Translations under genes and position numbers: made by a program
Notes under the pieces: model-generated
Database searches by the model: none
The model's input: the letters and a program-made list of their open reading frames with translations, nothing else
Told to the model about the DNA's origin: nothing
Assembly: GCA_027484385.1 (NCBI GenBank)
Contig: JAIXTB010000140.1
Span: 1-43,178, forward strand
Direction of reading: 5' to 3'
From: Neisseriaceae bacterium
Lineage (GTDB): Bacteria; Pseudomonadota; Gammaproteobacteria; Burkholderiales; Chromobacteriaceae
DNA length: 43,178 nucleotides
Shown: positions 1 through 43,178 of the stretch, one piece after another
Layout: every line of letters starts with the position of its first letter
Numbering within the stretch: position 1 is the stretch's first letter

Positions 1-552
1 CAGGCCGACGCAGGCCAGGATGCCCTGCAGCTGATGACCGTGCACGCGGCCAAAGGGCTGGAATTCAACGCCGTGTTTGTGGGTGGCCTGGAGGAAGGGC
101 TGTTCCCGCACGAAAACAGCTTTAATGATGCCAAGGGTCTGGAAGAAGAGCGGCGGCTGATGTACGTGGCTATCACCCGTGCCAGACAGCGGCTTTACCT
201 CACCAATGCGCAAAGCCGCATGCTGCACGGGCAGAGCCGTTACCCTATCCGTTCGCGCTTTGTGGATGAAATTCCGGCCGAGCTGTTACAGGTTTTATCT
301 GCTACGGTAAAAGCTGCGCCTGTTGCCAGCCGCAGCAGCTGGGCAGAACCGGCTTTTGTGCAGCAAAAGGCGGCCGCGCGGCAGGGAGGCTGGCGTGTGG
401 GCCAGTCGCTTAGCCATACCAAGTTTGGTGCGGGGGTCGTGATTAACGCGGAAGGTGCAGGCGACGACGTGCGTTTGCAGATCAATTTTGCCGAGCACGG
501 CATCAAGTGGCTGGATTTGCGTTACGCTGCAGACAAACTGACGTCTCTATAA
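1..552 (+). CDS. uvrD: DNA helicase II UvrD, 3' end only (5' truncated by window)
   Basis: C-terminal part of a UvrD/Rep/PcrA superfamily 1A helicase, which unwinds DNA in nucleotide-excision and mismatch repair. The frame is open from base 1, so the gene starts upstream of the window; the ATG at 34 in the ORF track is internal. Visible are the late helicase motifs: LMTVHAAKGLEF (motif V region), GGLEEGLFPH, and EERRLMYVAITRA (motif VI, with the arginine that contacts ATP). The last 50 residues (GQSLSHTKFGAGVV to KWLDLRYAADKL) match the small Tudor-like C-terminal domain of UvrD/PcrA, which favours uvrD over rep. A 30-base gap separates it from the next gene. Confidence 0.93.
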   Translation, partial: QADAGQDALQLMTVHAAKGLEFNAVFVGGLEEGLFPHENSFNDAKGLEEERRLMYVAITRARQRLYLTNAQSRMLHGQSRYPIRSRFVDEIPAELLQVLSATVKAAPVASRSSWAEPAFVQQKAAARQGGWRVGQSLSHTKFGAGVVINAEGAGDDVRLQINFAEHGIKWLDLRYAADKLTSL

Positions 553-582
553 GCCACCAACATAACAAAAGCGGGGCAATAC

Positions 583-2289
583 ATGAGTTCGCTGTCCAAT
601 CAATCGACTACGTTCAATGCCATTACCAGTGCCAAAGAAAGCACTGGGCGTCGGGATTACTCCAACCCGTTTGCCAAAAAGCAGTTTCTGGTGGTGGATT
701 GCGTGCCGGAAATGCAGCGCGCCATGTCCATGACGCTGCAGTCTTTTGGTGCCGAAAAAGTGGAATACGCCGGCAAAGCCAGCGACGCGCTGGTGAAGCT
801 GATGCGCTACGACTTTGACGTGGTGCTGTGCGATTACGACCTGGGCGGCGGCAGCGATGGCCTGTATCTGTACGAGGAGGCGAAGGAGCGCAACCTGCTG
901 AAGCAGTCCTGCGTGTTCATGATTGTCAGTGGCGAGCGCCGTGCGGCCAAGGTGTTGTCTGCCGCCGAGCTGGCACCGGATGGCTATCTGCTCAAGCCCT
1001 TTACCGGCGAAGAGCTGGCCAAACGGCTAGAGGTCGCCATGCGCCGCCGCGATGCCTTCAAAGTGGTAGACGAGGCGCTAATGAGCCACGACTACATGGC
1101 TGCCATTGAGGCGTGTGGCAAGAAAATCAGCGAGCGTAACGAATTCAGCCTGGACTTCATGAAGCTCAAGGGCAGCTTGAGCATGAAGATTGGCGATTAC
1201 GACTCGGCGCATAACCTGTACCAGCAGGTGCTGAAGATCAAGGAAATCCCGTGGGCCAAGGTGGGCATGGCCAAGTCCATGGCCGGGCTCAAGAAAGTGG
1301 AGCCGGCCATTGCGCTATTCCAGCAAGTGATTGTGGAAAACGACCGCGTGATGGAAGCCTACGACTGGCTGGCCAAGCTGTACCAGGACAACCATGACCT
1401 GAACAAGGCGCAGCAAACCCTGAAGCGCGCCACCGAGCTATCCCCGGCCACCATTCGCCGCCACCAGGCGCTAGGCCAGGTGGCCGAAGAAAACGGCGAT
1501 CTGGAGCAAGCCAAGAAAGCCTACAACACCACGTTGGAGCTATCCAAAGCCAGCTGGCACCGCAGCCCCACCCATTACGCTACGTTGGCGCGTACGCAGC
1601 TTGCCAGCCAGGACAAGGCCGAGGCCATGAAAACCCTGGCCTCGCTACGCCGCGATTACAAGCACAACCCGGAAGGCGAGTGGATGGCAGATGTGGTCGA
1701 TAGCACCATCCAGAACCACAGTGGTAACAAGGCCGCGGCCGAGAAGTTGTTGCGTTCGGCAGAAGAGCGCATGTCGCAGCTCTCCAAACTGAAAGACAGC
1801 GACCGGCTGGAGTTTGCCCGCGCCTGCTATGGGCAGGGCCAGCACGACATGGGCGACAAGGTCGCCAGTGGCCTGGTACGCAATAACCACGATAACGAAG
1901 AGCTGCTGCAAAAACTCTCCACCATGTTTGACCAGGTTGGCCGCGGTGATGCCGGCCGGGAGCTGATCGCCAGCAATGTGCAGGGCATTGTGGACCTGAA
2001 CAACCAGGCCGTGCGCGAGGCCCAGTCTGGCGACCACGACAAGGCCATCGCCCTGTTCCAGAAGGCCTTGCAGGAAATGCCGGAAAACGTGCAGCTGATG
2101 CTCAACCTGGTGAACGCCATCATTGCCCAGTGCCACCGCCAGGGCTGGCACGAAAGCAATATCAAGCACGCCCACGAGCTGCTGCAGCGTGTGCGCGAAA
2201 TGGCACCCACCAACAATAAATTCCAGAAGCTGTTGCAGGCCTGGCGTAGCCTGATCGACCAGCACCAGAAGCGGGAATTCCTGTTGTGA
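583..2289 (+). CDS. Response regulator receiver domain fused to tetratricopeptide repeats
   Basis: 568 residues. Residues about 35-155 form a CheY-like receiver domain: FLVVDC, LCDYDLGG (phospho-acceptor Asp), MIVSGE and LLKPF (conserved Lys) are visible. The usual Asp-Asp pair after beta-1 is Asp-Cys here, so one acidic Mg2+ ligand is changed. The remaining 400 residues are helical TPR-type repeats (for example KVEPAIALFQQVI, DLNKAQQTLKRATELSP, DHDKAIALFQKAL), normally a protein-protein docking surface. There is no DNA-binding or enzymatic output domain, so it probably signals by protein contact. ATG at 583 follows a GCGGGG ribosome site. It overlaps the start of the next gene (GTGA), suggesting co-translation. 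The sensor partner and target are unknown. Confidence 0.85.
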   Translation: MSSLSNQSTTFNAITSAKESTGRRDYSNPFAKKQFLVVDCVPEMQRAMSMTLQSFGAEKVEYAGKASDALVKLMRYDFDVVLCDYDLGGGSDGLYLYEEAKERNLLKQSCVFMIVSGERRAAKVLSAAELAPDGYLLKPFTGEELAKRLEVAMRRRDAFKVVDEALMSHDYMAAIEACGKKISERNEFSLDFMKLKGSLSMKIGDYDSAHNLYQQVLKIKEIPWAKVGMAKSMAGLKKVEPAIALFQQVIVENDRVMEAYDWLAKLYQDNHDLNKAQQTLKRATELSPATIRRHQALGQVAEENGDLEQAKKAYNTTLELSKASWHRSPTHYATLARTQLASQDKAEAMKTLASLRRDYKHNPEGEWMADVVDSTIQNHSGNKAAAEKLLRSAEERMSQLSKLKDSDRLEFARACYGQGQHDMGDKVASGLVRNNHDNEELLQKLSTMFDQVGRGDAGRELIASNVQGIVDLNNQAVREAQSGDHDKAIALFQKALQEMPENVQLMLNLVNAIIAQCHRQGWHESNIKHAHELLQRVREMAPTNNKFQKLLQAWRSLIDQHQKREFLL

Positions 2290-3590
2290 TACCGCCAAAG
2301 CACCACGGTATGCAGCCCCTGTTGTTTACGGGGCTGTTTTCTTGTTGGCTGTTGTTTGCGGCAATGGGCTGGGTATGGCTGGAAACCGGTGAGCGTCACG
2401 CGACACAGCAGGTGCTGGATGACCAGGCCGAGCAGCAACTGGTGCAGCTACGCACCCAGCTGGATAGCATGCAGCAAGAAGCACGGCAGCTATTGCGCAC
2501 CCTGGAGCTGACCCGTGCGCAAGGCAGCGAGCAGTACGCACCCTACCTCGCCAGCTTGCGCCAGCATTACCCCCAGCTGGGGCAGGTGGCCCTGCTGGCG
2601 GCCAACCCGGCGCAGGGCAAACAGCTGGAAGTGCTGGCGTTTGTGCCCTTTCAGTTGGGTGGGGTCTTGCTACCCACCCAGGACCTGGCACGGCAGCCAC
2701 TGGTCACGCCAGTCGTGCCGGCCTTGCAGCGTGGCCAGGCGCAGCTATTGGTCTGGCAGCCGCGTGCCCCAGAGCAGCTATTGCTGATCTTGCCGGGCAA
2801 GCAGGGCATGGCACTGGCTTTATGGTTGTCGCCTCAAGCGCTGCTGCCAGACAGCTTGCCCGCTGATATCAAGGCCACGCTGTCAGCACAGCCTGCTGCC
2901 CCAGCAGCGGCTAGCGCGGCAGGTAATTTATTAAGCCAGCAAGCATTGCGCAGTGGGGCTTTCGAGCTGAATCTTACCCTGTGGCGTGCCTGGCAGCCCT
3001 TGGCCCAGCTGTCGTGGCGCAGTGTGGTGTTGCTGGCGTTTATGCTTTTGCTGTGGTTGCTGGGGTGGCAGTCATGGCGACAGAGTCGTGGCCTGCGGCG
3101 GCAGACCCGGCAAGCACGCCACCTGCAAGAACAATGGCTGGTGCGCGCCATGCAGCAGGCACCCGTTTCACCGCAGCGAGCGCTGGCAACCCTGGAGCGG
3201 CAGCTGCAAACGCTCCCCCCTGCGTGCCTGATGCGTGTCTGGTGGGTGCATGGCAAGGGCGTACGCCGTCGTACTTTTCATTTGGCAAAGGCCATGCTGC
3301 AGCTGGACAGCCAGTTGAGCAGCGCGCCATTTGACGGCTTGACGGTTGTCCGTTTACGCCATGGCCAGCTGGTGCTGGTGCTGCTGCAGGATGAGGCCGG
3401 TATGGTCGTGAATGCCCCCCGGCTTTCGCACTGGCTGACAGCCGCCATGGGCGGGCGGCCCGACGAGGCTGGCCTGATATGGCAGTGTTTCGAGATGGAT
3501 AAAGGCGTGGGCGAGCTGGAGCGTGCCTTGGCTGGCGCCTCACTGGCCCCTCCGTTGGCCCCGCAGGGGCAGGGGGCGGCCGGGCGCTGA
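2286..3590 (+). CDS. Unknown two-helix membrane protein with periplasmic domain
   Basis: I do not recognise the family. As called it has 434 residues from a GTG overlapping the upstream stop (GCGGGAA eight bases upstream); an in-frame ATG at 2310 is the main alternative start. A first membrane helix lies at about residues 10-32 and a second at about 243-264 (VVLLAFMLLLWLLGW). Between them is a glutamine- and leucine-rich region of about 200 residues, expected in the periplasm and starting with a probable coiled coil (QQLVQLRTQLDSMQQEARQLLRTLEL). A cytoplasmic tail of about 165 residues follows. This is the topology of a bacterial sensor, but no HAMP, kinase or GGDEF motif is visible. Coupling to the REC-TPR gene suggests the two act together; that is inference. 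Confidence 0.7.
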   Translation: MIPPKHHGMQPLLFTGLFSCWLLFAAMGWVWLETGERHATQQVLDDQAEQQLVQLRTQLDSMQQEARQLLRTLELTRAQGSEQYAPYLASLRQHYPQLGQVALLAANPAQGKQLEVLAFVPFQLGGVLLPTQDLARQPLVTPVVPALQRGQAQLLVWQPRAPEQLLLILPGKQGMALALWLSPQALLPDSLPADIKATLSAQPAAPAAASAAGNLLSQQALRSGAFELNLTLWRAWQPLAQLSWRSVVLLAFMLLLWLLGWQSWRQSRGLRRQTRQARHLQEQWLVRAMQQAPVSPQRALATLERQLQTLPPACLMRVWWVHGKGVRRRTFHLAKAMLQLDSQLSSAPFDGLTVVRLRHGQLVLVLLQDEAGMVVNAPRLSHWLTAAMGGRPDEAGLIWQCFEMDKGVGELERALAGASLAPPLAPQGQGAAGR

Positions 3591-3647
3591 TGCCGGCCTG
3601 CCGGTTTTGCAGTACAATTGCCGCTATCGCCAACCGGGGGAATACAC

Positions 3648-3827
3648 ATGTATCAGTCCGAATTTACCGCTTTCATGAACGGCTTTCTGGAAAAGAACCC
3701 GCAAGTCGATACCGAACGTCGCGAACTGCGCCTGACCTGGTGGGAACGCACGCTGGACCTGGATGACCTGCGCCGCTGGAAAGCCTCCCGCGTGCCGCAG
3801 AAACCCTACGTTTACCAGCCCGAGTAA
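3648..3827 (+). CDS. Small DUF3460 family protein
   Basis: 59 residues, from the ATG at 3648 preceded by a strong GGGGGAA site; the longer ORF in the track begins at a TTG without support. The sequence (MYQSEFTAFMNGFLEKNP, then WWERTLDLDD and PQKPYVYQPE) resembles the short DUF3460 family, which I know mainly from betaproteobacteria and whose function is unknown. It is highly charged, has no signal peptide or membrane helix, and is probably cytoplasmic. It is followed by a terminator-like hairpin, so it may be a single-gene unit. Confidence 0.72.
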   Translation: MYQSEFTAFMNGFLEKNPQVDTERRELRLTWWERTLDLDDLRRWKASRVPQKPYVYQPE

Positions 3828-3864
3828 ACCTGGCGTACCGCCGTTCCGGCCCGTCGTATTGATC

Positions 3865-3897
3865 AAACCCTGCTTGCCACGCTCGCAGGGTTTGTCT
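3865..3897 (+). terminator. Rho-independent terminator after the DUF3460 gene
   Basis: Perfect 9-bp stem AAACCCTGC / GCAGGGTTT with an 11-base loop, followed by a weak T-rich tail (TGTCTTGT). Confidence 0.55.
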
Positions 3898-3987
3898 TGT
3901 CAACACCAGGGCTTGCCCGGGGCCGCCATGCAGCCCGGTGCTGCCCGCCCCGGCCAAACCGGACGGGGCGCTTTGTCAGTAGCCTTC

Positions 3988-4012
3988 ACGCCCGCAAGGG
4001 CGTTTGTTTTTT
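3988..4012 (+). terminator. Rho-independent terminator upstream of the O-methyltransferase
   Basis: ACGCCC-GCAA-GGGCGT stem-loop with a GNRA-type loop, followed by TTGTTTTTT. It ends 10 bases before the chosen methyltransferase start, which argues against the longer ORF start at 3897. A GC-rich inverted repeat (CGCCCCG / CGGGGCG) lies just upstream. Confidence 0.65.
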
Positions 4013-4022
4013 GAGCATCAGA

Positions 4023-4688
4023 ATGACCAGACAAACCATGACCATGAGCGACGATGTCGCGAGCTACTTGCTGCAAATCGGTGTGACCGAGCACCCGGTG
4101 CAGCGCGCCCTGCGCGAATTTACTGCCGGCCACCGCATGGCCAAGATGCAGATCGCCCCGGAGCAGGGCCAGTTTCTACGCTGGCTGGTCGGCCTTACCG
4201 GCGCACGCCGCTATCTGGAAATCGGTACGTTTACGGGCTACAGCGCGCTCACCGTTGCCCTGGCCATGGGCGAGCAGGGGCGCACGGTGTGCTGCGACAT
4301 GAGCGTAGAGTTCACCACCATCGCCCGCGATTATTGGCAGCAAGCCGGCGTGGCCGAGCGCATAGACCTGTACGTGCAGCCTGCCGTACAGACGCTCGCC
4401 ATGTTGCTGGAGCAGGGCGCGGCCGGCAGCTTTGACCTGGCATTCATCGATGCCGATAAACAGAACTACCCGGCTTACTACGAAACCTGCCTGCAGCTGG
4501 TACGCCCGGGCGGGATGATTGCCATCGACAATATCCTGCTTAATGGCCGAGTGGTGGCACCCCAGCCCGATCACCCGCGCAGCGTGCACGTCATGCACGA
4601 ATTCAACGCAAAGCTGCTGGCCGACCCGCGTGTCAGCCTGTGCATCTTGCCCATGGGTGACGGCATGACCCTGCTGCGCCGTTTGTGA
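4023..4688 (+). CDS. SAM-dependent O-methyltransferase (caffeoyl-CoA OMT-like family)
   Basis: 221 residues from the ATG at 4023; ATGs at 4038 and 4044 are possible too, as none has a clear ribosome site. The class I methyltransferase fold is visible: YLEIGTFTGYSALTVALA is motif I for S-adenosylmethionine, FDLAFIDADKQNYPAYY carries the metal-ligand Asp region of this family, and LVRPGGMIAIDNILLNGRV is the following strand and loop. These match the family 3 O-methyltransferases, which methylate catechol-type hydroxyls with a divalent metal. The true substrate in bacteria is usually unknown. It is cytoplasmic, with no signal sequence. It lies immediately upstream of tolR, where tolQ would be expected, with no obvious functional link. 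Confidence 0.87.
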   Translation: MTRQTMTMSDDVASYLLQIGVTEHPVQRALREFTAGHRMAKMQIAPEQGQFLRWLVGLTGARRYLEIGTFTGYSALTVALAMGEQGRTVCCDMSVEFTTIARDYWQQAGVAERIDLYVQPAVQTLAMLLEQGAAGSFDLAFIDADKQNYPAYYETCLQLVRPGGMIAIDNILLNGRVVAPQPDHPRSVHVMHEFNAKLLADPRVSLCILPMGDGMTLLRRL

Positions 4689-4793
4689 GCGGTCATCTCA
4701 AGGAACCCGCTGTTCCCGGGCTGGTCTGTTAATCACGCCTTTTAGCCCGCTGCCGGTGTTAACATCGGCATGTTATTGAAACAGGATAAACCC

Positions 4794-5201
4794 ATGTTGC
4801 AACGCCGCCCGCGCCGCATGATGAACCAGATGAATGTGGTGCCCTACATCGACGTGATGCTGGTGCTGCTGGTGATTTTCATGGTCACTGCGCCCATGTT
4901 TACCCCGGGTGTCATCGATGTGCCCAGTGTGAGCCGTGCCGCCCAAGTAGATACCACGCCGCTGGAAATCAGCATTGAAGCCAGTGGTGCCTACTTTGTC
5001 GGGGAAGGGCGCAAGCGTGACCCTGCGGCCAACCTGGACGAGCTGATTGCCATGGTGCAGGCGCGGCTGAAAGATGGCCGCCCGGTGGTGGTCACCGCGC
5101 ATCAGGACCTGAAATACAGTGAAGTGGTCAAAGTAGCCGACAAGCTGCACGCGGCCGGTATCCAGCGTGTGGCGCTTACGGTGCGCCAGCAGGGTAGCTG
5201 A
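4794..5201 (+). CDS. tolR: TolR, proton-channel subunit of the Tol-Pal system
   Basis: 135 residues. Inner-membrane protein of the ExbD/TolR family. With TolQ it uses the proton motive force to energise TolA and keep the outer membrane attached during division. The signature MNVVPYIDVMLVLLVIFMVTAPM contains the single membrane helix with the essential Asp, followed by a periplasmic domain of about 100 residues ending VALTVRQQGS. The ATG at 4794 is preferred (ACAGGA eight bases upstream) over the ATG at 4770. The stop overlaps the tolA start (TGATG). The normal partner tolQ is not upstream; the preceding gene is a methyltransferase. One uptake-like 10-mer lies inside at 5024. Confidence 0.93.
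   Translation: MLQRRPRRMMNQMNVVPYIDVMLVLLVIFMVTAPMFTPGVIDVPSVSRAAQVDTTPLEISIEASGAYFVGEGRKRDPAANLDELIAMVQARLKDGRPVVVTAHQDLKYSEVVKVADKLHAAGIQRVALTVRQQGS
5024..5033 (+). repeat. Uptake-like 10-mer TGCGGCCAAC (copy 1)
   Basis: Exact copy in tolR, read as Ala-Ala-Asn. Confidence 0.85.
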
Positions 5202-6067
5202 TGGTTGCCACCCGCCAACCCGGTGCCGCCTCCTGGCTGCTGTCCGCCTGCTTGCATGCGCTGGTATTACTCTGCCTGTGGTGGTCTGCCGCCCCGGAAC
5301 AGCTGAAAACTCCGCCACCGCTGGCAGTAGAACTGTGGGCGGGGAATACCGGCCAGGCCGCTGCGCCGGTGGCCACGCCGGCGCCCGCCGCTAAGCCTGC
5401 CCCTGCGCCAGCCCCGGCTCCCGCGCCGGTGGCGAGCACGAAAGCGCCGCCCCCGGCTCCGGTCGTGGATAACCCGGCTGCCGATGTGAAAGTACAGGCC
5501 GACAAGTCCACCAGAAAGCCGCCGCAAGCGGAAGCCAAACCTGCGGTGAAAGAGCCGCCAGTGGCCAAGGCCAAGCCAGCGGCCCCTGCGCCAGAGCGGA
5601 CACCGCCGCCGAAGCCTGCCAGCAATGCGGCAGCCAAGCCTGCGGCCAACCCCAAACCTGCCGCCGTGAAAACCGACGACCTGCTGGCCGAGCTGGACGC
5701 GCTGCCACCCGGCCCCGGGCAGGGCAAGGTGAGCCAGGCCGGTGCCAAAACCGGTGCGAAAACCGGTTCGGCCACCGGCCAGCCAGATCTGAAACAGCAG
5801 TACGGCGAGGCCATCAAGAACCGCGTGCGCCCATACATCGTGATACCGGACGGCATCAAGGGTAACCCCGAGGCGTCGGTGGAAGTGATCATCCTGCCGA
5901 CGCTGGAAATCCGCAGTACGCGTATCCTGCGCAGTAGTGGCTCGCCCGCGTGGGACCAGGCCGTACTGGCAGCCCTGGCCGAAGTACGGCGTTTCCCGCC
6001 GCTACCCAAGGGCGCAGACTTTGCCGACTACCGCCGTATCACCCTTAATTTCCGCCCCAAGGAGTAA
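5201..6067 (+). CDS. tolA: TolA, inner membrane-to-periplasm spanning Tol protein
   Basis: 288 residues. TolA links the TolQR motor to TolB/Pal at the outer membrane. Three parts are visible: an N-terminal membrane helix at about 11-29 (WLLSACLHALVLLCLWW); a long Pro/Ala/Lys-rich linker at about 45-185 with PAPAPAPAP, KPAA and AKPAANPKPAAVK repeats; and a C-terminal globular TonB/TolA-type domain (QQYGEAIKNRVRPYIVIP to YRRITLNFRPKE). The linker is proline-rich rather than the long helical Ala/Lys type of E. coli TolA. The start overlaps the tolR stop by one base, so translation is coupled. Overall similarity is low, as usual for TolA, but position and architecture make the call firm. Confidence 0.9.
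   Translation: MVATRQPGAASWLLSACLHALVLLCLWWSAAPEQLKTPPPLAVELWAGNTGQAAAPVATPAPAAKPAPAPAPAPAPVASTKAPPPAPVVDNPAADVKVQADKSTRKPPQAEAKPAVKEPPVAKAKPAAPAPERTPPPKPASNAAAKPAANPKPAAVKTDDLLAELDALPPGPGQGKVSQAGAKTGAKTGSATGQPDLKQQYGEAIKNRVRPYIVIPDGIKGNPEASVEVIILPTLEIRSTRILRSSGSPAWDQAVLAALAEVRRFPPLPKGADFADYRRITLNFRPKE
5641..5650 (+). repeat. Uptake-like 10-mer TGCGGCCAAC (copy 2)
   Basis: Exact copy in the tolA linker, read as Ala-Ala-Asn. Confidence 0.85.
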
Positions 6068-6071
6068 TGCC

Positions 6072-7361
6072 TTGCACCGACTGATTGCTTACTGCTGGCG
6101 CATGCTGCTGCTGGCCATGATGTTGGCCGCACCGCTGGCGCGTGCCGACCTGACCGTAGATATCGTGGGCGGCGGCAGCAGCCGCTACCCGCTGACCATT
6201 CTGCCCATGCAAAACGAAGAATGGCTGCCCGAGGCGGTAACGCAAACGGTCAAAAGCGATCTGGCCATGACCGGCTTGTTTGGCTTGCTGGAGCCGCCGG
6301 GCGGCACCGTGCTGCCGGCCTCGCCACAGGCATTCGACCCCGCGCCATGGCAGCAAAACGGCAGCCGTGCCGTGCTGTACGGCAAAGTGACCAAACTGGA
6401 AGGCGGCCTGCTGCGCCTGACCTTCTGGGCCGAAACGGTGAACCCGCGCGAGCAGAAGCTGGCCGCCGAGTTTGATGTCCACAGCTCGCAGCTGCGCGAT
6501 GTGGCGCACCGCATTGCCGACATGGTTTACGAGGCGCTGCTGGGCAGCAAGAGCCTGTTCGCCAGCCGTATTGCCTTTGTCGTGCAAAAGGGCAAAGAGT
6601 CGCGCCTGCAAGTGGCCGATGTGGACGGCCGCCGTGCGCAAACCGTGTTGCGCTCGGCCGAGCCCATTATTTCGCCCGCCTGGAGCCCGGACGGCAGCCG
6701 CCTGGCGTATGTGTCGTTCGAGAACAAAAAACCGGTGATCTACGTGCAAGACCTGGCTACCGGCCAGCGCCGCCTGCTGGCCAACTTCAAGGGCAGCAAC
6801 TCGGCACCGACCTGGAGCCCGGATGGCCGCAAGCTGGCCATTGTGCTGACATTAAGCGGTAATTCGCAGGTGTATATTATCAATGCCGATGGCACAGGCT
6901 TAAGCCGTTTCTCTTATAGTGATGCCATCGATACCGAACCGGTATTCAGCCCGGATGGCCGCCAGATTGCGTTTGTGTCCGACCGCAGCGGCGGGCCGCA
7001 GATTTACATCCAGCCACTGGATGGCAGCAAAACCGTCCGCCGCGTGACCTTCCAGGGCGCGTATAACGTGTCGCCGGCTTTTTCGCCAGATGGCCGCCAG
7101 CTGGCTTATGTGCGCCGCGAGGGTGGGCGCTTCAAGGTGATGCTGCAAGACCTGGCCACCGGTGACGCGCGCATGATCAGCAACAGCGCGTTTGACGAAT
7201 CGCCCAGCTTTGCCCCCAACGGCAAGATGGTGCTGTACGCCAGTGACGAAGGCGGCCGTAGCGTGCTGTATGCCGCCTCTACCCAGCACCCTGGCCGCGT
7301 CAAGCTAGGCGTGCTGGAAGGCCAGGTGCAAGACGCTGCCTGGGGGCCGTTTAACCCCTGA
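6072..7361 (+). CDS. tolB: TolB, periplasmic beta-propeller of the Tol-Pal system
   Basis: 429 residues if started at TTG 6072, which has GGAG eight bases upstream inside the tolA stop region; the ATG at 6102 is the alternative. The ORF track start at 5937 lies inside tolA and is not used. A signal peptide (LIAYCWRMLLLAMMLAAPLARA) is cleaved before DLTVDIVGGG. After an N-terminal alpha/beta domain come the WD40-like TolB repeats: SPDGSRLAYVSF, SPDGRKLAIVLT, SPDGRQIAFVSD, SPDGRQLAYVRR and APNGKMVLYAS. TolB binds Pal and TolA and cycles between them during cell constriction. A non-ATG start is an uncommon feature and may tune its level. Confidence 0.95.
   Translation: MHRLIAYCWRMLLLAMMLAAPLARADLTVDIVGGGSSRYPLTILPMQNEEWLPEAVTQTVKSDLAMTGLFGLLEPPGGTVLPASPQAFDPAPWQQNGSRAVLYGKVTKLEGGLLRLTFWAETVNPREQKLAAEFDVHSSQLRDVAHRIADMVYEALLGSKSLFASRIAFVVQKGKESRLQVADVDGRRAQTVLRSAEPIISPAWSPDGSRLAYVSFENKKPVIYVQDLATGQRRLLANFKGSNSAPTWSPDGRKLAIVLTLSGNSQVYIINADGTGLSRFSYSDAIDTEPVFSPDGRQIAFVSDRSGGPQIYIQPLDGSKTVRRVTFQGAYNVSPAFSPDGRQLAYVRREGGRFKVMLQDLATGDARMISNSAFDESPSFAPNGKMVLYASDEGGRSVLYAASTQHPGRVKLGVLEGQVQDAAWGPFNP
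6122..6131 (-). repeat. Uptake-like 10-mer GTTGGCCGCA (copy 3)
   Basis: Exact copy in the tolB signal peptide, read as Leu-Ala-Ala with TTG-GCC-GCA. Confidence 0.85.
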
Positions 7362-7461
7362 CGGCCAAGGCGGTGGAACTTTGGTTTTGTTCAAAAGTCT
7401 TTATGGTTTACCCGAGTCATTTCACTGGCTACACCAGGCCAGCCACAACAAGGAGCGTCGC

Positions 7462-8007
7462 ATGAAAGTTTTACCCTTCGTCGTAGCCGCAGCGGCGGTA
7501 TTGCTCAGTGCCTGCGCTAGTACCAGCAACCCGGCAGACACAGCCAATGCCGGCAATGCCGCCATCGTGTCCGGCAACAGTGGCAGCACCACCGGCAGTG
7601 CAGGTGGCAGCAGCCTGAACCCGGCGCAGCCTCTGCCACAGGTCGATGCAGTGAGCGCAGAAGCCGCAGCGTATGCTGGCGTGAATGGCAAGAGCGTGTT
7701 TTTTGACTTTGACCAGTTCGCCATCAAGGACGAGTACAAGGGTGTGGTCGAAGCGCATGCCGCCTATCTGGGCAAGTACAAAGGCCGCGTACTGGTACAA
7801 GGCAACACCGATGTGCGCGGTAGCCGCGAATACAACCTGGCGCTGGGCCAGCGTCGTGCCGAAAGCGTGAAACAGTCGCTGGAAGTGCTGGGCGTGAAGC
7901 CGGAGCAGGTAGAAGCGGTGAGCTTTGGCATGGAAAAACCCCGTGCTACCGGCACCACCGATAGCGATCACGCACAAAACCGCCGCGCCGATTTCGCTTA
8001 CCAGTAA
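7462..8007 (+). CDS. pal: Pal, peptidoglycan-associated outer-membrane lipoprotein
   Basis: 181 residues from the ATG at 7462, with AAGGAG seven bases upstream. The signal peptide ends in the lipobox LSAC, so Cys18 is lipidated; the next residue is Ala, not Asp, which fits outer-membrane sorting. A Ser/Gly/Ala-rich tether leads to an OmpA-like peptidoglycan-binding domain: VFFDFDQFAIK, VQGNTDVRGSREYNLALGQRRAESVK and ENRRADF-like QNRRADFAYQ at the end. Pal binds TolB and anchors the outer membrane to the wall. A 100-base gap separates it from tolB. A small GCCGGC-TAC-GCCGGC hairpin without a T-run follows the stop. Confidence 0.95.
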   Translation: MKVLPFVVAAAAVLLSACASTSNPADTANAGNAAIVSGNSGSTTGSAGGSSLNPAQPLPQVDAVSAEAAAYAGVNGKSVFFDFDQFAIKDEYKGVVEAHAAYLGKYKGRVLVQGNTDVRGSREYNLALGQRRAESVKQSLEVLGVKPEQVEAVSFGMEKPRATGTTDSDHAQNRRADFAYQ

Positions 8008-8092
8008 ACCCCGGCCGGCTACGCCGGCTTGACCTGCATCCGGGAAGGCGTCAACCTGCCCGGATTGCCCATTCTGCAAAGCCCTAACCACC

Positions 8093-8848
8093 ATGCGTAA
8101 CCGACTGCTCCCCCTGCTGTTGCCCATCGTACTGGGTGCGTGTGCCACCACCACTGATCTGGAACAGGCGCGTCTGGACTTGGAAACCAAGCTGGCCAGC
8201 TCCAGTCAGCAAGCCAGTGCACGTTTGTCCGACGTAGAAGCCAAGCTGGCCAACCAGCGCCTGCTGGACCTGGTGAACCAGGGCACGCTGCTGAAAGGCG
8301 AAATGGCCACGCTGCGTGGGCAGAACGAGGTACTGCAACACCAGGTAGCCGAAACGCAAAAGCGTCAGAACGACCTGTACAACGACATCGACTTGCGTTT
8401 GGGCAAGATGGAAAAGCAGCTGCGCGAAGCCAGCCAGCCACAGGCTGAGGCACCCGCCGCCGAGCCCGCTGCGGCCAACCCTGCCGAGACCGCACTGGCC
8501 CGTGCGCTGGAAGTGCTGCGCGCCCGCGACTTTGCCAAATCGCTGCCTCTGCTCAAAGCCGTGGCCGATGGCTACCCCGGCAGCGAGCAGAGCCTGGAGG
8601 CCACCTACTGGATGGGCGTAGCACACACCGCACTTAAGCAATACAGCGCCGCCATTGATATCCAGCGCCGTTTTGCCGAGCAATACCCCAAACACCCCAA
8701 AGCCGCAGAAACCCTGCGTCTGATGGCTGGCAACCAGCTACAGCTGGAGCAGAAAGACCAGGCCCGCCTGACCCTGCGTAAAATCATCAAGCAATACCCC
8801 GGCACCCCGGCGGCGCAGCGCGCCCAGCAACAGCTGGCCACGCTATAG
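8093..8848 (+). CDS. cpoB: CpoB/YbgF-type coiled-coil and TPR protein of the Tol operon
   Basis: 251 residues. It is the last gene of the tol-pal operon, as in most Proteobacteria. CpoB coordinates Tol function with peptidoglycan synthesis at the septum. N-terminally it has a lipoprotein-type signal ([17 protein letters not shown]) rather than the simple cleavable signal of E. coli CpoB. Then comes a coiled coil (about 20-105: [40 protein letters not shown]), an Ala/Pro linker, and TPR repeats ([70 protein letters not shown]). The start at 8093 has no clear ribosome site. Contains one uptake-like 10-mer. Confidence 0.88.
8470..8479 (+). repeat. Uptake-like 10-mer TGCGGCCAAC (copy 4)
   Basis: Exact copy in cpoB, in the linker, read as Ala-Ala-Asn. 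Confidence 0.85.
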
Positions 8849-8876
8849 TCTGGCCACAGCTCACCTGTCGCTATCG

Positions 8877-8912
8877 AAAGCCGGCTTTTCCATGGGGATG
8901 CCGGCTTTGTCT
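8877..8912 (+). terminator. Terminator of the tol-pal operon
   Basis: 9-bp stem AAAGCCGGC / GCCGGCTTT with a 14-base loop, followed by GTCTTG. The T-run is short, so strength is uncertain. Confidence 0.55.
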
Positions 8913-9012
8913 TGCCGGGAAGATGCTTCCGTGGAAGTTAAATCCCGGCGGCAAGCCCTTGCCAAATCAGGTAAAATTCCGTTTTTTCCCCTTCTTGACG
9001 GAATCAGCCTCC

Positions 9013-9501
9013 ATGATCGAAGTTGGCATCGTGATGGGTAGTAATAGCGACTGGGAAGTCATGCAAAACGCCGCGCGCGTTCTGAAAGACTTCGGCATCG
9101 CTTTCGAAACCCGCGTCGTCTCCGCCCACCGTACCCCCGACCTTCTGTTCCAGTACGCCGAAACCGCCGAAGCGCGTGGCCTGAAAGCCATCATCGCCGG
9201 TGCCGGTGGCGCCGCCCACCTGCCGGGCATGCTGGCCGCCAAGACCCACATCCCGGTACTGGGCGTGCCTGTACCGTCCAAATACCTGCGTGGTGAAGAC
9301 TCGCTGCTGTCCATCGTGCAAATGCCCAAAGGCATTCCCGTGGCCACTTTCGCCATTGGCGAAGCCGGTGCGGCCAACGCTGGCCTGTTTGCCATCGCCA
9401 TGCTGGCCAATGGCAACCCCGAGCTGGCGGCCAAGCTGAAGGCCTTCCGCAAGCAACAAGAAGACACCGTGCTGGCCATGAGCCTGCCGGAGGTACAGTA
9501 A
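9013..9501 (+). CDS. purE: N5-carboxyaminoimidazole ribonucleotide mutase PurE
   Basis: 162 residues from the ATG at 9013; the ORF track start at 8923 adds 30 unconserved residues. Class I PurE converts N5-CAIR to CAIR in purine synthesis. Visible motifs are [14 protein letters not shown] (phosphate-binding loop), [11 protein letters not shown] (catalytic His region), [14 protein letters not shown] and [19 protein letters not shown]. The stop overlaps the purK start (TAATG), so the two enzymes of the bicarbonate-dependent step are made together. Contains an uptake-like 10-mer. Confidence 0.96.
9369..9378 (+). repeat. Uptake-like 10-mer TGCGGCCAAC (copy 5)
   Basis: Exact copy in purE, read as Ala-Ala-Asn. 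Confidence 0.85.
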
Positions 9502-10631
9502 TGGCTGCCATTTTGCCGCCAGCCATGCTGGGCATCCTCGGCGGTGGCCAGCTGGGCCGCATGTTTGTTACCGCCGCCAAGCGCATGGGCTACCGCGTGA
9601 CCGTGCTGGACCCGGACGCCAACGCCCCGGCAGCCGAGTTTGCCGATGTACACCTGTGTGCCGCGTTTGACGATGCCGACGCCCTGGCCACGCTGGCGCG
9701 TACCTGTGCCGCCGTGACCACCGAGTTTGAAAACGTTAACGCCGACGCCATGCGCCTCTTGGCCAAGACCACCCGTGTATCGCCATCCGGCGACTGCGTG
9801 GCCATTGCCCAGGATCGCATTGCCGAAAAGAGCTGGGTAGGCAAAGCCGGCCTGCCTACCGCGCCGTATCTGGCGATTGAAAGCGTGGAAGACATCCAGG
9901 TCGAGCTGTCGCCCTACTTGCCCGGCATTCTCAAGACCGCCCGCCTGGGCTACGACGGCAAAGGCCAGATGCGCGTAAAAACCGCCGACGAAGCCCGCGC
10001 TGCCTACGCCAACCTGGGCGGCCAGGCCTGCGTGCTGGAAAAAATGCTGGACCTGAAGCTGGAAGTCTCGGCCATTGTTACCCGCACCAGTGCGGCGCAA
10101 GTGGCGGTGTTCCCGGTATCGGAAAACATCCACAAGAACGGCATTCTGGACGAATCCATCGTGCCGGCGCGCATCGCGCCCGAGTTGGCCGCACGGGCAC
10201 AGCAGTACGCCGTGCAGCTGGCCGAAGCGCTGGACTACGTGGGCGTACTGGCGGTGGAGTTCTTCGTGCTGGGCGACGATAGCCTGGTGGTCAACGAAAT
10301 GGCGCCGCGCCCGCATAACTCCGGCCACTACACCATCGACGCCTGCGTCACCGACCAGTACCAGCAGCAAGTGCGCGCCATGTGCGGCCTGCTGCCGGGC
10401 AAGACAGACCTGCTGTCGCCGGTGGTCATGGTGAACCTGCTGGGCGATGTGTGGGGCGAGGACGGTAGCGAGCCGAACTGGGCGGTGCTGATGGAAGCGC
10501 CCAACGCCCACCTGCACAGCTACGGCAAAAAACACGCCCGGCCAGGCCGCAAGATGGCGCACTACTGTGTGCTGGCGGCCAACGTAGACGACGCGCTGGA
10601 ACAGGCGCGCGCGCTGAAAGACACCTTGTAA
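9501..10631 (+). CDS. purK: N5-carboxyaminoimidazole ribonucleotide synthase PurK
   Basis: 376 residues. ATP-grasp enzyme that carboxylates aminoimidazole ribonucleotide with bicarbonate and ATP, giving N5-CAIR for PurE. Visible are the N-terminal loop MLGILGGGQLGRMFV, the ATP-grasp core with LKTARLGYDGKGQMRV, VLEKMLDLKLEVSAIVTR, and the metal-binding stretch FVLGDDSLVVNEMAPRPHNSGHYTIDAC. The start overlaps the purE stop by one base. A strong terminator follows, 10 bases after its stop, separating it from purC. Confidence 0.96.
   Translation: MAAILPPAMLGILGGGQLGRMFVTAAKRMGYRVTVLDPDANAPAAEFADVHLCAAFDDADALATLARTCAAVTTEFENVNADAMRLLAKTTRVSPSGDCVAIAQDRIAEKSWVGKAGLPTAPYLAIESVEDIQVELSPYLPGILKTARLGYDGKGQMRVKTADEARAAYANLGGQACVLEKMLDLKLEVSAIVTRTSAAQVAVFPVSENIHKNGILDESIVPARIAPELAARAQQYAVQLAEALDYVGVLAVEFFVLGDDSLVVNEMAPRPHNSGHYTIDACVTDQYQQQVRAMCGLLPGKTDLLSPVVMVNLLGDVWGEDGSEPNWAVLMEAPNAHLHSYGKKHARPGRKMAHYCVLAANVDDALEQARALKDTL
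10184..10193 (-). repeat. Uptake-like 10-mer GTTGGCCGCA (copy 6)
   Basis: Exact copy in purK, read as Leu-Ala-Ala (TTG-GCC-GCA). Confidence 0.85.
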
Positions 10632-10640
10632 TGAAAACAG

Positions 10641-10668
10641 GCGACGCCCACAAGGCGTCGCTTTTTGC
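10641..10668 (+). terminator. Rho-independent terminator between purK and purC
   Basis: Perfect 8-bp GC stem GCGACGCC / GGCGTCGC with a CACAA loop, then TTTTTGCTT. It ends just before the purC ribosome site, so purC either depends on read-through or has its own promoter. Confidence 0.75.
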
Positions 10669-10685
10669 TTTGTGAAGGAAGTTTC

Positions 10686-11552
10686 ATGACCCAACTGACC
10701 AGCCTGAAAAAAATCTACTCGGGTAAAGTACGCGACCTGTACGAGATCGACGATCAGCGCATGCTGATGGTGGCCAGCGATCGCCTGTCCGCTTTCGACG
10801 TGATCCTGGACGACCCTATCCCAGGCAAGGGCCAGATCCTCACTGCCATTTCCAATTTCTGGTTCGATACCCTGAAAGACGTGGTGCCCAACCACCTGAC
10901 CGGTGACCAGGTAGAAGACGTGGTCGCTGCTGCCGAGCTGCCGCTGGTCGCCGGCCGAGCCGTGGTGGCCAAACGCCTGAAGCCGGTGATGATCGAGGCC
11001 GTGGTACGCGGCTACCTGGCCGGCTCCGGCTGGAAGGAATACCAGAAGTCCGGCACGGTATGCGGCATTGCTCTGCCGGCCGGCCTGCAGGAATCCAGCA
11101 AGCTGCCCGAGCCTATCTTTACCCCGTCTACCAAGGCGGCAGTAGGCGACCACGACGAAAACATTACCTTTGCCCAGTGCGAAGCCATCGTGGGTGCCGA
11201 GCTGGCGGCCAAGGTGCGTGACACCGCCATCCTGCTGTACCAGACCGCTGCCGCTTTTGCTGCCACGCGTGGCATTATCATCTGCGACACCAAGTTCGAG
11301 TTTGGCCTGGATGCCGACGGCACCCTGGTGCTGATGGACGAAGCGCTGACGCCGGACTCCAGCCGTTTCTGGCCGGCCGACAGCTACGCTGAAGGCACCA
11401 CGCCGCCGTCGTTCGACAAGCAGTTCGTACGCGACTGGCTGGAGGCTTCCGGCTGGAACAAAGCACCGCCAGCCCCGGCCGTACCGCTGGACGTACGCGA
11501 AAAAACCGCGGCCAAATACCGCGAGGCGCTAGAGCGCCTGACCGCACAGTAA
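10686..11552 (+). CDS. purC: SAICAR synthetase PurC
   Basis: 288 residues from the ATG at 10686, preceded by GAAGGAAG. It condenses CAIR with aspartate and ATP to SAICAR, the step after PurE. Motifs: [93 protein letters not shown] and [13 protein letters not shown]. The length fits the longer (about 290 residue) PurC type rather than the 237-residue E. coli form. It lies 54 bases after purK with a terminator between. A terminator also follows it. Confidence 0.96.
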
Positions 11553-11580
11553 GCCCTGGCCCACGCCAGACGCTTGCCCG

Positions 11581-11602
11581 GCCCGCCTTGCGCGGGCTTT
11601 TT
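11581..11602 (+). terminator. Rho-independent terminator after purC
   Basis: GCCCGC / GCGGGC stem with a five-base loop, followed by TTTTTC. Confidence 0.7.
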
Positions 11603-11668
11603 CATGCCTGGTTGCCGCACTGGTGGCATACTTGCGTTTTTATCGAATTTGCCAAGGGAGTAGCTCAT

Positions 11669-12250
11669 ATGGCCCGTAGCCAGCCCGCGCTCAGCACCGC
11701 CCGTTTACAGCTTTTGCCGCCAGAAGCGGCCTGGGCCCGCGCCGTTCGCGACTACCAGCTGCGTAACCGCGAGCACCTGGCCCCGTGGGACCCGACCCAC
11801 GGCGATATGTACTTCACCGAGCTGTTCTGGGGCATGCGCCTGCGCGAACGCATCGAGGATTTCAAGCTGGGCCGCGGTGCCATGTTTCTGGTGATGCACG
11901 ACAAGCAGCCAGGGCAAGTGATCGGCACTATCGCCCTGAGCAATATTGTGCGCGGCGTGTTTCAGGCCTGCCACCTGGGCTACAACATCGACCATGCCTA
12001 TCAGGGGCAGGGCATGATGAGCGAGGCCGTCGAGGCGGTGGTGCAGTTTGCCTTCCGCGACCTGGGCCTGCACCGCGTACAGGCCAACTATCAGCCGGAA
12101 AACCAGCGCAGCGCGCGCCTGCTCGCCAAGCTGGGCTTTACCATTGAAGGCGAGGCCAAGGATTATCTGTTCCTGAACGGTGCCTGGCGCGACCATGTGC
12201 TGACCTCGCGCCGCAACCCGGATTTTGACAGCACGCCGCTGCGCGCCTGA
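11669..12250 (+). CDS. rimJ: RimJ-type ribosomal-protein alanine N-acetyltransferase
   Basis: 193 residues from the ATG at 11669, with AAGGGAG eight bases upstream. GNAT-fold acetyltransferase. The pattern closely follows E. coli RimJ as I remember it: NREHLAPWDP, GTIALSNIVRGVFQACHLGYNID, YQGQGMMSEAV (acetyl-CoA loop), VQANYQPENQRSARLLAKLGF and EGEAKDYLFLNGAWRDHVLTS. RimJ acetylates the N-terminus of ribosomal protein S5 in E. coli; another protein N-terminus could be the target here. It appears to be a single-gene unit between two hairpin/intergenic regions. Confidence 0.83.
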   Translation: MARSQPALSTARLQLLPPEAAWARAVRDYQLRNREHLAPWDPTHGDMYFTELFWGMRLRERIEDFKLGRGAMFLVMHDKQPGQVIGTIALSNIVRGVFQACHLGYNIDHAYQGQGMMSEAVEAVVQFAFRDLGLHRVQANYQPENQRSARLLAKLGFTIEGEAKDYLFLNGAWRDHVLTSRRNPDFDSTPLRA

Positions 12251-12278
12251 GCGCGCGTACGGGCCGCCGTCCCGCAGG

Positions 12279-12288
12279 GTTGGCCGCA
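12279..12288 (-). repeat. Uptake-like 10-mer GTTGGCCGCA (copy 7)
   Basis: Exact copy in the gap between rimJ and sbtA, outside any coding frame. Confidence 0.85.
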
Positions 12289-12316
12289 TGGCGGAAAAGG
12301 CCTATTCCTCATAGGG

Positions 12317-12344
12317 TTGGCGGATTTTTTGCATGCGTTATGAT
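12317..12344 (+). promoter_or_regulatory. Candidate sigma-70 promoter for the sbtA-sbtB pair
   Basis: TTGGCG (-35) and TATGAT (-10) separated by 16 bases, about 30 bases before the sbtA start. Identified by eye only. Confidence 0.5.
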
Positions 12345-12373
12345 GTGGCCTCTTCATCATGCAAGGTGTTCCG

Positions 12374-13306
12374 ATGACCCTAGACCCTGTCGTGCTGTTT
12401 TTCGTGCTGGGCTTGCTGGCTGCGCTGGCCAAGTCCGATCTTAAACTCCCCCCCGCGCTCTACGAGACCCTGTCGGTGTTTCTGCTGATTGCTATCGGTT
12501 TGAAGGGGGGCGTGGCCTTGTCCAAGCTTTCTGGCAGCGCGGTACTGTGGCAGGTGGTAGCGGTGATCCTGCTGGGCGCGGCGCTCACGCTGCTGGCTTT
12601 TGCCGTGTTGCGCTGGCGTCTGGGCCGGGCGGATGCGGCGGCCACGGCGGCGCATTATGGCTCGGTGAGTGTGGTGACCTTTGCCGTAGCCAGTGCTTAC
12701 CTGTCACGTCAGGGCGTGGAGGCCGAGCCGCAGCTCACCGTGTTTCTGGCGGTTATGGAAATGCCGGCGCTGGTGGTTGGCGTGCTGCTGGCCCGCATGG
12801 GTGGCGACAAGCGCGTGAACTGGGGCCGCCTGGCGCACGAGGTGTTTCTGGGCAAGAGCATGGTGCTGCTGATGGGGGGCTTGCTGATAGGCTGGATCGC
12901 CGGCGCGGAGGGCATCAAAAGCCTGTCTCCGTTGTATATCGATATGTTCAAGCCGGTGTTGTCGCTGTTTTTGCTGGAAATGGGTTTACTCACCGCGGGC
13001 AAGCTGGCCGGCCTGCGTGCCCAGGGGCTGTTTGTCGTGGCCTTTTCCACGCTGATGCCGCTGCTGTTTGCCTGCCTTGGCCTGGCGGCAGCGGTGGGCA
13101 TGGGCTTGTCGGTAGGCGGTGCCATGCTGCTGGCCACCCTGTGTGCCTCGTCATCCTATATTGCCGCCCCCGCTGCCATGCGTATTGCCGTGCCGGAAGC
13201 CAACCCGGCCATATCGCTGGCAGCCAGCCTGGGGGTCACCTTCCCGTTTAACCTGTTGCTCGGTATACCGCTGTACCTGTGGTTGGCACAGCAGGTTTAC
13301 GCCTGA
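12374..13306 (+). CDS. sbtA: SbtA-family sodium-dependent bicarbonate transporter
   Basis: 310 residues from the ATG at 12374 (AAGG seven bases upstream); the ATG at 12359 is possible. A hydrophobic protein with about ten membrane helices in two similar halves. The N-terminus (VLFFVLGLLAALAKSDLKLPPALYETLSVFLLIAIGLKGGVAL) and GSVSVVTFAVASAYL and CASSSYIAAPAAMRIAVPEANPAISLAASLGVTFPFNL are characteristic of the SbtA family (Pfam PF05982). Cyanobacterial members import HCO3- with Na+; the substrate in heterotrophs is less certain. It is followed after 11 bases by a small PII-like protein, the known regulator of SbtA, which supports the assignment. Shorter than the roughly 370-residue cyanobacterial form. 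Confidence 0.86.
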   Translation: MTLDPVVLFFVLGLLAALAKSDLKLPPALYETLSVFLLIAIGLKGGVALSKLSGSAVLWQVVAVILLGAALTLLAFAVLRWRLGRADAAATAAHYGSVSVVTFAVASAYLSRQGVEAEPQLTVFLAVMEMPALVVGVLLARMGGDKRVNWGRLAHEVFLGKSMVLLMGGLLIGWIAGAEGIKSLSPLYIDMFKPVLSLFLLEMGLLTAGKLAGLRAQGLFVVAFSTLMPLLFACLGLAAAVGMGLSVGGAMLLATLCASSSYIAAPAAMRIAVPEANPAISLAASLGVTFPFNLLLGIPLYLWLAQQVYA

Positions 13307-13317
13307 AAGGAAGCTCG

Positions 13318-13620
13318 ATGCCATTTCATACTAAGAAGCTGCTGACGATTGTTACCGAGTCTGTGCTGGAGGCACGGCTGGTCAAAGATATCCAGCGCCT
13401 GGGCGCACATGGCTACACCGTGGTGGATGCACGCGGTGGCGGCGCGCATGGCGTGCAGGGCGGGGCGTGGAGTTTCGACCGCAATATCCGCATCGATGTG
13501 GTATGCGATGCGCAGGTGGCCGAGGCGATTGCACGCCGTTGTGAACAAAGCTATCTGCCGGATTACGGTTTGATCCTGTATGTTTCGGATGTAGGGGTGC
13601 TACGCGCAGACAAATTCTAG
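13318..13620 (+). CDS. SbtB-like PII signalling protein
   Basis: 100 residues from the ATG at 13318, preceded by AAAGGAAG. It resembles the PII-like superfamily, with a ferredoxin-like fold and a flexible T-loop: KKLLTIVTESVLEARLVKDIQRLGAHGYTVVDARGGGAHG is beta1-alpha1-beta2 with a glycine-rich T-loop base, and DYGLILYVSDVGVLRADKF closes the fold. In cyanobacteria SbtB binds adenine nucleotides and gates SbtA. This protein lacks the C-terminal cysteine-containing extension of cyanobacterial SbtB, so redox control by that loop is not expected. Its place directly behind sbtA is the strongest argument for function. Confidence 0.8.
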   Translation: MPFHTKKLLTIVTESVLEARLVKDIQRLGAHGYTVVDARGGGAHGVQGGAWSFDRNIRIDVVCDAQVAEAIARRCEQSYLPDYGLILYVSDVGVLRADKF

Positions 13621-13650
13621 TGCGAGCCTGCCAGACATCAGGGGGAAAAC

Positions 13651-14565
13651 ATGACGCAAACCTTTCGTTTGACCGCCAGTGATGGTGCCGATATTCATGG
13701 TTGCTATTGGCTACCCGCTGGTGAACCACGCGCGGTGGTGGTGATTAGCCATGGCATGAGCGAGTACGGCGGGCGCTATCAGGTGCTGGCACAAAAGCTG
13801 TCGCTGGCCGGCTACGCGGTGTATGCCCACGACCACCGCGGCCATGGTGAGCATGCGCCGGTTCCCGGCTGGTTTGCGGAGCAAGGTGGCTGGCAGAAGG
13901 TGGTAGATGATCTGCGCGAGGTGGTGGACTACGCCCGGCAGCAGCACGAGCGCCCGGTCGTGTTGTATGGCCACAGTATGGGCAGCTTTATTGCACGGGC
14001 GTTCATGCTGCGTTACGGCCAACGTTTGTCCGGGCTCGTACTGTCTGCCACGGGCTACCGCCAGCGCTACCTGTCGCGTGTGATGCGTGGTGTCGCCAGG
14101 CTGGCGGCCCGGTTGGGCGGGGCAAATAAGCCCAGTACCTTCATGACGGCGCTGGTGTTCGGCAGCTTCAATCTGGGGTTTTTACCCGCCCGTACCCGGC
14201 TGGATTGGCTAAGCCGCGACCCGGCGCAGGTGGATGCCTATATTGCCGACCCCTTATGTGGCCAACATCCCACCCCGCAGCTGTGGATCGATCTGTTTGG
14301 CGGCATTATCGAGCTGGAGCTGGGTGAGGCCGATGGCCGCGCGCTGCCCAAGGCCTGTCCGGTGTGGCTACAGGCCGGCAGCCGCGACTCGGTAAGCCTG
14401 GGCAAGTTTGGTCTGGGCCAGCTGGCCAGCCGCTACCGTGCAGCGGGCATGCGGGATGTGAGCGTTACCGTCTACCCGGGCGGGCGGCACGAAATGCACA
14501 ATGAAACCAACCGTGCCCAGCTGGAGGCAGATTTGCTGGCCTGGCTGAACCGCATTACCGCCTGA
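13651..14565 (+). CDS. Alpha/beta hydrolase, monoacylglycerol-lipase/lysophospholipase-like
   Basis: 304 residues, ATG at 13651 after GGGGGAA. Serine hydrolase of the S33/Hydrolase_4 type: VVVISHGMSEYGGRY carries the oxyanion HG motif, YAHDHRGHGEH is typical of monoacylglycerol lipases, VLYGHSMGSFIA holds the nucleophile Ser, an Asp is in LQAGSRDSVS, and the His is in YPGGRHEMHNE. No signal peptide, so it is probably cytoplasmic and acts on lysolipids or monoglycerides; the substrate cannot be fixed from sequence. It follows the PII-like gene by 30 bases and may share its transcript. A bidirectional terminator follows. Confidence 0.85.
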   Translation: MTQTFRLTASDGADIHGCYWLPAGEPRAVVVISHGMSEYGGRYQVLAQKLSLAGYAVYAHDHRGHGEHAPVPGWFAEQGGWQKVVDDLREVVDYARQQHERPVVLYGHSMGSFIARAFMLRYGQRLSGLVLSATGYRQRYLSRVMRGVARLAARLGGANKPSTFMTALVFGSFNLGFLPARTRLDWLSRDPAQVDAYIADPLCGQHPTPQLWIDLFGGIIELELGEADGRALPKACPVWLQAGSRDSVSLGKFGLGQLASRYRAAGMRDVSVTVYPGGRHEMHNETNRAQLEADLLAWLNRITA

Positions 14566-14579
14566 GCCGTGTTAGTCGT

Positions 14580-14616
14580 AAAAAAAGCACCGTCGTGTCA
14601 GACGGTGCTTTTTTTG
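14580..14616. terminator. Bidirectional terminator between convergent genes
   Basis: AAAAAAAGCACCGTC-GTGTCA-GACGGTGCTTTTTTT: a strong GC stem with an A-run on one side and a T-run on the other, so it can stop transcripts from both the hydrolase and the carbonic anhydrase gene. Confidence 0.88.
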
Positions 14617-14632
14617 TGCCGTGGTGGCCCGT

Positions 14633-15190
14633 TCAGCCTTTGGCCACGATTTGCTGCACGCTGCCATCCAGCGCCATCAGGTAGGTTTCTACCGCCAGCT
14701 GCGGGTATTTGGCCAGAATCTGCTTGCGTAGCGTCATCAGGGTTTCGGCATGGGTCTGCGTTTCTTTCTCCGGCATTTTGCCAAAGTCCTCGCCCAGTAC
14801 CACTTTGTAGGCGCCGCAGTCGCGGTGGTCCAGAATCATCACCTTGTGGATATGGTGCAGGCTGATCGCTACATCCAGGTGCTCCCAGAATGCCTGGTTC
14901 CAGGCGGGGAACTTGCTGGTGATCGCCCCCAGTGCCGCCCCGGCCAGTACGATATGGTCGTACTTGTTCTTCATGCCTTGCCCGGCCATGAAGGCTTCGG
15001 TTTCATCGACCAGCCGGTAGTCCATGCATGACAGCAGCAGCGCATCGGTGCCACCGGCAGCGTAGGCCGCTTGCGGCAGGAAGCTGCCCAGCAGGGCTGC
15101 GCCGCCGCCCAGGGCGGCAAGCTGTACAAACTGGCGACGGCCAGGGTTGGCCGCAGCATCCTGCTGTGCGTGGTTGGGGCACTGGCACAT
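14633..15190 (-). CDS. Probable Tat-exported beta-carbonic anhydrase
   Basis: 185 residues, ATG at 15190 with GGGAG eight bases upstream. The N-terminus has a twin-arginine-type signal: GRRQFVQ at 17-23, a hydrophobic stretch (LAALGGGAALLGSFL) and a possible cleavage site after AAYA. The mature part has the beta-carbonic anhydrase zinc motifs: SCMDYR (Cys55, Asp57, Arg59) and DHRDCGAY (His122, Cys125). It would interconvert CO2 and bicarbonate outside the cytoplasm. The domain is short and divergent, so catalysis is probable, not certain. An unusual CQCPNH cluster precedes the twin arginine. Convergent with the sbtA-sbtB-hydrolase genes and sharing their terminator. Confidence 0.8.
   Translation of the reverse strand: MCQCPNHAQQDAAANPGRRQFVQLAALGGGAALLGSFLPQAAYAAGGTDALLLSCMDYRLVDETEAFMAGQGMKNKYDHIVLAGAALGAITSKFPAWNQAFWEHLDVAISLHHIHKVMILDHRDCGAYKVVLGEDFGKMPEKETQTHAETLMTLRKQILAKYPQLAVETYLMALDGSVQQIVAKG
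15146..15155 (-). repeat. Uptake-like 10-mer GTTGGCCGCA (copy 8)
   Basis: Exact copy in the carbonic anhydrase gene; on its coding strand read as Ala-Ala-Asn. Confidence 0.85.
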
Positions 15191-15282
15191 GATTTTCTCC
15201 CTGAATTTATCAATAACCTGGCTACATTCTAGGTGATTTACGGTGCCATGTCGTATGTCTACGGTATGCCAGCCGTGCAGAA

Positions 15283-17419
<2,137 letters not shown>

Positions 17420-17761
17420 TTTACTGAACAAACGTTCGACAGCCCGTCGGACGCGGGTTCGGAAAAAAACATTTTATGAAGTGATAAAGACTGCCAGCGT
17501 GCCTGGTGGTCTTTTTTTATTTCATTGTTATATTCTTTTGGCATTTAAAAATGTCGAGTTGCGGCATTTTTGCCATAAAAGAAGCAATTACCGATAGAAT
17601 TTAGCCAAATCAAAAATTCATATTTATTGAAATGCTAGATTGCCAAGGCGTGTTGACGGTACATTGATAAGCATCAGCCGCTTGACTTTAAAGTCTCGCC
17701 TGAGGTGTTTACTGTCTGCGCGACGAGTGAATCGCCAAAATAACGATAAAGGAATGCCAGG
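17420..17761. other. 342-base AT-rich intergenic region
   Basis: No supported gene. It holds the fadH terminator (17486-17519), then a stretch at about 17520-17640 that is by eye around 30 % GC in an otherwise GC-rich window. The remainder has a 12-base perfect palindrome GACTTTAAAGTC (17684-17695) about 65 bases before the binding-protein gene, and TTGACG at 17653 without a convincing -10. Likely the control region of the following operon. Confidence 0.6.
17486..17519 (+). terminator. Rho-independent terminator after fadH
   Basis: AAAGACTGCCAG-CGTGC-CTGGTGGTCTTT, a 12-bp stem with two G-T pairs, followed by a run of T. Confidence 0.82.
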
Positions 17762-18586
17762 ATGGCCAAAAAATTCCTGCTGCTATGCCTGACTGCCTGC
17801 TGCCTGTCACCCTTGGCGCAGGCGGCGGATATGCTGGTGCTGGGTGTGGTGCCGTACTTGTCGGCACGCAAGCTGGCCGAACTGTACGAGCCCATGCGTA
17901 CCCAGCTGCAAGGTGCCTTGGGTGTGCCGGTGGTCATCGAGTCGGCACCGGACTACCAAAGCTATCTCGAACGTACTGCCCAGGGCCGCTACGACGTGAT
18001 TGCCACGTCTCCCTACTTCGGCCGCCTGGCGCAGCTGGAACAAGGCTACGAGCCGCTCGCCCGCCCGCAAACCAATCTTGAGCCCCTGCTGGTGACCCGC
18101 AAGGACGGCGTGAATTCGCTGGAAGCCCTGCGTGGCAAAGTGGTTTCCACCAGCGACAAGCTGGCCAACCTGACGTTGGCCGCACAGCGCTACCTGATCC
18201 AGAACGGCCTGACCCCGGGCAAGGACGTCACCATCCGCCCTGCCGGCAGCCATGCCAACTCGGTACAGGCGCTGCTGAACGGTGAATCTGCCGCCGCCAT
18301 CATTTCGGTTACCGCCTTGCGCCAGTTACACCCCGGCACCACGGTACGTGTGCGCATCATGAAACGCCTGCCGCAGACTACCCCATTGCTCTACCTGGCC
18401 AACAAGCGACTAGGCAGCAGCCGTATCGACAGCCTGCGTCGCCAGCTGTTCCAGTTTGCCAATCACACCGAGGAAGGCCAGGCGTTCAGTAAAGAGCTGG
18501 GGCATGGCGGTCTGAAAGAGATCTCTGCTGCTGACATGAAGGCGCTGGATCCGTATGTGCAGGATTTGAAGGCGATGCTGAAATAA
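17762..18586 (+). CDS. PhnD-like periplasmic substrate-binding protein
   Basis: 274 residues, ATG at 17762 with AAAGGAA upstream. A signal peptide (KKFLLLCLTACCLSPLAQA) is followed by a periplasmic binding fold of the phosphate/phosphite/phosphonate type: LVLGVVPYLSARKLAELYEPMRTQL, YDVIATSPYFGRLAQ, LEALRGKVVSTSDKLANLTLAAQRYL, and AAAIISVTALRQL. No ABC permease or ATPase is nearby. Instead the stop overlaps the start of a GGDEF-EAL membrane protein (TAATG), so it most likely delivers a ligand signal to that protein. Ligand unknown; phosphonate is only the family name. Contains one uptake-like 10-mer. Confidence 0.85.
   Translation: MAKKFLLLCLTACCLSPLAQAADMLVLGVVPYLSARKLAELYEPMRTQLQGALGVPVVIESAPDYQSYLERTAQGRYDVIATSPYFGRLAQLEQGYEPLARPQTNLEPLLVTRKDGVNSLEALRGKVVSTSDKLANLTLAAQRYLIQNGLTPGKDVTIRPAGSHANSVQALLNGESAAAIISVTALRQLHPGTTVRVRIMKRLPQTTPLLYLANKRLGSSRIDSLRRQLFQFANHTEEGQAFSKELGHGGLKEISAADMKALDPYVQDLKAMLK
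18175..18184 (-). repeat. Uptake-like 10-mer GTTGGCCGCA (copy 9)
   Basis: Exact copy in the PhnD-like gene, read as Leu-Ala-Ala (TTG-GCC-GCA). Confidence 0.85.
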
Positions 18587-21500
18587 TGGCCATTGACCTG
18601 CGGCCGCGTTCGCTGACCTGGATCATCATTCCGGCCTTGTTCGTGGTGCAGCTGCTGCTGTTCGGCATTATTGCCTGGCAGAGCGTGCACATGATGCGCG
18701 AAATGGCGGTGGAGCAAACGCGCGTGCGCCTGGGCAGCCTGCAGGTAGAGCTGCGCGCCGCACTGGTGGCACCCATGCTGGAGCGCGACTACAGCACACT
18801 GCAGGAAATTACCGACGAGCTGACCCGCTCCAGTGACCTGGCCTATCTGGTGGTGCGTGATAGTGCGGGCAAGATCATGGCCCGCAGTGGCATACAGATT
18901 CAGCGCTTTACGCCCGATAGCGATATTGCCGGCAGCAACGACCCCTTGTTCGATACCCGATTCCCGCTGACACAGGGCGAGGTACAACTGGGTTTGCGCG
19001 TGGCCGAGGCGCGGCAGATCTTTCTGAGCTTCATCCAGCGTACCGCGCCAATGGTGGTGGTGGCGGGTTTGCTGGCCACCATCTGGATGGTCTTGGTCAC
19101 GTTATGGATTGTGCGGCGGCTGAAGCGTTTGACCCAGGCAGCCGAATCGCTCGGCCATGGCACCTTGTCGGTGCGGGCGCCGGAAGACGGGGCAGATGAG
19201 GTGGGCCGTCTGGGCCTGGCCTTTAACCGTATGGCGGCTGCGGTACAGTCGGCAGATGAAAAGTGGGCCAAGAGCCAGCGTTTCACCGACATGCTGTTGC
19301 TGGCCATGCCCATGCCGGTGTTTTACAAGGATGCACAAGGGCGCTACATGGGCTGTAACGATGCCTTTGCGCGCGTTACCGGCCTGAGCCGGCGCGATAT
19401 TCGTGGCAAGGTGGCCGCCGAGCTATGGCCCGCCGAGTTGGCCGCACTGCACATGCGGCACGATGAGGCACTTAACGCTGGCCTGGGGCATCAAGAGTAT
19501 GCCGGCTTGCTGACCGACCAGCACGGCCTGCAGCGCCACGTGATTTTTTCCAAGGATGTGTTTTACGACGATCTGGGTCAGATCGCCGGCATTATCGGTG
19601 CCTGGAACGATATTTCCGATCTGCGCCGCGCCGAAGGCAGGTTGCAGCTGTTGGCCGGGGTGTTCAAGCACTCGCGTGAAGGCATTGTGATTGCCGATGC
19701 CAGCGGCAGGGTGGTGGATGTCAACCGTGCGCTATGCGAGATCAGCGGTTTCGAGCGCGACGAAGTCGTCGGGCAAATGCCCAGCCACTTTTATTCAGGC
19801 CGGCACGACGAGGCGTTCTATCAGGCCATCCGTACCACCCTGGGCCAGAAAGGCCATTGGCAGGGCGAAGTGTGGAACCGGCGCAAGGATGGCAGCCTCT
19901 ATCCGGTGCTGCTATCGATCTCCATCATTTACGACCAGCAGGGCCTCGTGCGCCATTACATTGCCGTGTTTGCAGATATCACGGTGATGAAAGAGCAGGA
20001 AGCCCGGCTGGACCGCATGGCGCACCACGATCCGCTTACCCAGCTACCGAACCGCGTGTTGCTGGGCGACCGCATGCGTGTCGCCATTGCCCAGGCCAGC
20101 CGCAGTGGCCAATGGCTGGCCATCTGTTTTATGGACCTGGACGGTTTCAAACGCGTCAACGACCGCTATGGCCACGATGTAGGCGACCAGCTACTGATCA
20201 AGATTGCCGACCGCTTGCAGCAGACCATGCACGGTGGCGATACCGTGGCACGGCTGGGTGGTGATGAATTTGCGCTGCTGTTATCCGGCCTGCCCGATAT
20301 CGAGGCCTGCCACCAGACGCTGCATCACATTCTGGACACCGTCGCGCAGCCCTGCGATATCGGTGATATCCAGATACAAGTATCAGCCAGTATCGGCGTC
20401 ACACTGTACCCGCAGGACGAGCAGGATGCCGATACCCTGCTGCGCCATGCCGACCAGGCCATGTACAAAGCCAAAGACCTGGGGCGCAACGGCTACCAGA
20501 TTTTTGACGCCGAGCACGACCGCCAGAGTCGCAGCCGCCTGCAAAGCCTGCACCGGCTGGAGCAAGCACTGGAGCAGGGCGAGCTGCAGCTGTACTACCA
20601 GCCCAAGGTCAATATGCGCGACGGGCAGATCGTGGGCATGGAAGCCCTGATGCGCTGGCACCACCCCCAGCGTGGCGTGCTGGCCCCCGGCGCCTTTTTG
20701 CCGGAGGTGGAAGATAGCCAGCTGGATATCCGCCTGGGCGAGTGGGTGATTGCTACAGCACTACAACAAATGGCGCAGTGGCGTGGTGAAGGGCGGGTGC
20801 TGTCGGTCAGTGTGAATATCTCCGCCCACCACCTGCAGCAGTCGGATTTTGCCGCCCGTCTGGCCGGCCTGCTGGATGCTCACCCGGATGTGCCACGCGG
20901 CATGCTGGAAATCGAGGTGCTGGAGAGTACGGCGCTATCTGATGTGGAGCACGTTGGCCGCCTGATGCAAACCTGCCAGGGGTTGGGGGTACGTTTCTCG
21001 CTAGATGATTTCGGTACCGGCTATTCGTCCCTGCTGTATCTGAAACGCCTGCCGGCTGACAAACTCAAGATTGACCAGTCGTTTATTCGTGGCATGCACG
21101 AAAGCAGCGACGACCTCGCTATCGTGCAGGGCATTATCGGGCTGTCTGAAGCCTTCAACCGTGAGCTGGTGGCCGAGGGGGTAGAAACCGTCGAGCACGG
21201 CAGCCTGCTATTGCACCTGGGCTGCGACGTGGCACAGGGCTACGGCGTAGCCAAACCCATGCCGGCTGGCGAGGTGGTGGCCTGGTGCCGTAGCTGGCAT
21301 AGCCCGCCGGAGTGGCTGGCGGCGCGCAAGCGCTGGTCGCAAGAAGACATCTTCCTGTTTGGCCTGGAGCTGAACCTGCGCAGCGCCTTGTCGCACCTGC
21401 TGTCCCTGGCCCAGGAACCGGGCGTGGCGGGGTGTTGGGACGACGATGTCAGCGAGCGCTTTTTGCGCTGGTACGGCACCGACGGCCAGATGCGCTACGG

Positions 21501-21717
21501 TGGCCACGCCAGCTTTGCCCAGCTGGGCCAGCTGCAGTCTTCCCTGATGCTGCATTGCCAGCAGCTGTGGCAAGCCTGCCAGCTGGGCGACGATGAAGCG
21601 ATCCAGCAGCATATCCCCGTTATTTTCAGCCTGCGCCAGCAGCACGAGCAGGCGGTGCACAGCCTGCTATCGGGTATGCCACGGCTGCGGGAAGACAACC
21701 ACAGCCTGCCTTTATAG
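18586..21717 (+). CDS. Membrane-bound PAS-PAS-GGDEF-EAL cyclic-di-GMP enzyme
   Basis: 1043 residues. Two membrane helices (about 11-31 and 154-176) flank a periplasmic domain of about 120 residues; then HAMP (177-225), two PAS domains (about 232-350 and 352-465), GGDEF, EAL and a C-terminal tail. RLGGDEF (558-562) is intact, so diguanylate cyclase activity is possible. The phosphodiesterase motifs are also intact: EAL (686-688), DDFGTGYSS (807 on), KIDQSF and VAEGVET. It may make or break c-di-GMP, or favour one. The 140 residues after EAL are helical, with His, Cys and Trp residues (SHLLSL, GCWDDD, MLHCQQLW); I could not assign them. Translationally coupled to the PhnD-like protein, its probable periplasmic input. 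Confidence 0.92.
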   Translation: MAIDLRPRSLTWIIIPALFVVQLLLFGIIAWQSVHMMREMAVEQTRVRLGSLQVELRAALVAPMLERDYSTLQEITDELTRSSDLAYLVVRDSAGKIMARSGIQIQRFTPDSDIAGSNDPLFDTRFPLTQGEVQLGLRVAEARQIFLSFIQRTAPMVVVAGLLATIWMVLVTLWIVRRLKRLTQAAESLGHGTLSVRAPEDGADEVGRLGLAFNRMAAAVQSADEKWAKSQRFTDMLLLAMPMPVFYKDAQGRYMGCNDAFARVTGLSRRDIRGKVAAELWPAELAALHMRHDEALNAGLGHQEYAGLLTDQHGLQRHVIFSKDVFYDDLGQIAGIIGAWNDISDLRRAEGRLQLLAGVFKHSREGIVIADASGRVVDVNRALCEISGFERDEVVGQMPSHFYSGRHDEAFYQAIRTTLGQKGHWQGEVWNRRKDGSLYPVLLSISIIYDQQGLVRHYIAVFADITVMKEQEARLDRMAHHDPLTQLPNRVLLGDRMRVAIAQASRSGQWLAICFMDLDGFKRVNDRYGHDVGDQLLIKIADRLQQTMHGGDTVARLGGDEFALLLSGLPDIEACHQTLHHILDTVAQPCDIGDIQIQVSASIGVTLYPQDEQDADTLLRHADQAMYKAKDLGRNGYQIFDAEHDRQSRSRLQSLHRLEQALEQGELQLYYQPKVNMRDGQIVGMEALMRWHHPQRGVLAPGAFLPEVEDSQLDIRLGEWVIATALQQMAQWRGEGRVLSVSVNISAHHLQQSDFAARLAGLLDAHPDVPRGMLEIEVLESTALSDVEHVGRLMQTCQGLGVRFSLDDFGTGYSSLLYLKRLPADKLKIDQSFIRGMHESSDDLAIVQGIIGLSEAFNRELVAEGVETVEHGSLLLHLGCDVAQGYGVAKPMPAGEVVAWCRSWHSPPEWLAARKRWSQEDIFLFGLELNLRSALSHLLSLAQEPGVAGCWDDDVSERFLRWYGTDGQMRYGGHASFAQLGQLQSSLMLHCQQLWQACQLGDDEAIQQHIPVIFSLRQQHEQAVHSLLSGMPRLREDNHSLPL
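19437..19446 (-). repeat. Uptake-like 10-mer GTTGGCCGCA (copy 10)
   Basis: Exact copy in the GGDEF-EAL gene (first PAS), read as Leu-Ala-Ala (TTG-GCC-GCA). Confidence 0.85.
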
Positions 21718-22200
21718 ACCCGCTAGTGCCTTGCCCAGGGCTTTCTCGTCGAGGATGCCCAGCAGCTGTTTCACCGGCTTGCCCTGGGCATTCAGGATGA
21801 CCGTATAAGGCAGACCGCCGCTCTTGTTGCCCAGCTCGCGCATGACGGCAATGCCGTCACCATCGCTCATCAGGATGGGGTAGTTCACCGGTGTCTGCTT
21901 CAGAAAAGCCTGCACCTGCTCCGGCTGGTCCAGCGCAATGCCTACCGTCTTGATGCCCTTGGGCCCCAGCTTGACCGACAGCGCCGACAGCATCGGCATC
22001 TCCTGGCGGCACGGCGCGCACCAGGTTGCCCAGAAGTTCACCACGGTCACCCGCCCCTGAAACGGGGCAAACGCGGCAGCCTGGCCACTCACCAGCGTTA
22101 GCCTGGCTTTGTCCAGCGGCCCGGCCGCCTGCGCAGGCAGGCTCAAACCCAGTGCAATCAGCAGCAGGCCATGGCGTAACAGCGTGGTGATCTTGTGCAT
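21712..22200 (-). CDS. TlpA/ResA-like periplasmic thioredoxin
   Basis: 162 residues from the ATG at 22200 (TGGAA six bases upstream); the ORF track start at 22275 adds an unlikely leader. A signal peptide (RHGLLLIALGLSLPAQA) exports it. The thioredoxin fold carries VVNFWATWCAPCRQEMPML with the WCxxC active site, then GIALDQPEQVQAFLK and GGLPYTVILNAQGK with the cis-Pro. It is expected to reduce or hand over disulfides in the periplasm, for example in cytochrome c maturation; the partner is unknown. Its 3' end overlaps the stop of the convergent GGDEF-EAL gene by six bases. It is divergent from the PfkB kinase gene. Confidence 0.88.
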   Translation of the reverse strand: MHKITTLLRHGLLLIALGLSLPAQAAGPLDKARLTLVSGQAAAFAPFQGRVTVVNFWATWCAPCRQEMPMLSALSVKLGPKGIKTVGIALDQPEQVQAFLKQTPVNYPILMSDGDGIAVMRELGNKSGGLPYTVILNAQGKPVKQLLGILDEKALGKALAGL

Positions 22201-22243
22201 TTTTATTCCATTTTGATAGTAAAAAGTTGTTAGATATCTGCAA

Positions 22244-22253
22244 GTTGGCCGCA
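22244..22253 (-). repeat. Uptake-like 10-mer GTTGGCCGCA (copy 11)
   Basis: Exact copy in the divergent gap between the thioredoxin and kinase genes; non-coding. Confidence 0.85.
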
Positions 22254-22322
22254 GTTCGCCGCTGCCTTTAAACAAACGTTCATGATAAACTCGCCGATTA
22301 CTTTTTTGTTTGCGCGCGAGTC

Positions 22323-23267
22323 ATGTCTATTCTCGTTTGCGGGGCGCTGGCCTACGACACCCTGTTCAATTTCGAAGATCGCTTCGATAACCATATCCTG
22401 CCCGATCAGCTGCACAAGATCTCCACCACCTTCAAGGTGCCTACCATGCGCCGCGAGTTTGGCGGCCCGGCAGGCAATATTGCCTACAGCCTGTGCCTGC
22501 TGGGCGAAAAGCCGCTGGTGATGGGTGCCGTGGGTGAGGACTTCGAGCCTTATCGCCAGCACCTCAAGCGCGCAGGCGTGGATGACCGCTTTATCCGCAC
22601 CATTCGCGGGCAGTATACGTCGCAATGCTTTGGTATTGCCGACAAGGATGGCAACCAGCTGATGGCCTTTCACCCAGGCTCCATGGACCACGCTACCGTG
22701 AACCACATTGCGGACGTCCCCGAGCCGGTACAGGTGGCCATCGTGTCGCCAGGCGGGCACGCCGCCTTTTTGCAGCACACCCGCGAGCTGCACGCCGCCG
22801 GTATTCCGTTCATCTTCGACCCGGGTCAGGAGCTGCCGCTGCTGTCGCGTGACGAGTTGAATGAAATCGTGGAGCTGGCAACGTATGTAGCCATTAACGA
22901 CTACGAAAGCGAGCTGATGCGCGAGCGCGCCGGCCTGCCGGTAGAGGTGCTGAAAGACAAGGTCAAGGCCTTGATCGTGACCCGCGGCTCCAAAGGTGCC
23001 GAAATCTACGTGGACGACACCATCCACCTGATTCCGCGTGTACAGATGCCGATCAAGCCTGTAGACCCGATGGGCTGTGGCGATGCCTTCCGCGCCGGCC
23101 TGCTGTACGGTATCAAGCACGGCTACGACTGGAAGATCACCGGCCGTCTGGCCAATGTGCTCGGCGCCATTAAAGTCACCAGCCATGGCCCGCAGAACCA
23201 TTTCTTTGACTGGGACAAGCTGAAGTCGCTGTACCAGCAGGCCTATGGCGACCCCTGGCCGCTGTAA
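22323..23267 (+). CDS. PfkB-family carbohydrate or nucleoside kinase
   Basis: 314 residues, ATG at 22323 with GCGAG just upstream. Ribokinase/PfkB fold: ILVCGALAYDTLF at the N-terminus, RREFGGPAGNIAYSLCLLGEKPLVMGAVGEDF (first PfkB signature, substrate side), IVTRGSKGAEIY, and PVDPMGCGDAFRAGLLYGI, which is the second signature with the catalytic Asp (GCGD in place of the usual GAGD). It resembles proteins annotated as adenosine kinase or sugar kinase; the substrate cannot be chosen from sequence. A hairpin follows. Probably monocistronic. Confidence 0.87.
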   Translation: MSILVCGALAYDTLFNFEDRFDNHILPDQLHKISTTFKVPTMRREFGGPAGNIAYSLCLLGEKPLVMGAVGEDFEPYRQHLKRAGVDDRFIRTIRGQYTSQCFGIADKDGNQLMAFHPGSMDHATVNHIADVPEPVQVAIVSPGGHAAFLQHTRELHAAGIPFIFDPGQELPLLSRDELNEIVELATYVAINDYESELMRERAGLPVEVLKDKVKALIVTRGSKGAEIYVDDTIHLIPRVQMPIKPVDPMGCGDAFRAGLLYGIKHGYDWKITGRLANVLGAIKVTSHGPQNHFFDWDKLKSLYQQAYGDPWPL

Positions 23268-23298
23268 GAAATATCCTGGGTGTTGTACACACTGTTCA

Positions 23299-23324
23299 AT
23301 AAGGCACGCTTTGGCGTGCCTTAT
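23299..23324. terminator. Hairpin after the PfkB kinase, probable terminator
   Basis: 11-bp perfect stem ATAAGGCACGC-TTTG-GCGTGCCTTAT without a true T-run. It could also stabilise the mRNA 3' end. Confidence 0.5.
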
Positions 23325-23550
23325 GCATTGTTATGCCTGCGCTAGCTTTTGCAATCGCTTGGTAGGCTATAAAAATCAATATCTTGGGTGGATTTTGACT
23401 GGGCTGGGGCCGCTAGCCTGCAAAAATCCCGCCTGATGCATGGCCATTTTCTTTTTGTGGCAAAGCGTCACAAAGTGATAACGGGGTTGAATAAGCCGCG
23501 CGGCGGCCCCACCATGCACCCATTACCGCTTTCCCCGCAGAAAGGGCACC

Positions 23551-24834
23551 ATGACCGTACCGCATTTGACCACCGCTTTGACTGGCCCTTTACTAGAGCT
23601 GGAAAGCCGCATTCTGCTAGCCCAGCCACATATCGAGCACTGGTTCCGTAGCCAGTGGCACAACCATGCTGCCCCGTTCTATGGCTCGGTAGACTTGCGC
23701 AACAGCGGTTTCAAACTGGCACCAGTGGACATGAACCTGTACCCGGGTGGCCATAACAACCTGAACCCCGAATTTCTGCCCTTGGCCGTGCAGGCAGCAC
23801 AAAGCGCGGTAGACCGCGTCTGCCCCAAAGCCAAGAGCATTCTGCTGATCCCGGAAAACCATACCCGTAACACCTTCTACCTGCAGAACGTGGCGGCGCT
23901 GGTGCATATCTTTGAACAAGCCGGGCTGAAAGTACGCCTGGGTACGCTGAACCCGGACATTACCGAGCCTACCGCCCTGACGGCGGCCAACGGTGCCGTG
24001 GTCACCGTCGAGCCGCTGCTGCGACGTGGCAACCGCGTGGTACTGGCCGACGGCTTCAGCCCGTGCATCGTCCTGCTCAACAACGACCTGTCTGCCGGCC
24101 TGCCCGACGTGCTGGCCGGTATCGAGCAGAACCTGATGCCGCCGCTGCACGCCGGCTGGGCCGTACGCCGCAAAACCAACCACTTTGCCGCCTACGACAA
24201 GGTCGCCACCGATTTTTCGCAGCTGATCTCCATCGATCCCTGGCTGATCAACCCTTATTTCAGCGCCGCTGGCGGCCTGGATTTCCACACCCGTCAGGGT
24301 GAGGATGCGCTGGCCGAGCACGTGGCGCAGATGCTGGACAAGATCCGCATCAAGTACCGTGAATACGGCATTACCCACGACCCGTACGTGATTGTGAAAG
24401 CCGACGCCGGTACCTACGGCATGGGCGTGATGAGCGTGAAATCGCCGGAAGAGGTCATCGGCCTGAACCGCAAAGCGCGTAACAAGATGTCGGTGGTAAA
24501 AGAAGGCCTGGAAGTGAGCGAGGTGATCGTGCAGGAAGGCGTGCACACCTTCGAATCCATCAACGATGCCGTGGCCGAGCCCGTGGTGTACATGATGGAC
24601 CGCTACGTGATCGGCGGCTTCTACCGCGTACACACCGGCCGTGGTGTCGACGAAAACCTGAACGCCCCAGGCATGCACTTTGTCCCGCTGTCGTTCGAAA
24701 CGGCCTGCCTGCCAGACCATAAAGTCGGCCCCGATGCCCCGCCAAACCGCTTCTACGCCTACGGCGTGGTCGCGCGCCTGGCGCTGCTGGCCGCCTCGCG
24801 CGAGCTGGAAGCCACCGACCCGGACGCTGAATAA
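23551..24834 (+). CDS. gshA: Glutamate-cysteine ligase (Acidithiobacillus/betaproteobacterial type)
   Basis: 427 residues, ATG at 23551 after AAAGGG. First enzyme of glutathione synthesis, joining glutamate and cysteine with ATP. The sequence is not of the E. coli GshA kind. It matches the separate family first described in Acidithiobacillus ferrooxidans and common in betaproteobacteria (PVDMNLYPGGHNNLNPEF, LLIPENHTRNTFYLQN, RRKTNHFAAYDKVATDF, VIVKADAGTYGMGVMSVKSPEEV, FYRVHTGRGVDENLNAPGMHF). The next gene, 33 bases on, is gshB, which confirms the role. A 283-base leader separates it from the kinase gene; no convincing promoter was seen there. Confidence 0.9.
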   Translation: MTVPHLTTALTGPLLELESRILLAQPHIEHWFRSQWHNHAAPFYGSVDLRNSGFKLAPVDMNLYPGGHNNLNPEFLPLAVQAAQSAVDRVCPKAKSILLIPENHTRNTFYLQNVAALVHIFEQAGLKVRLGTLNPDITEPTALTAANGAVVTVEPLLRRGNRVVLADGFSPCIVLLNNDLSAGLPDVLAGIEQNLMPPLHAGWAVRRKTNHFAAYDKVATDFSQLISIDPWLINPYFSAAGGLDFHTRQGEDALAEHVAQMLDKIRIKYREYGITHDPYVIVKADAGTYGMGVMSVKSPEEVIGLNRKARNKMSVVKEGLEVSEVIVQEGVHTFESINDAVAEPVVYMMDRYVIGGFYRVHTGRGVDENLNAPGMHFVPLSFETACLPDHKVGPDAPPNRFYAYGVVARLALLAASRELEATDPDAE

Positions 24835-24842
24835 GCGCCTGC

Positions 24843-24852
24843 TGCGGCCAAC
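24843..24852 (+). repeat. Uptake-like 10-mer TGCGGCCAAC (copy 12)
   Basis: Exact copy in the short gshA-gshB gap; non-coding. Confidence 0.85.
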
Positions 24853-24867
24853 CTTGAGAGCAAATCT

Positions 24868-25821
24868 ATGCAGATACTGTTTATTGCCGACCCGCTGGAA
24901 AGCTTCAAGATCCATAAGGACACCACCTACGCCATGATGGAAGAGGCGCATGCGCGCAACCACGCCATCTGGTTCTGCGAGGCGGGCGAGCTGTATGTCG
25001 AGGGCGGCCGCATCTTGACCGAAGCCCGCCCGGTAACGTTTACCGGCCAGGGTGGCAAGGAGTGGTTCAAGAAAGGCAACAGCCAGCGCCTGCCATTACA
25101 GGGCTTTACGGCCGTGGTGATGCGTAAAGACCCGCCGTTTGACCTGGAATACCTGTACGCCACCCAGCTGCTGACGCTGGCCGAGGCAGAAGGCGCCCGC
25201 GTTTTCAACAAAGGCCAAGCGCTGCGCGACTTTAACGAAAAGCTGGCGATCCTGAATTTCCCCGAGCAAACCGCGCCCACCATGGTGACGTCGCGCCCGG
25301 ACCGGCTGAAGCGTTTTGTGCGCCAGCATCAGGATGCCATCCTGAAGCCGCTGGACGGCATGGGTGGTAGCGGTATTTTCCGCGTGACGCCAGACGACCC
25401 GAACCTGAACGTGATCATTGAAACCGTGAGCCAGCACGGTACGCAAACCGTGATGGCCCAGCGTTACATTCCGGAAATCCGCGAGGGCGACAAGCGTGTA
25501 CTGGTAATCGATGGCGTACCGGTGGATTACTGCCTGGCACGTATTCCCCAGGGTGGCGAAACCCGTGGCAACCTGGCTGCAGGTGGCCGTGGCGAAGCTC
25601 GCCCGCTGACCGAGCGTGACCGCGAGATTGCCGCCGCGCTGGCACCCGAGCTGAAACGCCGCGGTATTTTGCTGGCGGGTCTGGACGTGATCGGCAACTA
25701 CCTCACCGAAGTCAACGTGACCAGCCCGACATGCTTCCGCGAGATCATGGACCAAGCAGGCATTAACGTGGCAGCGTTGTTCATCGATGCGCTGGAGCGT
25801 GCCTCCGGCCACGTGTCCTGA
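24868..25821 (+). CDS. gshB: Glutathione synthetase
   Basis: 317 residues, ATG at 24868. ATP-grasp enzyme adding glycine to gamma-glutamylcysteine. Clear GshB motifs: [25 protein letters not shown] at the N-terminus, [50 protein letters not shown] (ATP-grasp loop), [48 protein letters not shown] (flexible loop) and [23 protein letters not shown] (Mg2+ ligands). Its stop overlaps the apbE start (TGATG). Confidence 0.97.
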
Positions 25822-26879
25822 TGCGCCACGGGGGTTGGCAACAGGCGGCTACGGCCGCCTTTGTCGTTTCTGCGCTGGCGGGCTGCAGCCCGCAGCCGGA
25901 GGCCTGGCAGCAGGAAAGCTTTGTGTTTGGTACCCGTGTGGTGCTGACCATTTACGATACCGACCACACCAAGGCACAAACAGCCATGGCGCAGGTGCTG
26001 GGCGATCTGGACCAGCTGCACCAGCGGCTGCACGCCTGGCAAGCGACAGGGGAGGTCTATGCGGCCAACCAGGCCATTGCCACTGGCGAGCCGTTCAAGG
26101 CATCCCCCGAGCTGGACGAGCTGATTACGCTAGGCCAGCAGCTGGAACAACAAAGCACCCAGCTGTTCTCGCCCGCCATCGGCGCCATGGTGGCGGCCTG
26201 GGGGTTTCATGCGGACCAGTACGCTGCCCGCCTGCCTGCTGCGCAGACCTTGTCAGACCTGGCTGCGGCACGGCCACGCATGGCAGACCTGCTGCGCCAG
26301 CCAGATGGCCGCTGGCTCAGCCGTAACCCGGCGGTGCAGCTGGACTTTGGCGGCATGGCCAAAGGCTGGGCGCTAGACCGTAGCCGGGCCCGTTTACTTA
26401 AGGCTGGCATCAGCTCGGCGCTGTTAAATATCGGCGGTAACATTATTGCGCTGGGTAGCAAACCGGGTGGCGAACCGTGGCGGGTAGGCTTGCGCCACCC
26501 GCGCCAGGCCGATGCCATGGCCACGCTGGCGCTGGCCGATGGCGAGGCGGTCGGCACCTCGGGCGACTACCAGCGTTTTTTCCAGCTGCAGGGGCGGCGC
26601 TATTGCCACCTGATTGACCCACGCGACGCACAAAGCCGCTGTCACGTACAATCCGTGTCCGTATTAAGCCGCCCGGGGCCGCATGCCGGCTTGCTGTCCG
26701 ATGTGGCCTCCAAGCCCTTGTATTTCAACGGCCCAGCCGTGGCGGCAAGCTATGCCAGCCGTTTTGGCCTGGCAGGCTGGCTGTTAATCGACTCTCGTGG
26801 CGAAGCGTGGCTGCCGCGGGCTTTTGACAAACGGCTGCAGTGGCCGCTCCCCCCCACCCGTATTCACCACACAGGATGA
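25821..26879 (+). CDS. apbE: FAD:protein FMN transferase ApbE
   Basis: 352 residues, coupled to gshB by a TGATG overlap. A lipoprotein signal (AAFVVSALAGC) predicts membrane anchoring on the periplasmic side. ApbE attaches FMN from FAD to a threonine of respiratory flavoproteins such as NqrB/NqrC or RnfG. Motifs: FVFGTRVVLTIY, GEVYAANQA, FSPAIGAMVAAWGF, VQLDFGGMAKGWALDRS, ALLNIGGNIIALG, AVGTSGDYQRFF and HLIDPR. The usual TAMLADALAT-type metal loop is degenerate here (HAGLLSDVASKPLYF), though its Asp remains. Its substrate proteins are not in this window. Confidence 0.9.
   Translation: MRHGGWQQAATAAFVVSALAGCSPQPEAWQQESFVFGTRVVLTIYDTDHTKAQTAMAQVLGDLDQLHQRLHAWQATGEVYAANQAIATGEPFKASPELDELITLGQQLEQQSTQLFSPAIGAMVAAWGFHADQYAARLPAAQTLSDLAAARPRMADLLRQPDGRWLSRNPAVQLDFGGMAKGWALDRSRARLLKAGISSALLNIGGNIIALGSKPGGEPWRVGLRHPRQADAMATLALADGEAVGTSGDYQRFFQLQGRRYCHLIDPRDAQSRCHVQSVSVLSRPGPHAGLLSDVASKPLYFNGPAVAASYASRFGLAGWLLIDSRGEAWLPRAFDKRLQWPLPPTRIHHTG
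26060..26069 (+). repeat. Uptake-like 10-mer TGCGGCCAAC (copy 13)
   Basis: Exact copy in apbE, read as Ala-Ala-Asn. Confidence 0.85.
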
Positions 26880-26881
26880 TC

Positions 26882-27265
26882 ATGAGTTCGCATCAGGAAA
26901 GCCCGTTCAAGGGAAAAACCGGCGTAAAGCGCCTGATCAATGCGTTTGGCTACTCGCTGGATGGCTTACGTGCCGCTTACCGGCACGAAGACGCCTTTCG
27001 CCAGCTCACCTTGTTGGCCATCGTGCTGATTCCACTGGCCTTGTTTGTGGTGCCTGCCACACCGTTGGCGCGGGCACTACTGGTCGCCAGCTCGTTGGCG
27101 ACACTGATCATCGAGCTTTTCAATTCGGCAATTGAAGCAGCGGTGGATCACACCTCGCTGGAACGCCACCCGCTCGCCAAACGGGCCAAAGATATGGGCA
27201 GTGCAGCCCAGCTGCTGGGCCTTGTGAACCTGGCGCTGGTCTGGGGCCTGGTGCTGTTTGGCTAG
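26882..27265 (+). CDS. dgkA: Diacylglycerol kinase DgkA
   Basis: 127 residues from the ATG at 26882, with AGGA upstream; ATG 26876 is the alternative. Small integral membrane kinase that recycles diacylglycerol to phosphatidate. Visible: the amphipathic N-terminus GVKRLINAFGYSLDGLRAAYRHEDAFRQ, three membrane helices, and the signature ELFNSAIEAAVDHTSLERHPLAKRAKDMGSAAQL with the catalytic Glu and Asp. It follows apbE by two bases and is probably the last gene of gshA-gshB-apbE-dgkA. It converges on the chemoreceptor-like gene. Confidence 0.95.
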   Translation: MSSHQESPFKGKTGVKRLINAFGYSLDGLRAAYRHEDAFRQLTLLAIVLIPLALFVVPATPLARALLVASSLATLIIELFNSAIEAAVDHTSLERHPLAKRAKDMGSAAQLLGLVNLALVWGLVLFG

Positions 27266-27326
27266 TGTAGACCCCGCATAACAGATGCAGCATGCGCCAG
27301 GCGCCCTGGGCGGGCAGGGTGCATGA

Positions 27327-28667
27327 CTACGGTGGGCTGGTGGTTTCGTTTGTCAGCGTGCCGATAGATAGCTCGGCAATATGGCTGGTGGCTTGCTGCG
27401 TACGCTCGGCCAGTTTGCGTACTTCGTCGGCAACCACGGCAAAGCCACGCCCGGCTTCACCCACACGGGCGGCCTCGATGGCGGCATTGAGTGCCAGCAG
27501 ATTGGTTTGCTCGGAGATATCGCGGATGATGCTGACCAGGCCGGTCACTTTCTGATAGTTCTCGGTCATGCGCTGCTGGTGTGTCAGCTCGCGCTGGCGT
27601 AGCTGTTCCTGTGTTTTACTGGCATCGATATCGGTCAGTGCACCCACTACGCGCAAGGGGGTGCCATCTGCCGCGCGCCGTGTCTGGCCTTTGGCGCGAA
27701 ACCAGCGGTATTCCCCGTTTTTGAGCATAAGCCGGTAAGTAATGTCATAAGGGGTATGGCCGCTACGGTCTACCAGATGAGCCTTGAATGCCGTTACCAC
27801 GCGGTCGCGGTCTTCCGGGTGCAGCCGGGATGCCCAGCTATCCAGCACATTGGGGAAATCGTTTTCATCCTGATAGCCCAGCAGATAGCGGAACTGGTCC
27901 GACCACCAGAAAGGGTTGGCCGCATTGACCGGGTCGCCTGCGATGACTTCCATGTCCCACAGCCCGTCAGACAGCATTTCGGTGGCCAGCTCAAAGCGAG
28001 TGAGTGTGGTGTGCAGTGCCTGTTCCTGATCACGTATCGCCTGAATGTCGGTTAGCGCCCCCGCGACGCGCAATGGTTGGCCTTGCGCGTCGCGTTTGGT
28101 TTCGCCGCGGGCGCGAAACCAGCGATAGCTTCCGTTTTTCAGCATCAGCCGGTAGGTAATATCGTAAGGTGTGGCACCGGTATGGTCGTTCAGATGGCGG
28201 CTGAAGGCGGCAAGGGTGCGCTCTTTGTCTTCCGGGTGCAGGCGTGACGACCAGCTGCCCAGCGTATTGGGGAATTCGTTTTCCGAGTCAAAGCCCAACA
28301 AGTGCCGGAAGGCGGGTGACCACCAGAACGGATAGTGCTCATGAATGGGCTGCGCCGGGTTGATTTCCATATCCCACAGGCCATCTGCCGTAGCGCGTTG
28401 CATCAGCTCCAGCCGGTCGGCCAGGTTTTTTCTGTCGGCGGCACTGCGGGCTTTTTCTGTGGCGGCATCCCGCTGGGCTTCGCTCAGCGCCTGGCCAAGT
28501 TGCTGCAAGGTTTCCATTTTGGCTTGCAGCGTGGAGAGCACGCTGATGATGCGTTCTCTGCTGTCTTTCTGGCCCGCTGCCGGGTGGGTGCCTACCGTGC
28601 TTTCTACCGCTGAGATGAAGGCATCCAGCCGCTGCCGGCTGCTTTTGCTGAATTCCAGACCGAACAT
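27327..28667 (-). CDS. Soluble chemoreceptor-like protein with two duplicated PAS domains
   Basis: 446 residues from the ATG at 28667 (AGGAG six bases upstream). No membrane helix or signal peptide. A helical N-terminus (about 45-90) leads to two PAS domains of the PAS_3 type at 94-208 and 233-347. They are about two-thirds identical by eye ([49 protein letters not shown]), so an internal tandem duplication of about 417 bases is evident. The C-terminus has only the hairpin tip of a methyl-accepting chemotaxis domain ([40 protein letters not shown]), which contacts CheA/CheW. Probably a cytoplasmic, energy- or ligand-sensing receptor. Confidence 0.88.
27915..27924 (-). repeat. Uptake-like 10-mer GTTGGCCGCA (copy 14)
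   Basis: Exact copy in the chemoreceptor-like gene; on its coding strand read as Ala-Ala-Asn. Confidence 0.85.
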
Positions 28668-28796
28668 GGCGCTCTCCTGTGTAATGTGGGCGCTGCTGCC
28701 GTGTGGGCATGCAGGCTTCATTATGAGAAGACACTATGCATATCTTTAAAACGCTGACTAATGGTGCTGCTGAATGTGGCCGCTGGCCACCGGGGT

Positions 28797-29171
28797 TCAG
28801 CTATCGGCGCGTGGCCGGTACAGCAACCCGGGTACGACCCGGATCATGCCAGGTTCGAAAGGCACCTCCCCCTCATTGCCGACCAGTTCCCAGGTGGTAT
28901 CGTGTGTTTGCAAGAGGCGGTAAACCGGGGTGCCAGCCTGGTACCACAGCAGCTGCTGGCCCTGAAAGTAATCCAGCGGCAGTAGCGGGCGGTCGTCTTG
29001 CACGAACATGGCCAGCGTATCCGGAGCCTGGGCGGCGATCTGCTCACGCTCGGCCAGCCAGATGCCGATCATCATCACCAGAAACGACAGTGCCAGCAGT
29101 GGCCAGGCGCCTCCGATGGCAAACACCACGGTCAGCACGCTGCTGCCGCTAAGAAAAAATTGGCTGTTCAT
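28797..29171 (-). CDS. Small membrane protein of unknown function
   Basis: 124 residues, ATG at 29171. I do not recognise the family. The N-terminal third is hydrophobic (SVLTVVFAIGGAWPLLALSFLVMMIGIWLA), giving one or two membrane helices. A soluble part of about 75 residues follows (LPLDYFQGQQLLWYQAGTPVYRLLQTHDTTWELVGNEG). The ribosome site is weak. Codon use and base composition are like the neighbours, which supports a real gene. It lies alone between the chemoreceptor-like gene and topA, both on the same strand. Confidence 0.6.
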   Translation of the reverse strand: MNSQFFLSGSSVLTVVFAIGGAWPLLALSFLVMMIGIWLAEREQIAAQAPDTLAMFVQDDRPLLPLDYFQGQQLLWYQAGTPVYRLLQTHDTTWELVGNEGEVPFEPGMIRVVPGLLYRPRADS

Positions 29172-29342
29172 GCTGAGTGTCCGCAGCGCACCCGGCTAGA
29201 GGTGCAGGTTTGCCATGTCATGCAGCGCAGCAGGGCGATGCATGGCCCGGTGGGGCTGTCCGTCTGACAAACGCGGTAGGTGTTTGCGTGGCCATGCTGG
29301 CCACAGGCGGGCGGCTAGAGTTGAAGCTTAGTGGCTTTTCTG

Positions 29343-29390
29343 CATGATTTTTGCGTGAAATCCGCCACATCATCATGAGTTTTGCGTGAA
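29343..29390. repeat. Pair of 17-base direct repeats, 31 bases apart
   Basis: CATGATTTTTGCGTGAA (29343-29359) and CATGAGTTTTGCGTGAA (29374-29390) differ at one base; the period of 31 bases is close to three helical turns. They lie between topA and the small membrane-protein gene, about 170 bases upstream of the latter. Confidence 0.65.
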
Positions 29391-29410
29391 CTGTGTGGAT
29401 GAGCCAGGCA

Positions 29411-29438
29411 TAAAAAAAGCCAGCCCGCAGGCTGGCTT
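29411..29438 (-). terminator. topA terminator (minus strand)
   Basis: 9-bp perfect stem AAGCCAGCC / GGCTGGCTT with a four-base loop; on the minus strand it is followed by a run of T. Confidence 0.85.
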
Positions 29439-29453
29439 GTGTGTGGCGGAGCA

Positions 29454-31748
29454 TCAGGCTTCCGCTTTGCCTTCCGGCGGGGCGATCTGCTCGGCGTAGC
29501 CGCATTCTTTCTGCGGGCATACTTTCTCGGTGCCACGGCGTTTGGTGGTTTTCAGAGTCAGGATCGGCCAGTTGCATTTAGGGCAAGGCTCGGCAATCGG
29601 CGGGTTCCAGGTGGCGTATTTGCACTTGGGATAGGTGTTGCAGCTGTAGAACAGCTTGCCGTAGCGGCTCTTGCGTTCGATCAGGCTGCCGGTCTTGCAT
29701 TCCGGGCACTGTACACCGGTGTCGCGTGGCTTTTCCAGTGGCTCGATGTGCTTGCACTTGGGGTAGTTGGCGCAGCCGATAAATTTGCCGAAGCGGCCTT
29801 TTTTGATGTGCAGCTCGCCGCCACATTCCGGGCAGGTGCGGTCTTCGATTACGGTAGGCGCTTCGGCTTCTGCCGCTGCCTGCTCGGCGGTTTCACCCAC
29901 GTTGCGGGTGTAGTCGCAGTCCGGGTAGCCGGTGCAGGCGATGAAACGGCCGCGTTTGCCAAACTTGATCGACAGCGGTTTGCTGCATTTCGGGCAGGCT
30001 TCGTCCAGGCTTTCGGTGGTGACTTCTGCGCGCGAAATACCTTCTTTTTCGGTGATCTGCTTGGAAAATCCCTTCCAGAAGCTATCCATCACCGGCACCC
30101 ACTGGCGGCTGCCACTAGCGATTTCATCCAGCTGGTTTTCCAGCTTGGCGGTAAAGTTGTAGTCCACGTACTGAGCAAAGTGCTCGGTCAGGAACTTGTT
30201 AACGATGTCGCCGGTATCGGTAGGGAAGAAGCGCTTTTTGTCGATGATGACGTATTCGCGGTCTTTCAGCGTGGAGATGATGCTGGCGTAGGTGGACGGG
30301 CGGCCGATGCCGAATTCTTCCAGCGCTTTGACCAGGCTGGCTTCCGAGAAGCGTGGCGGCGGCTGGGTAAAGTGCTGGTCGCCGTACAGCTTGTCTACCG
30401 GCAGGGTCTCGCCTTCGGTCAGCAGTGGCAGCTTGGCGTTTTCTTCGTCTTCGGCGTCGTCTACGTCTTCTTCGTACACCGACAGGAAGCCGGCAAACAC
30501 CTGTACCTGGCCGCTGGCGCGGAAGATGCCGTCGCCTACGGCGATATCGATGCTGGTGGTGTCAAAGCGTGCCGGCGCCATCTGGCAGGCCAGGGTGCGC
30601 TTCCATACCATGTCGTACAGTTTGAACTGGTCGGTGGTCAGGAACGGTTTTACCGATTCCGGCGTGCGCAGGATGGACGTCGGGCGGATCGCCTCGTGCG
30701 CTTCCTGGGCATTCTTGGACTTGTTCTTGTAGCTGACAGCGTTTTTGGGCAAGTGCTCGGCGTCGAAACGCTCGGCGATGTAGCCGCGGATTTCTTCTAC
30801 CGCTTCATTGGCCAGCGCCACCGAGTCGGTACGCATATAGGTAATCAGACCCACGGTGCCCTGGCCGATGTCGATACCTTCATACAGCTGCTGCGCGGTA
30901 CGCATGGTGCGGTCAGTGGTCATGCCCAGCTTGCGTACGGCCTCTTGCTGCAGGGTGGACGTGGTGAACGGCGCGGCAGGGCTGCGCGATTTCTTTTTCT
31001 TTTCGATGCTGGTGACGTTGGCCGCATGGCCGGCCAGCAAGCCCAGGATGCGGCTTTGCTCCGCTTCGTTGGGCACGTCGAATTGTTCCAGCTTTTTACC
31101 GGCAAACTGGGTGAGCTTGGCGCTGAACTTGGTCCGGCTCTTATGGCTGTCCAGGTGTACGGTCCAGTACTCCTGCTCAACAAAGGCCTTGATCTCGTTT
31201 TCGCGTTCGCAGATCAGGCGCAGCGCCGGGCTTTGTACGCGGCCGGCGGACAGGCCGCGGCGGATTTTCTTCCACAGCAGCGGGGACAGGTTGAAACCTA
31301 CCAGATAGTCCAGTGCGCGGCGTGCTTGCTGGGCGTCTACCAGGTCCTGCGCAATAGCGCGCGGGTTGGCGATGGCTTCCAGTACCGCGTTTTTGGTGAT
31401 CTCGTGGAACACCACGCGTTGGGCGGTTTTGTCCTTCAACAGTTTTTTCTTGTTGAGGATTTCTACCAGGTGCCAGGAAATGGCTTCGCCTTCGCGGTCC
31501 GGATCCGTTGCCAGATAGACATGGTCTACCTTGCCCACGGCTTCGACGATGGCGTCCACGTGTTTGCTGTTGCGCGCAATCAGCTGGTACTTCATGGCGA
31601 AGTCTTTTTCCGGGTCCACGGCACCGTTTTTCGGTACCAGGTCGCGCACGTGGCCGTAGGAAGCCAGGACTTCAAAGTCCGGGCCCAGGTATTTTTTCAG
31701 CGTTTTCGCCTTGGAGGGCGATTCGACGATCAGGAGACTGGAGGGCAT
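29454..31748 (-). CDS. topA: DNA topoisomerase I
   Basis: 764 residues from the ATG at 31748; the ORF track start at 31859 adds an unconserved leader. It relaxes negative supercoils. The N-terminal Toprim domain is LLIVESPSKAKTLKKYLG with DPDREGEAISWH. The 5Y-CAP region has GLITYMRTDSVAL with the active-site Tyr, followed by HEAIRPT. Four C-terminal zinc-ribbon modules are visible: CPKC..CTGYPDC, CPECGG..CANYPKC, CPECKTG..CNTYPKC and CPKCNWP..CPQKEC. The ribosome site is weak. Contains one uptake-like 10-mer. Confidence 0.97.
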   Translation of the reverse strand: MPSSLLIVESPSKAKTLKKYLGPDFEVLASYGHVRDLVPKNGAVDPEKDFAMKYQLIARNSKHVDAIVEAVGKVDHVYLATDPDREGEAISWHLVEILNKKKLLKDKTAQRVVFHEITKNAVLEAIANPRAIAQDLVDAQQARRALDYLVGFNLSPLLWKKIRRGLSAGRVQSPALRLICERENEIKAFVEQEYWTVHLDSHKSRTKFSAKLTQFAGKKLEQFDVPNEAEQSRILGLLAGHAANVTSIEKKKKSRSPAAPFTTSTLQQEAVRKLGMTTDRTMRTAQQLYEGIDIGQGTVGLITYMRTDSVALANEAVEEIRGYIAERFDAEHLPKNAVSYKNKSKNAQEAHEAIRPTSILRTPESVKPFLTTDQFKLYDMVWKRTLACQMAPARFDTTSIDIAVGDGIFRASGQVQVFAGFLSVYEEDVDDAEDEENAKLPLLTEGETLPVDKLYGDQHFTQPPPRFSEASLVKALEEFGIGRPSTYASIISTLKDREYVIIDKKRFFPTDTGDIVNKFLTEHFAQYVDYNFTAKLENQLDEIASGSRQWVPVMDSFWKGFSKQITEKEGISRAEVTTESLDEACPKCSKPLSIKFGKRGRFIACTGYPDCDYTRNVGETAEQAAAEAEAPTVIEDRTCPECGGELHIKKGRFGKFIGCANYPKCKHIEPLEKPRDTGVQCPECKTGSLIERKSRYGKLFYSCNTYPKCKYATWNPPIAEPCPKCNWPILTLKTTKRRGTEKVCPQKECGYAEQIAPPEGKAEA
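31017..31026 (-). repeat. Uptake-like 10-mer GTTGGCCGCA (copy 15)
   Basis: Exact copy in topA; on its coding strand read as Ala-Ala-Asn. Confidence 0.85.
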
Positions 31749-31802
31749 GTCTGCTTTGTTTTCAGTAGCACGCCATGGGGCGCGACATATTGTGTATTCA
31801 TC

Positions 31803-31837
31803 AAACAAAACAAGAGCGCAAGGTTTTGCGCTCTTGT
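31803..31837 (-). terminator. smg terminator (minus strand), upstream of topA
   Basis: Perfect 12-bp stem ACAAGAGCGCAA / TTGCGCTCTTGT with a four-base loop; on the minus strand followed by TTTGTTTGA. It separates the LysM-dprA-smg unit from topA. Confidence 0.82.
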
Positions 31838-31850
31838 CGAATCCTGACAC

Positions 31851-31860
31851 TGCGGCCAAC
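31851..31860 (+). repeat. Uptake-like 10-mer TGCGGCCAAC (copy 16)
   Basis: Exact copy in the smg-topA gap, next to the terminator hairpin; non-coding. Confidence 0.85.
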
Positions 31861-31882
31861 CTTGATGGCGCGCAGTGTGTGC

Positions 31883-32341
31883 TTATTGCATGGTGGGTTC
31901 GCCGTGCAGGGCGCTGAGCAGGTCTTCACCTACCAGCACCGGCAGCTCTGCGCGTTGTGCCCACAGTACCATCAGCGCGGCCAGTTTGGCTGTTGGCAGG
32001 GTAATTTCGTCGTCCGGCATGACCAGCAGCCGGTCGATCAGCATTTCTCGCTGGGCGGGTGACAGGGCGCCATTGTGTTCCAGAAACACAATCAGGCCGC
32101 GTACATCACTGGGCAGGCGCGAGATTTCGTACTCGTGAAAAACACGCATGCCACTGCCTTCGTTGGCACCCAGATAGGCACCTTCATTCAGCTCGTTCAG
32201 GCCGTCAAGCCAGTCCAGTGCGTCGCTGATTTCCTCATTTTCGAAACCTGCTGCGGCGAGCTGGCGCCCCAGATCATCACGGGCGGGGCAATGATCGGGG
32301 TCATTGAATTCTTCTAGCAAAAAGGCGAGAACGTCAAACAT
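31883..32341 (-). CDS. smg: Smg family protein (DUF494)
   Basis: 152 residues, ATG at 32341. Matches the Smg family, a conserved acidic protein of unknown function: MFDVLAFLLEEFNDPDHCPARDDLGRQLAAAGFENEEISDALDWLDGL, then FHEYEISRLPSDVRGLIVFLEHNGALSPAQREMLIDRLL. Smg next to dprA is a common order in beta- and gammaproteobacteria, which supports the call. No clear ribosome site; 30 bases separate it from dprA, so it is probably read on the same transcript. A strong terminator follows. Confidence 0.92.
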   Translation of the reverse strand: MFDVLAFLLEEFNDPDHCPARDDLGRQLAAAGFENEEISDALDWLDGLNELNEGAYLGANEGSGMRVFHEYEISRLPSDVRGLIVFLEHNGALSPAQREMLIDRLLVMPDDEITLPTAKLAALMVLWAQRAELPVLVGEDLLSALHGEPTMQ

Positions 32342-32371
32342 CTATAGGAATCAGTCACTTGTAGGGGTTGG

Positions 32372-33463
32372 CTAGTGGGCGTCGGCTCGGCGCTGGTAGC
32401 GCCCGCCTTGCATGCTGTCGACATGGCCCAGTAGTTCGAGCTCAAGAAGCATCGCGTAAACGTCCCCCGCCGTCAACCCGAGCCGGCTGGCAAGGGTGTC
32501 GGCGTCTACCGGGTCGTAGCCCATGGCCTGCAGAATATCGGGGCCCTGGGTGAGGGCGGGTTCTGCTGCGGCGGCGCTGTCAGGCTGCGGGGCGGATGGC
32601 TTGCCGATTTCGTCCAGTACGTCGTCTACCGTTTCCACCAGCCGCGCACCGTCCTTGATCAGGCGGTGGCAGCCGCGGGCCTGCGGGTTCAGGATGGAGC
32701 CGGGTATGGCCATGACTTCGCGCCCGGCTTCCAGTGACAGGCGGGCGGTGATCAGCGAGCCGCTTTGCAGGGTAGCCTCCACCACCAGGCAACCACGGCA
32801 CAGGCCGGCAATGATGCGGTTGCGGCGCGGGAAGTGCTGCGCCAGCGGGCCCATGCCCAGCGCAAACTCGGACAAAATCAGGCCCTGCTCGGCGATCTGG
32901 TGCGCCAGCTTGCGGTTGCTGGCCGGGTACACGCGGTCTATGCCGGTGCCGATGATGGCAATGGTGCCGCCGCCAGCGGCCAAGGCGCCTTCGTGGGCGG
33001 CGGCGTCTATGCCGCCGGCCAGGCCGCTGACGATGGTGTAGCCCTGTGCGGCCAGCCTTTTGGCAAAGGTGCGGGCGTTATCTTCGCCCTGCGGGGTGGC
33101 ATTGCGGCTACCCACGATGGCCAGCATCGGTGTGGCGAGCAGGGCTCGCTGGCCGCGGGCAAACAGCAGTGGCGGGGCGGCACCGGCCTCGGCCAGCTGG
33201 CAGGGGTAGTCCGGGTCATTCAGGGTGAGCAGGCTGCAGCCAGGCTGCTGTGCCCAGGCAAGGGCATCGGCGGCGCTCTGGCGGGCGATCTCGCCGCCCA
33301 GCGCATCCAGCGCCTCGCCTTCCAGTACGCCGGCGAGCTGGCTACGGTTGGCCGCCAGTACGGCGCTGGCGCTGCCAAAGCGCTGCAGAAGCTGCAAAAA
33401 ACGCTGCGGGCCAATGCCGGGCGACAGTGCCAGGGTGGCCCAGTCTTGCAGGCTGTAACTCAT
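32372..33463 (-). CDS. dprA: DNA processing protein DprA
   Basis: 363 residues, ATG at 33463. DprA loads RecA on incoming single-stranded DNA during natural transformation. An N-terminal helix-hairpin-helix/SAM-like part (WATLALSPGIGPQRFLQLLQRFG) precedes the Rossmann core: LAIVGSRNATPQGEDNARTFAKRLAAQGYTIVSGLAGGIDAAAHEGAL, GTGIDRVYPASNRKLA, FPRRNRIIAGLCRGCLVVEA, GSLITARLSLEAGREVMAIPGS. A C-terminal winged helix (DADTLASRLGLTAGDVYAMLLELELLGHV) is present. The ATG overlaps the stop of the LysM gene (ATGA). Its presence shows competence potential, which matters for the uptake-like 10-mer. Confidence 0.96.
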   Translation of the reverse strand: MSYSLQDWATLALSPGIGPQRFLQLLQRFGSASAVLAANRSQLAGVLEGEALDALGGEIARQSAADALAWAQQPGCSLLTLNDPDYPCQLAEAGAAPPLLFARGQRALLATPMLAIVGSRNATPQGEDNARTFAKRLAAQGYTIVSGLAGGIDAAAHEGALAAGGGTIAIIGTGIDRVYPASNRKLAHQIAEQGLILSEFALGMGPLAQHFPRRNRIIAGLCRGCLVVEATLQSGSLITARLSLEAGREVMAIPGSILNPQARGCHRLIKDGARLVETVDDVLDEIGKPSAPQPDSAAAAEPALTQGPDILQAMGYDPVDADTLASRLGLTAGDVYAMLLELELLGHVDSMQGGRYQRRADAH

Positions 33464-34473
33464 TCGGGCTGGGCGATGCGGTCGCCCACGATGACAGGCT
33501 GGGTGGCATCGACCACCAGGGCGTAGGAAGCCTTGTTGAAGACGCGGTAGACGATCAGGCGGCCCACTTGCTGGGTAGGCAGCAACGCGTGTTGCTTGGG
33601 CGCAATCTGCACGCTGCGCGGCGCACGGTAGATGCCGAAGACGTGGCCGATTTCTACCCCGTCGCGCAGGCCACGGTTGATCATTACATTATAATTCTGG
33701 CCGATTTCGTTCACGCCGTTGTAGGCGCTGACCACACGGCCTTCCAGCGCTGCCGGTGCTTCGTGCGGGGAATATTGCGGTACGGTGAACTGGCTGGCTT
33801 TCATGAGGCGGTCGCCTACCAGGACTTCTTCTGCCACTTTACCCACCATCAGGGTGCTGATGGTGTCCAGCTTGCTCACTGTCAGCTCGCCGCCATAGGT
33901 GACTTCATGGCCCAGCACTTCTTTGGTGTCCGGGTCGGTAATGGTGCGGCCCAGGCGGTACGCTTGCCAGGTGCCACCGGCATCCAGGCCCTGCCCGTAG
34001 GCGACATCGGTGGTTGACAGGATCACCCGGTTGTCCTGGCCGGCGATGATGCGTGGCGCGTTGTTGTAGCTGGACAGGTCGTCCAGCAGCAGCGGGCGCT
34101 TCAGGAAGGGCTCGATCATGCGGGCCGGGATGGTGCTGATCGCGGCATCCAGCGACTGGCTGCGAATCTGGGGTGACAACTTCACCACACGATTCCCCTC
34201 GCGGCGCAGAACCGGTTCGCCGTCTATCATGTCCAATACTAGGGTTTCACCGGGGTAGATCAAGTGGGGGTTCTTGACCTCGTCGCGGTTCAGGCGCCAC
34301 AGCTGTGGCCACTTCCAGGGCGACTTCAGGTAGCGGGCCGAAATATCCCACAGGGTATCGCCCTTCTTGACCACGTAGCGTTGCGGTGCGCCCTCGCGCA
34401 GCACCAGTGTGTCGGCGTAAGCCGGTGCAGACAGGCCAATGGCAATGAGTAGCGATATAATAGGTTTAAACAT
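33460..34473 (-). CDS. Exported LysM-domain protein upstream of dprA
   Basis: 337 residues from the ATG at 34473; the ORF track start is a GTG at 34500. A signal peptide (FKPIISLLIAIGLSAPAYA) is followed at once by a LysM domain (QRYVVKKGDTLWDISARYLKSPWKWPQLWRLNRDEVKNPHLIYPGETLVL), which binds peptidoglycan. The remaining 240 residues are a conserved periplasmic region without known catalytic motif (RIIAGQDNRVILSTTDVAYGQGL, INRGLRDGVEIGHVFGIYR, VGRLIVYRVFNKASYALVVDATQPVIVGDRI). This gene is usually found between def and dprA in betaproteobacteria. It is divergent from def and coupled to dprA. Function unknown, probably cell-wall related. Confidence 0.88.
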   Translation of the reverse strand: MFKPIISLLIAIGLSAPAYADTLVLREGAPQRYVVKKGDTLWDISARYLKSPWKWPQLWRLNRDEVKNPHLIYPGETLVLDMIDGEPVLRREGNRVVKLSPQIRSQSLDAAISTIPARMIEPFLKRPLLLDDLSSYNNAPRIIAGQDNRVILSTTDVAYGQGLDAGGTWQAYRLGRTITDPDTKEVLGHEVTYGGELTVSKLDTISTLMVGKVAEEVLVGDRLMKASQFTVPQYSPHEAPAALEGRVVSAYNGVNEIGQNYNVMINRGLRDGVEIGHVFGIYRAPRSVQIAPKQHALLPTQQVGRLIVYRVFNKASYALVVDATQPVIVGDRIAQPE

Positions 34474-34580
34474 CAGAAAGTGACCCCATTTGACCGGCAC
34501 TTGAGAAAAAGGCTAACCGGATGCTGGCAACATTATCGTTCTGGCTGCCGCCATCCCACAACTGGAAATCTGTTTGAATC

Positions 34581-35084
34581 ATGGCACTGCTTAACATCCT
34601 GCACTACCCGGACCCGCGCCTGCACAAGGTAGCCGCCCCGGTCACCCTCTTCGACGCGGCGCTGCAAAAGCAGGTCGATGATATGTTCGAAACCATGCAC
34701 GAGGCCAAAGGTATCGGCCTGGCAGCCACGCAAGTGAACTATCACTATCGCCTGCTGGTGATCGATGTGTCGGAAGACAAAAGCCAGCCGCTGGTGGTGA
34801 TCAACCCCGAGTTCCTGCAAAAAGACGGCGAAACCGTGTACGAAGAAGGCTGCCTGTCGGTGCCTGGCGTGTACGACAAAGTGACCCGTGCCGAGCGCGT
34901 AAAGCTGCGTGCCCAGAACGCCAAGGGCGAGTTTTTCGAGCTGGAGGCCGACGGCCTGCTGGCCATCTGCCTGCAGCACGAGGTAGATCATCTGGACGGC
35001 AAAGTGTTCGTGGAATACCTGTCCGAGATGAAGCAAAGCCGTATCAAGACCAAGCTGAAAAAGCGCGAAAAACAAAACATGTAA
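34581..35084 (+). CDS. def: Peptide deformylase
   Basis: 167 residues, ATG at 34581. Removes the formyl group from the N-terminal Met of new proteins. All three metal-site motifs are present: [10 protein letters not shown] (GxGLAAxQ), EEGCLSVPG (EGCLS with the Cys ligand) and QHEVDHLDG (HExDH with the two His ligands and catalytic Glu). The N-terminus [20 protein letters not shown] is typical. The ribosome site is weak. It is paired with fmt, which adds the formyl group, but a terminator lies between them. Confidence 0.97.
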
Positions 35085-35117
35085 GCTGCTGCAGCCTCTT
35101 GCTGCTGTAGTGGATCG

Positions 35118-35146
35118 GGGCACGCAAGCGTGCCCTTTGGCTTTTT
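35118..35146 (+). terminator. Terminator between def and fmt
   Basis: GGGCACGC-AA-GCGTGCCC stem (the inner pairs open to a CAAG loop), then TTTGGCTTTTT. Confidence 0.65.
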
Positions 35147-35184
35147 AGCCCTGGCCCAGGCCACGCTGCCAGGAAAGACACCCG

Positions 35185-36105
35185 ATGAAACTGATATTTG
35201 CCGGTACGCCGGTTTTTGCTGCCCAGGCGCTGCAGGCGCTGATTGACGCCGGCCACGAGATTCCCCTGGTGCTCACCCAGCCAGACCGCCCGGCAGGGCG
35301 CGGGATGAAGCTCAAGCCCAGCCCGGTAAAAGAGCTGGCCTTGCAGCACGGCCTGCGCGTGGAGCAGCCGCTGACGCTGAAAACCCCCGAGGCGCAGGCA
35401 CTGGTGGCCGAGGTGGGCGCCGAGGTGATGGTGGTGGCAGCCTACGGCCTGCTGCTACCCAAAGCCGTGCTGGACATGCCCGCCCGCGGCTGCCTGAATA
35501 TCCACGCCTCGCTGCTGCCGCGCTGGCGCGGTGCCGCGCCTATCCAGCGCGCCATCCTGGCGGGCGACGCGGAAACCGGCATCACCATCATGCAGATGGA
35601 CGTAGGCCTGGATACCGGCGACATGCTGTCGGTCCACCCGTTGCCGATCGCCGCAGAAGACAGCGCCGCCAGCCTGCACGACAAGTTGGCCGCACTGGGT
35701 GCCGAGGCTATTGTGAGCACGCTAGCGGCACTCGACACCTGCCCGGCCGTCAAACAGCCGGAGGCCGGTGTCACCTACGCCGCCAAGCTCACCAAAGAGG
35801 AAGCCCGCGTCGACTGGCAGCGGCCCGCCGCCGACATCGCCCGCGCTATTCGCGCCTACAACCCGGCCCCCGGGGCGCATACCCTGCTGGCGGGCGAGGC
35901 GCTCAAGCTATGGCACGCTCACGCCATCGACGGCCAGGCACCGGCAGGGCAGGTGGTACGCGCCGATGCAGACGGTGTGGTCGTGGGCAGTGGTCACGGG
36001 CTTGTTGTATTAACGCAACTGCAGGCCGCCGGTGGCAAAAGGTTGGCCGCACGCGACTTTATTGCCGGCCGCCCGGCACTGGCAGGCGCTGTACTGGGTG
36101 CTTGA
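35185..36105 (+). CDS. fmt: Methionyl-tRNA formyltransferase
   Basis: 306 residues, ATG at 35185 with AGGAAAG upstream. Formylates initiator Met-tRNA using 10-formyl-tetrahydrofolate. Motifs: [67 protein letters not shown] (formyl-THF site with catalytic Asn and His), [14 protein letters not shown] (catalytic Asp). The C-terminal tRNA-binding domain is [18 protein letters not shown] to [14 protein letters not shown]. Contains two uptake-like 10-mers 357 bases apart. Confidence 0.97.
35685..35694 (-). repeat. Uptake-like 10-mer GTTGGCCGCA (copy 17)
   Basis: Exact copy in fmt, read as Leu-Ala-Ala (TTG-GCC-GCA). Confidence 0.85.
36042..36051 (-). repeat. Uptake-like 10-mer GTTGGCCGCA (copy 18)
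   Basis: Second exact copy in fmt, again read as Leu-Ala-Ala (TTG-GCC-GCA). Confidence 0.85.
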
Positions 36106-36159
36106 GTTGCCGGCTAGCCGCCCTCATAGTCAGTAAAGAACGCCTGAAAGGAGCAAGAC

Positions 36160-37017
36160 ATGGGCTTTAACTGGTTCAAGACCACGCTGTTGATGGCGGC
36201 CATCCTGGCGCTGTTCGTGATGATAGGCGGCATGATCGGCGGCAAGGCCGGCATGCTGATTGCCCTGCTGCTGGGCGGGGGCATGAACGTGTACGCCTAC
36301 TGGAACTCCGACCAGATGGTGTTGCGTATGTACAACGCCCAGCAGGTGGATGCGCAATCTGCCCCCGAGCTGTACGGCATGGTGGCCGAGCTGGCGCAGC
36401 GCGCCAATATGCCCATGCCGCGCGTGTACGTGATTCACGAAGAGCAGCCCAATGCCTTTGCTACCGGGCGCAACCCCGAGCACGCCGCTGTGGCCGCCAC
36501 CACCGGCATCATGCGCATGCTGGACTACCGCGAGCTGCGCGGCGTCATGGCGCACGAGCTGGCCCACGTGAAGCACCGCGACACGCTGATTTCTACCGTG
36601 AGCGCTACCATGGCCGGTGCTATTTCGGCGCTGGCCAACTTTGCCATGTTTTTTGGTGGGCGCGACGAAGACGGTCGGCCGGTGAACCCCATCGCGGGCA
36701 TCGCCGTGGCGCTGCTGGCACCGCTGGCCGCCAGCCTGATCCAGATGGCCATTTCCCGTGCGCGCGAGTTTGAAGCCGACCGTGGCGGCGCCGAAATCAG
36801 TGGCGACCCGCTAGCGTTGGCCGCCGCCTTGCAGAAGATCGAGTACTACGCCCAGTACCGCACCATGCCCGCCGCCGAGGCTCACCCGGAGACTGCGCAG
36901 ATGATGATCATCAACCCCTTATCCGGTGGTGGTGGCATCAGCAGCCTGTTCCGCACCCACCCGCACACCGAAGAACGTATCGCCCGCCTGCAGGAGATTG
37001 CCCGCGGCGGCGCGTGA
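36160..37017 (+). CDS. htpX: HtpX, membrane zinc metalloprotease
   Basis: 285 residues, ATG at 36160 with AAAGGAG eight bases upstream. M48 family protease of the inner membrane, active side in the cytoplasm, taking part in quality control of membrane proteins. Two N-terminal helices ([33 protein letters not shown]), then the zinc motif [12 protein letters not shown] (His132, Glu133, His136), two further hydrophobic segments ([44 protein letters not shown]) with the third zinc ligand Glu in EFEAD, and [14 protein letters not shown] at the end. In E. coli htpX is stress-induced; no such promoter was identified here. Confidence 0.95.
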
Positions 37018-37048
37018 AACGGTATCATTCGGCCTTAAATTTGATTTG

Positions 37049-37083
37049 CGGCCACCGCCCAACCGGGCGGTGGCCGGTTTTAT
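37049..37083 (+). terminator. Terminator between htpX and rsmB
   Basis: Perfect 12-bp stem CGGCCACCGCCC / GGGCGGTGGCCG with an AACC loop, followed by GTTTTATT. Confidence 0.8.
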
Positions 37084-37101
37084 TGGAAAGACCCAAACAG
37101 C

Positions 37102-38352
37102 ATGCATCGTATTCAGGAACTGGCCGCGGGTTTGATCGCGCGTGTCGAAGAAGGCCGTACCCTCACCGAAGCACTGGCGGCCGCCCAGCGCAGTACCGAG
37201 CTCAGCGCTGGCGAGCGCGGTGCGCTGCAGGACATCGGCTACGGCACCCTGCGCCACCTGGGCCAGCTGCGCTTTATCCTGCGCGAGCTGGTGCCCAAGC
37301 GCCTGCCTTCCGACGATATCGAACGCCTGCTGCTGGTCGCCCTCTACCAGCTGGCGCATACCCGCGCTGCACCCTACGCCGTGGTAGACCAGGCGGTGCG
37401 CTGTGCAGAAGACATCGCCATGGGCCGCCTGAAAGGCCTGGTCAACGGCACGCTGCGTAACTTCCTGCGCAATAAAGACAACCTGCTGGCCGATGCCGGC
37501 CGCGATAACGAAGCGCGTTACAACCACCCGCGCTGGTGGGTGCAGCGCCTGCGTGCCGCCTACCCTACGCAGTGGGCCTCGGTGCTGGAGATGTCCAACC
37601 GCCGCCCGCCCATGACGCTGCGCGTGAACGCCGGCAAACTCAGCGCCGAAGACTACGTGGCGCAGTTGGCCGCAAAAGACATCAAGGCCCGCGTCATCAA
37701 AGGCCAGGCGGTGCTGCTGGACGCGCCGTGCAATGTGCGTGATCTGCCGGGCTTTGCCGAAGGTGTGGTGTCGGTACAGGACTTTGGTGCGCAAAAAGCC
37801 GCCTTGCTGCTGGATGTCGCCGACGGCATGCGCGTGCTGGACGCTTGCGCGGCACCGGGTGGCAAGACCGGTCATATCCTGGAGCTGGCCCAGGCCAAGC
37901 TGGTGGCGCTGGATGTCGATGCCGAGCGCCTGCAGCGTGTGGAAGACAACCTGCAGCGCCTTGGCCTTTCTGCCACATTGAAAGCTGCCGATGCCGCCAA
38001 GCCGGAAACCTGGTGGGACGGCCAGCCCTTCGACCGCATCCTCGCAGACGTGCCTTGCTCGGCCAGCGGTGTGGTGCGCCGCCACCCGGATATCAAGTGG
38101 CTGCGTCGCCCGGATGACTTTGCCGCACTAGGCAAACAACAGGCCGCCATGGTGGATGCACTGTGGCCAACGTTGGCCGCAGGCGGCAAGCTGCTGTATG
38201 CCACGTGTTCCATCATGCCGGAGGAAAACCGCCAGCAAGTCGATGCTTTCCTCAAGCGTCATGGCGATGCGAAACTGTTGAAAGACGAACAATTGCTGCC
38301 TACCTCGGAACATGACGGCTTCTACTACGCCCTGCTGGTTAAAAAGGTTTAG
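37102..38352 (+). CDS. rsmB: 16S rRNA m5C967 methyltransferase RsmB
   Basis: 416 residues, ATG at 37102. Methylates C967 of 16S rRNA. An N-terminal NusB-like RNA-binding domain (GERGALQDIGYGTLRHLGQLRFIL, AHTRAAPYAVVDQAVRCAED, GLVNGTLRNFLR) precedes the methyltransferase core: VSVQDFGAQKAALLLDV, VLDACAAPGGKTGHILELA (SAM site), FDRILADVPCSASGVVRRHPDIKW and LLYATCSIMPEENRQQV (the two conserved Cys motifs). The DUF4390 gene start lies inside its 3' end. Contains two uptake-like 10-mers 507 bases apart. Confidence 0.96.
   Translation: MHRIQELAAGLIARVEEGRTLTEALAAAQRSTELSAGERGALQDIGYGTLRHLGQLRFILRELVPKRLPSDDIERLLLVALYQLAHTRAAPYAVVDQAVRCAEDIAMGRLKGLVNGTLRNFLRNKDNLLADAGRDNEARYNHPRWWVQRLRAAYPTQWASVLEMSNRRPPMTLRVNAGKLSAEDYVAQLAAKDIKARVIKGQAVLLDAPCNVRDLPGFAEGVVSVQDFGAQKAALLLDVADGMRVLDACAAPGGKTGHILELAQAKLVALDVDAERLQRVEDNLQRLGLSATLKAADAAKPETWWDGQPFDRILADVPCSASGVVRRHPDIKWLRRPDDFAALGKQQAAMVDALWPTLAAGGKLLYATCSIMPEENRQQVDAFLKRHGDAKLLKDEQLLPTSEHDGFYYALLVKKV
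37665..37674 (-). repeat. Uptake-like 10-mer GTTGGCCGCA (copy 19)
   Basis: Exact copy in rsmB, read as Leu-Ala-Ala (TTG-GCC-GCA). Confidence 0.85.
38172..38181 (-). repeat. Uptake-like 10-mer GTTGGCCGCA (copy 20)
   Basis: Second exact copy in rsmB, read as Leu-Ala-Ala (TTG-GCC-GCA). Confidence 0.85.
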
Positions 38353-38920
38353 CCTTGCGCTAGGCATTTTTATCGTGTGCCTGCTGTCTGCGCTGCCTGC
38401 GCAGGCAGCAGAGGGCATTGTGGTGCGCCGTCTGGCGGCCAACATCGAAGAGGGTGCCCTCGAAATCTCCACCCGCTACCAGACCACGCTGCCGCCACCG
38501 CTGCAAGACGCCTTGCAGCAGGGCGTGCCGCTGACCTTCCAGCTTACCTTCGAGCTGACCCGGCCGCGTACCTCGGCCTGGTGGCTGCAACTCAAGACCT
38601 TTTTCGAGCCTACTGCCACCCTTAGCTTCAAGCTGGTTTACTACCGGTTGACTAACCGTTACCGGGTGGCCATTGGCGGTTTGGCCAGCAATTACGGCTC
38701 CTTGAACGAAGCCTTGTCTGCCGTAGGCAGTATTGCCGGCTGGCGCGTCATGGACGTATCCGGCCTGGGCAGTGACAGCCAGCGTGATCTGCGTGGCCGG
38801 GTGCGGCTGGAGCTGGATATCAGCCAGCTGCCCAGACCCTTCCAGCTGAACGCACTGGGCTCGCGAGACTGGAAGCTCGAGTCCGAATGGGTAACCGTTG
38901 CGCCCGAGGTAACAAACTGA
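38312..38920 (+). CDS. DUF4390 exported protein
   Basis: 202 residues if started at the ATG at 38312, which overlaps rsmB by 41 bases. A TTG at 38354 with AAAAAGG seven bases upstream is an alternative, but it would drop the KR pair needed for a normal signal peptide (LKRFSLALGIFIVCLLSALPAQA). The mature part is beta-rich (EGIVVRRLAANIEEGALEISTRYQTTLPPPLQDALQQGVPLTFQLTFELTRPR, VYYRLTNRYRVAIGGLASNYGSLNEAL, LRGRVRLELDISQLPRPFQLNAL), as in the DUF4390 family found before ntrYX in betaproteobacteria. Function unknown; the coupling to ntrY (TGATG) suggests a link with NtrY sensing. Confidence 0.88.
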   Translation: MTASTTPCWLKRFSLALGIFIVCLLSALPAQAAEGIVVRRLAANIEEGALEISTRYQTTLPPPLQDALQQGVPLTFQLTFELTRPRTSAWWLQLKTFFEPTATLSFKLVYYRLTNRYRVAIGGLASNYGSLNEALSAVGSIAGWRVMDVSGLGSDSQRDLRGRVRLELDISQLPRPFQLNALGSRDWKLESEWVTVAPEVTN

Positions 38921-41031
38921 TGCGCTATCCGGTGATTGCGGCGGCACTGGGTGTCGTCATGCTCTACCTGCTGGCTATTTCTACCGGCAATACGTCCAAA
39001 CTGGCCGAATACTACTGGTGGGTATTCGGCCTGAACGTACTGGGCCTGCTGGGCCTGCTCGGTGTGGTACTGCGCCAGCTGCTGCGCCTGCGTCGCCGGG
39101 TGAAAAGCCGTGAATTCGGTGCCAAGCTCACGCAGAAAATGGTGGTGATGTTTGCCGTAGTGGCCCTGCTGCCGGGCATGCTGGTGTTTACTGTCTCGGC
39201 CCAGTTCCTGACGCGCAGTATCGAAAGCTGGTTCAACGTACAGGTAGAAAGCGCGCTGGACCGCGGGCTGGAGCTGGGTAAAAACGCGCTGGGCTATGTG
39301 CTCACCGATGTATCGCGCAAGGCCCGCGTGATTGCGCTGGACGTGGCCGACCAGCGCGAGCGCGAGCTCAATAGCCGGCTATCCCGCCTGCGTGAGCAGC
39401 TGGGCGTAGAAGAAGTGGCGGTGTACACCCGCCAGGGCCAGCTGGTGAGCTTTGCCGGCCCGGACGATACCCGCTACCTGCCACGTGCGCCTGACTACGA
39501 GCTGTTGCGTTCGCTGCAAGGGCGCAAGACCCACGAGAGCATCGACAACGACGCCCGCAGCGGCCTGCTGCTGAAAGTGCTGATGCCCTATCGCAGCTAC
39601 ATCACCGGCGAGCAGCTGATCCTGCAGGTTATCCAGCCCGCCCCGGCTGATATTGCCCGCGATGCCGAGCTGATCGAAGACGCGCGTACCGATTACCGCC
39701 AGCTGGTGCTGGCGCGGGATGGGCTCAAAACGTTTTACATGCTGACCCTGGCGCTGGTTTTTCTGCTGGCGCTCACTGCGGCACTGGCCTTTGCGCTGTT
39801 CATTTCCGAGCGCCTGTCCGCACCCCTGTCCGAGTTGGCCGCAGGTACCCGCGCAGTGGCGCAGGGTGACTTCTCCAAGCGCCACCCTGTGTACCGCAAG
39901 GATGAGCTGGGCATTCTCACCACCATGTTCAACCGCATGACCCAGCAGCTGGACGAGGCACGGCATACCGCCGATGAAAGCCGGCGTTTGCTGGAATCCA
40001 GCAAACTTTATCTGGAAAGCATTCTGGCCAACCTGTCCGCCGGTGTGATGGCGTTTGACAGCAACTGGAACCTGCGTGCGGCCAACACCAGTGCCGGCCG
40101 TATCCTGGGGGTGGACTTTGCCGAGCTGGCCGCGCACGAGATCCAGGTATGGCCGGCACTGCGCCCGGAGCTGTCACCGCTGGTGGATACCATCCTGCGC
40201 GAAGCGGCCAACATTAGCCCGCACGACTGGCAGCAGCAGGTGGATTACCTGGGTTCCCAGGGTAGCCGCCAGCTGGTTGCGCGGGGGGCGGTATTGCCAG
40301 AGCAGTCCGCTACCGGCTATGTTGTGGTGTTTGACGATATTACCGAGCTGGCGCGCGCCCAACGTGACGCCGCCTGGGGCGAGGTGGCCAAGCGGCTGGC
40401 ACATGAAATCCGCAACCCGCTCACGCCGATACAGCTCTCTGCCGAGCGCCTGGCCATGAAACTGGCCGACAAGCTCGAAGGCAGCGATGCGGAGATGCTG
40501 CGGCGTGCCACCGATACCATCGTCAAACAGGTAACGGCCTTGAAAGGCATGGTGGATGCATTCCGGGATTACGCCCGCGCGCCCAGGACAAAACTGGTGC
40601 CGCTGGACCTGAATGAGCTGGTGCGAGAGGTATTGATTCTCTACGAAAGCAACCCTGCCCTGAGAGTGGATTTGAGTCTGGAACCCTTGCCGTTTATGGG
40701 TGATGCCGCGCTTTTGCGCCAGGTTTTGCATAACCTGCTGCAGAACGCGCAAGATGCAGTCCTTGACGCTAGCATCCCGATGATTCAAATTAGCAGCCGA
40801 CTAGAAGGAAGGAACGCGCTCGTCTGTGTACAAGACAACGGCGCCGGGTTCAGTGCAGACATACTGCCACGTGCCTTTGAGCCTTACGTAACCAGTAAAG
40901 CGAAAGGGACCGGCCTGGGCCTTGCGGTGGTGAAAAAAATAGTGGAGGAACACCACGGCCAGATTCATCTGGCCAATGCAGACAGTGGCGGTGCGCGGAT
41001 CCATCTCACCCTGCCATTGCTGGAGGCTTAA
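38920..41031 (+). CDS. ntrY: NtrY-type membrane sensor histidine kinase
   Basis: 703 residues from the ATG at 38920, overlapping the DUF4390 stop and preceded by GAGG. N-terminal membrane helices (VIAAALGVVMLYLLAI, WWVFGLNVLGLLGLLGVVLRQLL, VVMFAVVALLPGMLVFTV), a periplasmic domain, a further helix (FYMLTLALVFLLALTAALAFALF), then HAMP, a PAS domain (about 365-470), and the kinase core. The phospho-acceptor is His495 in LAHEIRNPLTPIQLSAERL; N, G1 and G2 boxes are LLQNAQDAV, DNGAGFSADIL and KGTGLGLAVVKKIVEEHHG. NtrYX systems respond to nitrogen status or redox and oxygen in other bacteria. Coupled to ntrX (TAATG). Confidence 0.94.
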   Translation: MRYPVIAAALGVVMLYLLAISTGNTSKLAEYYWWVFGLNVLGLLGLLGVVLRQLLRLRRRVKSREFGAKLTQKMVVMFAVVALLPGMLVFTVSAQFLTRSIESWFNVQVESALDRGLELGKNALGYVLTDVSRKARVIALDVADQRERELNSRLSRLREQLGVEEVAVYTRQGQLVSFAGPDDTRYLPRAPDYELLRSLQGRKTHESIDNDARSGLLLKVLMPYRSYITGEQLILQVIQPAPADIARDAELIEDARTDYRQLVLARDGLKTFYMLTLALVFLLALTAALAFALFISERLSAPLSELAAGTRAVAQGDFSKRHPVYRKDELGILTTMFNRMTQQLDEARHTADESRRLLESSKLYLESILANLSAGVMAFDSNWNLRAANTSAGRILGVDFAELAAHEIQVWPALRPELSPLVDTILREAANISPHDWQQQVDYLGSQGSRQLVARGAVLPEQSATGYVVVFDDITELARAQRDAAWGEVAKRLAHEIRNPLTPIQLSAERLAMKLADKLEGSDAEMLRRATDTIVKQVTALKGMVDAFRDYARAPRTKLVPLDLNELVREVLILYESNPALRVDLSLEPLPFMGDAALLRQVLHNLLQNAQDAVLDASIPMIQISSRLEGRNALVCVQDNGAGFSADILPRAFEPYVTSKAKGTGLGLAVVKKIVEEHHGQIHLANADSGGARIHLTLPLLEA
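39834..39843 (-). repeat. Uptake-like 10-mer GTTGGCCGCA (copy 21)
   Basis: Exact copy in ntrY, read as Leu-Ala-Ala (TTG-GCC-GCA). Confidence 0.85.
40077..40086 (+). repeat. Uptake-like 10-mer TGCGGCCAAC (copy 22)
   Basis: Second exact copy in ntrY, read as Ala-Ala-Asn, on the opposite strand to copy 21. Confidence 0.85.
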
Positions 41032-42299
41032 TGCGAAGCAGCGATATTCTGATTGTTGATGACGAGATCGGTATCCGGGAGTTGCTCTCGGAAATCTTGC
41101 AGGACGAAGGCTTTACCGTCGCCCTGGCCGAGAATGCCGAAGTTGCCCGCCAATTGCGGAACCAGACACGCCCAGCCCTCGTGCTGCTGGATATCTGGAT
41201 GCCGGATTGTGATGGCGTTACCTTGCTGAAGGAGTGGGCCAAATCCGGGCAGCTCAATATGCCGGTAGTGATGATGTCTGGCCATGCCAGCATCGACACG
41301 GCCGTTGAAGCGACCCGTATCGGCGCTTTCGATTTTCTCGAAAAGCCGATTGCATTACAGAAACTGCTCACCACGGTGCAGCGCGCGCTGAAGTATGGCG
41401 ACATGCAAGCCAATACCTCGCTGAACCTGGACAAACTGGGTAAGAGTGCACCCATTCACGAGCTGAAGCGCCAACTGGAGCGCGTTTCCAAAGTGAAGTC
41501 GCCGGTATTGCTTACCGGCGAGGCAGGGGTGGGTTTCGAGCTGGTCGCCAGGTTTTTCCACCACGGCAATACCCCGTGGGTGACGCCAGCCAAGCTGGAA
41601 CAGCTGGCCGATGCGCCGCTGGAGCTACTGCAAAAAGCCAATAACGGCGTATTGTTCCTGCCGGAAATCGGCCAGTACAACCGCCGTACGCAGCAAGGCC
41701 TGCTGTTTTTGCTGTCCAAACTGGACCGCTTCAACGTTCGCCTCGTCTGTTCCTGCAGCCGGCCATTGCAAGAGCTGCTGGTAGACCCGGAATGCGATAA
41801 CCGCATGCTGACCGCGCTGTCCAGCGTGATTGTGCCGATTCCGCCGCTGCGCGAGCACGCAGAAGACATCACCTTCATTGCCGAGCAGATCCTGCACGAG
41901 CTGATCGAGTCCAAGCAGATGCCCACGCGCCGCCTGACCACGGCGGCACTGAATGCCATGCGCCAGTATGAGTGGCCGGGTAATCTGGAGCAGCTGCGCA
42001 GCATCATCAAGAGCTTGGGCCTGACCGCCGAGTCGGATGATATCGATGCAGCCGAAGTGAACAAGGTGCTGGCGCAGTTCCGCCACGAGAAACCGGTGGA
42101 AGAAACCGGCTTCGATTTCAGCTTGCCGCTGCGCGAACTGCGCGAACAGCTGGAACGCCGCTACTTCGAGTACCACATCGTGCTGGAAAACGGCAATATG
42201 AGCCGCGTGGCGCAGAAGGTAGGCCTGGAGCGTACCCACCTGTACCGCAAGCTCAAACAGCTGGGCGTGAAATTCAGCCGCAAAGTGGCCGAAGAGTAA
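41031..42299 (+). CDS. ntrX: NtrX response regulator with degenerate AAA+ domain
   Basis: 422 residues, coupled to ntrY. The receiver domain looks fully functional: DD pair (10-11), Asp54 in LLDIWMPD, Ser83 in MMSGHA, Lys105 in FLEKP. The C-terminal Fis-type HTH (ENGNMSRVAQKVGLERTHLYRKLKQLGVKF) is also intact. The central domain is eroded: Walker A reads GEAGVGFE (Phe170-region in place of Lys), Walker B reads VLFLPEIG (Pro for Asp), the GAFTGA segment between them is deleted (about 38 residues apart instead of over 60), and the usual FRxDLYYRL is DNRMLTALS. It should bind DNA under NtrY control but neither hydrolyse ATP nor activate sigma-54. Confidence 0.92.
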   Translation: MRSSDILIVDDEIGIRELLSEILQDEGFTVALAENAEVARQLRNQTRPALVLLDIWMPDCDGVTLLKEWAKSGQLNMPVVMMSGHASIDTAVEATRIGAFDFLEKPIALQKLLTTVQRALKYGDMQANTSLNLDKLGKSAPIHELKRQLERVSKVKSPVLLTGEAGVGFELVARFFHHGNTPWVTPAKLEQLADAPLELLQKANNGVLFLPEIGQYNRRTQQGLLFLLSKLDRFNVRLVCSCSRPLQELLVDPECDNRMLTALSSVIVPIPPLREHAEDITFIAEQILHELIESKQMPTRRLTTAALNAMRQYEWPGNLEQLRSIIKSLGLTAESDDIDAAEVNKVLAQFRHEKPVEETGFDFSLPLRELREQLERRYFEYHIVLENGNMSRVAQKVGLERTHLYRKLKQLGVKFSRKVAEE

Positions 42300-42335
42300 G
42301 TTTGCTTTTTTACTGCTCCTGCGGGAGCTACCCGG

Positions 42336-42358
42336 ACGGCCGCGCAAGCGGCCGTTTT
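42336..42358 (+). terminator. Terminator-like hairpin between ntrX and the MoeB-type gene
   Basis: Perfect 8-bp stem ACGGCCGC-GCAA-GCGGCCGT followed by TTT. It ends within six bases of the next ATG. A second small hairpin, GCTCC-TGCG-GGAGC, lies just upstream at 42315-42328. Confidence 0.65.
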
Positions 42359-42360
42359 AC

Positions 42361-43122
42361 ATGATGACAAAAGAACTGAACGACAGCGCACTGCTGCGCT
42401 ACAGCCGCCATATCCTGCTGCCCGAAATCGATATCGAAGGCCAGCAGCGTTTGTTGGCTGCACGTGTGCTGGTGGTAGGGGCGGGTGGCCTAGGCGCGCC
42501 TGCGCTACTGTACCTGGCCAGTGCCGGGGTGGGCCAGCTCACGCTGGTGGACGACGACACGGTGGAGCTGACCAACCTGCAGCGCCAGGTCATTCACGAT
42601 ATGCACACGCTGGGCCAGCCCAAGGTGGCGTCGGCAGCAGCGCGGCTGGCCGCCATCAACCCCGAGGTACAGCTGCGCTTGCTGAACGAGCGCCTGGCCG
42701 GCGATAGGTTGGCCGCAGAGGTGGCCGCACACGACCTGGTGCTGGACTGCAGCGACAACTTTGCCACCCGCCACGCCATCAACCGCGCCTGTGTCGCCGC
42801 CCGCGTGCCCCTGGTGTCGGGCGCTGCTGTGCGCTTTAGCGGGCAGCTGGCGGTATACGATGTGCGCGACGCGGCGTCACCGTGTTACCACTGCCTGTTT
42901 CCGGAGGAGGGCGAAGCCAGCGATGGCCCGTGCGCCACTTTCGGCGTACTGGCACCGCTGGTAGGGGTGATTGGCAGCCTGCAGGCGGTAGAGGCGGTCA
43001 AGCTGCTGGCCGGCCGCCGCCCGGCCTTGGGGCAGCTGACGCTGTACGAGGCGCTGGAGGGGAGCTTTCGCCAGCTGAAAGTGCCGCGCGACCCGGACTG
43101 CCCGGTATGCGGCCAACGTTAG
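42361..43122 (+). CDS. MoeB/ThiF/HesA-family adenylyltransferase
   Basis: 253 residues from the ATG at 42361 (a second ATG follows directly). E1-like enzyme that adenylates the C-terminal glycine of a small sulfur carrier such as MoaD or ThiS. Motifs: LLRYSRHILLPEIDIEGQQRL, VLVVGAGGLGAPALLYLASAGVGQLTLVDDDTVELTNLQRQVIH (ATP site), LDCSDNFATRHAINRACV, the zinc cysteines CYHC and CPVC, and PCATFGVLAPLVGVIGSLQAVEAVKLL. MoeB and ThiF cannot be separated from sequence alone, and no moa or thi gene is adjacent. No ribosome site is visible; a terminator-like hairpin abuts the start. Contains two uptake-like 10-mers. Confidence 0.92.
   Translation: MMTKELNDSALLRYSRHILLPEIDIEGQQRLLAARVLVVGAGGLGAPALLYLASAGVGQLTLVDDDTVELTNLQRQVIHDMHTLGQPKVASAAARLAAINPEVQLRLLNERLAGDRLAAEVAAHDLVLDCSDNFATRHAINRACVAARVPLVSGAAVRFSGQLAVYDVRDAASPCYHCLFPEEGEASDGPCATFGVLAPLVGVIGSLQAVEAVKLLAGRRPALGQLTLYEALEGSFRQLKVPRDPDCPVCGQR
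42708..42717 (-). repeat. Uptake-like 10-mer GTTGGCCGCA (copy 23)
   Basis: Exact copy in the MoeB-type gene, read as Leu-Ala-Ala (TTG-GCC-GCA). Confidence 0.85.
43108..43117 (+). repeat. Uptake-like 10-mer TGCGGCCAAC (copy 24)
   Basis: Exact copy at the very end of the MoeB-type gene, read in a different frame as Cys-Gly-Gln, five bases before the end of the stop codon. Confidence 0.85.
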
Positions 43123-43131
43123 GCCGTAGAT

Positions 43132-43165
43132 AAAAAAAGCCGCTTCGTCTGAAGCGGCTTTTTAT
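43132..43165. terminator. Strong terminator after the MoeB-type gene
   Basis: AAAAAGCCGCTTC-GTCT-GAAGCGGCTTTTT: a 13-bp stem with A-run and T-run flanks, usable in both directions. Confidence 0.88.
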
Positions 43166-43178
43166 TGGCTGTGGGCCG

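Follow-up and report, generated by a model that had tools for sequence, protein, structure and literature searches.

What does an SbtA-SbtB-type pair do in a presumed heterotroph from fresh water? Such pairs are mostly discussed in the setting of photosynthetic carbon concentration. In the present case, one lies between purine synthesis genes and a carbonic anhydrase (CA)-like gene in the window, by which we mean the whole 43,178-nucleotide stretch of DNA that was analyzed. A sequence-only reading had joined the transporter, its PII-like partner, a hydrolase, and the CA into a single bicarbonate-handling cluster, in which an exported CA traps CO2 as bicarbonate for import by SbtA. Profile searches agree with that reading on the four genes and where they lie. 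The features of the locus are as follows.

8923..9501, + strand: purE, N5-CAIR mutase (TIGR01162, E=3.8e-65, above cut-off)
9501..10631, + strand: purK, N5-CAIR synthase, a bicarbonate-consuming ligase (NF004677, E=6.6e-178, and TIGR01161, above cut-offs)
10686..11552, + strand: purC, SAICAR synthase (NF010568, E=5.7e-144)
11588..12250, + strand: GNAT N-acetyltransferase between purC and sbtA (PF13302)
12317..12344, + strand: promoter-like site 5' of sbtA, TTGGCG-16-TATGAT (consensus scan only)
12374..13306, + strand: predicted SbtA-family Na+-dependent bicarbonate transporter (PF05982, E=1.9e-110; 7cye; alignment A1)
13318..13620, + strand: PII-like SbtB-type regulator, 100 aa (PF00543, E=2.5e-21; 2cz4; SbtB; AlphaFold model)
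13651..14565, + strand: alpha/beta hydrolase (PF12146, E=8.7e-54)
14580..14615, no strand assigned: symmetrical intrinsic terminator between convergent units, A7-GCACCGTC-GTGTCA-GACGGTGC-T7 (from the sequence)
14633..15190, - strand: beta-carbonic-anhydrase-like protein with a predicted Tat signal (Pro_CA_2, PF20393, E=2.3e-9, above cut-off)

The true start of purE probably lies 3' of position 8923. For sbtA, an AAGG at 12363-12366 and the relatives favor a start at 12374 over the in-frame upstream ATG at 12359.

The transporter matches the PF05982 profile over positions 1-308 of 308 (369.5 bits, against a cut-off of 27) and the Synechocystis SbtA structure 7cye at E=4.8e-25. Among the residues that contact bicarbonate in the Synechocystis protein, S114 and S324 are retained (S104 and S266 in the window SbtA), while Y140 and S327 are replaced by L130 and A269; none of the 137 non-cyanobacterial rows of our alignment has Y or S at the latter positions. 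In the SbtA tree, two cyanobacterial plasmid SbtAs lie beyond a branch of 2.08 changes per column from the clade of the window protein. This position, together with the replacement of two of the four substrate-site residues, sets the window protein apart from cyanobacterial SbtA (SbtA1). The promoter-like site is present in the nearest Vogesella and absent in V. margarita, V. alkaliphila, and V. indigofera, and comparison of relatives revealed no sbtA promoter conserved throughout that genus. An Rfam search around the operon found no RNA elements.

The PII-like gene follows sbtA after a gap of 11 bases. Its product matches 2cz4 at E=3e-22 and cyanobacterial SbtB at E of ~3e-10, and the AlphaFold model (pLDDT 87) resembles both 2cz4 and the SbtA-bound SbtB 7egk, with a probability of 1.00 in the structure comparison with SbtB. 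The RGxGxHG stretch is conserved. The C-terminal CGPxGC redox loop (R-loop), which is found in only some SbtB proteins, is absent, and the C terminus reads VGVLRADKF. Judged by its PII fold, its match to SbtB, and its position beside sbtA, the protein is predicted to be of the SbtB type. As far as sequence can tell, however, the pair is distinct from cyanobacterial SbtAB in the strict sense, given the great distance of the transporter, the changes at half of the substrate-site residues, and the lack of the SbtB R-loop.

The pairing itself is conserved. A PII-like gene stands immediately 3' of sbtA in 78-79 of 80 named close relatives, the single clear exception being a locus that stops at a contig edge, and the two genes thus form a real two-gene unit, far above chance, as had been proposed for the transporter and its partner from their sequences. 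In Vogesella G010 and two genomes of genus g7, precisely these two genes are absent between the GNAT and hydrolase genes. An evenly drawn sample of the order also contains 53 sbtA loci without a PII gene.

Comparison of gene neighborhoods in relatives, which the sequence-only reading had suggested as a check, bore out the linkage of sbtA to the PII-like gene but not that of the hydrolase or the CA. The hydrolase gene has the same direction as sbtAB, yet it is retained without sbtAB in Vogesella G010 and another genus, and Craterilacuibacter and Crenobacter lack it at this locus; we therefore exclude it from the unit. The GNAT gene, absent in Craterilacuibacter, is probably an unrelated neighbor of sbtAB. 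The CA-like protein keeps the beta-CA zinc-site motifs C-x-D-x-R and H-x2-C, and its C55, D57, R59, H122, and C125 are invariant in seven aligned proteins; its match to PF00484 falls just short of the cut-off (23.8 against 25.7 bits). Its N terminus, read by eye, combines an RR-x-F motif with a hydrophobic stretch and an AxA site (GRRQF...QAAYA-A), and the RR and F are invariant in the aligned proteins. These features agree with the earlier suggestion of a Tat-type signal and point to export as a prediction. The structure model is poor (pLDDT 57), and the structures that it matches best are all beta-CAs, though with E>0.001.

Were this CA to hydrate CO2 in the periplasm and SbtA to import the product, the CA and sbtAB would be one working cluster. 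Indeed, 6 of 13 Vogesella genomes and Craterilacuibacter have the two side by side, and most CBB autotrophs with DIC transporters also have an extracellular CA (PMC10880623). The rest of the comparison speaks against such a cluster. In four SbtA-bearing Vogesella, the CA gene lies ~14 kb from sbtAB after an inversion, in which it travels with OYE, PhnD-like, and GGDEF genes; the Gulbenkiania and Crenobacter loci contain sbtAB but lack a CA gene; and the CA occurs without sbtAB in four genomes (G010, G012, G031, and G035), persisting together with the hydrolase in G010 and in another genus. A relative of the CA in Azospirillum thermophilum has no adjoining sbtA, and searches of plasmids found relatives of SbtA and of the CA, never side by side. 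In the window, the two convergent units share a bidirectional terminator (scan match at 14591-14607), and the same genome encodes another beta-CA whose N terminus is signal-like. We regard a working CA-sbtAB cluster as very unlikely, and gene order in relatives rejects the CA as a conserved part of the sbtAB system. The Tat-type CA is probably an independent transcription unit and an unrelated neighbor, adjacent by chance in part of the genus, and the proposed trapping of CO2 for SbtA is not supported. SbtAB as a substitute for CA is likewise rejected for Vogesella, because most members with sbtAB also have a canonical beta-CA.

No match to the RuBisCO large chain (PF00016) was found in the draft source genome, which is 98.7% complete, or in other sampled members of the family. 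The presumption of heterotrophy thus holds as regards the Calvin cycle, and this result speaks against a RuBisCO carbon-concentrating mechanism. SbtAB is, as the sequence-only reading had it, best known from cyanobacteria, but the SbtA family is not unusual here, since PF05982 scores above cut-off in 105 of 349 sampled genomes of the order. Genomes without detectable RuBisCO account for 28 of the 46 sampled PII-linked sbtA loci. The same SbtA clade also occurs in autotrophs (Thioalkalivibrio, Hydrogenophilus, and others), where sbtAB lies near cbbQ, cbbO-like, and ParA-like genes at 16-17 loci.

The upstream neighbors offer another possible use for bicarbonate. PurK uses HCO3-, and cyanobacterial purK mutants require high CO2 (PMC10880623). 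Of the 46 PII-linked sbtA loci in the even sample, 15, belonging to 5 of 13 families, lie near purE, purK, or purC, compared with none of the 53 loci without a PII gene. The laboratory strain V. indigofera DSM 3303 shares the pur-sbtAB gene order of the window. Among RuBisCO-less genomes, 18 of 28 PII-linked sbtA loci are not near pur genes. A limited literature search found no earlier report of this linkage.

We think it reasonably probable that the pair imports bicarbonate with Na+ under adenylate control and so supplies housekeeping carboxylations, chiefly that of PurK, much as MpsAB/DAB do in heterotrophs. In this proposal, whose substrate, import direction, nucleotide gating, and consumer we infer, SbtA would sit in the inner membrane and use sodium to drive bicarbonate uptake, and the PII-like protein, as a trimer that binds adenine nucleotides, could plug it with its T-loop. 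Imported bicarbonate would raise the cytoplasmic level for ordinary carboxylations. PurK, encoded three genes upstream of sbtA, would be the main consumer, and carbamoyl-phosphate synthase, acetyl-CoA carboxylase, and TsaC are further plausible ones. The earlier suggestion that the bicarbonate feeds carboxylases is probably right, with the nearby purK, which went unmentioned, as the likelier destination. Against this proposal, the source genome additionally encodes a beta-CA without a signal, which could turn imported bicarbonate back into CO2. That sbtAB is, in pur-linked lineages, a dedicated substrate supply that the PII-like protein shuts on sensing adenine nucleotides seems to us improbable; if true, it would amount to end-product feedback on purine synthesis at its bicarbonate substrate.

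The pair could instead be a general bicarbonate importer whose proximity to pur genes reflects inherited gene arrangement and has no functional meaning. The purE-purK-purC genes, often with tsaC, form a stable block in the order, in which an inserted cassette may simply persist; the loci of Chromobacteriaceae occupy one common slot, and many PII-linked loci lie elsewhere. Set against this, the slot varies among four or five positions (sbtAB follows purC, purK, or tsaC, or lies between purK and purC or between purC and tsaC), and the pur-linked loci fall into four separate groups of the SbtA tree, where the pur-linked state needs at least four changes, or only two if starred branches alone are counted. 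The rough chance of finding 5 of 13 families pur-linked is 2e-9 if families are independent, which holds only partly because the loci are related. We judge inheritance alone rather unlikely. More doubtful still is a role in anion tolerance or pH balance instead of bicarbonate import, with the SbtA homologue working as an exporter or moving a different small carboxylate, for example formate. In Shewanella oneidensis, a point mutation in the homologue SO_3758 confers formate tolerance, and the authors of that study found that efflux fits their model better (PMC12093963); the clade-wide replacement of the Y140 and S327 equivalents, which also weighs against an importer, would suit this explanation. 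By our own reading, however, V99-S100-A101 of SO_3758 resembles the clade without a PII gene and not the window clade (GSVSVV). Moreover, two Sbt proteins of the autotrophic proteobacterium Thiomicrospira pelophila rescue CA-less Escherichia coli and increase its internal carbon (PMC12628692), and the window clade adjoins RuBisCO-associated genes in autotrophs.

To return to bicarbonate import for housekeeping carboxylations, pairs of this kind are common in bacteria without detectable RuBisCO and recur beside the step of purine synthesis that uses bicarbonate. Should PurK be the consumer, this would give a concrete, testable reason for regulated bicarbonate importers in heterotrophs, and a simpler setting than cyanobacteria in which to learn what the PII partner senses.

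With cyanobacterial SbtA-SbtB (slr1512-slr1513; TC 2.A.83), the window pair has in common the transporter family, the gene order, a PII-like partner, and the invariant crossover serines S114, S322, and S324. It differs in its transporter's very long branch and replaced Y140 and S327, in a PII partner that resembles Thermus TTHA0516 more closely and has no CGPxGC R-loop, and in a purine rather than a photosynthesis context. A PII-like partner is also found in SbtA2-SbtB2 (SbtA-like/SbtB-like), reported as a second, divergent cyanobacterial SbtA family that is active on bicarbonate (PMC13249358). The Sbt and Sbt-CS transporters of the proteobacterium T. pelophila, also of the SbtA family, take up DIC when present in E. 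coli, although their host, unlike the source bacterium, is a carboxysome-bearing autotroph. CPII of Thiomonas (5d4n-5d4p), a PII-like protein with bicarbonate-bound structures, matches the window PII model structurally; at ~24% identity, its sequence match is far weaker than that of SbtB. Similar to the role proposed here is that of the MpsAB/DAB inorganic carbon pumps (PF10070), which are unrelated as proteins and provide bicarbonate for carboxylases in non-autotrophs; MpsAB is reported to supply bicarbonate in one such bacterium (PMC6689103). Within the family, DabA occurs in 1 of 14 genomes with sbtAB versus 11 of 23 without (Fisher p=0.013, uncorrected for kinship) and was not found in the source genome; MpsAB/DAB thus seem to stand in for sbtAB.

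Profile searches of the window recovered all four genes described in the sequence-only reading: an SbtA-family transporter gene (full-length match to PF05982, E 1.9e-110), a gene for a PII-like protein matching PF00543, an alpha/beta hydrolase gene, and a convergent gene for a beta-carbonic anhydrase (CA)-like protein carrying a Tat-type signal. The intergenic gaps are 11 bases between sbtA and the PII-like gene and 30 bases between the latter and the hydrolase gene; a symmetrical terminator at 14580-14615, between the hydrolase and CA genes, can act in both directions. The start of sbtA is more likely at 12374 than at 12359, because AAGG lies seven bases upstream of the former and relatives align from that methionine. 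The closest named relatives belong to Vogesella, with SbtA identities of 95-96% to V. aquatica and strain L13.

The sbtA gene and its PII-like partner (together, sbtAB) form a real conserved unit. Among the 80 best relatives in named genomes, a PII-like gene lies directly 3' of sbtA clearly in 78; one of the other two has a weak partial PII match, and the other is on a contig ending just past sbtA. Both genes are missing from Vogesella genome G010 and from two genomes of another genus of the family (g7), all three of which retain purEKC and the GNAT, hydrolase, CA and OYE genes. In an even sample of the order, PF05982 scored above cut-off in 105 of 349 genomes; a PII partner adjoins sbtA at 46 of the 99 loci read from that sample and not at the other 53, and the SbtA tree mostly separates the two groups. 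We also observed three tandem sbtA-family genes with no PII gene in one genome of family f2 (G128:C51:2158-5375), a DUF6671 protein adjoining sbtA-PII in an Arthrobacter (L091 4872-5747), and a look-alike in the same position in a distant order member (f15; L155 402-1283).

A structure model of the PII-like protein (pLDDT 87) matched TTHA0516 and SbtA-bound SbtB chains. RGxGxHG at the base of the T-loop is conserved, the T-loop tip was modelled without confidence, and an R-loop is absent. By homology, the protein would be expected to bind nucleotides and plug the transporter. In the T-loop region, residue 47 (gene at 13318-13617) is Gln, a position at which Arg is found in 60 of the 79 proteins aligned.

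The further proposal that the exported CA shares a role with sbtAB was not supported, as gene order in relatives separates the two; on this basis the CA was rejected as part of the conserved sbtAB unit. Of 13 Vogesella genomes, 6 have the CA gene next to sbtAB, as does Craterilacuibacter; in four Vogesella it lies ~14 kb away because a CA-OYE-PhnD-like-GGDEF/EAL segment is inverted relative to the window (G002, G004, G005 and G011; L024, L025, L029, L033, L063 and L064), one breakpoint falling between the hydrolase and CA genes. It is present without SbtA in two Vogesella and two g7 genomes, the sbtAB locus of Gulbenkiania and Crenobacter lacks a CA, and a CA relative on an Azospirillum plasmid has no adjoining sbtA. 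In G010, the OYE gene is interrupted (L059, about 10000-10200) by sequence whose translation, ASDVYKKK, resembles adapter read-through; the interruption probably arose in assembly. The PhnD-like periplasmic binding protein and the membrane PAS-GGDEF-EAL protein directly following it (17762-21717) occur together in most of the genus and are likely a periplasmic sensor for c-di-GMP signalling.

The draft genome (3.47 Mb, 334 contigs, 98.7% complete) yielded no RuBisCO large chain, no DabA, and no copy of the strong canonical beta-CA present in most other Vogesella. Beta-CA-type proteins number at least three in this genome: the window CA, a signal-less protein of 195 aa, and a second one that starts like a signal peptide (351 aa; G000:C131, L243 317-1372), which has a long Ala/His-rich N-terminal region and the canonical CADSR/HAVCG residues.

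The more informative neighbour of sbtAB is purK. The pair lies downstream of purE-purK-purC in all Chromobacteriaceae-type loci read, and its placement elsewhere varies (PurK, PurE and TsaC identities were confirmed with curated models on representatives).

Position of sbtAB in other families of the sampled order
f29: after tsaC
f46, one genome: between purK and purC
f46, another genome: after purC
f11: directly after purK
f15: between purC and tsaC

Within about 6.5 kb, pur genes occur at 15 of 46 PII-linked loci (5 of 13 families) versus 0 of 53 loci without PII, counts that are not independent, so that the chance figure, which assumes independent families, is a rough guide only. On the SbtA tree, the pur-linked state requires at least four changes, two of them forced by well-supported branches. 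TsaC is a bicarbonate-using enzyme. PurK likewise uses bicarbonate, and cyanobacterial purK mutants require high CO2 (PMC10880623).

DabA was found in one of the 14 sbtAB-bearing genomes of the family versus 11 of the 23 that lack the pair (one of the 11 genes being broken; p 0.013, uncorrected for kinship). This distribution fits sbtAB and DabA as two interchangeable carbon supplies, by analogy with MpsAB, a carbon supply described in a non-autotroph (PMC6689103). In G010, DabA lies ~400 bases from a strong canonical beta-CA (G010:C16:36515-39626, L245).

As for the substrate, alignment indicates that the site matches Synechocystis SbtA only partly: serines 114 and 324 are invariant in the aligned rows, while neither Y140 nor S327 is kept in any non-cyanobacterial row. 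Among homologues, a Shewanella protein has been linked to tolerance of formate, for which efflux was proposed (PMC12093963), an SbtA-like cyanobacterial protein of divergent sequence seemingly cannot substitute for SbtA in Microcystis (PMC11890772), and SbtA2 proteins transport bicarbonate in E. coli (PMC13249358). In E. coli, two T. pelophila Sbt proteins raised the internal level of inorganic carbon and rescued a CA-less strain (PMC12628692). In autotrophs (Thioalkalivibrio, Hydrogenophilus, Thiobacillaceae and similar), sbtAB of the window's sbtA clade lies near cbbQ, cbbO-like, ParA-like and LysR genes, and a Cereibacter PF05982 gene outside this clade also adjoins cbbLS. This kind of system is already known; the new part seems to be its repeated purine context, mostly in bacteria without detectable RuBisCO.
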